In this document: one piece after another, positions 1 through 64,000 of the stretch
Layout of the letters: the number at the start of each line of letters is the position of its first letter
Position numbering within the stretch: position 1 is the first letter of the stretch
Origin: Microcaldota archaeon
GTDB lineage: Archaea > Micrarchaeota > Micrarchaeia > Micrarchaeales > CABMGC01
Reading direction: 5' to 3'
DNA: 64,000 nt
Assembly: GCA_021802765.1 (NCBI GenBank)
Contig: JAJZRI010000001.1
Location: 62,001 to 126,000 of the forward strand
Position numbers and translations under genes: made by a program
The notes under the pieces: generated by a model
Database searches by the model: none
The model's input: only the letters and a program-made list of their open reading frames with translations
Told to the model about the DNA's origin: nothing

Positions 1-111
1 CCTTGGATAGAAATACAGCACAAGATACCCGCCACTGAATTCCTTTAGGGTATGCTTCTTGCCGTCTGATCCGTCCAGGGCAAAATCGGGAGCCTTAGAA
101 TTAAGAGTCAA
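1..111 (-). CDS. Peroxiredoxin (Bcp/AhpC-TSA type), N-terminal part, runs off the window
   Basis: The first 37 codons of a minus-strand gene are visible. They read KAPDFALDGSDGKKHTLKEF and then a strand ending YFYPR, the standard N-terminus of thioredoxin-fold peroxiredoxins, which reduce peroxides with a Cys. The peroxidatic cysteine would lie just beyond the window edge, so subclass cannot be set. I chose the TTG at 109-111 because a GGTG-rich stretch precedes it; an in-frame GTG at 123 directly follows a stop codon and is also possible. It is divergent from the next gene and shares the AT-rich stretch at 145-160. Confidence 0.75.
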   Translation of the reverse strand, partial: MTLNSKAPDFALDGSDGKKHTLKEFSGGYLVLYFYPR

Positions 112-144
112 CAACACCAACACCTATAACTTTATCAGCAACAA

Positions 145-162
145 AATTAAAAAGCTTATAAC
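145..162. promoter_or_regulatory. Shared TATA-like region of two divergent genes
   Basis: The stretch AAATTAAAAAGCTTATAA lies about 35 bp from the plus-strand TTG start at 196 and about the same from the minus-strand peroxiredoxin start. It looks like an archaeal TATA element readable both ways. This is a pattern call only. Confidence 0.4.
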
Positions 163-195
163 CCATATAGTTCTGCTAAACCTTGAGATGATTCC

Positions 196-987
196 TTGGC
201 CTCGTTTATCGACAGAATAATGGACATGTTCGTCAAGAAGAGCGGAATTGACGAAGTGCCTGCGGAGCATGTGGAGCAGGCAGAGGCACGTTCGGAGCCG
301 CAGGTAGACGGGAAGGCGGCTGATGAGCAAGCGCCGCGGCAGGCTGCACAGAAGAAGATTACGATAACCGGGATAAACCTCCGGTTCATGGGAGGTTCGC
401 ATCAGATAAAGGGAATGGAAGTCGGAGCGGACACGTTCGAGATAAGGATACCGTTCAACAACAGGATAGGTAGCGAGAATCTTCCGGACAATCTCAAGGG
501 ACCAAAGATAGTGCTCAGCAGGATGACTGTCGATCCGCCGTTTAGGATCATCAGCATAAGTCCCACGCTGCCCGCGGAAGTCGAGTACCTCGGGAAAGTG
601 GTCTTCACCCTGAAGATGGCCGCGCCGGACATGAACTGGGAAGGACCGATGAACGTTAGCCTTACCAGCGAGCCATCGAACAACATAACGATAAGCATAA
701 AGAAGGTGACGCTGCACCACGGCGACAAAACTGTGGAGCTTGAGGACTCTGGAGTCACAAGCTCGATGCAGAAATCGCAGACCTTCAAGCAGAACCTGCA
801 GCTCTACAAGATAATATCATTCGGGGATGAGGTGAGCAAGATAGAGGTAAATGAGCCGTTCTTGGTTGCAAGCACGGAGCCCGCTCTCCCCATAAAGGCG
901 GACAGGAAGGACAGCTACATAATAAGCCTCTACCTCAAGTGCCCGGAGTTTAGCTACGCGGGGGACCTTGATATAAAATTGTCATAG
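196..987 (+). CDS. Hypothetical soluble protein, beta-rich
   Basis: A 263-residue protein that I do not recognise. The first ~55 residues are acidic and Ala/Glu/Gln-rich, probably flexible. From about residue 53 to the end alternating hydrophobic residues suggest beta-sandwich folds. No signal peptide, membrane segment or Cys motif is seen. The start is TTG, with a good Shine-Dalgarno-like GAGATGAT four bases upstream; the ATG at 188 is in another frame and stops quickly. It ends 8 bp before the EF-Tu-like gene, so the two are probably co-transcribed. Function unknown. Confidence 0.75.
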   Translation: MASFIDRIMDMFVKKSGIDEVPAEHVEQAEARSEPQVDGKAADEQAPRQAAQKKITITGINLRFMGGSHQIKGMEVGADTFEIRIPFNNRIGSENLPDNLKGPKIVLSRMTVDPPFRIISISPTLPAEVEYLGKVVFTLKMAAPDMNWEGPMNVSLTSEPSNNITISIKKVTLHHGDKTVELEDSGVTSSMQKSQTFKQNLQLYKIISFGDEVSKIEVNEPFLVASTEPALPIKADRKDSYIISLYLKCPEFSYAGDLDIKLS

Positions 988-995
988 ATGTTTCG

Positions 996-1892
996 ATGAA
1001 CTACCTAGTCTCAGTGCCGGTAAACGAGAACGTCGCATCGTTCATAGGCAAGAAGGGATCCGACGAGGGAATAACCTTCTTCAACAGGAAGATGGACGCA
1101 GACGTCATAGTCGCGATAATGCCATACACCAGGGAGGAGAGGCTCTACCAGAGCCTTGCAGAGACCATGCTCATATCCGGCCAGATAGTGATAAGCACCG
1201 AGACCGTGGACAAGTTCCTAGGCGAGATAATAGTCGCTGCGTCCCTGCTTGAAAAGCGCTCGATAGTTCTCAACGAGAACGACGTTAGCAGGATGGTGAA
1301 CGGGCTTCTTAAGGATTACGAGGTGTGCGGCAGGGAGGAGCTGCTTGAAAAAATAGTCGCGCACAAGGAGCAGCATGATGGGGACCTTCGCATAGACGTG
1401 GACAAGGCCTTCCCTGTCAAGGGGATAGGCACTGTCGTCCTTGGAGTAGTCACCAGGGGGAAGGTGAAGGTCCATGACAATCTTTACCACAGCTCCGGAA
1501 AGCAGGTCATGATAAAATCGATACAGAGCCAGGACGTCGACGTGCAGGAGGCCGGATACGGCACAAGAGTCGGCCTGGCAGTTAAGGGAATAGAGTATGA
1601 GGAGATAGACAAGGGAGACCTTCTGACGTCAAAGCAGTTCCAGAAGGCAAAGGGGATGACTGCGACACTCAAGACAAGCTCTTTTGCCAATGAGAAGGTT
1701 GAGGCTGGAAAGAGATACATGCTCGTCTCCAACTTCTCGCACGTTATTGCGAAGGTTGATGAGGTGGACGGTCAGAACGCCAAGATTAGTTTCGAGAAAC
1801 CCATAGCCATACTGCAGGGAGACTCGTTCATGCTGATAAGGGACCAGAGCCCCAGGATATTCGCATCAGGCAAGGCATCGACGATTTCCTAG
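996..1892 (+). CDS. EF-Tu/SelB-like protein lacking GTPase motifs
   Basis: A 298-residue protein. Residues ~130-215 match translation-factor domain II (VDKAFPVKGIGTVVLGVVTRG, then a basic turn and a barrel segment with GTRVGLAVKGIEYEEIDKGD), as in SelB, EF-Tu and EF1A. Residues ~220-298 look like domain III. The first ~125 residues sit where a G domain would be, but no GxxxxGKS/T P-loop, DxxG or NKxD is visible, so GTP hydrolysis is unlikely. Possible roles are binding tRNA, a ribosome or a partner factor without a GTPase cycle. Its last four bases overlap the stop of the convergent downstream gene. Confidence 0.75.
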   Translation: MNYLVSVPVNENVASFIGKKGSDEGITFFNRKMDADVIVAIMPYTREERLYQSLAETMLISGQIVISTETVDKFLGEIIVAASLLEKRSIVLNENDVSRMVNGLLKDYEVCGREELLEKIVAHKEQHDGDLRIDVDKAFPVKGIGTVVLGVVTRGKVKVHDNLYHSSGKQVMIKSIQSQDVDVQEAGYGTRVGLAVKGIEYEEIDKGDLLTSKQFQKAKGMTATLKTSSFANEKVEAGKRYMLVSNFSHVIAKVDEVDGQNAKISFEKPIAILQGDSFMLIRDQSPRIFASGKASTIS

Positions 1893-2443
1893 AGCCCTGA
1901 CCAGAGCTCCCAGAACTGCCGCCTGAGCTTATCTATGTCCTCCTTGCTCCTCGTTATGCTTATCTGCTCGAGGTTCCTGTGCGTGCCCTTGTAGGTCAGA
2001 TTTGCCGACCCGGTTATTGCCGCAGAGTCGGATATGTACATCTTTGCATGCACGAACTGCCTTGGCACCTTGAGCATTATCCTCTTCCTTCCCAGGTTCT
2101 TTATCGATCCGACAATTATAGGTATTAGGGATAGCGCAAGTAAAGCTGCCGGGACGCGTATGTAGAGCAGAAGCGCAAGGAGAATGGAGGATAGGGAGAG
2201 ATATGCTACTGCCCATATGCTTGACGTGCCCCGAAGCATGCTGAGCGCTTCGGGGTCCATAGACGAGGAGATCAAATATAGCTTCCTTCCCCTGGAGTAG
2301 CCGAGGAGTTTTTCGGCGTAGTATCTGTCGACATAAGGGGAGACTATGAGTATCTCCCTACCGCGCTCTATCAGGGCGTCTATGTGCTTGTAGGTATCGC
2401 TGCCGTAGTAGTAGTTGCTGCCCAGGCCGCCCTTCCCAAACAT
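1889..2443 (-). CDS. Membrane-anchored phospholipase-D-like protein with one HKD motif
   Basis: A 184-residue protein. H132, K134 and D139 (HAKMYISD), followed by a GSANLT segment, form an HKD motif of the PLD superfamily. The N-terminal half has the strands that usually precede it (ILIVSPYVDRYYAEKLL). Two hydrophobic segments at ~76-94 and ~97-113 split the domain, so it is probably a hairpin membrane anchor. With one HKD it would have to dimerise to be active. Substrate unknown: lipid, nucleic acid, or none. It converges on and overlaps the upstream gene by 4 bp. Confidence 0.75.
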   Translation of the reverse strand: MFGKGGLGSNYYYGSDTYKHIDALIERGREILIVSPYVDRYYAEKLLGYSRGRKLYLISSSMDPEALSMLRGTSSIWAVAYLSLSSILLALLLYIRVPAALLALSLIPIIVGSIKNLGRKRIMLKVPRQFVHAKMYISDSAAITGSANLTYKGTHRNLEQISITRSKEDIDKLRRQFWELWSGL

Positions 2444-2508
2444 GATAGTTAATACGCAGAACTTAAATAAATAAGCTAGGGGCAGCTGCCCTGATTTATA
2501 TTCTTTTC

Positions 2509-3243
2509 TTGAGAGAGTATTATGGTGCCTTCGTGAAGACAGAGAACTTTCTGTTCATAATATCAGTGATTGCGATAGTCGGTATGACGCTGGTTCTGGC
2601 CCTTTCGGTGCTTTATCCGAACGGTAGCTTCCAGAACCAGGGCCTCAAGTTTGTGACAGTTACTGCAAGCGGCACTAATTACACGTATCCTGCCGCCGCG
2701 ACAGTCTATGTGACAATGAACGGCACAGGGACCACATCAGCGATAGCCGCATCCAATCTTTCACTTACGCTCAGCGAGTTCAACTACACTGTGGCAAAGT
2801 ACATAGGGAACAACTCGAGCAGGATAAGCACGCAGTCCTATTCTCTGCAAAGGCAGTGGAACAGCACGAAGTACGAGGCGGTAGAAACTGTCTCGGTATA
2901 CGTTGCGCAGGTAGGAAACGTAACGCCGCTGCTCAACACTCTCTCGCTCATACAGAATGTCTACGTAAGCCAGGTCTCCGCGCAGCTCACGCCATCGCAG
3001 GTGAGGCAGCTTAGCAACGATGCACTCGCGCAGGCGATGAGCAATGCGACATCGCAGGCAAGAGTCATTTCCCAAAACATGAGCCTCACGTTAAGGAACG
3101 TGAGCATATCGAAGAGCTATACATATCCGTTCCCGCTATATGCGAACGGAGTTGCATCTTCAGGAAGCGGGCCTAACCTGATATTCTTCAACGGAGTGCA
3201 GGGAGTGCGCCAGCAGGTCACCGTATCTTACACATACACGTGA
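2509..3243 (+). CDS. SIMPL-domain (DUF541) surface protein
   Basis: A 244-residue protein with one N-terminal membrane segment (residues ~15-34) followed by a SIMPL-type domain. Typical features are an alternating strand starting VTVTASGTNYTYPAAATVYVT, a middle stretch of QSYSLQ..WN and the helix NDALAQAMSNATSQARVISQ. Many N-x-S/T sequons suggest an extracytoplasmic, glycosylated domain. The function of SIMPL proteins is poorly known. The given start is TTG; the TATA-like tttatat at 2495-2501 is too close for it, so the in-frame GTG at 2533 (giving VKTENFLF) may be the true start. Confidence 0.8.
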   Translation: MREYYGAFVKTENFLFIISVIAIVGMTLVLALSVLYPNGSFQNQGLKFVTVTASGTNYTYPAAATVYVTMNGTGTTSAIAASNLSLTLSEFNYTVAKYIGNNSSRISTQSYSLQRQWNSTKYEAVETVSVYVAQVGNVTPLLNTLSLIQNVYVSQVSAQLTPSQVRQLSNDALAQAMSNATSQARVISQNMSLTLRNVSISKSYTYPFPLYANGVASSGSGPNLIFFNGVQGVRQQVTVSYTYT

Positions 3244-3248
3244 GTGTA

Positions 3249-4073
3249 TCAAAGCCTCGAGAGGTATCGCTCTATCCTGTACATGCGTGACTTTAGCCTC
3301 TTTCTGTCCTTCCTTCTGGTGAGCTCCGCCCATTCCCTTGATATCCTTGCAAATTCATTCTCTACCTTGTGCACGTTGGGGACGCCTACCTGAAGGTATG
3401 AGTAGAGCTCCGGACTTGCGTCGACTATGCTCTTTACAAAGGACTCCAGGAACCTAAAGCTCGTGCTGCTCGTGCTCATGAACTTGTGTATCTTAAGGCT
3501 TCTCCATGTGTCACCGGTAACGAATCCGACGTAGTGGGTGAGCGAGAGCATCGCACCTATCATCCTGTCGTGCTTCTGGGGACTCATGATCACCACGTTG
3601 AATTTGCTCTTCCTAAGATACGCGCGAAGCTCGCTTGCGAAGGCGCGCTCCTTGCCACTTGTCGGAGTCAATATGAAGTTCTGGCCTTCTGCCTGCGCGG
3701 ATGGACCAAACATCGGATGCGTCCCTAAGGCCACATTCTTCTTAATGTGCATGTGCAGGAGCTTGACCGGAACTGACTTTACAGAGGTTATGTCAATAAC
3801 CTTCTGCCCCTCTTCGAGATGCGGCGAGAGCTCCTCGAGAACACCGTCGAGTCGCTCGGCCATCACTGAGACGATTATCAGGTCTGCACCTTTTATCGCA
3901 TCGGAGTTGCTTTTTGCCGCGGCAACGCCCAGATTCCTTGCTGCCCTGAAGCTTTTCAGCCGGCTTCTTCCGGATATGACCACCTTGCACCCCTTCCTTG
4001 AGAAGAAGCGCGAGAACCACTGGCCCATAAGTCCGTATCCGCCGATTATAGCTACCCTCTTTGGATTAAACAT
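3249..4073 (-). CDS. tyrA: Prephenate dehydrogenase
   Basis: Oxidative decarboxylation of prephenate to 4-hydroxyphenylpyruvate for tyrosine synthesis. The N-terminus has a Rossmann dinucleotide motif (VAIIGGYGLMGQWF). THPMFGPSAQ and the helical C-terminal dimerisation region with THYVGFVTGD are typical of archaeal TyrA. There is no fused chorismate mutase domain, unlike enteric TyrA; one is encoded at 48746-49738. ATG at 4071-4073 is preferred over the TTG nine bases upstream. It overlaps the pheA stop by 8 bp and is translationally coupled to it. Confidence 0.9.
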   Translation of the reverse strand: MFNPKRVAIIGGYGLMGQWFSRFFSRKGCKVVISGRSRLKSFRAARNLGVAAAKSNSDAIKGADLIIVSVMAERLDGVLEELSPHLEEGQKVIDITSVKSVPVKLLHMHIKKNVALGTHPMFGPSAQAEGQNFILTPTSGKERAFASELRAYLRKSKFNVVIMSPQKHDRMIGAMLSLTHYVGFVTGDTWRSLKIHKFMSTSSTSFRFLESFVKSIVDASPELYSYLQVGVPNVHKVENEFARISREWAELTRRKDRKRLKSRMYRIERYLSRL

Positions 4074-4890
4074 TCTTGCCAAACCTCGCCCTCGGATAGG
4101 AGCCTAGTATCTTAACAAAATCAGAATTGTCATAAAGTTCCTCAACGGCTTTTTTGACATTGGAGCTGTTTATGCCGCCGTCGCAGTCCACATAGAAGTT
4201 GTACTCCCATGGAGTGCCAGGTATTGGCCTTGACTGTATGTAAAGCAGGTTTACCCTATTGTCGGCAAAAGAGTTAAGGGCCTTGAAGAGCGAGCCGGGC
4301 TTGTCCTTTGCGCTGAATGCTATTGTTGTCTTGTTGGGCGGCTTTGCCTTTGTATCCTTTGAGATTATCAGGAAGCGCGTGTAGTTGTGCCTGCTTGACT
4401 GTATCTTCCTTGCAAGCACATCCATGCCATACACCTTCGCAGCCCTCTCGCTTGCTATTGCAGCGGTGTTCCTTATCTTCGTCTCCTTGAGCATGCGCGC
4501 ACTGCCGGCAGTATCGTAGAACGGAACTGAATCGAACTTGTGGCTGTCTAGAAATTCCCTGCACTGGCCGAGCGCCTGCGGGTGCGAGTAGACCATCTTT
4601 ATGTCGGCCATCCTGGTGCCCTCTGGCGCCATAAGGCAATGGGATACCTCCAGTATAGTCTCACCAACTATTGAGAGCTCCGATTTGAGTAGAAGGTCGT
4701 ATGTCTGGGTCACGGCGCCTTCTATGGAATTCTCTATCGGCACGACCCCAACCCTTGAGTCTGTATCCGCAGACTCGAACACCTCCGGAAGGAACTTGCA
4801 CCCCTTGAGCTTCGAGGCCTTGCCCAAGTATTTTATCGCCGCCTGCTCGCTATAAGCCCCTGGAACGCCAAAATATGCTGCATTGAACAT
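4066..4890 (-). CDS. pheA: Prephenate dehydratase with ACT domain
   Basis: Converts prephenate to phenylpyruvate for phenylalanine synthesis. The N-terminal catalytic domain shows YFGVPGAYSEQAA, VGVVPIENSIEG and, later, HNYTRFLIIS, the classic dehydratase signatures. The C-terminal ACT domain (TTIAFSAKDKPGSLFKALNSF, then IQSRPIPGTPWEYNFYVD) is the usual allosteric phenylalanine site, so feedback inhibition is likely. I chose the ATG at 4890 (MFNAAYFGVPG) because the longer reading frame adds 13 unrelated residues. It is first in a pheA-tyrA operon, with an AT-rich promoter region shared with the divergent MFS gene. Confidence 0.92.
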   Translation of the reverse strand: MFNAAYFGVPGAYSEQAAIKYLGKASKLKGCKFLPEVFESADTDSRVGVVPIENSIEGAVTQTYDLLLKSELSIVGETILEVSHCLMAPEGTRMADIKMVYSHPQALGQCREFLDSHKFDSVPFYDTAGSARMLKETKIRNTAAIASERAAKVYGMDVLARKIQSSRHNYTRFLIISKDTKAKPPNKTTIAFSAKDKPGSLFKALNSFADNRVNLLYIQSRPIPGTPWEYNFYVDCDGGINSSNVKKAVEELYDNSDFVKILGSYPRARFGKNV

Positions 4891-4992
4891 TAAAACACAC
4901 TGCCGCGCAGGAATTGGCGGGTCATACAACCTGTGATTGGATAAATACTAATATAAAATATGCATATGTGTATATCTGACAGAGGCTTCTTG

Positions 4993-6282
4993 ATGGAACT
5001 CGAGGCTATTAGGAAACTTTCTGGAAAGAAGTGGATGATACCCGTCTTGCCTGCGAACCTTGCTGCAGGACCGCTCTCAACATTCATAGCCCTCTACATA
5101 TTGCAGGTCGGCGGAGATGCGCTCAGCGTGGCATACACCTTCACATTGGCAAGCGCAATTGCCATACCTTCAGTGTTTGTTTGGGGATATCTGACCGATC
5201 TCCTTAACAGAAGGAAGACGCTGATAATCTTCTCGTATCTCTTCACTGCGGCGCTGATACTGAGCCTCTTCTTCGTAAAGAGCATATATGCAGTTGCGCT
5301 GATATATGCATCGATAACCTTCGTCTGGTCCGCATCCGGAGTCCCTCTGAACCTTCTTGTAATGGACAACCAGAACAAGAACGAATGGGCAAAGGACTTC
5401 TCCCTGCTTCAGATGATATCCGGCATCGGGACTACCATAGGTCTTTTGGTGTCATGGATAGTGACGGGAGTGTCCACACTTAGCATGCTTCTGATAGTAC
5501 TTGCGTTATTTGCATTGCTATCTGCACTGCTCGCCGCAAAGCTGATAATCGAGCCCAAGATGTCAAGGATAAGAATAGACCTGTATGAAGGAGTGCATTC
5601 GTTCATGTACCGGCTCGTTGCAATACCAAACATGCTGATAAGGATACCGCATCCTGCTGGGATAAAGAACTTCTTCAAGTTTAGGGGACTTGGATCTATT
5701 GAGAGAAATTTCATCATTTTCTTCTATGTCGTATCCTTCATATTCTTCTTTGGCACTGCCGTCTTCAACACAGAATACACTGTGGGGCTTAAGATCTACG
5801 GGATGACAGAATCGACAATATTTCTGATCGGGCTTATAGCCATGGCCGCGCAGACGGTCATCTTCTATTATTATGACAGGCTGACCAAAGATCGCGACGG
5901 GGCAGCCATAGCAGTGGCTGCATTATTTAGCAGGGGTGCATCGTATCTTGCCATTGGCGTGATCTTCCTGTTCTTCGTAAATGGACCGGTATTCTATGTG
6001 AGCAATTTCATCTTCTACACATTCGCCATAGGAATAGCATATGCAATCTACTACCCTGCATCATACGACATGCTCTTCAAGACTCTTGGCGGCCGCAAGA
6101 AAGGAAGTGCCATGGGCGTGTACGGCGCTATAGCAGGGATCGGCACCCTAACAGGCACATTCGCATCGGGTATCTTCTCCGTGGACTATGGATTTGGCAT
6201 GACATTCATTATCGCAGCGCTGCTGATGTATTCGTGCAGCTATTTGTTCAAGATACTGCCTAAATCTACAATGATTTCCTGA
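4993..6282 (+). CDS. MFS transporter
   Basis: About 429 residues with 11-12 predicted membrane segments in two halves, and a short positively charged loop GYLTDLLNRRKT between segments 2 and 3, which matches the MFS signature loop. A central cytoplasmic loop spans residues ~185-235. Substrate cannot be read from sequence. The ATG at 4993 (MELEAIRKLS) was chosen because TATA-like sequence at ~4940-4957 places transcription start downstream of the earlier ATGs. Divergent from pheA. Confidence 0.85.
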   Translation: MELEAIRKLSGKKWMIPVLPANLAAGPLSTFIALYILQVGGDALSVAYTFTLASAIAIPSVFVWGYLTDLLNRRKTLIIFSYLFTAALILSLFFVKSIYAVALIYASITFVWSASGVPLNLLVMDNQNKNEWAKDFSLLQMISGIGTTIGLLVSWIVTGVSTLSMLLIVLALFALLSALLAAKLIIEPKMSRIRIDLYEGVHSFMYRLVAIPNMLIRIPHPAGIKNFFKFRGLGSIERNFIIFFYVVSFIFFFGTAVFNTEYTVGLKIYGMTESTIFLIGLIAMAAQTVIFYYYDRLTKDRDGAAIAVAALFSRGASYLAIGVIFLFFVNGPVFYVSNFIFYTFAIGIAYAIYYPASYDMLFKTLGGRKKGSAMGVYGAIAGIGTLTGTFASGIFSVDYGFGMTFIIAALLMYSCSYLFKILPKSTMIS

Positions 6283-6316
6283 CTAATCTGGAGTTTACGA
6301 TTCTACTGCGGCGCAG

Positions 6317-6943
6317 TCAGATAAAACCGAGCCAGAGCAGCGCCATGCCTATGAACTCGGCATAGTAGAGGAGATAGGGATATGATACTATGTATAGGGT
6401 GCCGGCTATGCTGACTATGCAGACCCCGGTTATTATGCTTATCATCTTCATGTTGTGGGTCTTGCGGTACGATATTGCAGCTATGAAGACTATTATGATG
6501 ACCGCAACGAATGTGGCGAGAGACGATGCGATTATTACAGGTATTGATGGCTGACCCGCAACGACATAATTCATTATCAGGTTGCCCTGGTCCTTTGAGA
6601 AGATAAGATAGGCAGTTATTGCAGTTATTATAAGAGTGAATGCGTAATAGATGTTGCGATAGAGTTTGCTCTTTATCAGCTGCATGCTGCCCAGCGCAAG
6701 CATCTCGACAAGTACTACCACAAGTAGCAGGTATGAATCTATGAGGAAGCTGGAGTATATTCCCTGGGCAAAGAGCGTCTCCATCAGCACGGTTATCGCA
6801 AAGATCCAAAGTCCTGCGCTCCAGAAGAGATGGCTCCTCTGCTTCTTACCTATCCACTTCTTTGTCATGTACGCGGCGAGCACTATTGTAGGTATAGCAG
6901 TTAGCAGCGTTGCAAGGAATACCAGCATCTGCAGCGAGACCAT
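6317..6943 (-). CDS. Hypothetical seven-helix membrane protein
   Basis: A 208-residue protein with about seven hydrophobic segments joined by short loops (a KKWIGKKQRS cytoplasmic loop after the first, KSKLYRN after the fourth, SYRKTHNMK after the sixth). I do not recognise a family signature. Convergent with the MFS gene and divergent from the phosphatase gene at 7003. Confidence 0.7.
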   Translation of the reverse strand: MVSLQMLVFLATLLTAIPTIVLAAYMTKKWIGKKQRSHLFWSAGLWIFAITVLMETLFAQGIYSSFLIDSYLLLVVVLVEMLALGSMQLIKSKLYRNIYYAFTLIITAITAYLIFSKDQGNLIMNYVVAGQPSIPVIIASSLATFVAVIIIVFIAAISYRKTHNMKMISIITGVCIVSIAGTLYIVSYPYLLYYAEFIGMALLWLGFI

Positions 6944-7002
6944 TAGAACCGCTAATTTAGATGCAAACTAAGTTTTTATATCTTATCCTGCAATCTGTGC
7001 TT

Positions 7003-7590
7003 ATGGCGGAACACGGCGGCAGACGGATACTTGTGCTTGTAAGGCACGGCCAGAGCCAGACCAATGCGCTTGGAATAGTCTCCAGTTCTATCGAAGGATA
7101 TTCGCTCACCAAGACCGGATTTGAACAGGCGGCAAAGGCAGCAAAGAGCCTTTCATCGCTTGGAGGCATAGACGGATTCTATTCAAGTCCAGTGCTTAGG
7201 GCAAGGCAGACTGCAGAGGTAATAGGAAAGGCAATAGGCATGAATGCCATAGTGGATGAGAGGCTTAGGGAGAGATGGTTTGGAAGGATCGAAGGCAAAC
7301 AGATGCCAAGCGGTAGCGACGAGGTGTGGAAGAGTGATCCAAGGAACGAGGTAATGCCCTGGGTGGAACTCAAGGCCAAGGTCAGCTCGTTTATTGATAG
7401 CGCGGCGGGAAACCGGATAGTTGCAGTGTCGCACGGGGACACTATAGAGGCGGCATGCGACCTGATGGATGGCAGGGGAGCTGCTTTGCACCAGGCCCAC
7501 TGCCCTAGAAACTGCAACTTCGTGATCATCGACCTTACAGACGGGAAGATAATCGCTTACGATGTAGAGGCTGTGCCTGAAGGCATCTGA
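7003..7590 (+). CDS. Histidine phosphatase family protein (phosphoglycerate-mutase-like)
   Basis: About 195 residues. LVLVRHGQSQTNALG carries the phosphorylated histidine of the RHG motif. FYSSPVLRARQTAE, RERWFGRIEG and the second histidine in AVSHGDTIEAA complete the branched active site. The enzyme could be a phosphoglycerate mutase or a broader phosphatase; the sequence does not decide. ATG 7003 was chosen over 6961: a strong TATA (AGTTTTTATATCTTA, 6970-6984) sits about 26 bp upstream, making this a leaderless transcript. A second family member is at 52270-52857. Confidence 0.88.
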   Translation: MAEHGGRRILVLVRHGQSQTNALGIVSSSIEGYSLTKTGFEQAAKAAKSLSSLGGIDGFYSSPVLRARQTAEVIGKAIGMNAIVDERLRERWFGRIEGKQMPSGSDEVWKSDPRNEVMPWVELKAKVSSFIDSAAGNRIVAVSHGDTIEAACDLMDGRGAALHQAHCPRNCNFVIIDLTDGKIIAYDVEAVPEGI

Positions 7591-7596
7591 TAATTG

Positions 7597-9390
7597 TCAG
7601 TGGGCAGGAGAGAGTTCCGCATGTGCGTGACTCTCGTTTATGTATCTTGGGCCTCTCTGCGAAGAGGCTATTGCCGCGATTATCGATATGAATGCGCCGA
7701 AATACATGACCAGTCTCATGCCATAGATGAATGCCGGTGATATGAGATTGGGGAAGAAGAGGTTTCCAGTTATCGTGGTCTGTTCTGCAGGGGTAAGCTG
7801 GCTAAAGCTCGACGGAGGTATCAGCGACTTCATGGGATTGAAGCCTATTAGCGATGCAAAGAGCGCGGATGATGGCGCCAGGTGCGACAGATTGAGCGCA
7901 AGCGGGGCGGAGATGTTCTTGGAGAGAAGCCCTGAATACAGCGCCGAGGGCAGGCCTCGTGATACGCCTATTGTAAGGATCGTAAAGAAAAGAACTATGC
8001 TAAACATCGTCGAGACATTCATGAACGTAGCCCGCATTCCAGACGCAACTCCTCGCCTCTCCGGAGGCACAGAGTTCATTATCGCTGTGGTATTTGGCGC
8101 AGCGAATAGACCCTGGCCTACTCCTAGCAGGAAGAGTATTGCCGCAAATGCCTCGTAGTTGAAGTTGACTGGAAGCATGGCCAGCATCAGAAATCCGGCT
8201 GCATTTATCAGCATTCCGACAGTAGTAAAGACCCTTGCGCCATACTTGTCTGATAAGTATCCAGATAGCGGGCCAAGGAGCATGAAGCCCAGAGGCAGGG
8301 GCAGCATATCTATTGCTGCATGAAGCGGCGTGTCAATAAAATTCACGCCGTGCAGCGGAAGCCAGATCCCCTGGAGCCATATTATCATCATGAATTGCAG
8401 TCCGCCCCTTGCTATTCCTGCGAGCAGGAGGCTTATGTTTCCTGCAGCGAATGCGCGTATGCGAAAGAGTCCGAGGTGCAGCATTGGACTTCGTGCCTTT
8501 GCCTCTATGTAAATGAAAGCTAGCAGCATTATTGAACCGGCGATGATTAGGGCCAGGGAGTAGGATGTGACTGCGGCAGGGACCACATAATATGTCAGGC
8601 CGAGAAGTATCAGTATTATGCCAAGTGCAAATGCAACATTCCCGGGTATATCGAACCTGCTGTCCTTGTCTATTGTCGCTACCTCCCTTAGGCCAAGATA
8701 CGCCCATATGGTGCCAAGTATTCCTACAGGAACGCTCACAAGAAAGACCAGATGCCAGTCTATTGCAGCCAGAACGCCTCCAGCTACCAGGCCAAAGAGG
8801 CTTCCTCCTATTGCAGCTATCTGGTTGAATCCCAGAGCCTTGCCGCGCTCATTGTGCGGGAATGCATCGGTAAGTATCGCGGCACTGTTTGCCATCAGGA
8901 ATGAACCGCCTATTCCCTGGATTACCCTAAGTATTATAAGAGATATTGCGCCTTCCATGCCGCTTATGAACAGAGACGACAGGTATAGGAGAGTGGATGA
9001 TACTGCGAATAGGAGAAAACCCAGATTGTAGAGCCTCACCCTGCCGAACATGTCGGATAACCTGCCTATGGTTACCACAAAAGATGCGCTCGCGATTGTA
9101 TATCCGAGCAGGAGCCATAGGAGCACGTCGGTGCTGCCTGAGGAAAGGACATTTATGCCAAGGCCGCTTAGGACCGCAGGCAATGAGATTATCAGTATGG
9201 AGCCGTCGATAGTTGCCATCATGGCTCCCAGAGTGGTGTTGGATAATGCTATCCATTTGTAGTTTATTCCAAATTTGCTCTCTTTCTTTGCGACTTCCTG
9301 GTCGTACTTGGAGGTTCTTTGAGTTGGACCCAAAATGGTACCCTTGCTCTGCCAATTAGCTGCAGTGCTGTTATGTCCGCATAAAAACAT
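7597..9390 (-). CDS. DHA2-type (EmrB/QacA) drug/proton antiporter, 14-TM MFS
   Basis: A 597-residue membrane protein. After ~45 hydrophilic residues comes TLGAMMATIDGSILIISLPAV, the motif D-like first helix of DHA2 family exporters, then GRLSDMFGRVRLYNLG (motif A) and GIGGSFLMANSAAILTDAFP with RGKALG (motif C region). Length and helix number fit the 14-TM subgroup, which usually exports hydrophobic cations or drugs. It ends 6 bp from the convergent phosphatase gene. The first ATG overlaps a TATA-like TTTTTAT, so the true start may be a TTG near 9333. Confidence 0.88.
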   Translation of the reverse strand: MFLCGHNSTAANWQSKGTILGPTQRTSKYDQEVAKKESKFGINYKWIALSNTTLGAMMATIDGSILIISLPAVLSGLGINVLSSGSTDVLLWLLLGYTIASASFVVTIGRLSDMFGRVRLYNLGFLLFAVSSTLLYLSSLFISGMEGAISLIILRVIQGIGGSFLMANSAAILTDAFPHNERGKALGFNQIAAIGGSLFGLVAGGVLAAIDWHLVFLVSVPVGILGTIWAYLGLREVATIDKDSRFDIPGNVAFALGIILILLGLTYYVVPAAVTSYSLALIIAGSIMLLAFIYIEAKARSPMLHLGLFRIRAFAAGNISLLLAGIARGGLQFMMIIWLQGIWLPLHGVNFIDTPLHAAIDMLPLPLGFMLLGPLSGYLSDKYGARVFTTVGMLINAAGFLMLAMLPVNFNYEAFAAILFLLGVGQGLFAAPNTTAIMNSVPPERRGVASGMRATFMNVSTMFSIVLFFTILTIGVSRGLPSALYSGLLSKNISAPLALNLSHLAPSSALFASLIGFNPMKSLIPPSSFSQLTPAEQTTITGNLFFPNLISPAFIYGMRLVMYFGAFISIIAAIASSQRGPRYINESHAHAELSPAH

Positions 9391-9416
9391 ATTAACCTTC
9401 TAGGGCAGATTTGTTT

Positions 9417-10130
9417 ATGCAGAGGAAGAATGTGCTTATCTCTCCCTCAATTCTTGATTCGGATCTTTCCGACATTGGAGGAACACTAAGAAGGCTGGAT
9501 CTGGCAGGGGTTGACAGGATACACCTTGACGTCATGGATGGCCATTTCGTAAGGAACCTATCACTAGGGCCCCATTCCATACATTCTGCGAGAAGGCATG
9601 CGAAGGCTCCGTTCGAGACGCACCTTATGATCAGCAATCCGGAAAAGTACATAAGGGAATTTGCGGATGCCGGATCGGACATAATAATCGTGCATAGTGA
9701 AGCGTCGCATAAGCTGGAAAGCACCATAAGATCAATACGAAGATACGGTGCAATGGCTGGAATTGCGCTAAAGCCCGGCACGAAGGTAGAAGCTGCCAGA
9801 AAATATCTTGGGAAGATAGACACACTGCTCATAATGGGCGTACATCCAGGATTTGGTGGCCAGAAATTTATATCCGGATCTCTTGTCAAGATAAAGAAAG
9901 CGCGCGATATGATAGATGAGCTTGGATTTAAAACTGTTGTGGCAGTAGATGGAGGAATGAATGCGTATACTGCAAGGCTTGCCATAGCTGCAGGCGCAGA
10001 TGAGATAGTGGCAGGATCTGCCATATTTAAATCCAATAATCCAGTGAAGTCGATAGCAAGGCTTCGCAAGATAGCAGACCATGAACTGCAAGTAAGGAAT
10101 TTAAGTTTTAGGGACAGGAGAATATTATGA
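9417..10130 (+). CDS. rpe: Ribulose-phosphate 3-epimerase
   Basis: Interconverts ribulose 5-phosphate and xylulose 5-phosphate. The TIM-barrel signatures are all present: SPSILDSDLSDIG, the metal-binding HLDVMDGHFVRNLS, HLMISNPEKYI, MGVHPGFGGQKFI (phosphate loop) and VAVDGGMN followed by AGADEIVAGSAIF. Length is normal. The ATG at 9417 is preferred over the TTG at 9411. Its stop overlaps the next start as ATGA, so the two genes are co-translated. Confidence 0.92.
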   Translation: MQRKNVLISPSILDSDLSDIGGTLRRLDLAGVDRIHLDVMDGHFVRNLSLGPHSIHSARRHAKAPFETHLMISNPEKYIREFADAGSDIIIVHSEASHKLESTIRSIRRYGAMAGIALKPGTKVEAARKYLGKIDTLLIMGVHPGFGGQKFISGSLVKIKKARDMIDELGFKTVVAVDGGMNAYTARLAIAAGADEIVAGSAIFKSNNPVKSIARLRKIADHELQVRNLSFRDRRIL

Positions 10131-10657
10131 GGCGCTACACTGTTGCGGTTATCGGAAGCGACAACGGGCTTGAGGAGTCAGACCACATAGCAATTGCACT
10201 TGGCAGGGAGCTAGCAAAAAAGAAGGTCAATGTAATTACAGGAGCGGGACGCGGGCTCCCATTGAAAGCTGCAGCAGCTGCAAAGAAGGCAGGCGGTCGG
10301 GTTTACGGAATCTCGCCGTGGGATAATGCAAGGACACATAATGAAAAGCATCCCGAACAGGAGGGCATATTCGATTTCATATTCTACAGCGGGCTTGGGA
10401 TGAATGGCAGGAACGTCATGCTTGCAAGAAGCGTAGATGCCTTGATAATGGTCGGCGGAGCGATGGGGACGCTCAATGAATTCACCATAGCGTTCGACCA
10501 CAGCAAGATAATAGGCGTGCTGGAGGGAAGCGGCGGATTTAGCGAGATGATACGCAGGATAGCGCCGCTTGGAAGGGACGTCGGGGCAAGAATAGTATAC
10601 TCAAATGATCCGAAGAAGCTTGTCGGTAAGATATGCAAGATGCTAAAGGAAGAGTGA
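10127..10657 (+). CDS. LOG/DprA-like Rossmann-fold protein (TIGR00725-like)
   Basis: A 176-residue protein. Visible motifs are VAVIGSDNG at the start, INVITGAGRGLPL-type second strand, then GLGMNGRNVMLARSVDALIMVGGAMGTLNE. The latter corresponds to the R-N and GGxGTxxE motifs of the lysine-decarboxylase-like/LOG superfamily. Members often cleave nucleoside monophosphates, but many are uncharacterised. It overlaps rpe by 4 bp, which fits a link to ribose-5-phosphate metabolism; that link is inference. Confidence 0.75.
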   Translation: MRRYTVAVIGSDNGLEESDHIAIALGRELAKKKVNVITGAGRGLPLKAAAAAKKAGGRVYGISPWDNARTHNEKHPEQEGIFDFIFYSGLGMNGRNVMLARSVDALIMVGGAMGTLNEFTIAFDHSKIIGVLEGSGGFSEMIRRIAPLGRDVGARIVYSNDPKKLVGKICKMLKEE

Positions 10658-10666
10658 TTACTCCAT

Positions 10667-10894
10667 TTACATCTTTACTGAAATTGCTATTATCCACAAA
10701 ATGACCGGAAGGATGGTGAGCCGCTCAAGACCGCCGAGGCCCAAGTTGTTTCCAATTACTGGACATTTTTGAATCACGCCAAAGTCAGGAAGCATGAGGA
10801 TGACTGCAAATGCAAACGATGCAAGACCTGATAGCATGGTGTACTTTTGCCAACCACCGCTCCAGCAGCCATCTTTGCGCATTGCTATATCCAT
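10667..10894 (-). CDS. Small hypothetical membrane protein
   Basis: A 75-residue protein with two hydrophobic segments (residues ~20-37 and ~57-73) separated by a loop holding one Cys; another Cys lies near the N-terminus. No family recognised. It sits between a convergent gene and the EamA transporter and could be transcribed with the latter, 21 bp upstream. Confidence 0.5.
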   Translation of the reverse strand: MDIAMRKDGCWSGGWQKYTMLSGLASFAFAVILMLPDFGVIQKCPVIGNNLGLGGLERLTILPVILWIIAISVKM

Positions 10895-10915
10895 ATTGCG
10901 GGATTATTAACTAGG

Positions 10916-11794
10916 CTACAATACGCTAAGTATCAATGCGCCGACAAGCATGACAAGAAGCCCGATCAGCTGTAGCCTGGTCAGCTTGTCCTTGTATATC
11001 ACGAATGCAAGGAAAGACACTACCATTGGCTGGAGGGCAATAAGCGCGGCGCCAATAGCAAAGACCGAGCTTCCGGAGGTTATCCCGAATATCGTATCTC
11101 CAGATGCATCCGCAAAGGAGGCGATGGAGACGAGTATCAACAGCACTGCTGCCGTCCTGTTAGTCCTTATTCGCGATGGCAAGGAGGCGAGGCTTGAAAC
11201 GGCGTCTCTGTCTGAAAGCAGGTAGATGAGAGTGACTGGAAGGCTTATTACTCTGGATATAAGTATGGGAAGCGCGAATGTTTTCGCAGAGATCACCGAG
11301 TAGGAGATTATCATCCAGTAGATGGACCATGACACCACCGCAAGAATTGCGGGAATCATCCTCTTGTTTATCTCCAGTTTTTCAGTTGTTATCGTCATAA
11401 GTGTTCCGAGAGCTATTATAATTATGCCTGCGAACTGCACCTGATTTATCCTCTCGGCAAGTATGAAGAGGCCAAAGAGCAGGAGAAGCGCTGGCATTAT
11501 CTCCTGCAGCGCAGAAACGCTTGAGAGATTCTCTGTTGATAGGGCCTTGAACCCGAATATGAATCCTACAGCAAGGAACACTCCGGCAACAACGGCAGTC
11601 TCTATGCCAAATGATGATATTGAATATGTGCCTATTATCATTGTGGCTATCAGCACAGGAATTAAGCTTACCAGCACGTAGAGGAATGCTGACACGTGGG
11701 TTCCAAGCCCCGTGGCCACCTTCTTGTTTATGGTACCTGATATTGTCCAGAGAACCATTGCAAGTATGGCAGCGGTTGTGCCCAAGAGAATCAT
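10916..11794 (-). CDS. EamA/DMT-family transporter
   Basis: A 292-residue protein with ten predicted membrane helices in two homologous halves of about five, as in drug/metabolite transporters of the EamA type. The ends of each half contain the usual small-residue-rich segments (for example GIIIIALGTLMTI and IGLLVMLVGALILS). Substrate unknown. A longer relative with an added C-terminal domain is at 38657-39898. Confidence 0.85.
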   Translation of the reverse strand: MILLGTTAAILAMVLWTISGTINKKVATGLGTHVSAFLYVLVSLIPVLIATMIIGTYSISSFGIETAVVAGVFLAVGFIFGFKALSTENLSSVSALQEIMPALLLLFGLFILAERINQVQFAGIIIIALGTLMTITTEKLEINKRMIPAILAVVSWSIYWMIISYSVISAKTFALPILISRVISLPVTLIYLLSDRDAVSSLASLPSRIRTNRTAAVLLILVSIASFADASGDTIFGITSGSSVFAIGAALIALQPMVVSFLAFVIYKDKLTRLQLIGLLVMLVGALILSVL

Positions 11795-11842
11795 TAAATC
11801 AACTGTTTGTTATGCTTACGAATAGGTGCCTTACTTTCATCA

Positions 11843-11914
11843 AGCCCTAGGAGGGGATCGAACCCCCGACTTCCGGTTTACAAAACCGGCGCTCTACCAC
11901 TGAGCTACTAGGGC
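11843..11914 (-). tRNA. tRNA-Thr(UGU)
   Basis: The reverse complement folds as a complete intronless tRNA: acceptor stem GCCCTAG/CTAGGGC, D arm AGCTCAGTGGTAGAGC, anticodon stem CCGGT/ACCGG with loop TTTGTAA (anticodon TGT), and T arm GGGGGTTCGATCCCC. CCA is not encoded. A TATA-like TTTTTAAGC (11939-11947 region, minus strand) lies about 28 bp upstream of the 5' end. Confidence 0.95.
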
Positions 11915-12003
11915 ACACAGAGATACTTGCGCTAGAAAGCTTAAAAATGGATTAGGGATGGCTTGCGCTCAGGGAGATTAAAAATTGCAACAAATAATTG
12001 CAA

Positions 12004-12438
12004 TCACTCGCTGCTCCTGTTTGCGTAGAAGATCTGGTGTCTCTTCGGCTTGAGCTCCTGAACTATGTAGTTGAATGCGGCGTGAGGATCTGAGTGCTCT
12101 CCGCAGGTGTATATGTCAAGAGTTGCATACTTGTACTCGTTCCATGTGTGGAGCACCATGTGGCTCTCTGTTACGAGGGCTATCACAGAAACGCCCCCTT
12201 TCTTCCCTCCGAAGGCCTTTGCGTCGATGCTCACAAGGGTCATCTTAGCCTTGTTTACGGCGTTTAGAATGAGCCCTTTAAGGTATATGGGATCCGAAGC
12301 GAGCTTTGGATCAAGCCCATAAAGATTGCCGAAGACGTGCAGTCCAACTATCCTGTCTTCCTTTTCCTTAGGAACAGTTATCTGCACTTCCCTTCCCTTT
12401 AACCTTGGTTTCGCGTGTTGTGTCAAGAGTGTTGCCAT
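12004..12438 (-). CDS. speD: S-adenosylmethionine decarboxylase proenzyme (SpeD/SpeH type)
   Basis: A 144-residue pyruvoyl enzyme that makes decarboxylated SAM for polyamines. The self-cleavage site is E91-S92 in [10 protein letters not shown]; Ser92 becomes the pyruvoyl group. [18 protein letters not shown] contains the catalytic Cys (~112). Archaeal arginine decarboxylases evolved from this family and look similar, so arginine decarboxylase cannot be fully excluded. Polyamine supply matters for aIF5A modification (gene at 17063). Confidence 0.87.
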
Positions 12439-12534
12439 TTCATCTAGAACCTGGTTGTCTAACCAAACCCGTAGAATATTTAATTCAATTTGTAATATGT
12501 AAGGGATAATAATTTAAATATATTACCCATGATT

Positions 12535-12552
12535 TGCGTAAAGACTTACGCA
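12535..12552. promoter_or_regulatory. Perfect inverted repeat in the hel308 leader
   Basis: TGCGTAA-AGAC-TTACGCA is a perfect 7-bp dyad with a 4-base spacer. It lies just after a TATA-like TTTAAATATATT (12512-12523), near the predicted transcription start, and ends 7 bp before the hel308 start codon. It could be an operator or an RNA hairpin that masks the start. Confidence 0.5.
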
Positions 12553-12559
12553 GGTTGTT

Positions 12560-14713
12560 ATGAACATAAAAGATTTGGATGGAAAGGTGCCGCGCGAGCT
12601 GATAGAATCGCTCACAAGTAGAGGCATCTATGAGCTTACGCCGCCGCAGAAGCTCTCAGTGGAATACGGCATCACATCTGGAGGGAACTTCGTGGTGGCC
12701 GCGCCGACGGCAAGCGGAAAGACGCTCATCGCCGAGATGGCAATGCTAAAGACAGTGCTCTGGGATAGGAAGAAGGCTGTCTACATAGCGCCTATGCGCG
12801 CCCTTGTTAGGGAGAAGTACAACGACTTCAAGAAGGATTATCCTTACCTGAAGGTTGCGATGTCTATAGGGGACCTGGACTCCCTGGACCGCTGGCTTGA
12901 GGATTATGACATAATACTCGCATCGACGGAGAAGCTTGACAGCCTGATACGCCACGGGCTCAACTGGCTTAGCGAGATAGGCTGCATAGTCGTCGACGAG
13001 GTGCACATGCTCGACGAGGAAGGAAGGGGACCTACGCTAGAGATACTTGTATCAAAGCTAAGGAGGCTCTGCCCCGGCGCCCAGATACTGGCACTGAGCG
13101 CGACGGTAGGCAATGCGAAGGAGATGGCAGAGTGGCTCTCGGCGCAGCTCATAGAAAGTGACTACAGACCTGTGCTCCTCGAACGCGGTATCGAGATAAA
13201 TGGAAAGGCAGTGTACGACACCGGGCGGGAGGAGGATCTCGACAGCAAGAGCAGCATACCGGAGGTAAGGGTTGCGGAGGACACGATAAACAAGGGGAAG
13301 CAGATAATAGTATTCTACGGGACGAAGAGGAACGCCGAATCCGGCGCTGAGAAGTTGGGCGCGGCAATAGCAAAGAAACTTACCGAGGAGGACAGGGAGT
13401 ACCTTAAAGCGCTTAGCGAGAAGGTTCTTGGTGTGCTTAGCAGGCCGACGATACAGTGCGAGCGACTTGCAAAAGTGATACTGAAGGGAACAGCGTTCCA
13501 CCACAGCGGACTTGTCAACGAGCAACGGGAGCTGGTCGAGGATGCATTCAAGTCCAACAGGATAAAAGCGATAGCTTCCACTACGACGCTTGGGCTTGGG
13601 ATCAATATGCCGGCGCAGACCGTCCTGGTAAGGGATATTACCAGGTATGGCGAAGGGTACGGAAGCACTTACATCGGAATAAACGAGGTCACGCAGCTCT
13701 TTGGAAGAGCCGGGCGACCCAAGTACGATAAGCAGGGAAGGGCATTTCTCATCGCAAGATCCAAGGGAGATGCGCAGGATCTCTACAACAGGTACATACT
13801 CTCGGATCTTGAGCCCGTAAAATCGAAGCTTGGCATACGGCCGGTGCTCAGGACGCACGTGCTTGCATTCGTGGCGACAAAATTCCTAACGAGCGAGGAG
13901 GCGATACTCGACTTCATGGGAGGCACTTTCTACGGATACCAGTATTCTGACAACAGGCAGCTAAAGGTGATGCTCGAGGGGATACTTGAGGAGCTTGAGG
14001 ATTGGGGATTCATTGAGAAGCGCGCGAGCATATACAATGCAACGCGCATCGGTCATAGGGTGAGCGAACTTTACATAGATCCACTCACGGCGAAGTGGAT
14101 GCTGGACTCGATGCCGAAGATTACAGACGATATTTCGATACTCTTCATGATATGCAACACTGTGGAGATGCGGCCATACGTAAGGGCTACGGAGGAGGCG
14201 GAGGAGCACTACTTCAGTTACCAGTCGATGGTGGATAGCAGCATCGCCAGATACGATGCGAGCGAATCGATGTATTACGATCCGGTTAGGCCATTTAGCA
14301 CGGCGCTGATGCTAAATGATTGGGCATCCGAGAAGATTGAAAGGGAGATAATGAAGGATTACAGGACCACTCCCGGCGCGCTCTTTGCAAAGGTCACAAA
14401 TGCTGACTGGCTGCTCTATGCAGGGATGGAGCTTGCAAAGATATCCCGGATAAACTCACTGAAGCTGCTTGAGATGAGGATAAGGATAAAGTACGGCATA
14501 AAGAAGGAGCTTATGGACCTTGTGCGCCTTGAGCAGGTGGGACGCGTAAGGGCGCGCATGATGTTCAATGGCGGCATAAGGAAGGCGCATGACATAAAAA
14601 GGCCCGAGGCGCAGGATGCGATGCGCACCATGTTTGGCAAGGAGGTCGCAAACAAGATAATTGCGCAGGTAGCAGGAAACAGATCTTACGAGGAGAAACT
14701 TGATGGAAAATGA
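12560..14713 (+). CDS. hel308: Ski2-like ATP-dependent DNA helicase Hel308
   Basis: A 717-residue SF2 helicase that remodels stalled forks with 3'-5' polarity. Visible motifs: Q motif near residue 30, Walker A APTASGKT (48-55), motif Ia IAPMRALV, DEVH (146-149), LALSAT, AFHHSGLVNEQRELVE, then ASTTTLGLGINMPA and QLFGRAGRPKYD (motifs V and VI). A winged-helix/ratchet region and a C-terminal helix-hairpin-helix segment (GRVRARMMFNGGI) complete the Hel308 layout. Length is typical. Confidence 0.93.
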   Translation: MNIKDLDGKVPRELIESLTSRGIYELTPPQKLSVEYGITSGGNFVVAAPTASGKTLIAEMAMLKTVLWDRKKAVYIAPMRALVREKYNDFKKDYPYLKVAMSIGDLDSLDRWLEDYDIILASTEKLDSLIRHGLNWLSEIGCIVVDEVHMLDEEGRGPTLEILVSKLRRLCPGAQILALSATVGNAKEMAEWLSAQLIESDYRPVLLERGIEINGKAVYDTGREEDLDSKSSIPEVRVAEDTINKGKQIIVFYGTKRNAESGAEKLGAAIAKKLTEEDREYLKALSEKVLGVLSRPTIQCERLAKVILKGTAFHHSGLVNEQRELVEDAFKSNRIKAIASTTTLGLGINMPAQTVLVRDITRYGEGYGSTYIGINEVTQLFGRAGRPKYDKQGRAFLIARSKGDAQDLYNRYILSDLEPVKSKLGIRPVLRTHVLAFVATKFLTSEEAILDFMGGTFYGYQYSDNRQLKVMLEGILEELEDWGFIEKRASIYNATRIGHRVSELYIDPLTAKWMLDSMPKITDDISILFMICNTVEMRPYVRATEEAEEHYFSYQSMVDSSIARYDASESMYYDPVRPFSTALMLNDWASEKIEREIMKDYRTTPGALFAKVTNADWLLYAGMELAKISRINSLKLLEMRIRIKYGIKKELMDLVRLEQVGRVRARMMFNGGIRKAHDIKRPEAQDAMRTMFGKEVANKIIAQVAGNRSYEEKLDGK

Positions 14714-14826
14714 TGCTTGCATTTGCGTTTTTAAGCAAAAACTGGCGATTTTGTATACGTAAAATCCGCAATACGATAAAAAGGACTGAGGGAAAGCCTT
14801 ATTAAAATGATTTGTATATGATAGTT

Positions 14827-14845
14827 TAGTCGTTAAAGGCGACTA
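14827..14845. promoter_or_regulatory. Inverted repeat in the sepF leader
   Basis: TAGTCG-TTAAAGG-CGACTA is a perfect 6-bp dyad placed 9 bp before the sepF ATG, downstream of a TATA-like TTTGTATATG (14809-14818). It may be a hairpin next to the ribosome binding site or an operator at the transcription start. Confidence 0.35.
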
Positions 14846-14854
14846 GTGATTGAA

Positions 14855-15217
14855 ATGGGAGTTTTCGACAAGCTTGGCCAAGCATTTGGAACCAGCAAAG
14901 AGATGAATATAGAGGAATACATGAATTCGGTGGAGATGGAGAACGTTGACCTTCTGCACGAGCCTGCAGACATGTACGTGAAGCCTGTCTCGATATCAAG
15001 CGAGGACGAGGTGAAGGCCATACAGGACGAGATATCAAGGAAGAACATAATACTTCTCGACATATCCGAGCTCAACAAGAGACCCACGACAAGGAAGAAC
15101 GTAATAGACGCACTCAAGGCATATGTGACGAAGCTTAATGGAGACATAGGCCAGATAGACGCCACCAGGATACTCATAACCCCTGCGAAAGTGAAGATAA
15201 TAAAGAGGAAGAGATAA
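14855..15217 (+). CDS. sepF: SepF cell-division protein (FtsZ membrane anchor)
   Basis: About 120 residues. The N-terminus MGVFDKLGQAFG is an amphipathic, membrane-binding helix as in archaeal SepF. A short linker (~residues 15-45) follows, then the SepF fold: YVKPVSISSEDEVKAIQDEI, NIILLDISELNKRP, a helix NVIDALKAYVTKLNGDI and IDATRILITPAKVKIIKRKR. SepF tethers FtsZ to the membrane. I chose the ATG at 14855 over a GTG at 14846, which doubles as the Shine-Dalgarno (GTGAT). Two ftsZ genes lie 3 kb downstream. Confidence 0.85.
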   Translation: MGVFDKLGQAFGTSKEMNIEEYMNSVEMENVDLLHEPADMYVKPVSISSEDEVKAIQDEISRKNIILLDISELNKRPTTRKNVIDALKAYVTKLNGDIGQIDATRILITPAKVKIIKRKR

Positions 15218-15221
15218 CCTC

Positions 15222-15905
15222 TTACTTCAGCGCGGTAATAAGGGCGTGCACCTCCTGCACATTCGGCTGGGAGATGTATACTAGGCGCCTAAATACGCCC
15301 CTTACTGCTTTTTTGTTTCTAATCCTTTTCTTTTCAGTAACCTTATCGAATAGTCTAAACAGATGGTCTAGCTCCTTCTTGTCGGTCTTGCGGCTCAGGG
15401 TGTCGTCATAGACAGGCTTGAAGCCCTTTGAGTTTAGAAGATATAGCAATATCCCCAGGGCATGGGAGATGTTTAGCACTGGATAGTCTGGGTTCGTTCC
15501 GATGTATGCCACCATGTCGCATCGCTCAATCTCCTCCTTCGTGAGCCCTATGTCGTCGCGCCCTATCAGTATCGCGACCTTCTTGTTCGGACCCAGTTTT
15601 GATATCCGCTTTGCCATCTCCTCTATAAGATAGATCCTCTTGAAACTTACCTTGGCCTTCCTCCATATGCCTGTTGTTCCTACGACCACATCGCAGTCGG
15701 ATATCGCAGATTGCAGATTAGGATAGATCTTTGCATTCTCCAGCAGCTCGTGCGCGTGCTTTGAGAACATTATGGCCCTCTGCCCTATCTTGGTGCGTGG
15801 CTTGACAAAAAAGAGCCGCTTTATGCCGAAGTTCTTTGATACCCTTGCTATGTATCCCAGATTTATCTGGTACCTGGGCTGCACTATTATGATCTTGAAT
15901 TTCAT
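15222..15905 (-). CDS. SPOUT-class RNA 2'-O-methyltransferase (TrmJ-like)
   Basis: A 227-residue protein with the TrmH/SpoU trefoil-knot motifs: IIVQPRYQINLGYIARVSKNFG (motif 1, N and R conserved), VAILIGRDDIGLTKEEIERCD (motif 2) and YPVLNISHALGILLYLL (motif 3). The C-terminal helical extension matches TrmJ, which methylates position 32 of tRNAs; rRNA as a target cannot be excluded. Convergent with sepF, 4 bp apart. Confidence 0.85.
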   Translation of the reverse strand: MKFKIIIVQPRYQINLGYIARVSKNFGIKRLFFVKPRTKIGQRAIMFSKHAHELLENAKIYPNLQSAISDCDVVVGTTGIWRKAKVSFKRIYLIEEMAKRISKLGPNKKVAILIGRDDIGLTKEEIERCDMVAYIGTNPDYPVLNISHALGILLYLLNSKGFKPVYDDTLSRKTDKKELDHLFRLFDKVTEKKRIRNKKAVRGVFRRLVYISQPNVQEVHALITALK

Positions 15906-15913
15906 TCAGACCA

Positions 15914-16588
15914 CTAGATGAGGCTTAGCACCGCTATAGTATTAACGGCGATGTGCGCGAGAATGCTTGGGTAGACCGATCCCGTCTTCTTGAAGATATA
16001 TCCTGCAGTTATCCCGAATACGAAGGCGGCTATCATCTCGACTCCGAACGTGGACATATAGCTATAATGCGCCAGTCCGAAGATAATCGCGCTTGGGATT
16101 ATCCCGAGCCGCGGCACGAGAAAGCTCCTAAAGAGCAGCTCCTCGTTTATCGGCTCTATCACCGCTATGAACACCAGGAACCAGATCGGCGCGCCGGAGA
16201 ACACCTGGCTTACGTTGGTGTTTATGGTGGTATTGGTAACATATCCGACAAGGTTTACGGCCATCTCAAGCAGTAGCACTATTACAAATAGCATGACGGC
16301 TAGGAGAAGCTTGTACCGCACGCCCTTTGATGCAAGTCCGAGGCTTTTGAATATCTCCGACCTGCTGACGCCTTTGTAGACCATCAAGTAGATTATTACG
16401 GCTATTGAAAGGGGCAGCAGAGATGCCACATTGCCAAGGAAGTCGAAATTGTTCTGGCTGATGTAACCATACTGGTAGGTCAGGGTAATTGCCGCAGAGA
16501 ACAAAGTAGAGAGCACTGCATATATTAGAAGGTATACGAGCAGGCCGTAGATGCCTTGGGCTATCTCATGCTTTGACTGCAAAGACAT
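15914..16588 (-). CDS. CPBP-family intramembrane metalloprotease (Abi/CAAX-like)
   Basis: About 225 residues with six to eight membrane segments. The CPBP motifs are EPINEELLFRSFLVPRL (E149, E150, R154) and FGLAHYSY (His174), which form a membrane-buried metal site; a third hydrophobic segment near the end carries LAHIAVN. Substrate unknown. The ATG at 16588 lies 8 bp after the S27ae stop, so it is the last gene of the aIF5A-S24e-S27ae cluster. Confidence 0.83.
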   Translation of the reverse strand: MSLQSKHEIAQGIYGLLVYLLIYAVLSTLFSAAITLTYQYGYISQNNFDFLGNVASLLPLSIAVIIYLMVYKGVSRSEIFKSLGLASKGVRYKLLLAVMLFVIVLLLEMAVNLVGYVTNTTINTNVSQVFSGAPIWFLVFIAVIEPINEELLFRSFLVPRLGIIPSAIIFGLAHYSYMSTFGVEMIAAFVFGITAGYIFKKTGSVYPSILAHIAVNTIAVLSLI

Positions 16589-16596
16589 CCCTGCAT

Positions 16597-16749
16597 TCAC
16601 TTCTGGCTCTTGAACTCTGTGTAGAAGCACTTGCCGCATGCAAGCCTATCCGCATGCACAGCCATCCTGGCCCCGCACTTTGGACAGAACTTTACCGCAG
16701 GCTTGTACTTGAATGCGAGTTTCTTTTCCTTTTTTGGTGCATCTGCCAT
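16597..16749 (-). CDS. rps27ae: Small ribosomal subunit protein S27ae
   Basis: A 50-residue ORF beginning [10 protein letters not shown], with a zinc ribbon CPKCG ... CGKC spaced 15 residues between pairs and ending FYTEFKSQK, as in archaeal S27ae. It is flanked by S24e, its usual archaeal neighbour (9 bp gap). Conserved size and motif make the call firm despite the short length. Confidence 0.92.
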
Positions 16750-16758
16750 AGTTACACC

Positions 16759-17061
16759 TTATGTTGCAGTGGCCGTGCTCTTGGCTGCGGCCTTCTTGCC
16801 CTTCTCGCCTCTCTTCTTGACGAGCTTTGCCATAGTCTGGGCATCCGTGTATGAATAAGCGGTTATGTCGCTGACCCTCAGGCCGTACTGCTGCTTTATC
16901 TCCCTTATCTCCACAAGTGCCGGATCTAGATTTAGCTTCTTGCACAATTGCTCCTTTACCTCGTCCTTCGTGGGCGTCTTGTCAGTATAAGTCGCTGTCG
17001 CGGATACCTCTCTCCTGCCCAGAAGCTTGTTCTCATTGTCGCTGTTTACCTTAAGTTCCAT
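16759..17061 (-). CDS. rps24e: Small ribosomal subunit protein S24e
   Basis: About 100 residues beginning MELKVNSDNENKLLGRREV and containing TPTKDEVKEQLCKKLNLDPALVEIREIKQQYG, the S24e core. The Lys/Ala-rich C-terminal tail is typical. The ATG at 17061 falls right at the aIF5A stop, so translation is probably coupled; an in-frame ATG at 17070 adds three residues. Confidence 0.93.
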   Translation of the reverse strand: MELKVNSDNENKLLGRREVSATATYTDKTPTKDEVKEQLCKKLNLDPALVEIREIKQQYGLRVSDITAYSYTDAQTMAKLVKKRGEKGKKAAAKSTATAT

Positions 17062-17062
17062 A

Positions 17063-17467
17063 TTATCCACCTCCCATTACCCTTGATATTGCCCTCTTGC
17101 CCATGCTCTCCATTACCTCGACCTCTGATCCCGCCTTCACGGAGTCCTTTAGGTCTTCAGGAACTGGAAGTTCATATGTGTCATAGGACTCAAGGTCCAT
17201 GAGTTGAGCGTGATTTTCGGTTATAGATACCACTTGAGCCTTCTTCTTGTTTATCACTGGTACCTCTATGTCTGCGTCGCTGGGTTTGAGCAGCGTCTTC
17301 TTTGATCCGTCGAATATGCCTACAGCAGTGACCCTCATCTTTGCCGCGCCGTGTTTTCCTGGTGAGGAGACGTCTATCTCGACCACCCTGCAAGGCACGC
17401 CGTCTATGAGCAGGAATCTTCCAGGCCTTAGGTCCTTCATCGAACCGTAGGTTATATCTTCGGGCAA
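17063..17467 (-). CDS. Translation factor aIF5A
   Basis: A 134-residue protein with an SH3-like N-domain and OB-like C-domain. DVSSPGKHGAAKMRV contains the lysine (K38) that is converted to hypusine or deoxyhypusine using spermidine, so speD at 12004 is functionally linked. IF5A helps ribosomes through difficult peptide bonds such as polyproline. The start is TTG with a TATA-like AGTATTTAAACT (about 17493-17504 region) upstream, consistent with a short or absent leader. First gene of a cluster with S24e, S27ae and a CPBP protease. Confidence 0.93.
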   Translation of the reverse strand: MPEDITYGSMKDLRPGRFLLIDGVPCRVVEIDVSSPGKHGAAKMRVTAVGIFDGSKKTLLKPSDADIEVPVINKKKAQVVSITENHAQLMDLESYDTYELPVPEDLKDSVKAGSEVEVMESMGKRAISRVMGGG

Positions 17468-17540
17468 ATTATCACGCTAACTTCATACAAATTCAAGTTT
17501 AAATACTTAACGACTATCCCCTTTGCCTGCGCGGGCACGC

Positions 17541-18197
17541 TCACTTGGCAATCCTCCTGATGCGTATACTTGCCATTGAACTTATCTCAAATCCGCTGTG
17601 CTCTATTACCACATAGCCTAAAGAGTTCTCGTTGAAATACTTCGCATCCCTGTTAAACGTGCCGCAAAATGTGGTCCTTGTGATCCCGACCTTTCCCAGG
17701 TAATGCATGTGGCCTATGAAGAGATAACGCCTGCCTGCCAAGAGCGCGATACGGGCCCATACGCTAACTAGCGGCGGTATGTAGTGGTGGATATTGTTTG
17801 CAACTGAGAAGAGTATTATTTTCTTTCCGAGCATTTCTAGATGGTGTGATCGTTCCACGTTGCCATGCGAAAAGAGCAGGTTTCCAATCGCGTACCTAAA
17901 GTGCTCCTCCTTGCCGTTTAGGGTCTTGAGGGATTTGATGTAATTTAGCACCGCTTTTTTGTCCTTTAGATGCGCGTAGTCCTCGTCGCCCAGCATCAGG
18001 ACGGTCTTTTTGAGCGGAAACTTGCCTGACAACAAAGAGATGAACTCCTTATAGAGCTTCACCGACACCAATTCCTTAGGATCTATATTGTCCCCCAGAA
18101 GCACCAGGTGGTCCGGCCTCTCCTTCCTTATTATGCCAGCTAGTTCACTTATCCCTCCGCCGCGATAATGCAGGTCTGATATTACAAGGAGTTTCAT
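17541..18197 (-). CDS. Calcineurin-like metallophosphoesterase
   Basis: A 218-residue protein with the metal-ligand motifs in order: ISDLHYRGG, LLGDNIDP, LGDEDY (GNHE replaced by GDED), LFSHGN and FIGHMHY. A hydrophobic stretch near residues 125-155 (PPLVSVWARIALLAG) might touch the membrane. Substrate unknown. The unusual third motif is worth noting, since the usual asparagine ligand is absent there. Confidence 0.83.
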   Translation of the reverse strand: MKLLVISDLHYRGGGISELAGIIRKERPDHLVLLGDNIDPKELVSVKLYKEFISLLSGKFPLKKTVLMLGDEDYAHLKDKKAVLNYIKSLKTLNGKEEHFRYAIGNLLFSHGNVERSHHLEMLGKKIILFSVANNIHHYIPPLVSVWARIALLAGRRYLFIGHMHYLGKVGITRTTFCGTFNRDAKYFNENSLGYVVIEHSGFEISSMASIRIRRIAK

Positions 18198-18280
18198 TGG
18201 ACCACACAGTAATTAGGGATTATAAAAATAAATGGGAGAGAGCACGGCGCCCCCTCCGCTAAGTAAGATGCAAGACCTGT

Positions 18281-19300
18281 TCAGTAGAGCTTGCCTATGC
18301 TCTCTACGTTCAGAGCAGCAACCTTCTCCGCTTCCTTTGCCCGCTCTCCGAACTTTGCCTTTACTCCAGTCACTACAGACATGACGCGTACCTCGTCCCT
18401 GAGCTCTGGAAGCATTCTTGCTCCGAAGATGACATTGGCATTGCCAGCGACGCCTTCAGTGACGCCCTCCCCTATCTGGGTTGCATCGCTGATGGTCAGG
18501 TTCGATCCTCCTACTACCTGTATGAGCCCTCCCTTTGCCCCATCGTAATCTACTGAGAGCAATGGGTGGGACCTGGTAGAGGCGATTGCCTGCGCCACTC
18601 TATCCGTTCCTCTTCCGTATCCGAGGCTTATGACGGCAGTTCCGGTGTTTCTTACAACGTTCTTAAGATCAGCAAAGTCCAGGTTGATGAGGCTAGGCAG
18701 GGTTATGCAGTCGGCTATTCCTTTTACGGCGTTGCCAGTCACATTGTCTACTACCTCGAATGCCCGTTCTATAGGGAGGTTTGGCACGTATGACAGTAGC
18801 TTGTCGTTCTCTATCACTATTGTGCAGTCAGCCTCCTTATTGAGCTGCTCGAGCCCCCAGTCAGCCTTGAATCTTCTGCTCCTTTCAAGCGAGAACGGAT
18901 ATGTCACAGTGGCGATCACTGTAGCTCCCATCTCCCTTGCGACTCTTGCAACTACTGGTGCTGCCCCTGTTCCGGTTCCTCCTCCCATTCCTGCGGCCAC
19001 GAAGACGAGATTGTACCCTTCAAGGGCGGTCTCTATCTCTCCGCGGCTCACATCTGCGCATTTTGCAGCCACTTCTGGGAAGCCTCCGGCGCCAAGTCCG
19101 TTGGTTATCTCCTTGCCTATGAGCAGCTTCTTGTTGGCCTTTATCATGTTTAGGTGGCCTATGTCCGTATTAACGGCCACCGTGTCTGCACTCTTTATCC
19201 CATACCCAAATAGCCTGTTTACCAGGTTACTTCCCTGACCTCCTACCCCAACCACAGCTATCTTTGGGGTGAAGGCATCATAGTCGAATTGGTCAACCAT
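18281..19300 (-). CDS. ftsZ: Cell-division GTPase FtsZ, paralog with GGQGSN loop
   Basis: A 339-residue tubulin-like GTPase. The N-terminal nucleotide loop reads GVGGQGSNLVNRL rather than GGAGNN. The tubulin signature GGGTGTG is at ~106-112 and the T7 synergy loop LINLDFADL at ~206-211, so polymerisation-coupled GTP hydrolysis is expected. The short C-terminal tail (KAKFGERAKEAEKVAAL...) probably contacts SepF or other partners. Its start has a Shine-Dalgarno GGTGAC. It follows the other ftsZ by 36 bp in one operon. Confidence 0.95.
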   Translation of the reverse strand: MVDQFDYDAFTPKIAVVGVGGQGSNLVNRLFGYGIKSADTVAVNTDIGHLNMIKANKKLLIGKEITNGLGAGGFPEVAAKCADVSRGEIETALEGYNLVFVAAGMGGGTGTGAAPVVARVAREMGATVIATVTYPFSLERSRRFKADWGLEQLNKEADCTIVIENDKLLSYVPNLPIERAFEVVDNVTGNAVKGIADCITLPSLINLDFADLKNVVRNTGTAVISLGYGRGTDRVAQAIASTRSHPLLSVDYDGAKGGLIQVVGGSNLTISDATQIGEGVTEGVAGNANVIFGARMLPELRDEVRVMSVVTGVKAKFGERAKEAEKVAALNVESIGKLY

Positions 19301-19336
19301 ATCAAGTCACCAAATTGTGATATGAAGGCAAGGCCC

Positions 19337-20380
19337 TCATATCATGTCCAGGCCTCCGTACTTTACCTGTTGTGGCTCGTCAGCGAACTTTCCGACTATG
19401 CTGGATCCCTTTACTCCTGTCACTATGGCAACTATCTCTAGCTGGCCTTCGTATCCAGGTATGATCCTTGCGCCCCACTTGACATTTGCCTTTGGATCCA
19501 TCCTTTCGGTTATGATCTCTCCGGCCTTTATTGCGTCACCAAGGCTCAGGTCAGATGCGCCTGATATGTGGATTAGTGCTCCCTTCGCGTTCTCGAAGTC
19601 TACATCAAGAAGCTTGTTCTTTAGGACCGCCTCAGCCGCAGAGCCAACCTTGTCGTTGCCCTTTCCTGTTCCGACTGATATGAATCCTACGTCTCCGCTT
19701 CCCATGATCGACCTTACGTCTGCGAAGTCTATGTTGATCAGGCTTGGCTGTGTTATTGTCCAGACAAGTCCGCCTATTGCCTTTGCGAGTATGTCATCCG
19801 CAACTGCGAATGCCTCGTTCATTGGCAGGTTTGGAACAAGCTTCACGAGCCTGTTGTTGTCCAGAAGTATCACGCTGTCGCTGAACTTCCTTAGCCTCTG
19901 GATTCCCTCCTCTGCCTTTACCTTTCTCACTCTTTCGAGGTCGAATGGATAAGTGACCATAGATACCACTATTGCGCCCTGCTCCTTTGCTATCTGCGCA
20001 ATCACAGGTATTGCTCCGGTTCCGGTTCCTCCTCCCATACCAGCGCATAGGAAGACGAGCTGTGCTCCTCCGAGGACCTCTTCTAGCTGCTGCCTGTCGG
20101 CCTCTGCGGCCTTTGCACCAACTTCAGGGTCTCCTCCTGCTCCAAGACCTCGTGTCATGCTCTTTCCTATAAGTATCTTCTTTATCCTGTCGTCAACTAT
20201 CTTGAAGTGCGTTACGTCAGTGTTGACCGCAACTAGTTCAGTCCCCTTGACACCCACTTTCAGTAATCGGTTTACGGTGTTGTTACCTCCGCCTCCTACC
20301 CCTATAGTCACTATTTTTATCTGCGGAGCGCCGCTTGCGCTCTCCTCGCTTCTACTCAAATCATTGCCGAATTCTACCAT
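19337..20380 (-). CDS. ftsZ: Cell-division GTPase FtsZ, paralog with GGGGNN loop
   Basis: A 347-residue FtsZ with GVGGGGNNTVNRL (~27-39), GGGTGTG (~116-122) and T7 loop NIDFAD (~216-221). N- and C-terminal tails are short. Archaea with two FtsZs use one to scaffold the ring and the other to constrict; which is which cannot be decided here. A TATA-like ATATAAATATATT (about 20408-20420) is upstream and the first gene's product probably sets the operon dosage. Confidence 0.95.
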   Translation of the reverse strand: MVEFGNDLSRSEESASGAPQIKIVTIGVGGGGNNTVNRLLKVGVKGTELVAVNTDVTHFKIVDDRIKKILIGKSMTRGLGAGGDPEVGAKAAEADRQQLEEVLGGAQLVFLCAGMGGGTGTGAIPVIAQIAKEQGAIVVSMVTYPFDLERVRKVKAEEGIQRLRKFSDSVILLDNNRLVKLVPNLPMNEAFAVADDILAKAIGGLVWTITQPSLINIDFADVRSIMGSGDVGFISVGTGKGNDKVGSAAEAVLKNKLLDVDFENAKGALIHISGASDLSLGDAIKAGEIITERMDPKANVKWGARIIPGYEGQLEIVAIVTGVKGSSIVGKFADEPQQVKYGGLDMI

Positions 20381-20558
20381 GTGATCGCCAATAACAATCT
20401 TCGCGGGAATATATTTATATAGCTTATCTAGAGCAATGTGTAGGTAAATGATGAAACTTCACGTATTATATTATATATTAAAGTAAAAGGACGGAATGAA
20501 ATTTCATAATTCTGTACAAAGTAACAAAGCAAAAATATAGGAATATTTGCCCCGAAAT

Positions 20559-20891
20559 ATGTTCATGGAAGGCTCGAAAAAAGCGGCAGTAATGAAGCGA
20601 CTTGAAAAGTACAACATGACCCATTTTCAGACGTTAGTTATGCGTGCTACTCTTGATATACCGAAGGGGGAAGTTAGGACGTACAAGCAGATAGCCGCAA
20701 AAATCGGACATCCAAAGGCTTACCGCGCAGTTGGAAGTGCGCTTAAGGCGAATCCTCTGGCTCCGACAATCCCATGCCATAGAGTTGTAAAGAGCAGTGG
20801 CGAACTGGGCAACTATTCAGGCCGCGGGGGAAAAAATGGCAAGAGAAGACTCCTTGAAATTGAAGGGTACATCATAAAAAAGGACAGATAG
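20559..20891 (+). CDS. O6-alkylguanine-DNA alkyltransferase (MGMT catalytic domain)
   Basis: About 110 residues covering only the C-terminal catalytic domain. TYKQIAAKIGHPKAYRAVGSALKANPL is the helix-turn-helix with the arginine finger, and the acceptor cysteine (C73) is in IPCHRV. LGNYSGRGGKNGKRRLLEIEG follows. It transfers alkyl groups from O6-guanine to itself. The Cys is present, so it is not an alkyltransferase-like protein. A TATA-like AAAAATATAGG (20532-20541) lies about 25 bp before the ATGs at 20559 and 20565, suggesting a leaderless transcript. Confidence 0.87.
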   Translation: MFMEGSKKAAVMKRLEKYNMTHFQTLVMRATLDIPKGEVRTYKQIAAKIGHPKAYRAVGSALKANPLAPTIPCHRVVKSSGELGNYSGRGGKNGKRRLLEIEGYIIKKDR

Positions 20892-20908
20892 GTTAGTTGC
20901 GCCGCGCT

Positions 20909-22672
20909 TTATCCGTCAACTTTTATCTTCTTTTGCTGGTCGAACATTTCAATTATCTCCTTTGTTGTCGTAGCATCATCAGCGCTCTTGTCCTCCCTTA
21001 TTCCGTCGCTCACCAGTCTTGGAAACCTTAGGGCATATCCGGGATCGTCCCCATTCTTGCCGCACGTGTGCATTGGAGACCTAGTTATCTCGTCGGCCCT
21101 TACAGTTATAACGTATTCGGGTTCGACCCAGAAATCAGGTTCTATGAGTGCCTCGACTCTTGCAGGCTTCTTTGGAAGCTTGCTCTTCTTTAGAAGGTTG
21201 CCCAGATCCTGCATCTGCTTCTCGCTAAATCCGGTGCCTATCTTCGATATGGTCTCGAAGACGTCCTTCTTCTCGTTGTATACGCCGCCGAGCAGGCCGC
21301 CAAGGCCGAACTCGGTCCTCTGGCCCTTGCCCCTATAGTAGCCGAGTATTACAAGGTCTATCGTGTCGGAGAGTTCTCCTTTGTAGCTCCTCTTGAGCTT
21401 TATCCAGCTGAACTTCCTTGCGCCGGCTATGTAGGGGGCCAAGAGATCCTTTGCGACTATTCCCTCAAGACCGCTCTCAATGGCGTCCTCGAAGTACTTG
21501 TCTATCTGCTTAGGAGTAGTTGCTATTATCTTATCGGAGAATCTTATGAATCCGTCGCCATTTATTATCGACTCTAGCTTCTTCCTGCGCTCTTCGTACG
21601 GCTTGCCAAGGTAATCCTCGCCGTCGAGATACATCAAATCGAACGAGAAGAGGTGTATCGGTATCTCCTGGCTCTTCGCCTCGATGCCATGCTTTCTTTT
21701 TCTCTGTATCGTTTCCTGGAACGGCCTGAACTCTCCGGTGACTTCATCATAAGATATCGCTTCCCCTTCTATTATCGCCTCTTTCGCATTGACCTCTGCA
21801 AGCGCAGCCTGAGCTATGTCCGGGAACATCCCGGTTAGGTCCTCAAGATTTCTTGAGAATATCCTAACCCTTCCCTTCTTCCTATCTATATGGACCTGCG
21901 CTCTGAGGCCGTCATATTTGCTCTCTATAGCGCACCTGCCACCCATCTTCTCGAGTATCTGCTCTGCTGTTGGCATTCTCTCTGCAAGTGCTGGACGTAT
22001 GGGCTCGAAGATTGACACCTTTAGGTCGGCTATGCCCTTCATTCCCTTCTCGCTAAGTATGTACCCGACTTTTCCCAGGTCGCTGCATATGTTGTATGCA
22101 TTCTCCAGTTCGGCCTTTGCTTTCCTGTCACCAGTATATGCCTTTGAGAGTGATTCCAATATGGTTGCATCTCCTGCTCCGAGCCGGAGTTTTCCCAGAG
22201 CAAATCGGATTATGTATCTTGCCTCAAGGGGCGATGCGGATGCGAGCAGCTCGACTAAGGCTCCGATCTTTGCGTCCTGGCTTCCTGCGCCAGATGTGCC
22301 TGCAATCTTTTTCATCGAGTCGAACACGTGATTAATCTCGAGGTGCTTTTTAGACAGGGGCTTGAGCCTCCCTTTCCTTATTAGCTCCTCTGCTGTATGG
22401 CCGAGATCGCCGGTCTTCCTAAAGATTGCTATTGCCTCGCCCTTTGAGTGCCCGCTGGCTATTGCTATGGCATTCTCTGCGAACTTCTCCGCTATGCCTA
22501 TCTGAACGCCTTCGAAAGGGGGGGCCATCACGCCCTGTGTAAAGTATATCAGGTTTTTGATCTCATCCGGTCTGGCCTTTGATAGCAGCGCTGAGAGTAT
22601 GTCCACCATGCTGAGCCTTGAGGAGGTGTTTTCCAGCTTTTCGTAATAGGCAGAGACCTCGTCAAAGAACAT
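20909..22672 (-). CDS. lig: ATP-dependent DNA ligase
   Basis: A 587-residue archaeal/eukaryotic-type ligase. An N-terminal DNA-binding domain (~1-225) precedes the adenylation domain with motif I SKYDGLRAQVHI (Lys ~252), motif III LFSFDLMYLDGED, motif IV EGIVAKDL and motif V WIKLKRSY. The OB fold ends with ITRSPMHTCGKNGDDPGYALRFPRL. Joins Okazaki fragments and repair nicks. Length matches the family. Confidence 0.94.
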   Translation of the reverse strand: MFFDEVSAYYEKLENTSSRLSMVDILSALLSKARPDEIKNLIYFTQGVMAPPFEGVQIGIAEKFAENAIAIASGHSKGEAIAIFRKTGDLGHTAEELIRKGRLKPLSKKHLEINHVFDSMKKIAGTSGAGSQDAKIGALVELLASASPLEARYIIRFALGKLRLGAGDATILESLSKAYTGDRKAKAELENAYNICSDLGKVGYILSEKGMKGIADLKVSIFEPIRPALAERMPTAEQILEKMGGRCAIESKYDGLRAQVHIDRKKGRVRIFSRNLEDLTGMFPDIAQAALAEVNAKEAIIEGEAISYDEVTGEFRPFQETIQRKRKHGIEAKSQEIPIHLFSFDLMYLDGEDYLGKPYEERRKKLESIINGDGFIRFSDKIIATTPKQIDKYFEDAIESGLEGIVAKDLLAPYIAGARKFSWIKLKRSYKGELSDTIDLVILGYYRGKGQRTEFGLGGLLGGVYNEKKDVFETISKIGTGFSEKQMQDLGNLLKKSKLPKKPARVEALIEPDFWVEPEYVITVRADEITRSPMHTCGKNGDDPGYALRFPRLVSDGIREDKSADDATTTKEIIEMFDQQKKIKVDG

Positions 22673-22763
22673 TGCAACACTCCAGTTAATTCTGGCATGA
22701 AAGGTATATATTCGTGCTTCGGAAAGATGGCAGATTTATAATTCAATGATACGATATATGCAC

Positions 22764-23384
22764 ATGGAGTATGAAGGGCTGGACATTGCCACCGATGATA
22801 ATGTATATGTTCCTGCAGAGGATTCTTTTCTGGCAGCCGAAACAATAAAGGAGGAACTGGATAGTTTTGAGGGAAGCATAAGCGTTGCAGACATAGGATG
22901 CGGCAGCGGAATACTGGGACTAGTTGCAGGCACTAATCCGAATGTGGATAAGGTAGTATTTGCAGACATAAGCGATGACGCGGTGAAGCTGTGCCAGATG
23001 AATGTGGATAGAAATTGTTCCGTAGTCAGGGCAAACTGCATAGTCAGGAAGAGCGATCTATTTTCGGACATTTCCGGAAACTTCGACCTAATAATATTCA
23101 ATGCGCCATATCTTCCAGACAAAGACAATAGCAAGATGGCGAGCACCTGGTATGGCGGGAAGACGGGCGTAGAAGTCTCGGTTGATTTCCTGCGGCAGGC
23201 AGTAAATCACATGAACGATGAATCAAGGATAATAATCGTCGAGAGCTCTTTTGGGGATATAGATACGCTTAATAGGGAGATAAGCAACCTTGGGCTCTAT
23301 GTATCTAGGGAAAAGAGGCAGCACATAAGCTTTGAGGATATAATAGTAATGGTGCTTGGCAGAGCTGACTGGTTTGGATCCTGA
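22764..23384 (+). CDS. HemK2-type class I methyltransferase
   Basis: About 206 residues. DNVYVPAEDSFLAAETI is the HemK-family N-terminus, VADIGCGSGILGLVAG is the SAM motif I, and FNAPYLP replaces the usual NPPY catalytic motif (N retained, first P changed to A). Archaeal HemK2 methylates the GGQ glutamine of release factor aRF1. ATG 22764 chosen because a TATA (GATTTATAATT, 22731-22741) lies about 26 bp upstream; earlier in-frame ATGs exist. Divergent from lig. Confidence 0.85.
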   Translation: MEYEGLDIATDDNVYVPAEDSFLAAETIKEELDSFEGSISVADIGCGSGILGLVAGTNPNVDKVVFADISDDAVKLCQMNVDRNCSVVRANCIVRKSDLFSDISGNFDLIIFNAPYLPDKDNSKMASTWYGGKTGVEVSVDFLRQAVNHMNDESRIIIVESSFGDIDTLNREISNLGLYVSREKRQHISFEDIIVMVLGRADWFGS

Positions 23385-23389
23385 AAGGA

Positions 23390-24637
23390 TCACTCATCTT
23401 TTATCTTAAGCACTCTCTTCACTGTGGCCAGAGCATCAATTACCCTGTCGATCTCCTCCTGCTTGTTATACAGATAGAAGCTCATCCTGGATACGGCTGG
23501 AAAACCAAGTACGCCAACCACCAGCGGCATCGCGCAGTGGTGGCCTGCCCTTATCGCTATTCCTTCAGCATCGAATATGGTTGAGACGTCATGGGGGTGC
23601 GCCCCTTTTATTCTAAATGAGATCAGCCCCTCCTTTTTGGCTATGTCGCCTTTGCCAGGCCCGAATATCTGCATGCCGTTTACCTCCTCTAGCCTGTTGA
23701 AGGCATATTTTAGTAGCCCCATCTCATGCTCTCGTATGTTATCTAGGCCTACTGAATTTAGATATTTGATTGCCGCGCCAAACCCTATTGCGCCCTCTAT
23801 GTTTGGTGTTCCTGACTCGAACTTCCATGGAAGCTCGTTCCAATCAGCAGACTCAAAAGTCACGGAGCGTATCATATCGCTACCCACAATCGCGGGGGTT
23901 GTCTCTTCAAGCAGTTCCTCCTTGCCATAAAGTACCCCTATTCCAGAAGGTCCAAGCATCTTGTGGCTTGAAAGCGCAAGGAAGTCGCAATCGATCTCCT
24001 TCACGTCCACCTTGCCGTGGGGCGCAGATTGCGCCGCATCTAGCATGACAACTGCTCCGGAATCGTGAGCCATCTTCGTCATGAGTTTTGCGTCGTTTAT
24101 CGTGCCTAGCACATTAGATGCGTTGGTGAAGGCCACTATCTTCGGCTTGGACTCGAGCTTCTTGTCGAAATCGTCCATGTCTATGAAAGAATTATCCCTG
24201 AGCTTCACGTGATCTAGTATGGCGCCTTTCCTCTTTGCAAGCATCAGCCATGGGACTATGTTGCTGTGATGCTCCATATCCGTCACGAGTATGTGATCCC
24301 CCTTGTTTATCCTTGGTTCAGCATACGACAATGCGGCTATGTTTATGGCGTCCGTGGTATTTCTGCAGTATATTATATTGCGATATGAATCCGCATTTAT
24401 GAATTTGGCCGCCAGCTCCTTCGACTCGACGTATGCATCCGTCGATTTCATTGATATCTCATACATACCGCGATGTATGTTGGAGTTGTAGGTCTCATAA
24501 TACTCTTTTACAGCGTCTATTACAGCTCTTGGCTTCTGCGATGTTGAAGCACTGTCTAGATATGCAAGAGGTTTCCCGTGAGATTTTGTGCTTAGTATGG
24601 GAAAGTCGTTCCTTATCCGGTCGACGTCTAATGCCAT
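23390..24637 (-). CDS. sufS: Cysteine desulfurase SufS
   Basis: About 415 residues, PLP-dependent. LSSHKMLGPSGIGVLYG carries the PLP lysine (~K226). RAGHHCAMPL carries the persulfide cysteine (~C368) in the short-loop context of group II desulfurases. It supplies sulfur to SufB. ATG 24637 lies two bases after the sufC stop; the GTG at 24643 is an alternative overlapping start. Last gene in the regulator-sufB-sufD-sufC-sufS operon; no SufE or SufU is seen nearby. Confidence 0.94.
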   Translation of the reverse strand: MALDVDRIRNDFPILSTKSHGKPLAYLDSASTSQKPRAVIDAVKEYYETYNSNIHRGMYEISMKSTDAYVESKELAAKFINADSYRNIIYCRNTTDAINIAALSYAEPRINKGDHILVTDMEHHSNIVPWLMLAKRKGAILDHVKLRDNSFIDMDDFDKKLESKPKIVAFTNASNVLGTINDAKLMTKMAHDSGAVVMLDAAQSAPHGKVDVKEIDCDFLALSSHKMLGPSGIGVLYGKEELLEETTPAIVGSDMIRSVTFESADWNELPWKFESGTPNIEGAIGFGAAIKYLNSVGLDNIREHEMGLLKYAFNRLEEVNGMQIFGPGKGDIAKKEGLISFRIKGAHPHDVSTIFDAEGIAIRAGHHCAMPLVVGVLGFPAVSRMSFYLYNKQEEIDRVIDALATVKRVLKIKDE

Positions 24638-24639
24638 AT

Positions 24640-25371
24640 TCACTCATCCAGCTTGTAACCTTCTTTCTCAATCTCTGTTATTAACTCTTTTCCACCCTCA
24701 CGCACTATCTTGCCGTTTGCCATAACGTGTATGAACTGCGGATCCATGTAACTAAGTATGCGACTGTAGTGCGTTATTAGGAGTATGCTCATTCCTGTCC
24801 TCTCCCTTATGTGGTTTATATTTTCGGCGACTATCTTTACTGCATCTATATCAAGTCCCGAATCAGGCTCATCAAGTATGGCTAGTTTCGGACCGAGCAT
24901 TGACATTTGTAGTATCTCCATCTTCTTCTTTTCGCCTCCGGAGAAGCCGTAGTTGAGCGACCTACCTATCAGGTCTTCCCTTAGCTTTAGGCTCTCTCCG
25001 TTCTTCTTTATCTCTCCCATGAATTCCTTGTAGGATATTTTCTCCTTGCTCAAAGCACCCCTTGCAGAATTAAGAAAGTTCACTATGCCTAATCCTTCAA
25101 TTTCAACCGGATTCTGGAACTGCAAAAATATTCCGAGCCTTGCGCGCTCATTAACTGGCATTTCATTTATCTTCTCTCCATTGAAGAGTATGCTACCCTC
25201 TGTTATTTTTACATTGGGATGACCCATTATTGATTTGGCAAGCGTTGTCTTTCCACTCCCATTAGGACCCATTAGAACATGCAGCTCGTTCTTGCCAATT
25301 TTGAGATTTACTCCCTTAAGCACATTCCTCTGCTCCGCATCAGCATGTAGATTATTTATTTCAAGTAACAT
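24640..25371 (-). CDS. sufC: SufC ATPase
   Basis: A 243-residue ABC-type ATPase of the SufBC2D scaffold. Walker A GPNGSGKTTLA, Q-loop FLQFQNPVEIEG, the SufC-type signature FSGGEKKKMEILQM and Walker B LAILDEPDSGLDIDA are present, and a final histidine switch in LLITHYSR. A Shine-Dalgarno GGTGA precedes the ATG. Placed between sufD and sufS. Confidence 0.96.
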   Translation of the reverse strand: MLLEINNLHADAEQRNVLKGVNLKIGKNELHVLMGPNGSGKTTLAKSIMGHPNVKITEGSILFNGEKINEMPVNERARLGIFLQFQNPVEIEGLGIVNFLNSARGALSKEKISYKEFMGEIKKNGESLKLREDLIGRSLNYGFSGGEKKKMEILQMSMLGPKLAILDEPDSGLDIDAVKIVAENINHIRERTGMSILLITHYSRILSYMDPQFIHVMANGKIVREGGKELITEIEKEGYKLDE

Positions 25372-25379
25372 TTTTTCAC

Positions 25380-26603
25380 CTATTTGCTTATCCAGACTCC
25401 CTTCGCATCGAGATCCGAAATAATCCCGAAGGTTCCCCGTTCAAGCTTTTGAAGCATGACATCCATGGCCACCTCGCTTGCCGCGCCGTTTGCCATATTC
25501 GATAAGTATTTTGATATAAATGCTATTATGAATGCCTTCTTTGCCTGTGCTTCCTCAAGCCCCCTTGATTGGAGGTAAAAGAGCGCCTCCTTATCTATTG
25601 GCGAGGTGGCTGCGGAGTGCGTAGCCTTGACCTCGTTGCTATAATCTATCGACATATCCGGAAGCGCATCTATGTGGGCATCGGGACTGAGCAGTATCCC
25701 GCGCTCAGTTATCCTGGAGAAGCATCCCTTAGTCCCTTTCTCCACCTTTGCAAATCCCTTCAGCATGCACTGCGAATTGCCATCGAGGACGGCTCCAGAA
25801 TTTAACTGCGCGTGACTCCTGGGTCTTGTATTTGAGATTGAATTGCTAAGATCGAACCTCTGCGAGCCGTTGCCAAAAGCGATCTCATTTATATCGACAA
25901 TGCTCTCGGTGCCTGATGAATCGACTATGCCTCGTGACTTTGTAACATGCCCGCCATTGTAAACAAAATTTGCGCGCAGTTTTGTGCTGTTTCCCACGTC
26001 TGCCTTGTAAAGATTGACCACATCTGTTTCCCTGCCTTCATTATGCAGGGCGTTAATCTCGACCTCGGAGCCGTCTGCTGCGTTTATCTCATGCAGCACG
26101 GCTACTGCGCCTTTCTTTTCGGATTCAGAAACAAATATTTCAAAGACGTTTACCTTTGACCCTGCAGCGGCATTTATGATCACCTGCACTGCGAGTGATT
26201 CGCTGTTGAGAAAGAGCAGGTTTACGCGCTTATCCTCTTTTCCTTCTGCGTTTATCACCAGAAAGTCTCTTGAATACGCATTGACATATGCGGCTAGTTT
26301 GTCGTCACTGCTCTTGAATAGTTTCTTTCCATCAAAGTGTGCGTATAGGTCCTCCCACTTCGCCACCTTAACCAAATCGCCATTTGATTTGGACGCTTCC
26401 CCGGAAACAATCGCGTCGAATTTTATCTTTGTGCTCTCTGATACCTGTCGGGATATCCTTTCCAATTCTTTGCTGTCCTTTGCGTGGTTGCTTTCAGGAA
26501 GGGATACTTCCATTGAGTATTTCTTATACAATGGATTTGACTCTTGCGGCAGCTCACTATAATTAGATAGTGCATCTTTTACGAATTCTTCTCTAGAAAG
26601 CAT
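25380..26603 (-). CDS. sufD: SufD scaffold protein
   Basis: About 407 residues. The beta-helix core and the C-terminal signature GSGTESIVDIN... then SHAQLNSGAVLDGNSQCMLKGFAKVEKGTKG, followed by DAHIDALPDMSIDYSNEVKATHSAATSPIDKEALFYLQSRG, identify a SufB/SufD family member. It is shorter than SufB and sits between SufB and SufC, so it is the D subunit. The ATG at 26603 is preferred over a GTG at 26624 that overlaps sufB. Confidence 0.93.
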   Translation of the reverse strand: MLSREEFVKDALSNYSELPQESNPLYKKYSMEVSLPESNHAKDSKELERISRQVSESTKIKFDAIVSGEASKSNGDLVKVAKWEDLYAHFDGKKLFKSSDDKLAAYVNAYSRDFLVINAEGKEDKRVNLLFLNSESLAVQVIINAAAGSKVNVFEIFVSESEKKGAVAVLHEINAADGSEVEINALHNEGRETDVVNLYKADVGNSTKLRANFVYNGGHVTKSRGIVDSSGTESIVDINEIAFGNGSQRFDLSNSISNTRPRSHAQLNSGAVLDGNSQCMLKGFAKVEKGTKGCFSRITERGILLSPDAHIDALPDMSIDYSNEVKATHSAATSPIDKEALFYLQSRGLEEAQAKKAFIIAFISKYLSNMANGAASEVAMDVMLQKLERGTFGIISDLDAKGVWISK

Positions 26604-26613
26604 GAAATCAGTC

Positions 26614-28029
26614 TCAACCCACACCCTTGCTAGTATCCAGTTTTATAAGTCTCTTGAGCTCTAGCGAATATTCAAGCGGAAGCACCTTTGTTAGGTCCTC
26701 TATGAAACCCAGCACTATCATCGCAGTGGCATCGTCCTCGGATATCCCCCTTGACATGAGGTAGAATATCTCTTCGTCGCTTATCTTCCCAACCTTTGCC
26801 TCATGACTTATCATTGCGTCGCTCCTGTTTATCTGATTGTACGGATAGGTGTTGGTCTTTGCATTTTCGTCAAGAAGAAGGGCATCGCATGAGACGTGGG
26901 ACTTCACGTCTGCCGCGTTTTTGGCAACGTGAAGGAGCCCCCTGAAACTCGTCACTCCGGATCCTTTTGAAACGCTCTTTGAGATTATCTTAGATGTTGT
27001 ATTGGAAGCGAGGTGATATATCTTTCCGCCAGAATCCTGCACCTGCCCCTCGCCTGCGAGAGCTATGGAGAGAACCTCGCCGCTTGACCCTTCGCCCTGA
27101 AGGAATATAGAGGGATATTTCATGTTTATCCTGCTGCCTATATTGGCATCTATCCATTCGACTCGTGCGCCTTCGGCTGCGTGAGCCCTTTGCGTAACCA
27201 GATTGTAGACGTTCTTCGACCAGTTCTGTATAGTTACATATCTTATATGTGCATTCTTCAGCGCCACTAGCTCCACAACGGCTGCATGCAGGGAATTAGA
27301 TGCGTATACCGGAGCGGTGCACCCCTCCAGATACACTACATCTGCACCCTCATCCGCAATTATTAGCGTCCTCTCGAATTGCCCTGAATTTCTTGCATTT
27401 ATCCTGAAGTACGCGTTGAGAGGCATTGGGACCTTTACGCCCTTTGGCACGTATATGAAGCTTCCTCCGCTCCATGTGGCAGTGTTGAGCGCCGCAAACT
27501 TGTTGTCGGTAGGAGGTATTATTCTGCCCCAGTACTTCTTCATGAGCTCCGGATACTTCTTAACGGCGGTATCCGTATCGGTGAATATGACTCCAAGCTT
27601 CTCGAGCTCCTCGTTTATGTGGGAGTACACTACTGAGCTGTCGAATTGCGCTTCCGCTCCGGCAAAGAATTTCCTCTCGGCTTCTGGGACGCCGAGCTTA
27701 TCGAAGGTCTGCTTTATATCATCCGGTACGTTGTCCCACTTGTCGGACTCCTTCTGCGACTTAGGATTCATATAATAATAGAAATCATCGAATTTTATGC
27801 CGCTAAGGTCTGCTCCCCATTGCGGCACTGGCTTGCTCTCGAATATCTTGTACGCTGTGAGTCTCCTCTCGAGCATCCATTCGGGCTCGCCTTTGAGCTT
27901 TGATATGAGCCTGACTACCTTTTCTGATATGCCTTTTGGAAACTCGTCGTAGGACACGTCCTGGTAGAACCCATACTTGTCCAGGTATTCCTTCTTCTCG
28001 ACTACCTCTTCCAGACCTTCATTTGACAT
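26614..28029 (-). CDS. sufB: SufB scaffold protein
   Basis: A 471-residue Fe-S assembly scaffold subunit. Key stretches are the N-terminal GFYQDVSYDEFPKGISEKVV, YIPKGVKVP-like FIYVPKGVKVPMPLNAYFRIN, EGCTAPVYASNSLHAAVVELVA and a late cysteine in VSCDALLLDENAKTNTYP. It ends SHEAKVGKISDEEIFYLMSRGISEDDA, all typical of SufB. It forms nascent clusters with SufC and SufD. Ten bases upstream of sufD and 9 bases downstream of the regulator gene. Confidence 0.95.
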   Translation of the reverse strand: MSNEGLEEVVEKKEYLDKYGFYQDVSYDEFPKGISEKVVRLISKLKGEPEWMLERRLTAYKIFESKPVPQWGADLSGIKFDDFYYYMNPKSQKESDKWDNVPDDIKQTFDKLGVPEAERKFFAGAEAQFDSSVVYSHINEELEKLGVIFTDTDTAVKKYPELMKKYWGRIIPPTDNKFAALNTATWSGGSFIYVPKGVKVPMPLNAYFRINARNSGQFERTLIIADEGADVVYLEGCTAPVYASNSLHAAVVELVALKNAHIRYVTIQNWSKNVYNLVTQRAHAAEGARVEWIDANIGSRINMKYPSIFLQGEGSSGEVLSIALAGEGQVQDSGGKIYHLASNTTSKIISKSVSKGSGVTSFRGLLHVAKNAADVKSHVSCDALLLDENAKTNTYPYNQINRSDAMISHEAKVGKISDEEIFYLMSRGISEDDATAMIVLGFIEDLTKVLPLEYSLELKRLIKLDTSKGVG

Positions 28030-28038
28030 AAGAAAACC

Positions 28039-28374
28039 TTAATTAGCGCCTTTGTTCAGAGCAGAAAACTTGCAATCGAACTTGTTGAGCGTACCACATA
28101 GTGAGCAGATGCATGCCTTAAGCCTTGCCTTGTCTCCCTTTGATATATCAGCCAGATAAGGAGAGAGATCAGAACTCGAGATGCTGTTACATAACCGCTC
28201 AACAGAGACCGAGCACTTTTTGTTCAAGTACTTGCTGACTGCTGCCTGGGCCACGCCGAGCGTCTGCGCTATTCTGCTTTCACTCATCCCGTATTTTTCT
28301 TTCAGTGCCCGAGCTATTACGACCCTTGCCGCAGGTATTACCTCTTCGGATGCACGCTCATAGCCATTGGTCAT
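28039..28374 (-). CDS. HTH regulator with cysteine cluster, probable Suf operon autoregulator
   Basis: A 111-residue protein. A helix-turn-helix (residues ~31-53: MSESRIAQTLGVAQAAVSKYLNK) is followed by six cysteines: C54, C62, C88, C90, C93 and C101. The last four read CICSLC plus C at +8 and look like an Fe-S or zinc site. This layout recalls archaeal HTH proteins of the COG2522 type. As first gene of the suf operon with a perfect 17-bp dyad over its own promoter (28385-28401), it is probably an Fe-S-sensing repressor; the sensing role is inference. Confidence 0.8.
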   Translation of the reverse strand: MTNGYERASEEVIPAARVVIARALKEKYGMSESRIAQTLGVAQAAVSKYLNKKCSVSVERLCNSISSSDLSPYLADISKGDKARLKACICSLCGTLNKFDCKFSALNKGAN

Positions 28375-28384
28375 TTAAAGCACT

Positions 28385-28401
28385 TTATAACAGAGTTATA
28401 A
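28385..28401. promoter_or_regulatory. Probable operator of the suf operon
   Basis: TTATAAC-AGA-GTTATAA is a perfect 7-bp inverted repeat with a 3-base spacer, 10 bp upstream of the regulator start and close to the transcription start predicted from the TATA. A bound dimer would block RNA polymerase. Confidence 0.6.
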
Positions 28402-28409
28402 GAGCTCCG

Positions 28410-28428
28410 CATCTATTTATATTTATCT
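28410..28428 (-). promoter_or_regulatory. TATA box of the suf operon
   Basis: On the minus strand ACAGATAAATATAAATAGA is a strong archaeal BRE/TATA-like element about 26 bp before the dyad centre. It controls the regulator-sufBDCS operon. Confidence 0.55.
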
Positions 28429-28514
28429 GTAATCCCGATACTTTTATCAGGCTCTTGCAGGTTCAAAGATTATGTTTATAACACTTGTTAACAAGATTTA
28501 ATCTGCGTGTTGCT

Positions 28515-28976
28515 ATGCTGCATGACTCATTTTCACACGAATATGCATTTATGGGATTTGACGACCTTAGCCCGAGATACAAGAAGCTCCTGATGTCGGC
28601 AAGGGGTGCAATGAAGAACTATTACGACCCCTACAAGAACAATATGATAGGAGCTTCGGTGCTCACTGAATCAGGGAAGATGATATCTGCAGCCAATGTA
28701 AACAACAGCTCATCGATAAACAGCACATGCGCAGAGCGCTCTGCGATAGCTAAAGCGAATTCGGTTGGTGAGCGCAGGTTTAGGGCAGTTGCAGTTATTG
28801 GGAAGCCTGGCAACGGAAAGAATTACACGATAACGCCGTGCGGGTCTTGCAGGCAAGTCATATATGAATTTGCAAGATACTCGAAAAGAGATCTTGACGT
28901 GATAATGTCAAACGGAACAATGGACAAGATAATAGTGCTAAAGATATCAGAGTTGCTTCCGCTGGCTTACCGATAG
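28515..28976 (+). CDS. cdd: Cytidine deaminase
   Basis: About 153 residues. The zinc-binding motifs are NSTCAERSAIAKA (Cys, Glu proton shuttle) and TPCGSCRQVIYEFA (two Cys), typical of homotetrameric CDA with three Cys ligands. It deaminates cytidine and deoxycytidine for pyrimidine salvage. I chose ATG 28515 (MLHDSFSHEY), downstream of a TATA-like GTTTATAAC at 28473-28481; longer in-frame versions add only unrelated residues. A later ATG (MGFDDLSP) is possible. Confidence 0.88.
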   Translation: MLHDSFSHEYAFMGFDDLSPRYKKLLMSARGAMKNYYDPYKNNMIGASVLTESGKMISAANVNNSSSINSTCAERSAIAKANSVGERRFRAVAVIGKPGNGKNYTITPCGSCRQVIYEFARYSKRDLDVIMSNGTMDKIIVLKISELLPLAYR

Positions 28977-28977
28977 A

Positions 28978-29481
28978 TTAATTTCCATCCATAACGATAT
29001 CGCCAAGTGGGACCTTCTTGCTGTTTCCCCCAAATAGGCGCGTATTGATATATAACATGGAGGAAGGGATAACCTTGACAAACACCCCTCCGTGATCCTT
29101 TACGAAATGCCCCTCATTGGGTTGTGGCACCCAGTGATTATCAGCTGCGAGTCTTTTTGTGCGGATTGAGTATACTTCCTCTATCTCCTCGTCCGGAACT
29201 ATTGTCGCTGTTCCCTCGATCTGCAACCCTATCTGGTACGTCCCAGCTGCAGATTGCGGAGTGAACATGGAAATGGCGACTTTTGGATTTGACTTTATTG
29301 CCTTCATGTGCCGTGTTGCTGCTGGCGATATGAAATATATATTGAACTTGCCATCATAGGAGAAGTACACAGAAGTTACCCATACTCCGCCGACGTCTTG
29401 AGTAGCCACTGAAGCTATTGTGGTGGAGTCAAGGCACTCTCTCACGAGCTTTTCCCATTCGGATTTCTTTTCATTAACCAT
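28978..29481 (-). CDS. Pyridoxamine 5'-phosphate oxidase-like flavin-binding protein
   Basis: About 167 residues with the split-barrel fold: an N-terminal helix (EWEKLVRECLDSTTIASVATQDVGGVWVTSVYF), the strand YDGKFNIYFISPAATRHMKAIKSNPKVAISMF and a later EGTATIVPDEE. These fit the PNPOx-like FMN or F420 family. The exact substrate cannot be read. ATG 29481 chosen (MVNEKKSEWEKL). Convergent with cdd, 1 bp apart. Confidence 0.8.
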   Translation of the reverse strand: MVNEKKSEWEKLVRECLDSTTIASVATQDVGGVWVTSVYFSYDGKFNIYFISPAATRHMKAIKSNPKVAISMFTPQSAAGTYQIGLQIEGTATIVPDEEIEEVYSIRTKRLAADNHWVPQPNEGHFVKDHGGVFVKVIPSSMLYINTRLFGGNSKKVPLGDIVMDGN

Positions 29482-29500
29482 ATTATTTACGCCTGCTTTA

Positions 29501-30247
29501 TTATTGCTTATACACATTATTATTTTTATCCTTGCCAGACTTCTTTATCGTGCTCATCAGACCGTCACCTAACAGGAATGCATTTACCCCGTACTCGTCT
29601 TTAAGCAGTGCGACTATCTGCGCGGAAACATTGCCATTATAGCATACGAATATCTTTCCGCCTAGTTTCGACAACCCTTCCTGGCTCATGCTCGTTATAT
29701 CAACAGGATTCATTCTGGTTATGTAACTGGCATCGACCCCCAATAGGTACGAAACAAAATTTGTAGGCTCTGACCCTAACCATATAATGCTGGACTTGCC
29801 GTCTTTTAAGAGCGACTTAGTGGCATCTAAATCGAGCTCGGGCAGGCTTTCTTTATGCACATCTATGGATTCTTCTATAATGTCTGAAAGCTTCTGCGCC
29901 TCTTTTATCCTAAGACCGGCTATGTGCCAACCACTGCCTTCGGACATTTCGTCCTCACCAGATCCTCTTATACGTATCTGTACGGTCGCAAGGATCTTTC
30001 CATTGGAATTGGTAGTGCCCATTATGTTGTTGAGCATTACGCTGCTAACTCTTGTTGGTGAGACAAAATTATGGCCAAGATATAGGCCCCAGAATGAGTT
30101 GTGTATTATAATAACGCGTTTGTCTGTGACTGCCACTGAGTCCGGAGATATGGAAGAAAGATAGCTCTGCCTCAAAGTCATCAGCACAGTTTCGTTCTTG
30201 TGCAAGAATTGAGTAATGTTCTGCAAGTTAACATCTATAATATGCAT
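29501..30247 (-). CDS. PH-like domain fused to a rhodanese-like domain
   Basis: A 248-residue protein. Residues ~20-130 (VLMTLRQSYLSSISPDSVAVTDKRVIIIHNSFWGLYL ... IRIRGSGEDEMSEGSGWHIAGL) look like a bacterial-type PH domain. Residues ~150-235 include WLGSEPTNFVSYLLGVDASYITRMNPVDI and then KIFVCYNGNVSAQIVALLKDEYGVNAFLLGDGL, a rhodanese-like loop with Cys202 and the terminal LxGG-like GDG. I infer a sulfur-transfer or protein-interaction module. It is close to the 3'-terminal Asn/Lys tail. It precedes the flavin protein in the same orientation. Confidence 0.6.
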   Translation of the reverse strand: MHIIDVNLQNITQFLHKNETVLMTLRQSYLSSISPDSVAVTDKRVIIIHNSFWGLYLGHNFVSPTRVSSVMLNNIMGTTNSNGKILATVQIRIRGSGEDEMSEGSGWHIAGLRIKEAQKLSDIIEESIDVHKESLPELDLDATKSLLKDGKSSIIWLGSEPTNFVSYLLGVDASYITRMNPVDITSMSQEGLSKLGGKIFVCYNGNVSAQIVALLKDEYGVNAFLLGDGLMSTIKKSGKDKNNNVYKQ

Positions 30248-30294
30248 AATGTTATGATATTAATAACCTGCTACGGATGCGTGCCGCACGATTG

Positions 30295-30822
30295 CTAATC
30301 CAAGATGAATTCCCTTTTTATTCTGGCAATCTTCGGGCGTATCACGAACATACAATAAGGCTGCAGCGGATTGGACTTGTAGTAGTTCATATGATAGTCC
30401 TCCGAGGGGTAGAATGCATCTAGTTTTCTAACTTCAGTTGCTATTGGCTTCTCGAAGTTTACAGAGATGCCATTTATATAGGCTACTATCACTTTCTTAT
30501 CCTTCTCATCTTCGTATAATATTATTGAACGATACTGCGAACCCACATCTGCGCCCTGCCGGTCGACCGATGTGGGATCATGAGCAGCGAAGAATATATC
30601 CAGCAGCTTCTCAAGTCCCGTAACGCGTGGATTATAGTCTATCTTTATGACTTCCGCATGCCCCGTACTGCCACTGCATACTTGTTCGTATGTTGGGTTC
30701 TTAGTGTGACCTCCTGCGTATCCGGGCGTTGTCTTGACAACACCCTTAAACATATCAAATATTGCCTGAGTGCACCAAAAACAGCCCCCACCAAGCACAA
30801 TCGTCTTGTTTTTACTGCCCAT
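30295..30822 (-). CDS. msrA: Peptide methionine sulfoxide reductase MsrA
   Basis: About 175 residues. GGGCFWCTQAIFDMFKGV contains the catalytic Cys14; TPGYAGGHTKNPTYEQVCSGSTGHAEVIKIDY is the typical second block, and YHMNYYKSNPLQPYC carries a Cys near the C-terminus for resolution. It reduces the S-epimer of methionine sulfoxide. ATG 30822 is preferred over a TTG at 30831. Last gene of mscL-msrB-msrA. Confidence 0.94.
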   Translation of the reverse strand: MGSKNKTIVLGGGCFWCTQAIFDMFKGVVKTTPGYAGGHTKNPTYEQVCSGSTGHAEVIKIDYNPRVTGLEKLLDIFFAAHDPTSVDRQGADVGSQYRSIILYEDEKDKKVIVAYINGISVNFEKPIATEVRKLDAFYPSEDYHMNYYKSNPLQPYCMFVIRPKIARIKREFILD

Positions 30823-30834
30823 ATTTATCAATGG

Positions 30835-31236
30835 CTATTGACATGCCTCTTTTTCAGGTATAAACTTCATGGAAATTGAGTTCACGCAGTGCCTCTCGTT
30901 TGTCTTAGTAAACCTTTCGCCCTTGAACAGGTGGCCAAGATGGGCACCGCATCTTGCACATGTGAGTTCGCTTGCGGCACCCAGAAGGCTATGCGCATGA
31001 TCTGGATCTACGTGCCTGACCGCACCTTCTATTTCACTATCGAATGCAGGCCATCCGCAATGTGCATCGAATTTGCTATCGGACTTATAAAGAGGCAAGC
31101 CGCACCGTCTGCACACATAAGTGCCCTTCTTGAAGAAATTATCGTACTCTCCTGAAAATGGCGCTTCTGTGCCTTTATGCGCTATTACGGACTCTTCTTC
31201 CTCTGTAAGCTTGTTTAACTTCACCGAATCACTCAA
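30835..31236 (-). CDS. msrB: Peptide methionine sulfoxide reductase MsrB
   Basis: A 133-residue protein. Zinc cysteines are C42, C45, C93 and C96 (VCRRCG and TCARCG). The catalytic Cys117 is in RHCVNSISMKF and the GWPAFDSEI block is conserved. It reduces the R-epimer. Starts at TTG 31236, overlapping the mscL stop by 8 bp; 12 bp upstream of msrA. Confidence 0.94.
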   Translation of the reverse strand: MSDSVKLNKLTEEEESVIAHKGTEAPFSGEYDNFFKKGTYVCRRCGLPLYKSDSKFDAHCGWPAFDSEIEGAVRHVDPDHAHSLLGAASELTCARCGAHLGHLFKGERFTKTNERHCVNSISMKFIPEKEACQ

Positions 31237-31636
31237 GTTTTGAAGTGCAGAAAGGACATCTTATAGCCTTTATTGGTATGCTTGACGTGCAATATGGGCA
31301 AGCCTTTGACGCTGGAGGCACGGGCTGCGGGGGATTTTTGTTGAGAGAAGATAGCTTTGACATTGGTTTTATGACGAAAAAGAATATGGCGATGGCTATG
31401 GAAATGAAGGAAATGACTGAATTTATGAATGCACCTATCAGGAACTGGCTACCATTTATCGTGTAGGTTATGCTAGCAAAATTTACATGCCCAGGTATAC
31501 CTATTATTGGGGTGACTATGTCAGTTACAAGCGCATTAATTAGCGCATTGAATGCTGCACCCATAACGAAAGCAACAGCAAGGTCGAGTATATTGCCACG
31601 GGATATGAAGCCCTTTAACTCATCGATCAAAGGCAT
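31229..31636 (-). CDS. mscL: Large-conductance mechanosensitive channel MscL with zinc ribbon
   Basis: A 135-residue protein. DELKGFISRGNILDLAVAFVMGAAFNALINALVTDIVTPIIG is the MscL pore helix; a second membrane helix spans ~66-90. The C-terminal tail holds a CPYC ... CPFC zinc ribbon (~111-131), seen in some MscL proteins. It opens on osmotic downshock. First gene of an operon with msrB and msrA, a pairing that could link membrane stress and methionine repair. Confidence 0.92.
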   Translation of the reverse strand: MPLIDELKGFISRGNILDLAVAFVMGAAFNALINALVTDIVTPIIGIPGHVNFASITYTINGSQFLIGAFINSVISFISIAIAIFFFVIKPMSKLSSLNKNPPQPVPPASKACPYCTSSIPIKAIRCPFCTSKLE

Positions 31637-31684
31637 GTTATCAGATATAATTTGTAGCGTGTATTTTTATCATTATGCTCGGTA

Positions 31685-33601
31685 ATGGCCGTCATACGTA
31701 TTATTAAACTCTATGTAGAATTATTTGCTGTAAGTGATGGTCGAATGGGCAAGGGCGAATCCTTAATCTCAACCTTGGTGTCGGAATACAGACTGCCGAC
31801 TTTCGCTTTTTCAGGATTACTTGCCGGGATTGTTTTGTACATATTGGGAGACGGCTCCGCAGCATACGTTGTCTGGTATGCTGTACTAGTACTTGGAGGC
31901 ATACCGCTGATAATCGAGACTTTGAAAAAGGTATACGTAGGCGTGTTTTCTGCAGATGTGATTGCGACACTTGCAATAATAGTAGCATTTTTACTTGGCA
32001 ATGCTTTTCCAGGAGCCATAATAGTTATGATGCAGTCCAGCGGAGAGGCACTGGAAAGATACGGTTTCAAACGGGCGTCTTCCTCCCTCGAACAGCTTAT
32101 CGCACGCGCGCCTAAGACTGCAAGGAGAAAGAAGGGTAAGGATATAGAGGAGATACGCGCCGAGGCAGTTGTTGTTGGGGACATACTTGTAATAAGGCAT
32201 GGAGACATGGTTCCGGTCGATGGAGTTGTGACACATGGAATAGCATACCTTGACGAATCTGCGCTGACCGGAGAACCCGTGCCAAAGAAGAAGAAAGCCG
32301 GAGACGCCGTGCTTAGTGGAAGCGTCAATTCATCAGGTACTTTCGAGATGAAGACGTTGAAGAAGAGCAGCCAGAGCGAATATGCAAAGATAGTCGAGCT
32401 CGTAAGGAAGGCGCAGCAGGAGAAGCCTGGAATCCAGAGGCTTGCCGACAGGTATGCGGTCTACTTCACACCACTGACCCTGATAATGGCAGGCGCAGGG
32501 TTTTTGCTTACAGGAAGATTCGAGACCGTGCTGGCCGTGCTCGTGGTGGCAACCCCGTGCCCACTCATAATAGCTGTACCAATAGCAGTGATAGCAGGGG
32601 TGAACAGGGCGGCAAACAGCGGGATAATAGTGAAAAGCGGCGCAGCAATAGAGCAGATAGGCAATGCAGATACCGTATTCCTTGACAAGACTGGCACGAT
32701 AACTTACGGGGAGCCGCTTGTCGAAAGGATAATACCTGTAGGCAAGCATAGCAGCCAGGAGCTTCTTTACAAGAGCGCATGCGTGGAGCAGCTATCCGCG
32801 CACCCTTTGGCCGCGGCGCTTGTCAAGAAGGCAAGGAAGAGCTTCGGCAAGCTTGAAGCGCCAAGGAGGTTCAGGGAGCATCCTTCAAGCGGAGTGGAGG
32901 GATGGATTGGAAAATCACATGTGGCTGTTGGATCCAGGAAATTCTATGAGAAGATAACCGGCATGGAATTCATAGGCGACTACCAGAAGATGGTCGACGA
33001 GGAAAATGAAAAAGGAAGCCTCTGCTCGCTAATAGCAATAGATGGCGACCTTGCCGGTATAATAGTGCTAAAGGACAAGCTCAGGCCAGGCATAAAGAAG
33101 ATGCTTTCCGAGCTTGGAAATATGGGCGTGCAGGACATACATATGCTTACGGGCGACAACGACGCAAACGCAAGAGTTATTGCAGAGGAGGCGGGGCTTA
33201 AGAGCTATGAGACAGGACTTCTTCCCGAGGATAAAGAGAGGATAGTAAGAAAGGCTACTGAAAGCGGCAAAGACACGATAATGGTGGGCGATGGCATAAA
33301 TGACGCGCCGGCCCTAGCCACAGCGACTGTAGGAGTCGCAATGGGAGCAAGAGGTACAGGGATATCGGCCGAGGCAGCAGACGTAGTGATACTTGTAGAC
33401 GATGCCACAAAGATAGGCGAGGCTGTGAAGATAGGGAGGAGAATGCTAAAAATAGCAAAGGAGAGCATATTATTCGGCATCGGTGCGAGTCTTGTGCTGA
33501 TGGTTATAGCCGGATTTGGATACATACCTCCGGCCATAGGAGCTGTGCTCCAGGAAGTCATAGATGTAACAGTTATACTAAACGCACTTAGAGTGCGATA
33601 A
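31685..33601 (+). CDS. Metal-transporting P1B-type ATPase with TPC motif
   Basis: A 638-residue heavy-metal ATPase. TGEP actuator motif (ESALTGEPVPKKK), phosphorylated Asp334 in DKTGT, TGDN and GDGINDAPAL are all present. The transmembrane metal site is T290-P-C-P in VVATPCPLIIAVPIAV, i.e. TPC rather than CPC or SPC. No N-terminal metal-binding domain is seen. The end QEVIDVTVILNALRV fits zinc/cobalt/copper exporters; metal cannot be fixed. A TATA-like TGTATTTTTATC (31660-31671) precedes ATG 31685; ATG 31745 (MGKGES) is an alternative. Confidence 0.9.
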   Translation: MAVIRIIKLYVELFAVSDGRMGKGESLISTLVSEYRLPTFAFSGLLAGIVLYILGDGSAAYVVWYAVLVLGGIPLIIETLKKVYVGVFSADVIATLAIIVAFLLGNAFPGAIIVMMQSSGEALERYGFKRASSSLEQLIARAPKTARRKKGKDIEEIRAEAVVVGDILVIRHGDMVPVDGVVTHGIAYLDESALTGEPVPKKKKAGDAVLSGSVNSSGTFEMKTLKKSSQSEYAKIVELVRKAQQEKPGIQRLADRYAVYFTPLTLIMAGAGFLLTGRFETVLAVLVVATPCPLIIAVPIAVIAGVNRAANSGIIVKSGAAIEQIGNADTVFLDKTGTITYGEPLVERIIPVGKHSSQELLYKSACVEQLSAHPLAAALVKKARKSFGKLEAPRRFREHPSSGVEGWIGKSHVAVGSRKFYEKITGMEFIGDYQKMVDEENEKGSLCSLIAIDGDLAGIIVLKDKLRPGIKKMLSELGNMGVQDIHMLTGDNDANARVIAEEAGLKSYETGLLPEDKERIVRKATESGKDTIMVGDGINDAPALATATVGVAMGARGTGISAEAADVVILVDDATKIGEAVKIGRRMLKIAKESILFGIGASLVLMVIAGFGYIPPAIGAVLQEVIDVTVILNALRVR

Positions 33602-33615
33602 ACAAGGTTTCTCAA

Positions 33616-34416
33616 ATGATAAAATCAGAGATGGTAAAGTATAGGACCGAAGATGACGAGATAACAGGATATCTTGCGCAGCCTGAAGATGGCGGAAAGC
33701 ATCCAGGAGTAGTTCTGATACATGAAATATTCGGTCTGGACGAACATACAAAGGATGTTGCAGGGCGGCTTGCGGCAGAAGGTTACGTTGTTCTTGCGCC
33801 GCATCTATTCTCAAGCAGAAGGCTCTCGAAAGTGCTCACAATAGAAGGGATATCAGAGACGATGAAATTCATGATGTCATTGCCCATAGAAAAGCAGAGG
33901 GACGAGAATTACAGGAATGCGGAATTGCAGAAGATGGATGGCCGCAAGAGGGAAATGATATCCGACGTTTACGAGACCCTTTTCGTAAATAGGCCAGTTG
34001 ACCTCCTGACAGGATACCTCTCTTCTGGAGTTGATTATCTAAGCAACCTGGAGAACGCAAGCGGAAAGATAGGCAGTGTTGGATTCTGCTTCGGAGGCGG
34101 AATGTCGATAAACCTGGGCTGCACCGGAAAGACCGATGCGTCAGTAATATTCTACGGGGATAATCCAGATCCAATTGACAAGATCAAGGACGTGAAGGGT
34201 GCAGTCATGGGGCTCTATGGTGGCGAAGACACTAGAATAAATTCCAAGATAGACGAGCTCGTTAAGGCACTTGCTACACACAAGAAGAGCTTCACGATAA
34301 AGATGTACCCTGGGGCGCACCATGCATTTTTCAACGACACAAGGCCGCACTATAACGATGCCGCGGCAAAAGACGCATGGCATATGCTTCTTGACTTCTT
34401 TGACCATAACCTCTAA
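33616..34416 (+). CDS. Dienelactone hydrolase family protein
   Basis: A 266-residue alpha/beta hydrolase. Nucleophile Cys lies in VGFCFGGGMS, the acid is in YGGEDTRI (Asp), and the histidine in GAHHAFFND; HEIFGLDEHTKDVAGRLAAEGY is the usual N-terminal block. A ~45-residue insertion (about 85-125) lies before the nucleophile. Substrate unknown; dienelactone itself is only a family name. It follows the P-type ATPase by 14 bp. Confidence 0.85.
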   Translation: MIKSEMVKYRTEDDEITGYLAQPEDGGKHPGVVLIHEIFGLDEHTKDVAGRLAAEGYVVLAPHLFSSRRLSKVLTIEGISETMKFMMSLPIEKQRDENYRNAELQKMDGRKREMISDVYETLFVNRPVDLLTGYLSSGVDYLSNLENASGKIGSVGFCFGGGMSINLGCTGKTDASVIFYGDNPDPIDKIKDVKGAVMGLYGGEDTRINSKIDELVKALATHKKSFTIKMYPGAHHAFFNDTRPHYNDAAAKDAWHMLLDFFDHNL

Positions 34417-34431
34417 GGAGCAAGGACCATA

Positions 34432-34914
34432 TTACATGTTGAGAAGCAGGATTGAGAAATTCAAATAGGCCGCAAAACACACCCAGAGGAGATATGGAAT
34501 CATAAGCATAGCGGCTTTTTTCGATATCTTGCTGAAACTTATTATAGTGACAGATATTGCAACTAGCAGGAATGAGATCTCTACTAGTCCGTAAAACGGG
34601 GATTTCAGATAGAAGAACGCAAAAGACCAAAGAAGATTAAGTAGAAGCTGGAGCCCATAAAGATTCATTGATGTGCTTCTTTCCCTTAATCCCTTCTTTG
34701 AGTTCCAGACAAGATAGAACGCACTTCCCATAAGGAAAAATAGGACGGTCCAGATCATGCCTATAACATAACCTGGAGGGGTGAGTGAAGGTTTTGCGAG
34801 AGTCGGGTACCATGACTGCAGGGATGACCAGGTTAATGCCGACCCAAGCACTCCTCCCACCAATTCGGTGGCGGCAACCGAAATTACAAATCTCTTTAGA
34901 TTCGTACCAGACAC
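34432..34914 (-). CDS. TspO/MBR family membrane protein
   Basis: A 160-residue protein with five membrane helices. SLQSWYPTLAKPSLTPPGYVIGMIWTVLFFLMGSAFYLVWN contains the conserved W-Y-L-K-P-PP-W pattern of TspO, and NLLWSFAFFYLKSP follows. Binds porphyrins or cholesterol-like ligands in other organisms. Starts at GTG 34914, with a TATA-like AATATTTAATATAC (34930-34946) upstream, so probably leaderless. Confidence 0.87.
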   Translation of the reverse strand: MSGTNLKRFVISVAATELVGGVLGSALTWSSLQSWYPTLAKPSLTPPGYVIGMIWTVLFFLMGSAFYLVWNSKKGLRERSTSMNLYGLQLLLNLLWSFAFFYLKSPFYGLVEISFLLVAISVTIISFSKISKKAAMLMIPYLLWVCFAAYLNFSILLLNM

Positions 34915-34950
34915 CGAATAACGCTTCTTATTAAGTATATTAAATATTTG

Positions 34951-35024
34951 CGGTTGTCAAGGCTGCGCATGTCCAGAGGCCCATGCATGCAACCGTCAAG
35001 AGGATCTCAAGCTGCGTAGCTTGA
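34951..35024. ncRNA. Two hairpins between kbl and tspO, terminator or small RNA candidate
   Basis: A nested stem CGGTTG (34951-34956) / CAACCG (34990-34995) encloses GCATG (34967-34971) / CATGC (34982-34986), followed by a perfect 7-bp stem TCAAGCT-GCGT-AGCTTGA (35007-35024). It lies 15 bp past the kbl stop, so it may terminate kbl transcription or be a short structured RNA. Confidence 0.4.
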
Positions 35025-35039
35025 TCTTAACTGCAACTT

Positions 35040-36230
35040 TCACTTTACAAGAGAGAGCTCCTTGCCTATCTTCTCTATCTTCTCGATGGCAAAGTCTAGA
35101 TCCTCCCTTGAATGATCGGCTGACATCATTGTCCTTATCCTTGCCTTGCCCTTTGCAACCATTGGGAATACTATTGGAAGCGCATAGACGCCCTCTTCAA
35201 ATAGCCTCCTGCTCATCTGCGCGGCCTTCTCTTCATCATAGGTCATTATAGGAATTATGGGCGTTTCGCTTGCGCCTGTGTCGAAGCCAAGCTCCTTGAG
35301 CCTCTTCTTGAAGCTCTTGGTGTTCCTCCAGAGCTTCTTCACGAGCTTGTCGCTCCTATCAAGAAGTTCCAGCGAAGCTATGCTCGCCGCAACAGTAGCC
35401 GGAGGGTGTGACCCTGTCAGCAGCCATGTCCTTGACTTGTTGAGCAGGTACTTCTTCAGGGTGCTTGTGCCGGCTATGTAGCCGCCCATTGTCCCGAAGC
35501 CCTTTGAGAAAGTGCCCATGTCCATGTCGACGCGGCCTTCGAGCTTGAAGTGATTTGTTATGCCGCGTCCGTTCTCCCCGAGTACGCCGTCCCCGTGAGC
35601 ATCGTCGACATATGTGCATGCACCGTACTGCTCGGCGAGTTCGACTATCCTGTCAAGCGGCGCTATGTCGCCGTCCATTGAGAAGACGCCGTCGGTTATG
35701 ACCAGCACCCTCTTGGGATTCTTGGTCTTGGCCTCCTTGAGCCTTGCCTCAAGCTCGCCCATGTCCTTGTGCTTGTATATCGTGCGCTCTCCCTTTGTGA
35801 GCCTTACGCCGTCTATTATCGACCCGTGATTGAGCTCGTCTGATATTATTATGTCGCCTTCCCTGACAAGCGCAGGTATCGCGCCGCTGTTTGCCGTGAA
35901 CCCGGAATTGTAGTATATAGCATCCTCTGTGCCCTTGAACTTGGCTATTGTCTCTTCGAGCTTGATATGAAGGTCCATTGTTCCTGCGATTGGCCTTACG
36001 CTTCCAGAACCGGCGCCGTATTTCTTTATGGCATCTATCGCTGCCTTCTTTAGTATCCTGCTGTTTGATAACCCGAGGTAATTGTTCGAGCATAGCACCA
36101 CCATCTCTCTTCCTTCTATCATAGTTCTTGCTCCGGAAGGCCCTTCAAGAGTCCTTGGATTCCACAAAAGGTTCTTGCCCTGCATCTCCTCAAGCTCTGC
36201 CTTTAGGTCGTTTTGAAGCTGGTTGTTCAT
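35040..36230 (-). CDS. kbl: Glycine C-acetyltransferase (2-amino-3-ketobutyrate CoA ligase)
   Basis: A 396-residue PLP enzyme that cleaves 2-amino-3-oxobutyrate with CoA to glycine and acetyl-CoA. SNNYLGLSNSR, YVDDAHGDGVLGENGRG and the PLP lysine in GTFSKGFGTMGGYIAG are present, as is RTMMSADHSREDLDFA near the end. The related AONS enzymes share this fold, but the divergent neighbour is threonine dehydrogenase, so KBL is favoured. Confidence 0.9.
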   Translation of the reverse strand: MNNQLQNDLKAELEEMQGKNLLWNPRTLEGPSGARTMIEGREMVVLCSNNYLGLSNSRILKKAAIDAIKKYGAGSGSVRPIAGTMDLHIKLEETIAKFKGTEDAIYYNSGFTANSGAIPALVREGDIIISDELNHGSIIDGVRLTKGERTIYKHKDMGELEARLKEAKTKNPKRVLVITDGVFSMDGDIAPLDRIVELAEQYGACTYVDDAHGDGVLGENGRGITNHFKLEGRVDMDMGTFSKGFGTMGGYIAGTSTLKKYLLNKSRTWLLTGSHPPATVAASIASLELLDRSDKLVKKLWRNTKSFKKRLKELGFDTGASETPIIPIMTYDEEKAAQMSRRLFEEGVYALPIVFPMVAKGKARIRTMMSADHSREDLDFAIEKIEKIGKELSLVK

Positions 36231-36306
36231 GAATGCACCAGATATGAATTATTAGTAGGAATTAATAAATGGAAACAGTGACTACGTTCTTCGTCCATGA
36301 ACCTGG

Positions 36307-36329
36307 ATTCAATCATTAAATAATTGAAT
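36307..36329. promoter_or_regulatory. Inverted repeat upstream of tdh
   Basis: ATTCAAT-nine bases-ATTGAAT is a perfect 7-bp dyad directly upstream of the TATA-like AATTTAAATT (36328-36337) of tdh. It is placed to bind a regulator between the divergent kbl and tdh genes, possibly the Lrp-like protein at 37515. Confidence 0.35.
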
Positions 36330-36359
36330 TTAAATTCTTTGACAGCGCTTATCAACGAT

Positions 36360-37310
36360 ATGAAGATTTTGGTTACCGGTGCGGCTGGGCAGATAGGATC
36401 CGAGCTCGTGCCCGCGCTTAGGGAGATGCATGGAAGAGAGAATGTAGTGGCGCTCTATCATCACAATGTTCCTGCAGATAACGGCCTTCACGAAGTCGGT
36501 GATGCAGGAGATGTCGAGTTGATAAAAAGGATAATCAAGGAGCATGACATATCAACAGTATACCATCTTGTGGGCGTATTATCGGCAAAGGGGGAGAAGG
36601 ATCCGGACCTTGCATACAAGGCGAATATGGGAACGCTAAAGAACATACTTGATATTGCAAGGGAGAGGAAGGATGCAGGCAGGCCAATACGCATATTCTG
36701 GCCGAGTTCCATTGCGGCATTTGGGCCCACAACGCCGCGCGATATGACTCCCCAGAGAACGGTTCTGGAGCCTGCGACCATGTACGGAATAACCAAGGTC
36801 GCAGGAGAGCTCATGGTCAACTACTACTTCAAGCGATATGGAATAGACATACGCAGCTTGAGATATCCTGGGATAATAAGCTGGAAGACCCCACCTGGAG
36901 GGGGGACTACGGACTATGCTGTGGAGATATTCTATGGGGCATTGAAGGAGAAGAAGTACACCTCATTTCTTAGGGAGGGAACATACCTGCCCATGATGTA
37001 CATGGATGATGCAATAAGGGCTACGATGGAGCTGATGGAGGCAAAACCTGAAAGGATAAGCGTAAGGACAAGCTATAATATAACTGCAGTGAGCTTTGAA
37101 CCTGCGGAGATGGCTCTCGAGATAAAGAAGCATATCCCTGAATTCGAGATCTCATTCAATCCGGATTTTAGGCAGAAGATAGCTGATTCGTGGCCGAAAT
37201 CCATAGATGACAGCCAGGCAAGAGAGGACTGGGGATGGAAGCAGAAGTTTGGGCTTAGCGAAATTGTAGGAGATATGTTAAGGAACCTCGGAAAGCAATT
37301 TGAAGCTTAA
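36360..37310 (+). CDS. tdh: L-threonine 3-dehydrogenase, SDR/epimerase type
   Basis: About 316 residues. Rossmann motif ILVTGAAGQIGSELVPAL, HLVGVLSAKGEKDP, WPSSIAAFG, and YGITKVAGELMVNYYFKRYGID with YxxxK. SLRYPGIISWKTPPGGGTTDYAVEIFY is characteristic of short-chain threonine dehydrogenases. It oxidises threonine to 2-amino-3-oxobutyrate, the KBL substrate. ATG 36360 chosen; a TATA about 26 bp upstream makes it leaderless. Confidence 0.9.
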   Translation: MKILVTGAAGQIGSELVPALREMHGRENVVALYHHNVPADNGLHEVGDAGDVELIKRIIKEHDISTVYHLVGVLSAKGEKDPDLAYKANMGTLKNILDIARERKDAGRPIRIFWPSSIAAFGPTTPRDMTPQRTVLEPATMYGITKVAGELMVNYYFKRYGIDIRSLRYPGIISWKTPPGGGTTDYAVEIFYGALKEKKYTSFLREGTYLPMMYMDDAIRATMELMEAKPERISVRTSYNITAVSFEPAEMALEIKKHIPEFEISFNPDFRQKIADSWPKSIDDSQAREDWGWKQKFGLSEIVGDMLRNLGKQFEA

Positions 37311-37335
37311 CTTTTCATTAAGGAGTTGGGGTGTG

Positions 37336-37419
37336 GGGGCAAGAATACGCACAGATTGCCGCACGGGTTGGGATGGGTATTGTGCAGACAAAGAATAGAA
37401 AGCGCTATATCCTTGCCCC
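37336..37419 (+). ncRNA. Candidate structured RNA
   Basis: GGGGCAAG (37336-37343) pairs exactly with CTTGCCCC (37412-37419) and encloses 68 bases, including a second stem GCACA/TGTGC. The stretch lies in the 204-bp gap between two convergent genes and is not protein-coding. Strand is uncertain and no known RNA family was recognised. Confidence 0.35.
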
Positions 37420-37514
37420 ATAATACTTCTGATTTTTCTCGTTTATATATGTTATTTCTTTTTGAATTTTATTTGTAATATTTTCGGATTTTTAATTATT
37501 TGCCGTCTGATGCA

Positions 37515-38543
37515 CTACTTCCAGATAAATCGGTAGTTTGACGCTGCATCAAGGTTCCTTAGGGGCAGGAGACCCTTGAGCGGCTTTATTATGAAGGCGT
37601 GCTTCTCGCTTACCTGTTCGCGCCTAAGCAGCGCCTTGTGCCAATTTATGCCCTTGTCAAGTATGGCCTTGCGGCTATTTCCGAAAACAAGTCCGAAGGA
37701 TCTATAGCTGCCGCTTAGCGGAGCTATCATCTGAAAGTCGTTGAATGCAGGAGCATCTTCACTCTCTTTCATGTAATGAGCCCTCATCTGCGGGAAGGCG
37801 CTGGTGGTGGTTCCCTTGTAGAACTTATACCTCAAGAAGTAGGGCATGAGATGGCCGTAGCCAGGGTTTTGTACGGCAATGGTGAATCTTCGTATTATGC
37901 CCTTCTTCATAAGCCTAAAAAGTCTGTATCTTACGGTGTCCTCGTTTATCCCCATCTGCTCTGCCATCTCCCTGTAGCCCAGGCGGCAGTTCTTATTGAG
38001 CAGCCGCAACATTGTCTTGTCGTACTTGTCCGTCTTGATCTCAGCTCTTATGAAGTCCACGAACGAGTCATTTAGCGGGACAAACCCAAGCTGTGGGAAG
38101 ACAAACTCCGACGGCCTAAGATCTGGTGTATAATCTGAAAGGTTGGCTGCAAGATCAGTCTCCCAGAGGGTGTAGTTGATAGGGGTATCCGTGGCAGCGA
38201 ATATCACAAGATCAAAGTCGCCTTTCGTGAGATACACGTCATGAGCATATATGTCATCCTTGAAGAGAGATTCAAGGAACGACTCTTCAGGCATGCGATC
38301 GAACTTTACCGTGAGTATGTGCCTATCAGAAAGACCGAGCCGATCCATGTCCACTTCAAGCGTAAATTTAATACCGAGGCGTTCGGTAAGCCTTTCTAGC
38401 ACCCGTGTAGCGGTAACTGAAGAGCAGTTTGCACTCTTGGCAAGGTGAGTTAGGCTCGCTCGCGCGTCGATGCTCAGCTCTCTGAGAAGTATCTTTTCGC
38501 GGCTGCTAAGCATTTGCCTTAAGCCTTCTGGCCCATCCTCCAT
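37515..38543 (-). CDS. Lrp/AsnC-like transcription factor with two winged helices
   Basis: A 342-residue protein. HTH 1 is at ~residues 23-52 (SIDARASLTHLAKSANCSSVTATRVLERL); HTH 2 is at ~175-210 (LLNKNCRLGYREMAEQMGINEDTVRYRLFRLMKKGIIRRF). Each is followed by a RAM-like domain. A homologous protein with the same two-HTH layout and a related end (LLPLRNLDAASNYRFIW) is at 50175-51218. Position next to tdh/kbl suggests control of threonine catabolism, which is inference. ATG 38543 appears leaderless. Confidence 0.78.
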   Translation of the reverse strand: MEDGPEGLRQMLSSREKILLRELSIDARASLTHLAKSANCSSVTATRVLERLTERLGIKFTLEVDMDRLGLSDRHILTVKFDRMPEESFLESLFKDDIYAHDVYLTKGDFDLVIFAATDTPINYTLWETDLAANLSDYTPDLRPSEFVFPQLGFVPLNDSFVDFIRAEIKTDKYDKTMLRLLNKNCRLGYREMAEQMGINEDTVRYRLFRLMKKGIIRRFTIAVQNPGYGHLMPYFLRYKFYKGTTTSAFPQMRAHYMKESEDAPAFNDFQMIAPLSGSYRSFGLVFGNSRKAILDKGINWHKALLRREQVSEKHAFIIKPLKGLLPLRNLDAASNYRFIWK

Positions 38544-38656
38544 GGATTAGTATCTGCAGCCAAGGTATATTAACCCGATATTAGAAATCCGAAAATTATG
38601 TAAATAAATTAAGGCATTTATACTCTGTTTAAATATGTCGGCTACGAAGTAGAATC

Positions 38657-39898
38657 ATGAAAATGGCGTATAGGGGATATGCTGCGCTTGCAATTGTGGT
38701 GCTAGAGGTATCCTTATGGTCCATATTTCTGCAGATAGGTGGAAGCAGCATAGGCATACTGCAGGAGCTCTTCTATGGATTCCTTGTCGGGTCCGTAGTG
38801 TCGGTAGCGATAAGCCTGGGTAGAGACGGGGGAAAAGGAATTGGATCCATAACAAGCAGGCCAAGCATATTTGGAATAATGATACTTGCCGGACTCCTCA
38901 ATGACGTCCTTACGCAGCTTTTTCTTGGCATGGGCACATTAGGCACGAACCCGTCGATAGGCGCAATAGTCTTTAGGAGCTGGGTGATAATGGTCGCGAT
39001 ACTCACCCCTATAGTGCTGAAAAAGAAGGTAAGTGCAAAACAGATGCTTGCGACGCTTATAGGATTTGCAGGCATATACATAATATTAAGCGGCGGCACC
39101 GCCATGACCTTTAACAGCGGTCAGTCATTCTACATAGGATTGCTTCTGGCGGCTGCAGTGTGCAGCACATTCTCAATACTGATAATGAATATGTATAACG
39201 TAGATACGGCAGGGGCAGTAGCGATATTTAATGTTGCCTCGTTTGCAGCAATATCTGCAATAGTGCTTGTTACACATACCAGCATAGCAATAGCATTCAC
39301 GCCGAAGGTTGTGGCGTCAATACTATTTCTAGGAGCAGTAGCTTATGGGATTGGAACAATGCTATATTATTACGCCGTGAAGATGCTTGGTCCGCTAATA
39401 ACTGGCAATTCGATACTCGCAGTGCCCTTTCTCACAATTGCATTCTCATTTGTAATGATAGGCACTCCAATAAAGCCATATTATTTAATTGCAGCGCTGC
39501 TTGCAGCTGCCGGTATTGTGATGCAGCGCAAATATTCCTCAGTTAGTGAAAGGGTATCTTTCGACAAGGCAAGATCGCCTAAGATATTTGATGTTACTGG
39601 CGCATTTTCAGCAAATAAAGGGGAGGTTGGCAGGAAAATATCAAATGGCGAAAAGGCATTGGCAATGATAATTGGCAATAACGAATTTGAAGAAGGCATA
39701 CATTCGCAGATATTCGAAAAAAGGAGATGTATTGCATTTACCAATGTAGAGCCGCACGCATGCGTTAATCCTGAAGAGATAGAGTTTGTGAATGGGGCGC
39801 TTAAGTTAAATGAGAATGGAGTCGTATTGATAGGAATTGGCAATCCGTCGGAACTGGAGGGCTCTTTTAAGGAGTTTGGCGCGGCAGATAGAATTTAA
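38657..39898 (+). CDS. EamA/DMT transporter with extra C-terminal domain
   Basis: A 413-residue protein: ten membrane helices to ~residue 292, like the EamA transporter at 10916, then a ~120-residue hydrophilic domain beginning about SSVSERVSFDKARS and ending GIGNPSELEGSFKEFGAADRI. That domain is not part of the usual DMT fold and I do not recognise it. A TATA-like TTTAAATATG (38628-38637) sits 25 bp before ATG 38657, so the transcript looks leaderless. Confidence 0.8.
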   Translation: MKMAYRGYAALAIVVLEVSLWSIFLQIGGSSIGILQELFYGFLVGSVVSVAISLGRDGGKGIGSITSRPSIFGIMILAGLLNDVLTQLFLGMGTLGTNPSIGAIVFRSWVIMVAILTPIVLKKKVSAKQMLATLIGFAGIYIILSGGTAMTFNSGQSFYIGLLLAAAVCSTFSILIMNMYNVDTAGAVAIFNVASFAAISAIVLVTHTSIAIAFTPKVVASILFLGAVAYGIGTMLYYYAVKMLGPLITGNSILAVPFLTIAFSFVMIGTPIKPYYLIAALLAAAGIVMQRKYSSVSERVSFDKARSPKIFDVTGAFSANKGEVGRKISNGEKALAMIIGNNEFEEGIHSQIFEKRRCIAFTNVEPHACVNPEEIEFVNGALKLNENGVVLIGIGNPSELEGSFKEFGAADRI

Positions 39899-39992
39899 TC
39901 ATTCATGCGATACGAATAAAGTTACGCTGCGCGAAGGTATATACGCACTGCTTTCCTAAGTTAATATAGCATATTTGCAAAAGATGTGCCTT

Positions 39993-41906
39993 ATGAAACG
40001 TCTTTGGGCGTATCTGGTACTTTTTGGAATTACTGAGATTATACTCAGTTGCACTATTGCGCAGGCAGCACCAATAACCATATCTAACCCTTTTCCACTC
40101 AGTCAAACAGTAGACAGGCTACAGCAGGTATCCATAACTGTAAGTTCAGTCGCCGGCGGAAAGTCGCCATACACGTACCAGTGGCTTGACACGGTACCTG
40201 GATCAGCTACCTTCTCCGATGCAACAATATGTGTAAATTCCCATTCACTTATGTGCTTCTTTAACACGAGCGAATCCACTGTGACAGGAAATTACAGGTT
40301 TAAGTTGCAAGTGACTGACAAGAAGGGTGCCGTTGCCAACTCTTTAGCTGCTAATGTTATAATTAATACGAAATTGATGGCTGGAAGCGTCACGCCACCT
40401 GCGGCGGGCATACTTCAGGGAGACAGCATTACGCTCCAGGCAAATCCGTCCGGAGGAACGCCACCATATGTTTACCAGTGGTACTCTGTAAAAAACACTA
40501 GTCCATGCGCCACAGCAGGAATTATTATTTCTGGCGCAGTACTGCCAACATATAATGCAGCTCCAACTAATTCCATTTATTATTGTTATAGGATTGCGGA
40601 TAGCGCGACCACGCCGGTTTACAATTACTCTGGGACAGTTCTGGTAACTGTAACTCCACGCATCTCAACAACTACGGTTTCCACAGTATCGACAACTTCT
40701 GCGGTGACATCAACAACCACAGAAACATCCACAACAACAGTCTCGACATCTCCGACAACATCAAGTTCAACCAGCCCGACTAGTTTGCCGACCACTGCAG
40801 TAACGACCTCGGCCAATACGACAACGACAATTAATGTAACCACTAGCATAAATGCAACTACTAGCATCAGTTCAACTACTAGCATAAATGCAACTACTAG
40901 CATAAATGCAACTACTAGCATAAATGCAACAACGACAACGGGTGGGGGCGGAGGTGGCGGGGTAGTTATAAGCGGAAGCGGAGGCAGTGGAGTTTTACCA
41001 CCTTATGGAGGACTTGTTGGTGCACCGGAATCCACATTTGAACTGTTTTCAAGGCCTAATGGATTCTACATTGCAAATGTTGTCGAGTATAACCACCTTA
41101 GCATAGATTTTGATGAAAAGACCTTTGACCTGATTGTGCATTCAGTAGGGCCAGAATATTCCAGCGTAACAATAGACAATACAGAATACAACCTATATCA
41201 AAATGTCCCGATAATCATAGGTCGCACAGCTTCGGACATCTATTATCTTGTTGTTGAGAATATGACATTTGCGCGTCCGCAAGGTACCCTAGAATTTAGC
41301 ATCTTCAAGCTTCCAAACGTTACTTTTAAGGCGAATACAACAGTGCTTTCATCACAGAGCCCAATGGCGAACGTGAAGGTGCCTAACAGTCACCCAATTC
41401 TACTAAATGCATTCGGCCTGGGAACTGTGCTTAACGTGAGATCTAGTGTTTCGTCAACTAATGCGACACTACAGATACAGAATATGACAGCCTACACGAA
41501 CCTTCCTGTCGCACCTTTTGGATATGTTAGAGGCATGACTCTAAACATTTCGGCCGTAAGCGCGGGCGCGGGTAACAAGCTATTAATGAATGTGACTTCG
41601 GAGTACGATTGCATTAATGGAAACAGTACCGCAATTCCGTTTGCGCTTTATAATAATTCATGGAATGAGATACTTCCATTTTCAGTTAATTCGACAAGCT
41701 GTGACATCACATATCCGTTGAAAGGAGAGGGAGTAGTGGCCCTGATGCAGCAGCAAACAACAGCTCCGCAAGGAGGTTCAGCCACAGTTACTACGCAGCC
41801 AACATCAGGCAGCCAATTGCAGGGCTATTATTATGCAATTGCAATTTTAATCGCATTTACAGGAGTGGTTCTATTGGCACTTAGGTGGCTTGAAGCCGCG
41901 TCTTGA
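39993..41906 (+). CDS. Large secreted surface protein with Ig-like domains and Thr/Ser linker
   Basis: About 637 residues. A signal peptide (KRLWAYLVLFGITEIILSCTIAQA, then APITIS), two Ig-like repeats with SPYTYQWLD and TPPYVYQWYS, and a Thr/Ser-rich linker (~residues 220-315) with STTTSINATT-type repeats. A Gly-rich hinge follows, then a beta-rich region with LSIDFDEKTFDLIVHS and a C-terminal membrane anchor (YYYAIAILIAFTGVVLLALRW). It is probably an S-layer or cell-surface glycoprotein with heavy O-glycosylation. Start ATG 39993 is 26 bp after a TATA-like TTAATATAGC. Confidence 0.78.
   Translation: MKRLWAYLVLFGITEIILSCTIAQAAPITISNPFPLSQTVDRLQQVSITVSSVAGGKSPYTYQWLDTVPGSATFSDATICVNSHSLMCFFNTSESTVTGNYRFKLQVTDKKGAVANSLAANVIINTKLMAGSVTPPAAGILQGDSITLQANPSGGTPPYVYQWYSVKNTSPCATAGIIISGAVLPTYNAAPTNSIYYCYRIADSATTPVYNYSGTVLVTVTPRISTTTVSTVSTTSAVTSTTTETSTTTVSTSPTTSSSTSPTSLPTTAVTTSANTTTTINVTTSINATTSISSTTSINATTSINATTSINATTTTGGGGGGGVVISGSGGSGVLPPYGGLVGAPESTFELFSRPNGFYIANVVEYNHLSIDFDEKTFDLIVHSVGPEYSSVTIDNTEYNLYQNVPIIIGRTASDIYYLVVENMTFARPQGTLEFSIFKLPNVTFKANTTVLSSQSPMANVKVPNSHPILLNAFGLGTVLNVRSSVSSTNATLQIQNMTAYTNLPVAPFGYVRGMTLNISAVSAGAGNKLLMNVTSEYDCINGNSTAIPFALYNNSWNEILPFSVNSTSCDITYPLKGEGVVALMQQQTTAPQGGSATVTTQPTSGSQLQGYYYAIAILIAFTGVVLLALRWLEAAS
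40842..40931 (+). repeat. 18-bp tandem repeat encoding the TSINAT linker
   Basis: Five units of ACTAGCATAAATGCAACT (second unit varied as ACTAGCATCAGTTCAACT) are joined head to tail. Each encodes TSINAT. Copy number may vary between strains and set linker length in the surface protein. Confidence 0.9.
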
Positions 41907-42053
41907 AGAACTATACTTGCCATGCTTTTCTTTGATAAGTGCCAAGGGATATGGATATTACTACTATTACTGCGATAGGGAGTCATTTGGCTGTTATTTC
42001 TAGTTTATGCCATCTTATGTGCTGAATTCTTATGGATGGTGATTCATTTACTT

Positions 42054-42674
42054 ATGATGACTATTGCAGATATGGATCTTGAAGGGGAGGAGCGCTTCGG
42101 CAGGATAACTTCGCACATTTATAATCTGCTTGCTTTGCTTGGAGGAAACCTTCTCTACGACTTCGCGGCCAGAGACATGCTTGAGAAAGAAGAGAATGGT
42201 AGAGAAATCACCATACTAGATGTTGGCACTGGACCTGGAATCCTGCCAGAGAAGCTTGCACGGATACAAAGTGGAGCAAGGATATACTGCGTGGATCCTT
42301 CGCAGACCATGGTCGAAATCGCAAGGAGAAGGTTAAGTAGATATGGTATAAAAGTTGGACTTGGCTACAGCCTTATGGTGCCCTTCAAGCGGAAGTTTGA
42401 TATTATATGCAGCACGATGTCCTTCCATCACTGGGCGCACAAGAAGGAGTCGCTGGAATACCTTTCTGGATTTCTGAAGAAGGATGGTAAGATCATGATA
42501 TACGAGATGAAGAAAGGAAAGGATCTGCCGCTGATAGGATTCCTACAAGCGCATAGGATGAACAGGGGTGAACTCGAATCGGTTGCTAGTGTCACAGGAC
42601 TTAGGATAGACTCAATAAAGGAGATCGGAGTATTCATCCGCGCCACTTACTCAGTCAAAAAAGTCAAATCCTAA
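42054..42674 (+). CDS. Class I SAM-dependent methyltransferase (UbiE/COQ5-like)
   Basis: About 206 residues. ITILDVGTGPGILPEKLAR is motif I, IYCVDPSQTMVEIARRRL motif II, and DIICSTMSFHHWAHKKESLEYLSGFLKKDGKIMIYEMK is the common UbiE-type acceptor region. Substrate unknown. The Shine-Dalgarno GGTGAT at 42038-42043 decides the start at ATG 42054 rather than at 42036. Confidence 0.82.
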   Translation: MMTIADMDLEGEERFGRITSHIYNLLALLGGNLLYDFAARDMLEKEENGREITILDVGTGPGILPEKLARIQSGARIYCVDPSQTMVEIARRRLSRYGIKVGLGYSLMVPFKRKFDIICSTMSFHHWAHKKESLEYLSGFLKKDGKIMIYEMKKGKDLPLIGFLQAHRMNRGELESVASVTGLRIDSIKEIGVFIRATYSVKKVKS

Positions 42675-42687
42675 AGACGTCTACAAT

Positions 42688-43611
42688 CTAGGCAGTCTTG
42701 TCCGGAGCCTTTGTGGACTTTTTCGCTGCGGTGCCCTTTTTAGCTGCCTGTTGCAGGTCATCAAAGCCCATTATGCCTATCGGAGTTGGCATGGACAGCC
42801 CCTTGCTCTCTGTCGGCACGAAGATCATCAGATTCTTACCATTCAGGCTCATTTCGTACATCATATTTAGCGCCCTGAGCTGCATTGCTGCAGGGTCTAC
42901 CTTGTACTTCTCCGCCGCCTCGATCATCTTGTCTGCGGCCAGAGATTCGGATTCTGCCAGTGTGACTCTTGCATTCTTTTCCCTCTCTGCAGTAGCAACA
43001 CGGGCCATTGCATCCTGCAGGTCCTGAGGTATCTTAACGTCCCTTATCTCTACTTGTATGGCCTTTACGCCCCAATTCTCTGCCCGGTCCTCTATTAGTC
43101 CCTGGATCGCTTGACCTATAACATCCCTTCCGGCGAGCATGTCGGTGAGGTTTGACTTTCCTATTATATCCCTGAGAGCCGTCTGTGCGGCAAGCTGCAT
43201 CGAATCGAAATATGACTGGACGTTTAGCACCGTCTTTTCAGGATCCTCGACCTGCCAGAAGAGTATCGCATCTACATTAACCGGAACATTATCTTTAGTA
43301 AGGGTCTGCTCGGCACTAAAAGTTGTACTTATGACCCTAAGGTCAAGACTATACGGTGTAGCATCGATTATTGGCATGATTGTAACTAATCCTGGACCAA
43401 TTATTCCTTGATATCTTCCAAGCCTAAGCACAGGCATCCTGTTCCATTCGCTGATCACCCTTATCGACATACCAAAAAGGATAAGCAGTGCGATTATGGA
43501 GACCATAATCCCAGTGGCGGCTCCCGAAAAGAGCGAAAATAGGTATCCTATAATTATCGCCCCGATAATGTCAACGAGTATCGCAGTTCCAGAACCGGCA
43601 TAAGTCTTCAT
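42688..43611 (-). CDS. SPFH/band-7 protein (stomatin-like)
   Basis: About 307 residues. Two hydrophobic N-terminal segments (DIIGAIIIGYLFSLF and GIMVSIIALLILFGMSI) anchor it. The SPFH domain follows with YQGIIGPGLVTIMPIIDATPYSLDLRVISTTF, NVDAILFWQVEDPEK and NWGVKAIQVEIRDVKIPQDLQDAMARVATAERE. It probably forms membrane-bound oligomers. No NfeD protease gene is adjacent. ATG 43611 chosen; a TATA-like AATTATAAAATG is upstream. Confidence 0.88.
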   Translation of the reverse strand: MKTYAGSGTAILVDIIGAIIIGYLFSLFSGAATGIMVSIIALLILFGMSIRVISEWNRMPVLRLGRYQGIIGPGLVTIMPIIDATPYSLDLRVISTTFSAEQTLTKDNVPVNVDAILFWQVEDPEKTVLNVQSYFDSMQLAAQTALRDIIGKSNLTDMLAGRDVIGQAIQGLIEDRAENWGVKAIQVEIRDVKIPQDLQDAMARVATAEREKNARVTLAESESLAADKMIEAAEKYKVDPAAMQLRALNMMYEMSLNGKNLMIFVPTESKGLSMPTPIGIMGFDDLQQAAKKGTAAKKSTKAPDKTA

Positions 43612-43934
43612 AAAAATCAATAATTAACTATCATTTTATAATTAATAAACCTATGGCAATTAGCCACTAGAAATTATGGGATATTAATTTAATAATTAAA
43701 AGCCTTGCCATCGTATTCATTCCAATCACCATACTTTGAGCATCGGGCATGGCATTTTCAGATAGCTATTTCTAATTGTAGCAAAGGCCACATATTCTGC
43801 TGCATGCATATTCTATGGCCATAGTGCAGTTTACTTGAGCGCGCATATAAAATAAATTGATGACTTTACCAGAAGCTGATGCCTTAGAAGTTTGCAGTGG
43901 AAATGGGAGCCAAAAACAAATTGGGCATCAAGAA
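43612..43934. other. Non-coding gap between the SPFH gene and tfb
   Basis: AT-rich DNA with no convincing ORF. It holds the promoter of the SPFH gene (TATA-like sequence near 43634-43646) and the 3' flank of tfb. A short TGATGA/CTGATG stretch near 43859-43883 resembles C/D-box motifs, but a complete guide RNA is not evident. Confidence 0.5.
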
Positions 43935-44927
43935 TCAGAGAACTACATCTACGTTAAGCTCCTTCTTGAGCTCGCGGTACCTGTTCCTTATCGTCACTTC
44001 GGTTACACCTGCTACGTCGGCGACCTCTTTTTGCGTCCTATGTTCCCCTGTAAGCGCCGATGCTATGTACACTGCAGCGGCTGATACTCCAGTAGGGCTC
44101 CTTCCGCTTACAAGGCCCTTCTTCATGGCCTGCTTTAGCAGAAGCACCGCCTTCTCCTGAGCGTCTCCGCTCAGCTTGAGCGCCGAGACATATCTTGGAA
44201 CATAGCTTGATGGGTCTGGAAGCGGGATCTTTAGATGGAGCTCATGAGATATCACCCTAAATGACCTTCCAATCTCCTTCTTTGATACTCCAGATATCTT
44301 GGCGATCTCATCAAGGGTTCTTGGGACGCCCACATTCCTGCATACGGCGTAGAGCGCTGCATTTACCACTGTCTCTATTGGCCTTCCGCGTATTAAATTC
44401 TCCTTAACGCAGTGCCTATAGAGAAGCGCTGCCTGTTCCCTTATGTTGTCAGGAAGTCCAAGGTAGCTGGCTACCCTGTTTAGCTCCGGAAGAGCGATAA
44501 GGTAGTTCCTCTCGCTGGAACTGGCGATGCTCGCCCTCTTGTGCCATTTCCTCATCCTGTAGAGCTGCGCCTGCCTCTTCGACGGCAGCTTCGTGCCCCT
44601 GATATCCTTGTTATACATATCAATTTCAGTGACAAGACCCTTGTTTGGCTTCATGTATTTTATCGGAGCGCCTGTTCGCGCACGCGCATTCCTCTGATCG
44701 GCGTCGAATGCCCTCCATTCAGGTCCGCTGTCAGTTACATTCTCCTCTATGATTAGGCCGCAGTTGTTGCATACGTACTCTCCCTTCTCATTATCGAAGA
44801 TGATGTCCGTACTGCTGCAGCTTAAGCATTTCTTTGCATCACGCCCGTTGCTTGGAGTGCGTATCTCTACGCGTCTAGGCGATATCCCGTTCTGGGACCT
44901 TGTTTTAGGTTCTATTGCTTCAGTCAT
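43935..44927 (-). CDS. tfb: Transcription initiation factor B (TFB)
   Basis: About 330 residues. The zinc ribbon cysteines C34, C37, C53 and C56 (CLSC ... YVCNNCG) precede the B-finger WRAFDADQRNAR. Two cyclin folds follow, the first around YLIALPELNRVASYLGLPDNIREQAALLYRHC, the second around YVSALKLSGDAQEKAVLLLKQA. Recruits RNA polymerase to TBP-bound promoters. A Shine-Dalgarno AAGGTG sits before ATG 44927; GTG 44933 is a longer alternative. Confidence 0.95.
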   Translation of the reverse strand: MTEAIEPKTRSQNGISPRRVEIRTPSNGRDAKKCLSCSSTDIIFDNEKGEYVCNNCGLIIEENVTDSGPEWRAFDADQRNARARTGAPIKYMKPNKGLVTEIDMYNKDIRGTKLPSKRQAQLYRMRKWHKRASIASSSERNYLIALPELNRVASYLGLPDNIREQAALLYRHCVKENLIRGRPIETVVNAALYAVCRNVGVPRTLDEIAKISGVSKKEIGRSFRVISHELHLKIPLPDPSSYVPRYVSALKLSGDAQEKAVLLLKQAMKKGLVSGRSPTGVSAAAVYIASALTGEHRTQKEVADVAGVTEVTIRNRYRELKKELNVDVVL

Positions 44928-45018
44928 TTGCACACCTTGAATTCTACCGTACCTTAGCCCAAAAATTTGAAACCCGTTACAATTTATAAAATAAATGGGA
45001 ATTTACAAAATTAATCTT

Positions 45019-45030
45019 TTGCATATGCAA
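45019..45030. promoter_or_regulatory. Perfect 12-bp palindrome
   Basis: TTGCATATGCAA is a perfect palindrome lying between the tfb promoter region and the mini-ORF at 45097-45162. It could be a protein-binding site, but no family link can be shown. Confidence 0.25.
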
Positions 45031-45096
45031 GCTGTGTATTTAGCACGGCGCGATTGCGCCGCACTTCTTGCACATGCATTGGCAGTACTTAAACTA

Positions 45097-45162
45097 CTAC
45101 CTTTTCTTGCTTGATTTCTTGTGCCCTTTTGCACTTTTCTTATGTGTTGTTTTCTTTGCCAT
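45097..45162 (-). CDS. Tiny Lys-rich ORF with in-frame Cys-rich continuation after two TAG codons
   Basis: Twenty-one codons encode MAKKTTHKKSAKGHKKSSKKR, very basic. The frame then has TAG TAG and continues as FKYCQCMCKKCGAIAPC to a TAA at 45040-45042. Whether it is a short peptide, a broken gene or a readthrough product is unknown. TAG is used as a normal stop elsewhere in the window. The 45040-45162 stretch also contains a GC-rich hairpin (CGGCGC-GATT-GCGCCG, 45046-45061). Confidence 0.35.
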   Translation of the reverse strand: MAKKTTHKKSAKGHKKSSKKR

Positions 45163-45461
45163 GTTTTTCACGATGATTATACATTGCGTTCAAAGTATAA
45201 TAACCCCCATTTTTGGGCCGTTGTAAATTATTAAGATGAAATAAAAGGAAAATAATTCAAAATTAAAGGTTTTGTGGTTGCCCGTGTAACCTTCATGAAC
45301 TTTAATTGGCATAATTAAGCTTCAAACTTGAACCTGGATTTTCCCTTATGCTTATCTCAACCTACCAAGCATCCCATTCAAAAATCCAGCGGCCCGAAGA
45401 TCCCATCTTAGAAAAGAATAAAAAGCTGCAATTAGATATTCTCATCTGACTGGTAAGGCAA
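45163..45461. other. Non-coding gap upstream of the GT-C gene
   Basis: About 300 bp with no ORF seen on either strand. It contains a short G/C-rich inverted stretch (CCCCCATTTTTGGG, 45209-45222) and AT-rich segments that probably carry the promoters of both flanking genes. No RNA family was recognised. Confidence 0.45.
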
Positions 45462-47075
45462 ATGGCACAAAAACCTGCTCGTGGTCGCAAGGAAGTTGAT
45501 GTGAACAAAAAGTACTATATCTTTCTGCTTGCTATTGTTGTATTTGCTATCATTTACTCCATAGTATTTATAGATGGTCCATCATATTTTGGTGACGACG
45601 TAACTTACTTATCTTTGGCATATAACGTTTTGCATGGACACTTCATTGAGAATGGTTACATATTCAGCGTAAGGCTTATGCAAATAATGCCTATTGCATT
45701 ATTCTACAAACTCTTTGGTGTAAATCTGATTACGGATTCTGCATGGGACATAACTTCATTCATAGGCATAATAATAATATCATTTTTCATGGCAAAGGAA
45801 CTCTTCAATGAAAGGGCCGGTGCAATTGCGGCAACTCTGGCTGCATTCTTCCCGTTGATTGTTGTGTATTCATCCACTATAAGTGAAGACGTGCCCCTTG
45901 CATTCCTCACATCTCTGGCCCTACTAGCCCTGCTATATGGTCAGAAAAGAAATTCAGAAAAGTGGTATATGCTCTGTGGGATCCTGTTAGTGGCATCCTT
46001 CCTGGTGTCACCCGAAGCTGCAGTCATATGGATAATAGTAATTGCATACCTAATCATCGAGGTGCTGCGTAAAAAAATAAGAATAGATAAAAAGCTAGCT
46101 CACCTGGCATATGGGATTGCAATAGCCCTAATTGTCTTAATGACATTTAATTATCTCAACTCCCAAAACCCATTAGTGACTTTTGATGTAAATCTACATT
46201 TCTATAGCGCTGTTGGCGGTAATGACACCATACCCTCAACCAATACCAACCTAATGTTCTATCCAAACGTGATGTTTCCTTACAATCTATACTCATTTCT
46301 AGCCACGTTTGTAATCACACATAACCTCTCGCTTGGAAATCTTGTGCAATATGTATATTATGCAAATCAGAATACGTCCACTGGATTCTACTTCTACGCC
46401 GTCGTGGCATCTTTGCTTTACTTACTCGTTAGACTTGAGAAAAAATCATATTTTGCAATATTCTTTCTGGTGGCCGGTTTTCTATATCTAGAATTTGGAC
46501 CTATGCACATATCTCTTTCTCCATTTGAGTATTTGCCCAGTTATAGGCTTGATAGGTTTCTTATGATAATAGCTGTGCCGGCATTGGTCGTTATGGGCAT
46601 TGCTATAGCAAAATTTATCGAAGACAATCCGTTTAGAAGCAAGTACATAACAGGTGTGGCATCAGTTTTAATGATATCATTCTTGATTGGAACGTCAATA
46701 CCCATAAACATGAACTGGCACCAAGTTCTAGTATATGAAAGGTATGACCAGATGGCAATCTCAAATTATTTGCTTGGAGTTTCAAATTATAGCGCAGTGT
46801 ACTTCCCCAATTCTGATCCTAGCATAAGCATATACGCTCGCTTTGTAAACGCCGAGCGCTTCGTGGCGTATTCGTCGTTTAGCAATTGCAGCGCATTCAA
46901 AAACAACTCATATGTTGTTCTACCTATAAATCCGCCTGCCGGGAAGGATAATGTATCGAAATGCCAATATTGGCAGCTTGTTCTAAGCCCATCCCCCCAG
47001 GGCAACTTTACAGATTCGACAATATATCAAGGCAGATATGCAATTGCAAGGCTCTACTATTTGCCTGCCCATTAA
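45462..47075 (+). CDS. GT-C membrane glycosyltransferase (PMT/ArnT-like)
   Basis: A 537-residue protein. After a short N-terminal tail, a first helix (~17-35) leads to the loop DGPSYFGDDVTYLSLAYNVLHG, where the GDD acids mark the catalytic site of GT-C enzymes using lipid-linked sugars. About 10-12 helices follow, then an extracellular C-terminal domain from ~residue 430. It probably glycosylates surface proteins, such as the Thr-rich one upstream; that link is inference. Confidence 0.82.
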   Translation: MAQKPARGRKEVDVNKKYYIFLLAIVVFAIIYSIVFIDGPSYFGDDVTYLSLAYNVLHGHFIENGYIFSVRLMQIMPIALFYKLFGVNLITDSAWDITSFIGIIIISFFMAKELFNERAGAIAATLAAFFPLIVVYSSTISEDVPLAFLTSLALLALLYGQKRNSEKWYMLCGILLVASFLVSPEAAVIWIIVIAYLIIEVLRKKIRIDKKLAHLAYGIAIALIVLMTFNYLNSQNPLVTFDVNLHFYSAVGGNDTIPSTNTNLMFYPNVMFPYNLYSFLATFVITHNLSLGNLVQYVYYANQNTSTGFYFYAVVASLLYLLVRLEKKSYFAIFFLVAGFLYLEFGPMHISLSPFEYLPSYRLDRFLMIIAVPALVVMGIAIAKFIEDNPFRSKYITGVASVLMISFLIGTSIPINMNWHQVLVYERYDQMAISNYLLGVSNYSAVYFPNSDPSISIYARFVNAERFVAYSSFSNCSAFKNNSYVVLPINPPAGKDNVSKCQYWQLVLSPSPQGNFTDSTIYQGRYAIARLYYLPAH

Positions 47076-47106
47076 ATTGCCCACGCCTAAAAGCGGGAGA
47101 TTTTCA

Positions 47107-47340
47107 TCAGTTGAATAACAGCCTCTGCCTTTGAGTATTGTCCTCCCTTACATATCTTCTCACGATGTCTTCAGTCACATTGCTGACTGACATGTAGAAA
47201 TATCCGCTACCCCAGAAGTGACCGCCCAGTGCTTTTCTTAATCTCAAGATGTGATTATGAACATATGGTAAGAACTCGCGACTTTCAACAAACCAATTGC
47301 ATGCGCAACTGAAAGATAAGGCGATATCTTCTGCACGCAT
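47107..47340 (-). pseudogene. IS200/IS605 TnpA transposase remnant
   Basis: The 77-residue frame ends with ILRLRKALGGHFWGSGYFYMSVSNVTEDIVRRYV, the C-terminal part of Y1 transposases (compare the GxFWxxGYF...VG...Y pattern). The catalytic His-His half is missing, so the copy is dead. The first ~38 residues fit the expected order poorly. A 43-bp repeat lies 69 bp upstream (47409-47451). Confidence 0.65.
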
Positions 47341-47408
47341 GTGCCATATTCACCTTGCCCACTTTATGGAGGTTATGGGAAACTGTGGGATTCAACCTCC
47401 GAAAGGAA

Positions 47409-47451
47409 AGCCCAGAGAGTGCGCTTCAGGTAAGGAGCGTTGCCCAAAGGA
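47409..47451 (+). repeat. 43-bp dispersed repeat, copy A, next to the IS200 remnant
   Basis: AGCCCAGAGAGTGCGCTTCA and then GGTAAGGAGCGTTGCCCAAAGGA matches copy B (52197-52239) at 41 of 43 positions. GGTAA/TTGCC pairs as a small hairpin. A plus-strand frame runs through both copies. It may be an IS605 end or an omega-RNA scaffold. Confidence 0.7.
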
Positions 47452-47504
47452 TATGTAATGCTATTGATTGCACAGGATTGATGCTGAAGTATATTGCAAC
47501 ACCA

Positions 47505-48704
47505 TTATGATTTATGTAACTTATACGAAAATGAGCTTAGAAAAGCAAGATATACTTCGTAAATGGCTTTGAACTCACTAAGATCTACATATTCGTCATT
47601 GGAATGGGCCATATCAAAATTTCCAGGACCATAAGAGATGGTTGGTATTCCCTTATACCTGAAGAACCTTCCATCAGAGGCGCCGGTAGACACTATTGGC
47701 TTAGGGTATTTTGCATGTCTTGCTACGGATTTCATGAAAGAGTGCACATGCCTATCATTCATGTCAGTATAATTTGACTCGGAACTTGGGCATTTTTCTA
47801 CTTCTGCGGCGGGAGCTAATTTCCTTACCGTGTCCAGGACTTTTTTTGAGGATACTCCAGGAGGTAGACGCATATCAACATCGGCCTCGCAGGAATCTGG
47901 AACAACATTTACCTTATTACCACCTCGTAATACCGATGGATTAATGGTTATTTTTACTGCGTCTGAACCGAACAGAGTGCGGCTATTGAGTAGAGCAGGC
48001 CTAACTGCTTCTGGAAATTTGATGGGCATTTTAGATATTCCAGATAGCTTGTCTAGCGCCCCAATCATTGCAACTACTGCATTTTTACCCAAGGAAGGCC
48101 TGCTGCTATGCGATGCCTTGCCTTGAGTCCTCAACTTGACGTGAAGCACCCCTTTTTCCCCTATCCCTACATATCTTAATCCAGTAGGCTCGGCTACAAG
48201 CACCAGGTCAGGAGAGTATTTTTCCGCAAGATATCTTGAGCAATTAAATCCGCCCGTCTCTTCGTCTGAGACGGCAGTGAATATCAATCTTTGACCAGGA
48301 TGTTCCTTCATTCTGCTCATAAGTAACATGAACATTGCAAGACCAGATTTCATGTCGGCTGCGCCTCTGCCGAAGAGTTTGCCGTTTGAGACAGTGCCTG
48401 AAAATGGATCGCGCACCCATTTTCCATCACCCTGTGGCACAACGTCCATGTGCCCATTTAACAGTATTGTCTTCTTGCCGGTGCCAACCTCTGCGATTAC
48501 TACAGGATGGCCTTTCCTGAATTCAATTATGCGAGATCGTATGCCATGGGCAGTAAACCACCCAGCTATGAATCTGCTTATTCTGTCAAGATTCTCCAAT
48601 CTTCCCTCATGATTGACTGAGGGTATCTTTATGAGTTTTGAAGCAAGATCAAAGAGTTCAACTACTTCTTCCTTTTCTGACGTATGTATTATTCTGCTAC
48701 TCAA
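47505..48704 (-). CDS. M20-family metallopeptidase/deacylase (ArgE/DapE-like)
   Basis: A 399-residue enzyme. The metal motifs are LLNGHMDVVPQGD and GRGAADMKSG, then AVSDEETGGFN with the catalytic Glu, VAEPTGL and, late, SYGPGNFDMAHSNDEY. The lid/dimer domain is intact. Acetylornithine deacetylase or succinyl-diaminopimelate desuccinylase are likely, but a carboxypeptidase is possible. Starts at TTG. No arginine or lysine operon is adjacent. Confidence 0.85.
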   Translation of the reverse strand: MSSRIIHTSEKEEVVELFDLASKLIKIPSVNHEGRLENLDRISRFIAGWFTAHGIRSRIIEFRKGHPVVIAEVGTGKKTILLNGHMDVVPQGDGKWVRDPFSGTVSNGKLFGRGAADMKSGLAMFMLLMSRMKEHPGQRLIFTAVSDEETGGFNCSRYLAEKYSPDLVLVAEPTGLRYVGIGEKGVLHVKLRTQGKASHSSRPSLGKNAVVAMIGALDKLSGISKMPIKFPEAVRPALLNSRTLFGSDAVKITINPSVLRGGNKVNVVPDSCEADVDMRLPPGVSSKKVLDTVRKLAPAAEVEKCPSSESNYTDMNDRHVHSFMKSVARHAKYPKPIVSTGASDGRFFRYKGIPTISYGPGNFDMAHSNDEYVDLSEFKAIYEVYLAFLSSFSYKLHKS

Positions 48705-48745
48705 GTAAATCAGTATTATTTACGAGCGATGTTTAATATTTGTTG

Positions 48746-49738
48746 TCAATCTCCTCTCACTACTGAAGACAGACCTGCGTGCCCTTTGTTAATAGGACAT
48801 ACTATCACTATAGAGTCTCCTCGACCATTGTCCATGCCCAATTTGCTATTGAATAGATGCAATAGTTCAAGATTATCAACAGTTGGAACATGACCATATA
48901 GCGATTTTCCATAGGTGCCTCTTTCAACAAATTGGTCTGCCAGATAGCTATTCATTCCGAGCTTTGACGCTACGTATTTTCCTATTTCTATGGCTTCTGC
49001 TTCTGGGGCATTTGTGTTGGGATATACGCAGCTGACCAAATTCTGTGTGGCCCGGTATACTACAATGCTTTGTGTTCTCATGGTAAGATAATCCGGATTT
49101 ACCTCACCAAGCGCAGTCGACAAAGATCCATAAAATAATCCATTTTTCTGGTAGTTCTTGTTTATTGCAATCCCATTGAGATATAAGATGGCCTTTCCGT
49201 GATACTCGTATTTGATGTAAGATGCAAATCCTGCCAATTCCCCATCATGAAACAATAGATGCAACGTATCTCCTTTGACATGATTCTCCATGTCCGATTG
49301 TTTCTTGCTCTTGCCAAATGCATTTCTTGCTATATCAGCAAATTGGTGCAACAACCCTTTCGGCAGAGCAAAATCTACATTGTTAATTGAAACAATCTTA
49401 TTGTCGTTGTTTAACGGTATTGTTCTAGAGTCATGCTTAGATACCAATTCAGTTACTTGCTGTTCCAATAATACTCTTTTTTGAATTCTTTTACTGTCAT
49501 TTATAAGAACCCGGAATATTTTATCTACAGACTTTTGATCTGCACCGAATCTTACTGCTGCATCACGTGCTTTTTCCAGCACTACTGTTTCACGATTCTT
49601 ATCTAATATCCCGATTCCTTTTTCTGCCTTGGCTTTACTTATTTCTATTGACAGCAATTCCCTATCTCTTAGCAATTTCACCAAATCCATAGTAATTTGG
49701 TCAATCCTTGTTCGACTAACTTCTATTGTATTTGCCAT
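48746..49738 (-). CDS. Chorismate mutase (AroQ) fused to a GNAT-like acetyltransferase
   Basis: A 330-residue protein. Residues 1-90 are an AroQ domain with every active-site residue of the E. coli enzyme conserved: R9, R26, K37, D46, R49, E50 and Q86 (in order, equivalent to R11, R28, K39, D48, R51, E52, Q88). Residues ~120-330 look like a GNAT fold: HLLFHDGELAGFASYIKYEY, then LNGIAINKNYQKNGLFYGSLSTAL. It should make prephenate for the PheA and TyrA encoded at 3249-4890. The acetyltransferase substrate is unknown. ATG 49738 is chosen over an upstream TTG. Confidence 0.78.
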   Translation of the reverse strand: MANTIEVSRTRIDQITMDLVKLLRDRELLSIEISKAKAEKGIGILDKNRETVVLEKARDAAVRFGADQKSVDKIFRVLINDSKRIQKRVLLEQQVTELVSKHDSRTIPLNNDNKIVSINNVDFALPKGLLHQFADIARNAFGKSKKQSDMENHVKGDTLHLLFHDGELAGFASYIKYEYHGKAILYLNGIAINKNYQKNGLFYGSLSTALGEVNPDYLTMRTQSIVVYRATQNLVSCVYPNTNAPEAEAIEIGKYVASKLGMNSYLADQFVERGTYGKSLYGHVPTVDNLELLHLFNSKLGMDNGRGDSIVIVCPINKGHAGLSSVVRGD

Positions 49739-49766
49739 ACCCACACCCAATTAAGCGTAAATGTAA

Positions 49767-49937
49767 CTAGTCAGCGTAGACTATTCTCCATGATTCATAT
49801 CCGTCCGGAACCCACTTTACCGGTCTTTCAGCATTGTTAAGCGGGATGGTGGCTGGGGAGGGTCCGAAAGCTAGGGGATCTGTTCGGTGATAATCCAGTC
49901 CGAGGACGTACTTCAAAACACGCAGTTTCATACCCAT
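49767..49937 (-). CDS. 56-residue unknown small protein upstream of the chorismate mutase fusion
   Basis: ORF MGMKLRVLKYVLGLDYHRTD... ending WVPDGYESWRIVYAD with a TAG stop. Composition is that of a real protein: aromatic residues, prolines and charged residues evenly spread, no low complexity. A TATA-like GTATATATAC (49979-49988) lies about 45 bp upstream, so a short leader is expected. It ends 28 bp before the AroQ-GNAT gene in the same direction, so the two may be co-transcribed. No family recognised. Confidence 0.55.
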   Translation of the reverse strand: MGMKLRVLKYVLGLDYHRTDPLAFGPSPATIPLNNAERPVKWVPDGYESWRIVYAD

Positions 49938-50174
49938 AAATTTACCCAGCCCACAAATTAAGTGTTATTGATATGCTCGTATATATACAAAGCGAAAACA
50001 GTAAATATTAACAAATTTGTTAAATTTACTCTTAATTAAGCAACTTATTGCAGTCGATATGATAGTTTATTTACTAATTAATTGAATTACAAGTAACTAT
50101 CACTATTTTGATATATTTTATACTAAAAGAGCAACTTTAAAGATTTTTACTACGATCATAATCCAGGACCACTT
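49938..50174. promoter_or_regulatory. AT-rich divergent promoter region
   Basis: Very AT-rich DNA between the 56-aa gene and the Lrp-like gene. TATA-like sites are GTATATATAC (minus) and TATATTTTATAC (50110-50121, plus), each about 26-60 bp from its start codon. No other feature seen. Confidence 0.4.
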
Positions 50175-51218
50175 ATGACAGATCCAATATATGAGTTTGA
50201 GAGTCTTTTCAACCAAAAGTACAGTAATATTACTAAGAAGATAATGCGTATGCTCTCTGAGAACGCAAGGGTAACTGATACAGAAATGGCAAAAAAGCTC
50301 GGTATTACCAGACAGGCAGTGGCAAAACGATTGACAAGAATAGACAATGGCCTGAAAATAAAGTATACCCTTGAGCTCAATGAGGAAGCCCTTGGACTTG
50401 TCCACCCACACTTAATAATAGCCAGATTTGATGAGAAACCAGATTATGAACATATTGAAGCGCTACTCAAGAAATCACATATACCGCAATTTGCTGCAAT
50501 CACGATGAGGAATAGGGGCCTGCTGATATATGCAAATTCGACTTCGAGAAGCGCCTATGCGCACTGGGACAAAGGAATACAGATGCTTCTCGCAGATTAT
50601 AAGGCTTCTTGGTATTCATCTGAGATAGCACATAGACAACTTGGTTTCTTTCCTATAAGAAGCGAGACTCTTGATACTATAAAGATTAATGACAAGTACA
50701 GGGAAATAATCGGACTTCTGAATTCTAATTCGAGAGCCTCATTAAAAGATATAGCTAAGAGTCTTGGGATACCATTTCATGTGCTTATCTACAACTTCAA
50801 GAAGCTCTTGAAAACAGGCTACATAAGGAGATTTACCATAGTGGAGAGACCCGTACCACACACTAAAGTGCAGTACTATTTTGCAAAGCTTACTCTTACT
50901 CGATTATTTGCACAGTGTGCGGCGAATGCCAGGAAGGCGTTGGTTTATGATGATCAAAATCCGCTTATTAGTAGGTATTCATTCTGCAGCCAACTCATAG
51001 GCAGCAATGATTTTTTTGCCATGGGCGTCTTTGACAATAAAAGAATAGGATATAGGAATGGGATTCAATATTATAAAGATGCAATGGAATCGCAGAAAGT
51101 GAAGATGATGCATGGAGTTATAGACAAAGTGCTTGTAGGAAACCTGCCTTTAAGGAGTATAGACAATAAAAAGGAATACCACATTCTCGACTGGAATCCA
51201 GAGCTAAAGCCCGAATAG
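50175..51218 (+). CDS. Lrp-like transcription factor with two winged helices, paralog of 37515
   Basis: A 347-residue protein. HTH 1 (ARVTDTEMAKKLGITRQAVAKRLTRID, residues ~30-56) and HTH 2 (SNSRASLKDIAKSLGIPFHVLIYNFKKLLKTGYIRRF, ~183-220) have the same spacing as the regulator at 37515-38543, and the tail LVGNLPLRSIDNKKEYHILDW matches its C-terminus. Targets unknown; position between the aromatic-amino-acid fusion and unknown genes suggests local control. Confidence 0.75.
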   Translation: MTDPIYEFESLFNQKYSNITKKIMRMLSENARVTDTEMAKKLGITRQAVAKRLTRIDNGLKIKYTLELNEEALGLVHPHLIIARFDEKPDYEHIEALLKKSHIPQFAAITMRNRGLLIYANSTSRSAYAHWDKGIQMLLADYKASWYSSEIAHRQLGFFPIRSETLDTIKINDKYREIIGLLNSNSRASLKDIAKSLGIPFHVLIYNFKKLLKTGYIRRFTIVERPVPHTKVQYYFAKLTLTRLFAQCAANARKALVYDDQNPLISRYSFCSQLIGSNDFFAMGVFDNKRIGYRNGIQYYKDAMESQKVKMMHGVIDKVLVGNLPLRSIDNKKEYHILDWNPELKPE

Positions 51219-51229
51219 AACGGCGGGGA

Positions 51230-52081
51230 TCACTTTGAATGTTTCTTTATCTTGCCTATCAGCTCACGTAGGTAATATGGCTGCGCGGCTTCGTCTTTTT
51301 CAGCATTCTTCAATAGCTTCAGTGCAAGAGCAGGATGCCTTTTTGCAATATTCAAGATAATGGCAAATACAGTGCACTGCTCATGCCTGCCTCGCTCTTC
51401 GACATTCAGAAGCGTTATGAGTGCAGGGAGGCTGATATCAGGGTTCATGGCGTATATGCGCTTGACTATTGCACGATTGCTTTTGAATATATCGTCTCCA
51501 TCTGCAACAACTCTCTTTGCAATCTCCTGAAGTGTGTCGCTATCCTTTCCTGCGCCATCTATAAATGAATAGTCTACCTTCTTTGAATGGTTGAGAGTCT
51601 TGTCCAGAATCAGCACAAGCCACTCGTCGGTCAGATTAACAAGATTGTGATAGAAGCCGTAGTGGTTCCTCCTGACGACCTTAAATTTTGTCCTTGATAC
51701 TTTTACCTCTCTGAACGCCTTAGCGGCGCTTGCATACGGATAATTGGATTGTGTCTGCGCATCGTCCTTGTTAAGATAGACAAACTCAATACAGTCTTTT
51801 ATTGGGAAGAATCCCGTGTTCTCCGCTCTGGCAGCACCCTTTATCTCCACTGTAGCTTCTCTTGCTTCAGGATGGCTGCTGAGTTCATCCATACTGTTGG
51901 AGGTGAAGCCCTTGGGTTTTAGTATTATTATCCTCCTGCAGTGCTCAATGGGCTCATTTTTCAGTGATAGAACATATGCGCCAGGCCGCTCTATGACAGC
52001 ATATTGATCGCTGCCTAGAGTGTTTTTTACAGTAGCCTGAACCACTGGAGCAGAAAGAATTGAAGCAATTGTCCCATTCAT
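51230..52081 (-). CDS. Hypothetical protein
   Basis: A 283-residue soluble protein, unrecognised. The N-terminal half has mixed strands; residues ~210-280 (SLPALITLLNVEERGRHEQCTVFAIILNIAKRHPALALKLLKNAEKDEAAQPYYLRELIGKI) look like paired alpha-helices of the HEAT/TPR sort. Convergent with the Lrp-like gene, 11 bp apart. Confidence 0.6.
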   Translation of the reverse strand: MNGTIASILSAPVVQATVKNTLGSDQYAVIERPGAYVLSLKNEPIEHCRRIIILKPKGFTSNSMDELSSHPEAREATVEIKGAARAENTGFFPIKDCIEFVYLNKDDAQTQSNYPYASAAKAFREVKVSRTKFKVVRRNHYGFYHNLVNLTDEWLVLILDKTLNHSKKVDYSFIDGAGKDSDTLQEIAKRVVADGDDIFKSNRAIVKRIYAMNPDISLPALITLLNVEERGRHEQCTVFAIILNIAKRHPALALKLLKNAEKDEAAQPYYLRELIGKIKKHSK

Positions 52082-52196
52082 GATGATAGCTGGATCTGTC
52101 GGCTATATTATATTAGCTAAATTGGATAAAAGTTGGGGATTTTTGCCTTAATTTGTTAATTATGCAACCATATCGAACGCGGACAAATGTGGGGTG

Positions 52197-52239
52197 AGCC
52201 CCGAGAGTCCGCTTCAGGTAAGGAGCGTTGCCCAAAGGA
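52197..52239 (+). repeat. 43-bp dispersed repeat, copy B
   Basis: AGCCCCGAGAGTCCGCTTCA followed by GGTAAGGAGCGTTGCCCAAAGGA, 41 of 43 identical to copy A at 47409-47451, direct orientation. No transposase lies next to this copy. Sequence diverges immediately on both sides, so the boundaries look real. Confidence 0.7.
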
Positions 52240-52269
52240 GATAGTCTCTTATCAAATATTCATATCTAT

Positions 52270-52857
52270 TCATTCAAACATGTCATCCTTCAGTATCTTC
52301 AGCCCGTCTTTTTTCATCTCTACCACCAAAATACCCGTGTTTCGCGCCTTCTTCCTGACAGCATCCCACATTGGCAATCCGGAGCATATCGAGAATACGC
52401 TGCAGGCTATTCCTGAGTGTGCGGAGAGGAGTATTGTGTCATTTGGGTATTTCTTCGCAATGCCCTTTATCAGCCTGTAGACCCTCGCTCTTAGCTGGTT
52501 TAGGCTCTCCCCGCCTTTTGGTCTGAACTTATCTCTAAGGCGCATGTAATCTGGATGATTCAACATTAGATGCAGTTTCTTGCCTTGGAAAATTCCGTAG
52601 CTTTGCTCTCTCAACGCCTTTGAATAGGTGATTGGTACATCTTTGTGGTGCTTTGATATGGCATTTGTAGTGTCTACCGCACGACTAAGATCGCTGGAGT
52701 AGATTCTGTCTAAATCATAATTGCGCAGTGCTAGGCCCACTTCTTTTGCCTGCTGCCTTCCCTTCCTGCTGAGACGGCCATGCAAGTGACCCATGAGTAT
52801 CTTCCTTGCATTCTCCTCAGTTTCTCCATGCCTCACTATTATGAGTTTCAATTTCAA
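52270..52857 (-). CDS. Histidine phosphatase family protein (phosphoglycerate-mutase-like)
   Basis: A 195-residue protein. LIIVRHGETEENARKILMG carries the catalytic His; YSSDLSRAVDTTNAI, REQSYGIFQGKK and the second His in LLSAHSGIACSVFSI complete the site. PKGGESLNQLRARVY is the usual acid-loop region. It resembles cobalamin-phosphatase or phosphoglycerate-mutase-type members. Close neighbours give no clue to the substrate. Confidence 0.85.
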   Translation of the reverse strand: MKLKLIIVRHGETEENARKILMGHLHGRLSRKGRQQAKEVGLALRNYDLDRIYSSDLSRAVDTTNAISKHHKDVPITYSKALREQSYGIFQGKKLHLMLNHPDYMRLRDKFRPKGGESLNQLRARVYRLIKGIAKKYPNDTILLSAHSGIACSVFSICSGLPMWDAVRKKARNTGILVVEMKKDGLKILKDDMFE

Positions 52858-52984
52858 GCCCCGGGTATAATTAGGGATTGGTGGGGTATTTATGGTTTAT
52901 CAGAGAAGAAATAGATTAGGATATGAATGGATATAATCGTTGAAGATATAGACGGGCGATTAGTCTAGTAAATGAGGGTAAGAT

Positions 52985-54637
52985 ATGGATAGGAAGACGG
53001 GAGGATTACAAAACAAATTTTCTGAATATTATCAAATAGTAATAAATAATCCTAAAAAATATCTCATGATTTGGCTTATTGGATTTATAATAGGTAATTT
53101 CATATTTGGAATAAGCAACGCTCCTTTTTTCAGTTTTAATAATTTTGGAATGTTGATGGGCGTAATTATCGGATTTATTTTTGTAGCTGTGGTTCTGATT
53201 ATTAACATGCGGCAAGAGTCTAAAATTAAACTAAGATTATACAGTTTTTACTTGTTATTTGCAGGCGGAGTATTTAATCTAATTTTAGGCTTAATTTATC
53301 TAAATGGTGGAGAAAATACGAATACTATTGTATTTTTGTTGACTGCCTTATTATCTATCATTACTGCAATACAGATTAAACGGTCAGATGCAAGACAGGC
53401 CATGCTTTCAAGTATCACAGTTGTAACAAACTTACTAATTATTTTTGGAATAATTTCCTGGGAAGCGGTAGTGGGAGGTCTTTCACTAATAAAATTTTCT
53501 TTGATAATTTTACCTAGTATCTTTTCAATAGTTGGAGGATACATGGAATATAATTATATAAATACAAAAAAGAGCGAAAGCAATAATCCCAAGAGAACAA
53601 TGATTAATAGTAATACATTAAACCCAGCCGCAAGAAACTGGGTTTTAACAAAAATCCCTTTAGTATTTATCTTAATAGCTGAACTTTATTTTTCATTGCA
53701 TTTATGTGGCTTATCAGCAAACTTTACACTTCTTTTGCCACTTGTTTGCATACTTACAATTATAAGTTTAATTTCTTATAGACCTTCAGTTGCATACCTA
53801 ATACTTGCCATAGAAGCGTATCTTGCATTAACCATGACTTTGACTGGAAATGGACAGGTTAATACCAGTGCGTGTGGAGTAGGATTTAATGGCATAGGAC
53901 TTACATTGATTATATTATTTTACGCAATTTTCCTTTATGTTTTTGTAATAAAAAAACAAATAAATTATGAGATTAAGAGTAAAGAATCTAGAGATAAACG
54001 ACGTCAAGAACGCAATCCTTTGCTATTGTTCAGTTCCATCTTGCTATTCATAATAATGTTTTTTGCTGATATAATAATACTTGGAGCATGCTCACAGATA
54101 GGGGTGGCTGGTCTTCCGATAATATTTATAGGTCTAATTATTTTGTTTGTTATGGTAAGTAAATATTTCAATAACTTGTTAAGCGGGATTGCAGTTATTT
54201 TTATGTTGTTTGTTCTGTGGCTTCCAAACAGTGTAGGATTTTGTGGAAATCCGCTTGGCACGGCATGTATAGCTCAAACTGGATACATCTGTCAGAGCCC
54301 AATACTTCACTTAAGTAATTTTACTGCAACTGTAGGTCAAGCAACTGGAACTAATTGGAATAATACTTACATATTATGGGTACCATCAGGACAGAACTTG
54401 CCAAGTATTACAAGCCACTTTTGCCCACCATCCGCATCGAATTCTATATCTGGAGGCATATCTTGTTATAATGCAGGCAATTTATCTTCTGGAAGCACAG
54501 CAGCAGTAAAATTCGTATTTGATACGGTCGTAAATACAGGTTCAACACATTCTGGAACAATATATGCATCATATTACGTTGGCTCACAAGGCCCATATAA
54601 TGTCCAAGTAGCAACAGTGAGTTTGAAGGCCGTATAA
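52985..54637 (+). CDS. AT-rich multi-pass membrane protein with extracellular C-terminal domain
   Basis: A 550-residue protein with about 12 hydrophobic segments up to ~residue 420 and an outward-facing C-terminal domain starting at CGNPLGTACIAQTGYICQSP, with paired cysteines and a strand-rich SSGSTAAVKFVFDTVVNTGSTHSGTIYASYY. Codon use is markedly A/T-rich compared with the core genes, which suggests acquisition by transfer. No family recognised. Located just before tRNA-Thr(CGU). Confidence 0.6.
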   Translation: MDRKTGGLQNKFSEYYQIVINNPKKYLMIWLIGFIIGNFIFGISNAPFFSFNNFGMLMGVIIGFIFVAVVLIINMRQESKIKLRLYSFYLLFAGGVFNLILGLIYLNGGENTNTIVFLLTALLSIITAIQIKRSDARQAMLSSITVVTNLLIIFGIISWEAVVGGLSLIKFSLIILPSIFSIVGGYMEYNYINTKKSESNNPKRTMINSNTLNPAARNWVLTKIPLVFILIAELYFSLHLCGLSANFTLLLPLVCILTIISLISYRPSVAYLILAIEAYLALTMTLTGNGQVNTSACGVGFNGIGLTLIILFYAIFLYVFVIKKQINYEIKSKESRDKRRQERNPLLLFSSILLFIIMFFADIIILGACSQIGVAGLPIIFIGLIILFVMVSKYFNNLLSGIAVIFMLFVLWLPNSVGFCGNPLGTACIAQTGYICQSPILHLSNFTATVGQATGTNWNNTYILWVPSGQNLPSITSHFCPPSASNSISGGISCYNAGNLSSGSTAAVKFVFDTVVNTGSTHSGTIYASYYVGSQGPYNVQVATVSLKAV

Positions 54638-54686
54638 TTAGATACCCATATAAAATTAAGCCGAGGGGTTTTATAAGATATGAAAA

Positions 54687-54760
54687 AGCCCCGAGAGGGA
54701 TTTGAACCCTCGATATCCAGTTTACGAAACTGGCGCTTTACCGGGCTAAGCCACCGGGGC
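54687..54760 (-). tRNA. tRNA-Thr(CGU)
   Basis: The reverse complement is an intronless tRNA with acceptor stem GCCCCGG/TCGGGGC, D arm with GGCTTAGCCCGGTAAAGC, anticodon stem CCAGT/ACTGG and loop TTCGTAA (anticodon CGT), and T arm AGGGTTCAAATCCCT. CCA is not encoded. Its first 15 bases are also the last codons of the endonuclease gene. A TATA-like TATTTAAAG (54783-54796 region) lies about 30 bp upstream, inside that gene. Confidence 0.95.
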
Positions 54761-55459
54761 AACGTATTCCATAATGATTTCTCTTGCTTTAAATAAGTGT
54801 CTGTTATTTGAGAATCCAATCTCTTTTATATACTTATAGACCTGTTCTTTTCCGTTAAGATATACCCAATGCATCTCGCCATGCAATGTCATTTGTTTTG
54901 AAATAGTTGGTTTATAACCGTTGGTTGAGAGTAGTCTGCGGATCTGATATACTAAACGCCTACTTTTGACATGTAGTATAATTCTTGGATAAGGTTCTTT
55001 GTACACTTTTCGTTTATCGAAAGACAAGCAACCATCAGTGTCGATTATTCCTCTTATGCAAGCTTTTGAAAGATTCCAATCTTTGGAGATTGTTTTTGGT
55101 ATTGTAATATTGGCGGCTTTGCCCTTTCCTGAACGAATACCTAAATTGTTTAGAAAAATGGTAAACTTTTTATTATTTATGCGCAGACGAACGCCAAATA
55201 GTCCCATTCTTATTGAAGGAACATAAGATAATTCATTTTCAATAATTGGGAGTAAATTCTGTTTAAAGTAAGCCATATCTAATTTACTATCTCCTGAAAT
55301 TTCGACATATCTGTTTTTGTATATATTTCCATCTCCGATTATTGCACCTATTAGTTCAGACATGTTGTAGCTAATTTTCATAAACTCACTTTGCAATTTA
55401 GTTTGGATGGAGCTTCTGGAGACTTTACGCCTTCGCGGTAGATTATAAATAAGTATCAT
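54746..55459 (-). CDS. LAGLIDADG homing endonuclease
   Basis: A 237-residue protein with two LAGLIDADG-type motifs, ELIGAIIGDGN (35-45) and CIRGIIDTDGC (134-144), each with the catalytic acidic residue (Asp). It is free-standing rather than inside an intron, A/T-rich, and its final 15 bases including the TAG stop are the 5' end of tRNA-Thr(CGU). A start at ATG 55381 (MKISYNMSELIGAI) is also possible. It probably cleaves the flank of the tRNA gene or once did. Confidence 0.85.
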   Translation of the reverse strand: MILIYNLPRRRKVSRSSIQTKLQSEFMKISYNMSELIGAIIGDGNIYKNRYVEISGDSKLDMAYFKQNLLPIIENELSYVPSIRMGLFGVRLRINNKKFTIFLNNLGIRSGKGKAANITIPKTISKDWNLSKACIRGIIDTDGCLSFDKRKVYKEPYPRIILHVKSRRLVYQIRRLLSTNGYKPTISKQMTLHGEMHWVYLNGKEQVYKYIKEIGFSNNRHLFKAREIIMEYVAPVA

Positions 55460-55498
55460 ATATCATAAGATATAAATCTAACATATTGCCGTGATACC

Positions 55499-58306
55499 AT
55501 GCCAGACAATTCTTCCCTTGGGGGCGTTCAACCGCCAAGTGCATCTGATACCTCTTCCAGTGCTGGAACTGCTGCGAACGCCGCTGCTCCGGGAGGAGTT
55601 GAACAGGAGATGCAGAAAGAAAGGCTAGTGAAGTTTGGAGGGATAGGAATCGCAGTCCTGATAGTGCTGCTCGTGGCGTATCACTTTGCAACGGGGTCTG
55701 CAGCGCCAGTGACTACTTCCACTTCCACGGTGGGAATAGACTACAACATAAACTCATGCATATCGATAACTTCACCTGGCACTTATTATCTTGTTAGCAA
55801 TATCACCACATCGATTGCAGCCGGGCCTTGCATAAACGTGGCAGCAGATAATGTGAAGCTTCTCGGGGAGCAGCATGGAATAATAGGTAATGGGCCGTTT
55901 ACGGTGAATAGCGCACCGTCCTACGGCATATGGATAGATTCACATTCAGGAGTAGTCATAAGCAACCTCACAGTGACGAAGTTCTCATATGGAATATTCC
56001 TTAATGCGTCTAATGACAACATGATAAACAATGTGACGGTCCATAATTCAACAAGATCGGGAGTGTACATCTATGATTCGCACTACAATCAGCTCAATGG
56101 CGACCGCATAGTCAGCACCGTGGCGAATGGAGGATTGAATATAACCCTGGGATCAAACAACACAGTATCTAAGAGCTTTGTTGAGTATAACTTCGGGCTC
56201 GGCATGTCACTTACAAACACGACTGGAACTCAGATAACCGGCAGTGCATTCATAGGAAATCCGATAGATCTTGCATGCTATGGGAATGCGGTCTACACCA
56301 AATCGAACAAGTTCCAGAACTCCACATGCTTCCAGAACAGCCTGTGCAACTTTGCCTACTGCTCAGGAAACAACAACCAGTCACTGATCACGAAGGTATC
56401 CCTGCCGAGGACCATAAACAGCTGCGGAAGCATAAACTCTGGAGGGGCGTATTTGCTCACATCGGATCTTAGCCTTTCTAACTACATGAACACATCAATA
56501 ACCCAGGGAGTGGATTCACCTTGCATACTGATAAACGCCTCCAACGTATACCTTGCATGTTCAGGGCATAACATAACTAATGCGCATTACGGGGTGTTGG
56601 CAAGAAAGGGGACATTCAATGACACCATAGTAGGATGCGGATTTCAGAATGATACCTATGGAATGATGCTGGCAAATCTTGTAAAGTTCCAGGTGCACGC
56701 AATAAGCCTGCGCAACAACAAGTATGGATTATACGTAATCTACTCAACTGACGGAAATGTGACCAACGTAACGGCTTCTAAGAACAGGTATGGCGCATAT
56801 GTAAATGGCAGCACTTATGTTACAATGACAGGGATACATGCTACAAACAACACTGACGGAGTCTTCATAGACAATTCTACTGACGTGTACTTCAATGCGC
56901 TTGAGGCTCTGCAGAACAAAGGGGTCGATCTCTACTGCACTGCAAACGTGTATAATTCAACATTGCTGTCAATAGAGAACAGCCAGTGCGGAAGCTCTGA
57001 CTGCGCCTGGGCGCCTAGCTGCCCTGTAAGGAGGCTACCCGGACTTGCACTATACCCGATAACCGGATGCACACTTATAGACGTCCCTGGAACATACGAG
57101 GTGCCGCAGCCAATAATATCCCCTAGGACCGGGATATGCATAAACATAGAGTCCAGCAATGTAACGCTCTCATGCAGGGCAAACAGCACGATATTTTCAT
57201 CAAAGAATACCGGCACTGCATTTGGAATAAGCAATGCAAGCAACGTGAGCATAAGCGGATGCGATGTAGGCAGCTTCTCCAATGGATTCCTTGCAACCAA
57301 TGTGTCTGGCCTCACAATAAGCGGCTCTAATGTCTCCAAGACTGTAACTGGATTCAACATAAGCAATGGGGAAGGGATCAAGCTTCTCTCTGATTATGTA
57401 AGCTCGTTCGCAGCTTACGGCTTTAGGCTGCTGAAGGTTAACAACAGCATGCTAGAGAACGACAATGCAGCATACGGACCTTCAGGAAGCGGATTCTGGC
57501 TCTCTGGCGCATTCAACAACAGCGTAATTAACAGCACTTCAAAATACGGCGCTTACGGAATGTATCTTACCAATTCAAGGAACAACCAGATATACAACAA
57601 CTCCATGCTTAGCTCATCCGCTTACGATTACTACTGCGCAAACGGCTCTGGCGGGGTGCTGGATCAGAGCAACGGCATAAACTACGGAGTAAGCAAGTTC
57701 AAGTGCCTTTGGCTCTCAGAGGTGCCTTATGCATCCGCGCAGAACATATGCAGCCTCATGACAAGCCCTGACACGATAGTGCTTTCACAGGACATGCTCT
57801 ATAGGTACGGGAGCACTTGCCTTGATCTCTATACGCAGGGAAATACTTCAGCTTCAGGCACCGTGATAAACTGCGCAGGGCATACCATAAGGGCTACGGA
57901 TGGCGGAAGCTTCGTAAGCGCAGTCAACACCAGTGCGACTGTGGAGAACTGCGTGCTGATAGGATTCACAGATCCGATAAACTTCACTTCTGGAAGGCAG
58001 GTATCCGAAATAAAGATACTCAACGACACGATAGCATCAACATCCGGAACTGCGATAAGAGTGAACGGGGCGTCGTCTTCGGAGATATCCTATAACAACA
58101 TAACCGGCGCGCTTTCGGGAATCATGCTTAACAATATAAACCAGAGCATGGTCAAGGACAATTACGTGCACGGTGCAAGCAATGGAATATACGTAAGCAA
58201 CGGCATTTCAACGCAGGTAATAAACAACACGGTAAACAGTTCTGCATCTGGACTTGCGATAGTCAATTCCCAAGGGATGACGGACCTGGGAAACAAGGTT
58301 TCATGA
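55499..58306 (+). CDS. Large right-handed beta-helix (NosD-like) surface protein
   Basis: A 935-residue protein. An N-terminal Ala/Ser-rich cytoplasmic tail precedes one membrane anchor (~residues 48-66, FGGIGIAVLIVLLVAYHFATG). The rest shows beta-helix coils with NNxxx and GIxxxNSxxN patterns, e.g. YGIFLNASNDNMINNVTVHNSTRSGVYIYDS, and many Asn-x-Ser/Thr sites. Paired cysteines recur in SCISI/PCINV-type segments, suggesting three or four similar units. Likely an outer-surface carbohydrate-binding or structural protein. A TATA (AAGATATAAATC, 55467-55478) puts ATG 55499 at the transcript start. Confidence 0.82.
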   Translation: MPDNSSLGGVQPPSASDTSSSAGTAANAAAPGGVEQEMQKERLVKFGGIGIAVLIVLLVAYHFATGSAAPVTTSTSTVGIDYNINSCISITSPGTYYLVSNITTSIAAGPCINVAADNVKLLGEQHGIIGNGPFTVNSAPSYGIWIDSHSGVVISNLTVTKFSYGIFLNASNDNMINNVTVHNSTRSGVYIYDSHYNQLNGDRIVSTVANGGLNITLGSNNTVSKSFVEYNFGLGMSLTNTTGTQITGSAFIGNPIDLACYGNAVYTKSNKFQNSTCFQNSLCNFAYCSGNNNQSLITKVSLPRTINSCGSINSGGAYLLTSDLSLSNYMNTSITQGVDSPCILINASNVYLACSGHNITNAHYGVLARKGTFNDTIVGCGFQNDTYGMMLANLVKFQVHAISLRNNKYGLYVIYSTDGNVTNVTASKNRYGAYVNGSTYVTMTGIHATNNTDGVFIDNSTDVYFNALEALQNKGVDLYCTANVYNSTLLSIENSQCGSSDCAWAPSCPVRRLPGLALYPITGCTLIDVPGTYEVPQPIISPRTGICINIESSNVTLSCRANSTIFSSKNTGTAFGISNASNVSISGCDVGSFSNGFLATNVSGLTISGSNVSKTVTGFNISNGEGIKLLSDYVSSFAAYGFRLLKVNNSMLENDNAAYGPSGSGFWLSGAFNNSVINSTSKYGAYGMYLTNSRNNQIYNNSMLSSSAYDYYCANGSGGVLDQSNGINYGVSKFKCLWLSEVPYASAQNICSLMTSPDTIVLSQDMLYRYGSTCLDLYTQGNTSASGTVINCAGHTIRATDGGSFVSAVNTSATVENCVLIGFTDPINFTSGRQVSEIKILNDTIASTSGTAIRVNGASSSEISYNNITGALSGIMLNNINQSMVKDNYVHGASNGIYVSNGISTQVINNTVNSSASGLAIVNSQGMTDLGNKVS

Positions 58307-58316
58307 ATTGATACTT

Positions 58317-58622
58317 ATGACGAAGATAACTACTGAAGATGTTGTGATGGCACTTAAGGGATGCGTCGACCCAGAGATAGGATTGAACATAGTCGACCTG
58401 GGGCTGATACAGGGAATAAACATAGATGAAACTGGCAATATTAAGGTAAGACTCACAATGACCAGCCCCATGTGCCCAGTGACCAGCGTAATACTTGCAG
58501 ATGTTCAGTTGCGCCTCGAGCACATGCATGATGTTGGCACAGTTGACGTGGACCTAGTATGGGACCCGGCCTGGACTCCGGAGATGATAAGCGAGGAGGC
58601 CAGGATGAGCATGAACATCTGA
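58317..58622 (+). CDS. sufT: Fe-S assembly factor of the SufT/MIP18 (DUF59) family
   Basis: About 101 residues. VVMALKGCVDPEIGLNIVDLGLIQGI contains the DPE(L/I)xxxxxDLG motif, and LTMTSPMCPVTSVILADVQ holds the conserved Cys. Members mature Fe-S proteins in archaea and bacteria. ATG 58317 preferred over TTG 58308. Its separate location from the suf operon at 23-28 kb is common. Confidence 0.88.
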   Translation: MTKITTEDVVMALKGCVDPEIGLNIVDLGLIQGINIDETGNIKVRLTMTSPMCPVTSVILADVQLRLEHMHDVGTVDVDLVWDPAWTPEMISEEARMSMNI

Positions 58623-58658
58623 TGCTCATCGGCATCCAGGTAGAAGAAGATTAAGCTA

Positions 58659-58865
58659 TCAGTTTTTCTTCTCCAGCTCTGCTATTCTCTCTTTTACTCC
58701 CTGCATCTCTTTCTCAAGGTTTTCCTTATACTCCTTGAGCATATCTACCTTCTCCTCCTTCGTAAGGAAACTCCTCATTCCGCCATGACCTTTGCCGCAT
58801 CCGCAGTCTCCTTCGGACTTTTCCCCACTTCTGCCATCCATTCTTCCGCAACATTTTTCTTCCAT
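58659..58865 (-). CDS. Small Cys-rich coiled-coil protein (DUF5320-like)
   Basis: A 68-residue protein: N-terminal CCGR and CGCGKG (four cysteines), then RSFLTKEEKVDMLKEYKENLEKEMQGVKERIAELEKK, a helix pair/coiled coil. Such proteins are often found beside PadR genes, as here. Divergent from PadR with a shared palindromic operator. May bind metal or a cluster through its cysteines; function unknown. Confidence 0.65.
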   Translation of the reverse strand: MEEKCCGRMDGRSGEKSEGDCGCGKGHGGMRSFLTKEEKVDMLKEYKENLEKEMQGVKERIAELEKKN

Positions 58866-58875
58866 TTTTTCACCA

Positions 58876-58925
58876 CATATAGTATGACCTATACATATAT
58901 TTAAATATATAGGTTGTCCTATATG
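58876..58925. promoter_or_regulatory. Divergent palindromic operator/promoter of padR and the Cys-rich gene
   Basis: CATATAGtatgACCTATA (58876-58893) and its mirror TATAGGTtgtcCTATATG (58908-58925) form an inverted repeat, 14 of 18 positions matched. Between them ATATATTTAAATATAT (58895-58910) is a perfect 16-bp palindrome that can act as a TATA box in both directions. Typical of an autoregulated PadR gene. Confidence 0.55.
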
Positions 58926-58937
58926 TACTTGTTTTGT

Positions 58938-59240
58938 ATGCGAAATGGCTGCGGCTGCGACATGCGGGGCTTTTTATCTTTCCAGATGCTTTGGTTGCTC
59001 TCGAAGAAGGAGATGTGCGGAGAAGAGCTAGCGCTTGAGATAGAGAGAAGGAGAGGAGACAAGCCAAAGCCTGGAACGCTCTATCCGGCACTAAAGGACC
59101 TAAGTGACAGGGGCCTCATAAAGGGCAGCAAGGCTGGAAAGAGCATCACCTATTCGCTTACAGATGAAGGAAAAGACTCTGTGAAGGTGGCAAGGGCATA
59201 CTTCATAAGATCTTTTGGAGAGATAATTTCAGATAAGTAG
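58938..59240 (+). CDS. PadR-family transcriptional regulator with N-terminal cysteines
   Basis: About 100 residues. MRNGCGCDMRGFLSFQMLWLLSKKEMCGEELALEIERRRGDKPKPGTLYPALKDLSDRGLIKG is the PadR winged helix; a short C-terminal helix follows for dimerisation. The opening Cys pair (CGC) could sense metal or redox state. ATG 58938 is favoured from the TATA position; ATG 58923 would add five residues. Confidence 0.82.
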   Translation: MRNGCGCDMRGFLSFQMLWLLSKKEMCGEELALEIERRRGDKPKPGTLYPALKDLSDRGLIKGSKAGKSITYSLTDEGKDSVKVARAYFIRSFGEIISDK

Positions 59241-59249
59241 GATTTCTAT

Positions 59250-60125
59250 CTAGAGCAGGGTGTATCCCGACTCCCATGATGAAGAATAAGAGACACTTGA
59301 TGATGTTGCACTATCAAAGTTTCCGGAATAATCTGCAACATTGCCGTTTAGAGGCCACCAACCTACGATGTGCGTGGGGTCTATAGGTGCGCCGCCGATG
59401 CCCTCTTGGTAAAGAGCATTTATCTCGTTAGCTGAAAGAGAAGTATTGTATGCTTGAACATTGGCAATCTCTCCAGTAAGATAACTTGCCACAGTATCTG
59501 TGCAATCACTTGGTCCAGGCTTGCAGCCACTTACAAAAGTCGTCCAATAATCCAGGGAGCCTGAGGGGGAGTGCTGGCCTGTGCCGCTTGCCTCAAGTGA
59601 CCCATCTACGTAAAGAGAGTATATGCCACTGGCTGTTGGATTATAACTAAAGGCGACAAAGTACCAACCTGGAGATGGAACCGAATAGGATATGGGAGCA
59701 TTATTCCAGATATCTCCCCATATTATCGGATACTGGGCACTTATGAATGGCATGCTCCACCCTCCTGATGGCGGTGAATTTACTACGCCGAATATAGGTC
59801 CGTTGGTAGTGGCAGACATATAGACCCAGGCAGATGCAGTAAGAGGATTGTTCTGGCCATAATAAGTTCCAAGTGGAGCATAAGCATAGCTGGTTCCACC
59901 GAGCCGCGCAACATACTGCGGGGCAGGGCCATTGCACTGGCCTTCAAGATTTGATCCATGAACAGTCTTTATCACTTCGCATGACCCTGCGGGGATACGT
60001 GGGACCGAATTTCCTGAGCTAAAGAATCCGAGTTGAAAGAGGGCAACTAGAACAATGGCAATTATCATTAGGGCCCAGCCATAGGTCATTAGATACTCCA
60101 TTGCGGACTGGAGCTTCAAGCGCAT
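59250..60125 (-). CDS. Pilin-like anchored LamG-domain protein, copy 1
   Basis: A 291-residue protein. QSAMEYLMTYGWALMIIAIVLVALFQLGFF (residues 6-35) is the class III (archaeal type IV pilin-like) signal, with cleavage expected before QSAMEYL. After ~20 residues the LamG/concanavalin-like sandwich begins (ASAWVYM, then VDGSL), and the C-terminus shows EIANVQAYNTSLSANEINALYQEGIGGAPIDPTHIVGWWPLNGN. Two internal Cys pairs are visible. Fourth (last transcribed) member of the array. Its promoter is CTTTTAAATC at about 60145-60157. Confidence 0.85.
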   Translation of the reverse strand: MRLKLQSAMEYLMTYGWALMIIAIVLVALFQLGFFSSGNSVPRIPAGSCEVIKTVHGSNLEGQCNGPAPQYVARLGGTSYAYAPLGTYYGQNNPLTASAWVYMSATTNGPIFGVVNSPPSGGWSMPFISAQYPIIWGDIWNNAPISYSVPSPGWYFVAFSYNPTASGIYSLYVDGSLEASGTGQHSPSGSLDYWTTFVSGCKPGPSDCTDTVASYLTGEIANVQAYNTSLSANEINALYQEGIGGAPIDPTHIVGWWPLNGNVADYSGNFDSATSSSVSYSSSWESGYTLL

Positions 60126-60186
60126 ATTATTCCTATCCCAATAAAGGATTTAAAAGAATGGTCATTGCTACTTGCCGATTGAACCA

Positions 60187-61089
60187 TCATGGTGAGGCGT
60201 ATCCAGACGCCCAGGTAGAGGTGTAGGAGACGCCACCCACAACTGCGCCGTTGTTATTGTTTCCCGAATAATCCTGCGCATTGCCATTGAGCGGCCACCA
60301 GCCGACGATGTGTGTCGGGTCGATTGGCGAGCCGCCGATGCCCTCCTGGTAAAGAGCGGTTATTTCAGTCGGCGATAGGGAGGTGTTATACACCTGCAAG
60401 TTGGATACCATTCCATTGAAATACATCCATCCATTTGCATACGGCCATGAAGTTGCATATCCAGTACCTATGAAATACAAATATTGGTTATTATATGATT
60501 CCTCTGAAGTCGATTGGGATCCAACAAACTGTCCGTCCAGATATAACGACTCGACGCCGTTTGAGTAGGTATCCACAAGCTGATGCCAGTTACTATTATT
60601 GTAGGAAACTGGTGTAACCAACTGAGACGAAGTGCTACCATGCCAAAAGACCGAGGACCTGATAAAACCGTTGCTGTCAAGATATATTGCAGGCACCCAG
60701 CCACCTGGTGCTCCGCCCGGCATCACATTATCATCTTGAGCAAATATTGCCCCGCTTTCAGAGGTCTTGAACCATGCTGAAAAAGTCAGAAAATAGCTAT
60801 TTGTAGATCCAGATGTTGGATAATTAAACGTGGCAGAAGGCAGAAGTAGATAGCCGTTGCCATTGAACTGCGCTACGAATTGTGGAGGCTGGTTATTGCA
60901 CTGGCCTGCGAGGCTGCTTCCAGCAGCTGTATGAACAGCCTGACAAGCGCCTGCTGATGCATGGGAGGAAAGATTGGTTCCATTGAAGACGCCCAACTGG
61001 AAAAGGGCAATTATCACTATAGCAATAGCAAGAACAGCCCACCCATAGGTCATCAGATACTCCATTGCCGGCTGGGATCTAAATGGCAT
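60187..61089 (-). CDS. Pilin-like anchored LamG-domain protein, copy 2
   Basis: A 300-residue paralog with the same QSAMEYL-type signal (QPAMEYLMTYGWAV), an ACQAVHTAAGSSLAGQC segment, a sandwich with TFSAWFKTSESGAIFAQDD, and the shared C-terminus IDPTHIVGWWPLNGNAQDYSG. Its own TATA-like CTTTTAAACT lies near 61110-61120. It is 61 bp upstream of copy 1. Confidence 0.85.
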   Translation of the reverse strand: MPFRSQPAMEYLMTYGWAVLAIAIVIIALFQLGVFNGTNLSSHASAGACQAVHTAAGSSLAGQCNNQPPQFVAQFNGNGYLLLPSATFNYPTSGSTNSYFLTFSAWFKTSESGAIFAQDDNVMPGGAPGGWVPAIYLDSNGFIRSSVFWHGSTSSQLVTPVSYNNSNWHQLVDTYSNGVESLYLDGQFVGSQSTSEESYNNQYLYFIGTGYATSWPYANGWMYFNGMVSNLQVYNTSLSPTEITALYQEGIGGSPIDPTHIVGWWPLNGNAQDYSGNNNNGAVVGGVSYTSTWASGYASP

Positions 61090-61137
61090 GATATTTTATC
61101 TGATAAAAAGTTTAAAAGAACCGAAGTAGGTATATGT

Positions 61138-62000
61138 TCAGGGCGCAATATATCCGGAGGTCCATGATCCATTGTATGATATATCTGTCGGAACGCCATT
61201 GTTGCCGTTTCCGCTGTAATCGTTTGCATTGCCATTGAGAGGCCACCAGCCGACGATGTGTGTCGGATCGATCGGCACGCCGCCGATGCCTTCGATGTAG
61301 AGAGCACTTATCTCACCTGAGGAGAGAGTAGTGTTGTATATCTGCACGTCAGCTACTTGACCTGAGGTGCAGCATCCAGTGCCCTGACCATATCCCATTA
61401 TGTTGAAGGATCCTCTGGACAGCGCGTTGAATGTGCCTGGACAGTAATCAACTGCAGCTATCTGTGATCCGTCTTGGTACAGCACTGCAGAAGGAGAGGA
61501 TAGACTAACAGTAGCTGCAACAAAATGCCACCTGCCGTCGCTGAGCTCTGGAGAAGAAGGGTAGTTCGCACAATTGGATACGGAAGAAGTATCTATGCAT
61601 ATGCCTAAGGCGCTTGCTGAATCTATAAGAAAGTTCCATCCCTGAGTTGATGCAGATCTTCCAACAATAGTCATAAAGCCGTTGTTGCGGGTGTTGATCC
61701 ACGCGGTTATTGTAAAAGTCGACGCGTCAAATGCGTCAGGATTGTTTATGTTTATTTCACTATTGTGATTCGTACTGAACTGGGCAACATACTGTGGTAT
61801 TGCGCTATTGCACTGACCTGCAAGGCTGCTTCCAGCAGCATTGTGAACGGCCTGACAGGCACCAGTAACAGAATGCGGAGTGAAACTTGAGTTGCTAAAA
61901 AACCTAATTGAAACATGGCTATTATCACTATTGCAACAGTAAGCAATGCCCACCCATAGGACAATAGGTATTCAATTGCCGATTGAAGCTTCAAATGCAT
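61138..62000 (-). pseudogene. Pilin-like anchored LamG-domain protein, copy 3, frameshifted
   Basis: The signal segment (MHLKLQSAIEYLLSYGWALLTVAIVIIAMFQLGF) is in one frame and the rest (SNSSFTPHSVTGACQAVHNAAGSSLAGQC... to GWWPLNGNANDYSGN) in another. The break is at an A6/T6 run (61897-61902); one extra T would restore the frame. So the gene is intact except for one base: a pseudogene, a phase-variable switch, or a sequencing slip. Confidence 0.8.
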
Positions 62001-62039
62001 ATGTAGGGAATCTGCATTAAAGATAAAAGACCTATCGGA

Positions 62040-62939
62040 TCAGGGCAGCACATATGCCGAAGTCCATGATCCATTATAAGATATCGATGATGGTATCCCA
62101 TTGTTGTAATCTCCGGAATAATCATTTGCATTGCCATTGAGAGGCCACCAGCCGACGATATGCGTAGGGTCGATTGGCGCTCCGCCGATGCCTTCCCGGT
62201 ATAGCAGGTTTATCTCATTGGAAGACAGCGAAGTGTTGTATATTTGCACGTTACTTATCTGCCCATTAAAATAATTGTTCCACGCCTGATGGTATCCTAT
62301 TATTGCAGGCCCCAGACCACTTATTGGCGATATAGCAGAACCAATCTGAGCTGTGCTCATGGGCACGATGACACCATCCACATATGCGGCTATAGCAGAC
62401 GGAGTTATAGGGTTTCCATTAGCTTCGGATAGAGTGCAGGCTATAAAATGCCATCTGCCATCATTTACAGCGGCTGACGTGTACCCACCTATCCATATAG
62501 CATTAGAATCAACGCCGCAGTTGATTGCACCTGGATGGCTTGACTGGCCGCCGTTATAGCCTATCTCAAGTGTGAAGCTCATGCCCGCTCCGCTACCGCG
62601 GTCCTGAAATATGGGATTTGCGCCTGCCGATGTTGTCATTACCCATGCAGTTATCGTATATGACGTTATGGATGTTTGATAGTATCCAGTGGATATGCTG
62701 CTGCTCTGGCCGTTGAACTGAGCAGTGTACTGGGGAATCTCATTTGTACATTGTCCAGCAAGATTACTTCCAGCTGCATTGTGCACTACCTCGCAGGCCC
62801 CTGCAATTGCACGAGATGCCAGATTAGAGCTATTGAATAGGCCCAGCTGTAACAAAGCAACAATTACTATTGCAACGATGAGTATTAACCAACCGTAGGT
62901 CATCAGATACTCCATTGCCGCCTGGAGCTTCAAGTGCAT
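62040..62939 (-). CDS. Pilin-like anchored LamG-domain protein, copy 4
   Basis: A 299-residue paralog starting MHLKLQAAMEYLMTYGWLILIVAIVIVALLQLGLF, with CEVVHNAAGSNLAGQC, a LamG sandwich (TITAWVMTT ... AAYVDGVIVPM) and the shared IDPTHIVGWWPLNGNANDYSGDYNNG end. First member of the array in transcription order. Its TATA-like CTTTTAAATC lies at about 62959-62970. Confidence 0.85.
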   Translation of the reverse strand: MHLKLQAAMEYLMTYGWLILIVAIVIVALLQLGLFNSSNLASRAIAGACEVVHNAAGSNLAGQCTNEIPQYTAQFNGQSSSISTGYYQTSITSYTITAWVMTTSAGANPIFQDRGSGAGMSFTLEIGYNGGQSSHPGAINCGVDSNAIWIGGYTSAAVNDGRWHFIACTLSEANGNPITPSAIAAYVDGVIVPMSTAQIGSAISPISGLGPAIIGYHQAWNNYFNGQISNVQIYNTSLSSNEINLLYREGIGGAPIDPTHIVGWWPLNGNANDYSGDYNNGIPSSISYNGSWTSAYVLP

Positions 62940-62970
62940 AATCCGATTTGCCGACCAAGATTTAAAAGTC

Positions 62971-63975
62971 TTATTTGACTTTATCCGAGAAGATGCTTAT
63001 TGCATCTGCAGTATCTTTGTCTTCAGTTGCGCTGAAGAGATCGGTCTGCTTGCCATCAAGCTCTAACCTTGGGTTGTCTAGCGCTGTAAGTGCTTTCTCC
63101 TTGCTTATGCCACTGGCAATCATCTTCCTAAGTATGAGTGGCTGGCTAACACCTTTGAGATCGGCTGATGCTATCTTTCCAAAGAAGTTGAATATCTCGA
63201 ACATGCCTTCGAAAGGCCCGGCTGAGAGATGCACGCAGTTATTTGCTATGGTAACTGATTCAAAGCCATAGCTCTTGGCTTCCCTGAAGAAGGTTCCCCT
63301 CATAGAATTCGGCTCGGCCTTTTCTGGGAACGTCGCCCCAACCATGCCATTCTTGAGCTTGCTCCATCCATTGTTGGAATGCAAAAGCATTAGCACTATC
63401 CGATGCGTATGGTCTGTGAAATATGCAAGCTGTTTTGGATGAAATCCGTTCACCAGCACCAGGTCCTTGCCGTCCTTCTTTATGTGACGCACGTAGAATC
63501 CGCTGCGAATCTTCACGGATTTATCCTCGAACCAGAGCTTGTCCAGGCTGTCGGGGGTCTCTTTGGGATAGGCCTTGAGGTACTCGTGACCCCCCATTAT
63601 CGCAAAATCGCCCAAGTGGTATGCTTCGGAGATCTTCTTCCTGCTTTCCGCATCCACATTCTTAGATGCCGAATTTGACATCACGTTTATGAAGCCATAG
63701 TGCCTTGCCATGATGTTGTGTTTTTCTAGCGCTGAGCCGTTTATGGCATACGTGCCCGCGATATCCACATTGAAATCCCTGAGCTTTGAGAGTATCATGC
63801 CGACGGACTTGACTGCGTCCGATTCATTTAGCATGAAGATTTCCGGCTTTACGAAGAAGATTAACTCGTTTGAGTAATCACCTTCCCCAAATCTTGCCTC
63901 TTCAATCATATCGACGTCGCTGCACTTCATCGCCGTGCCAACTATCCGGCTGCTCAGGTCGTTAATATTTTCCAT
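62971..63975 (-). CDS. Divergent nucleoside-diphosphate-kinase-like protein
   Basis: A 335-residue protein. The first ~70 residues (ELIFFVKPEIFMLNESDAVKSVGMILSKLRDF) recall the NDK start (KPD becomes KPE). After a ~110-residue insertion, MVGATFPEKAEPNSMRGTFF and IANNCVHLSAGPFEGMFEIFNFFG match the NDK block around the catalytic histidine (H249) and its substrate loop. It is twice the usual size, so activity cannot be assumed. A C-terminal ~70-residue helix-rich tail is extra. ATG 63975 chosen over the TTG at 63978. Confidence 0.6.
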   Translation of the reverse strand: MENINDLSSRIVGTAMKCSDVDMIEEARFGEGDYSNELIFFVKPEIFMLNESDAVKSVGMILSKLRDFNVDIAGTYAINGSALEKHNIMARHYGFINVMSNSASKNVDAESRKKISEAYHLGDFAIMGGHEYLKAYPKETPDSLDKLWFEDKSVKIRSGFYVRHIKKDGKDLVLVNGFHPKQLAYFTDHTHRIVLMLLHSNNGWSKLKNGMVGATFPEKAEPNSMRGTFFREAKSYGFESVTIANNCVHLSAGPFEGMFEIFNFFGKIASADLKGVSQPLILRKMIASGISKEKALTALDNPRLELDGKQTDLFSATEDKDTADAISIFSDKVK

Positions 63976-64000
63976 CAAAACAACTCATCGGATTCAAATG

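Follow-up and report, generated by a model that had tools for sequence, protein, structure and literature searches.

An AroQ chorismate mutase fused to a predicted GNAT acetyltransferase in a micrarchaeal genome

The fusion gene and its two halves

We found a gene that encodes an apparent AroQ-type chorismate mutase (CM) joined to a predicted acetyltransferase of the GNAT superfamily. The gene lies in the window, that is, the whole stretch of 64,000 nucleotides that was analysed. The features considered here are listed below.

48746..49738, minus strand: CM-GNAT fusion gene, 330 aa; ATG start, reading frame without internal stop
49478..49714, minus strand: AroQ chorismate mutase domain, residues 9-87 (PF01817, 1ecm alignment, residue check)
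49403..49477, minus strand: residues 88-112, closing part of CM helix three plus the linker (in the AlphaFold model a helix spans 68-101 and strands come after it)
48788..49402, minus strand: predicted GNAT acetyltransferase domain, residues 113-317 (PF00583, alignment, AlphaFold, Foldseek)
47505..48704, minus strand: M20 ArgE/DapE-type deacylase, possible operon partner (PF01546, E 1.2e-36; TIGR01910 above cut-off)
49767..49931, minus strand: upstream ORF of 54 aa with seven aromatic residues; perhaps a leader or a small gene, perhaps a chance frame
3249..4082, minus strand: tyrA, prephenate dehydrogenase without a CM domain (PF02153, E 5e-21; PF20463)
4066..4929, minus strand: pheA, prephenate dehydratase with an ACT domain and without a CM domain (PF00800, E 9e-63)

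An alternative TTG start 12 bp further upstream of the ATG would extend the fusion protein to 334 aa. The small upstream ORF had no Pfam match and no homologue at the loci of the other genomes compared.

Judged by its sequence, the N-terminal half is apparently an intact AroQ chorismate mutase. PF01817 (CM_2) matched residues 9-87 with 52.9 bits (E 4.4e-14; Pfam cut-off 27). We aligned the protein to E. coli AroQ (EcCM, 1ecm) with phmmer. The EcCM residues R11, R28, K39, D48, R51, E52, S84 and Q88, which we take to be the catalytic ones, correspond to R9, R26, K37, D46, R49, E50, S82 and Q86 of the fusion. That is, all eight positions are kept, as the preliminary description of this DNA had maintained. 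The three CM helices are present in the AlphaFold model, with pLDDT under 50 at residues 26-47. In NCBIfam the best matches were chorismate mutases, yet all curated CM equivalogs were below cut-off. Across the genome, which is 81% complete and comprises 17 contigs (0.87 Mb), PF01817 matched the fusion alone, in keeping with the idea that no other mutase is present.

The C-terminal half is, by sequence and by model, a GNAT domain, and acetyl transfer is its predicted activity. PF00583 matched residues 155-201 with 20.5 bits in the whole protein and 21.3 bits in the domain alone (cut-off 20.7), and six of nine homologues matched PF00583 on their own (E≤1). Twelve residues are invariant among nine aligned members of the family (F141, G142, H153, G170, F171, Q197, T222, Q223, Y276, G307, D308 and S309). 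The acetyl-CoA pyrophosphate motif Q/R-x-x-G-x-G/A reads Q197-K-N-G200-L-F202 in the fusion; the Q and the G are kept and the last position is F. Residues from about 235 to 305 (~70 residues) form a family-specific insertion before the last strand. This insertion was modelled with lower confidence and bears the family motif Y-(G)...GD(S/A).

The predicted structure led to the same assignment. We modelled the fusion with AlphaFold from a five-sequence alignment of the window protein and related loci (mean pLDDT 73, pTM 0.68; pLDDT about 80-95 over residues 101-220, except 141-150). After the CM helices, the elements of the GNAT core follow in the order b1-a1-a2-b2-b3-b4-a3-b5-a4, as assigned by DSSP in two models. 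The best Foldseek matches of the fusion model were all GNATs (RimI, E 2.7e-6), and the GNAT domain alone matched GCN5 (E 1e-6). Only GNATs were among the matches listed, namely RimI, NatD, Naa50, AAC(2')-Ia, NAGS and GCN5, with probability 1.00. Acetyltransferases of protein N-termini and of histones ranked alongside AAC(2') in Foldseek, with low identity throughout. No NCBIfam equivalog of a named GNAT kind (NAGS/ArgA, RimI, AAC(2')) matched above cut-off; only AAC(2')-Ie and RimI appeared, with E about 0.1, far under their cut-offs. Thus, the GNAT-like fold first proposed from the letters alone was borne out by PF00583, the AlphaFold topology and Foldseek; the profile and structure searches, on which that proposal might have failed, returned GNAT.

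The window differs in base composition along its length. GC content is 0.37-0.41 between positions 46000 and 56000 and about 0.48 in the first 28 kb, and third-position GC is 0.25 in the CM half of the fusion and 0.62-0.66 in pheA and tyrA. The low-GC region around the fusion may have been acquired from elsewhere. Within it, on the minus strand at 54746-55459, is an ORF that by eye resembles a LAGLIDADG-type homing endonuclease (ELIGAIIGDGNIYKN). Four tandem related proteins with a common C-terminal repeat are encoded at 59250-62939 (minus strand). In three of them the N-terminus is class III signal-like (QxAMEYLMTYGW), and ORFs from related genomes have N-termini that resemble it. Two genes that look FtsZ-like by eye lie in tandem at 18281-20380 (minus strand).

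Occurrence of the fusion and supply of chorismate

We searched 164 genomes of the order to which the window genome belongs. Profile matches to the GNAT family were found in 21, to CM_2 in 26, and to prephenate dehydratase (PDT) in 35. The CM-GNAT fusion was found in two, the window genome and G087, where it is encoded by a 355-aa frame (locus L011) whose translation, on inspection, also has the eight CM catalytic positions. The survey of the architecture therefore added one genome to the one described here. Otherwise, CM in the order occurs as a stand-alone gene or as a fusion to prephenate dehydrogenase (PDH), which was read at six loci (L015, L051-L053, L056 and L057) and is the commoner fused form. 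CM_2 matches in G009, G050, G073 and G092 were rejected as GNAT fusions, being longer proteins with a different CM type. A single-protein search with the fusion found nothing among genome contigs, viral contigs or plasmids.

The GNAT half belongs to a conserved family. Homologues of residues 128-317 are mostly stand-alone genes of about 180-260 aa, and the relatives read from outside the order were stand-alone. In two genomes, G013 and G039, both domains are present as separate genes on different contigs. The presence of GNAT is associated with that of PDT across the order; this association is confounded by genus and is only suggestive.

The two fusions do not share a GNAT subfamily. In the GNAT tree, the domain from the window falls in a subfamily linked to AspA genes and the domain from G087 in one linked to amidohydrolase genes (see below), with branch support of 100/99. 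Trees in which the two domains are forced to group are worse by 78 log units (AU p=1.5e-6), and a single ancestral fusion was rejected on this basis. The CM tree was uninformative on the number of fusions (p 0.28; the sequence is too short). Based on the GNAT tree we infer that CM was joined to this family at least twice, separately and in the same domain order. A possible alternative is one fusion followed by domain replacement. With a second, independent fusion in existence, an assembly artefact or a lost stop codon was rejected as the main explanation of the gene.

The preliminary description had noted that pheA and tyrA are separate genes lacking their own mutase, and both were confirmed as such. 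It had also suggested that the fusion supplies prephenate to them. This is possible, since the fusion is the only mutase found, but it would depend on chorismate taken in from elsewhere. Neither chorismate synthase nor EPSP synthase was found in the window genome (81% complete), nor in three near-complete CM-bearing genomes of one contig each (G137, G149 and G154). Therefore chorismate or prephenate would be scavenged, or the lower branch uses something else. A lower aromatic branch without supply is seen order-wide, in G000 as well: CM was found in 26 of the 164 genomes, PDT in 35 and chorismate synthase in 3. In the cultivated relative Ca. Micrarchaeum harzensis, phenylalanine is reported to be made only from phenylpyruvate (PMC8975820). 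The retention of CM, PDT and PDH without chorismate synthase raises the question of the source of chorismate in these archaea.

Genes beside the GNAT family

We compared the genes next to GNAT family members in 20 neighbourhoods (greedy ORF calls and clustering) and at several named loci, with Pfam and NCBIfam checks. A hydrolase gene recurs beside them. In the window, 41 bp separate the stop codon of the fusion from the start of the M20 gene on the same strand. Several paralogues of this M20 gene exist, and what ties it to the fusion is an adjacency seen in a single genome. In G145, G057, G032, G013, G039 and BMS3Abin17, the GNAT gene is directly followed by an AstE/AspA-type deacylase gene (PF24827). 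In the sister subfamily (G012, G055 and G095; loci L093-L095) it is followed by an Amidohydro_2 gene, which we take to lie within the amidohydrolase superfamily that includes M38 without being M38 itself. Nearby M20 genes, encoded on the opposite strand, also accompany more distant GNAT relatives in G295 and G176.

AspA was confined to G145, G057, G032, G013 and G039 among 30 genomes checked, which were chosen, not random, and are mutually related. The hypergeometric chance of all five falling within the nine GNAT-strict genomes of the 30 is about 9e-4, a guide only, as the calculation assumes independence, leaves adjacency uncounted and applies to related, chosen genomes. G038 and G084 have stand-alone GNAT members without AspA, and AspA was not found in the window genome (81% complete).

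The partners thus belong to three non-homologous families (M14 AspA/AstE, M20 and Amidohydro_2), all from superfamilies that contain aminoacylases. Nearly all L-aminoacylases are M20 or M38 enzymes; the M14 exceptions include Acy3, which removes the acetyl group from N-acetylated aromatic amino acids (PMC11511702). Because the partner position is filled by unrelated, similarly acting hydrolases, the GNAT family is most simply read, from its gene context, as an amino-acid N-acetyltransferase with a deacylase partner.

Genes for tryptophan metabolism form the second recurrent company. The trpS gene is next in line after GNAT and hydrolase in G055 and G095 (L094, L095) and in BMS3Abin17 (L099), where the order is GNAT-AspA-trpS, and the fusion in G087 is divergent from trpS (L083). 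In G013, trpC comes after GNAT-AspA in the same orientation. Searching the 164 genomes for a TrpY-family regulator (NF053754, E 5e-44) gave matches in 8. In G013 and G039 its gene is divergent from GNAT-AspA, and in G067 and G073 from trpE; in G048 and G050 it has a divergent trpS at its side, and in G130 and G131 its neighbours are uncharacterised genes. No TrpY homologue was found in the window genome. In M. thermautotrophicus, a trpY/trpE promoter region of this kind is where TrpY acts to repress trp, and not all TrpY homologues are trp regulators, for example in T. kodakarensis (PMC6737238). There is also lysS near the GNAT relatives in G038 and G039, and given these cases the adjacency to synthetase genes may be partly housekeeping synteny.

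It is the company of trpS, TrpY, trpC and CM that suggests a link between the GNAT family and aromatic amino acids. The preliminary description had left the substrate as either an aromatic intermediate or something unrelated. Gene neighbourhoods favour the aromatic side of that choice, with an amino acid as the candidate: the substrate is probably an aromatic amino acid or tryptophan-linked. A literature search for a known tryptophan N-acetyltransferase yielded nothing usable.

Two sets of conserved sequences were noticed upstream of these genes. The TrpY-family gene of loci L143-L150 is preceded by a conserved TATATTTAAAC, and its start is overlapped by a near-palindrome, rich in AT, around TGTATATAATTATACATATG; together they are a candidate operator. 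In L080, L081 and L082, upstream of the stand-alone GNAT genes of G013, G038 and G039, a GGAGGAAT-like stretch is soon followed by a conserved CGGTGGCAAGA. Candidate readings of the CGGTGGCAAGA element are a frameshift site and a short leader ORF (RWQD or MAR).

Proposed function and known systems

The explanation we prefer, to which we give slightly less than an even chance, is a bifunctional protein in which a competent mutase feeds pheA and tyrA and an aromatic amino-acid N-acetyltransferase works with a co-encoded deacylase. The CM half would be a catalytically competent, dimer-forming AroQ supplying the two enzymes encoded elsewhere in the window. The GNAT half, with acetyl-CoA as donor, would N-acetylate an aromatic amino acid or a closely related compound, our best guess being tryptophan or a tryptophan-linked compound. 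The acetyl group could be removed by the co-encoded aminoacylase-type metallohydrolase, here M20, and M14 AspA/AstE or an amidohydrolase in relatives. The fusion would couple the CM and GNAT steps by co-expression, perhaps also by allostery. The two domains, the intact residues, the two independent fusions and the pairing with hydrolase and tryptophan genes come from the computation itself, whereas we infer the substrate, the reversibility and the bifunctionality in vivo.

The Foldseek matches to RimI, GCN5, NatD and Naa50 would suit a protein or lysine N-acetyltransferase, with CM acting partly as a chorismate or prephenate sensor that tunes acetylation; a regulatory role of AroQ is established for some fusions with DAHP synthase. 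We consider this unlikely. Structural matches within the GNAT superfamily do not tell substrates apart, and the operon partners are small-molecule aminoacylase-type hydrolases, not protein deacetylases. The idea that the fusion is fortuitous, a stop codon lost between adjacent genes whose domains are independent and share no pathway, seems to us about as improbable. Each domain occurs alone in relatives (on separate contigs in G013 and G039), just two fusions were seen, and the one in the window lies in a low-GC region that may have been acquired. However, the two fusions arose independently with the same domain order and the same GNAT family, and that family has its own links to tryptophan genes.

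We give still less weight to a GNAT whose role is the detoxification of an amino acid analogue, or whose target is an aminoacyl-tRNA such as Trp-tRNA, with the deacylase completing or reversing the step. This would account for the proximity of trpS (in the same operon at L094, L095 and L099, divergent at L083) and for lysS near the members in G038 and G039, but it leaves the two CM fusions and the proximity of trpC unexplained. GNAT toxins that acetylate aminoacyl-tRNA are smaller and accompanied by antitoxins, and no antitoxin was seen at the GNAT loci.

The bifunctional reading can be extended to a broader and more doubtful proposal, which we regard as possible though rather unlikely. DPANN archaea might run an N-acetylation/deacetylation cycle for tryptophan or other aromatics, with a GNAT and an interchangeable aminoacylase that are TrpY-adjacent in some genomes, perhaps for holding these compounds or trading them with a host. 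Fusion of the GNAT to CM in two lineages would then put prephenate formation and acetylation in one protein. The recurrent fusion, together with trpS, TrpY and three hydrolase families, suggests a missing acylation step for aromatic amino acids in host-dependent archaea, and the GNAT-AspA pair is a directly assayable hypothesis.

The pairing of an acetyltransferase gene with a following gene for a metal-dependent aminoacylase-type enzyme is also seen in ArgA/ArgE and NAT8L/aspartoacylase. Here, in contrast, the context is tryptophan and aromatic, without arginine or lysine, and three unrelated hydrolase families take part. As in the Methanothermobacter TrpY regulon (PMC6737238), a TrpY-family gene is divergent from its target operon, which is trpE in G067 and G073; in G013 and G039 the target is GNAT-AspA instead, and the window genome lacks a TrpY homologue. 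The GNAT half shares the fold of RimI, GCN5, NatD, AAC(2') and NAGS, has the Q-x-x-G part of motif A and matches PF00583 at threshold. It differs from them in the F at the last motif position (also in most of its subfamily) and in the extra segment of ~70 residues, and its identity to the solved GNATs among these is under 20%.

Fusions of AroQ are themselves already known, as CM-PDT P-proteins, CM-PDH T-proteins and CM-DAHP synthases, and have earlier been informative about the wiring of the aromatic pathway. They likewise have an N-terminal AroQ of ~90 residues with the eight catalytic positions, followed by an enzyme partner. The accessible part of an archaeal fusion survey gives CM-PDT and CM-PDT-PDH as the only CM fusions (PMC11237513). 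The preliminary description had known of no AroQ-acetyltransferase fusion; we found no report of one, whether with GNAT or another acetyltransferase, in the open-access full-text literature, but the gene in the window is not unique, as G087 has another. In the known kinds named above, the partner is an enzyme of the aromatic pathway. What appears to be new here is an AroQ fusion whose partner is a GNAT acetyltransferase, from a GNAT family not described before.
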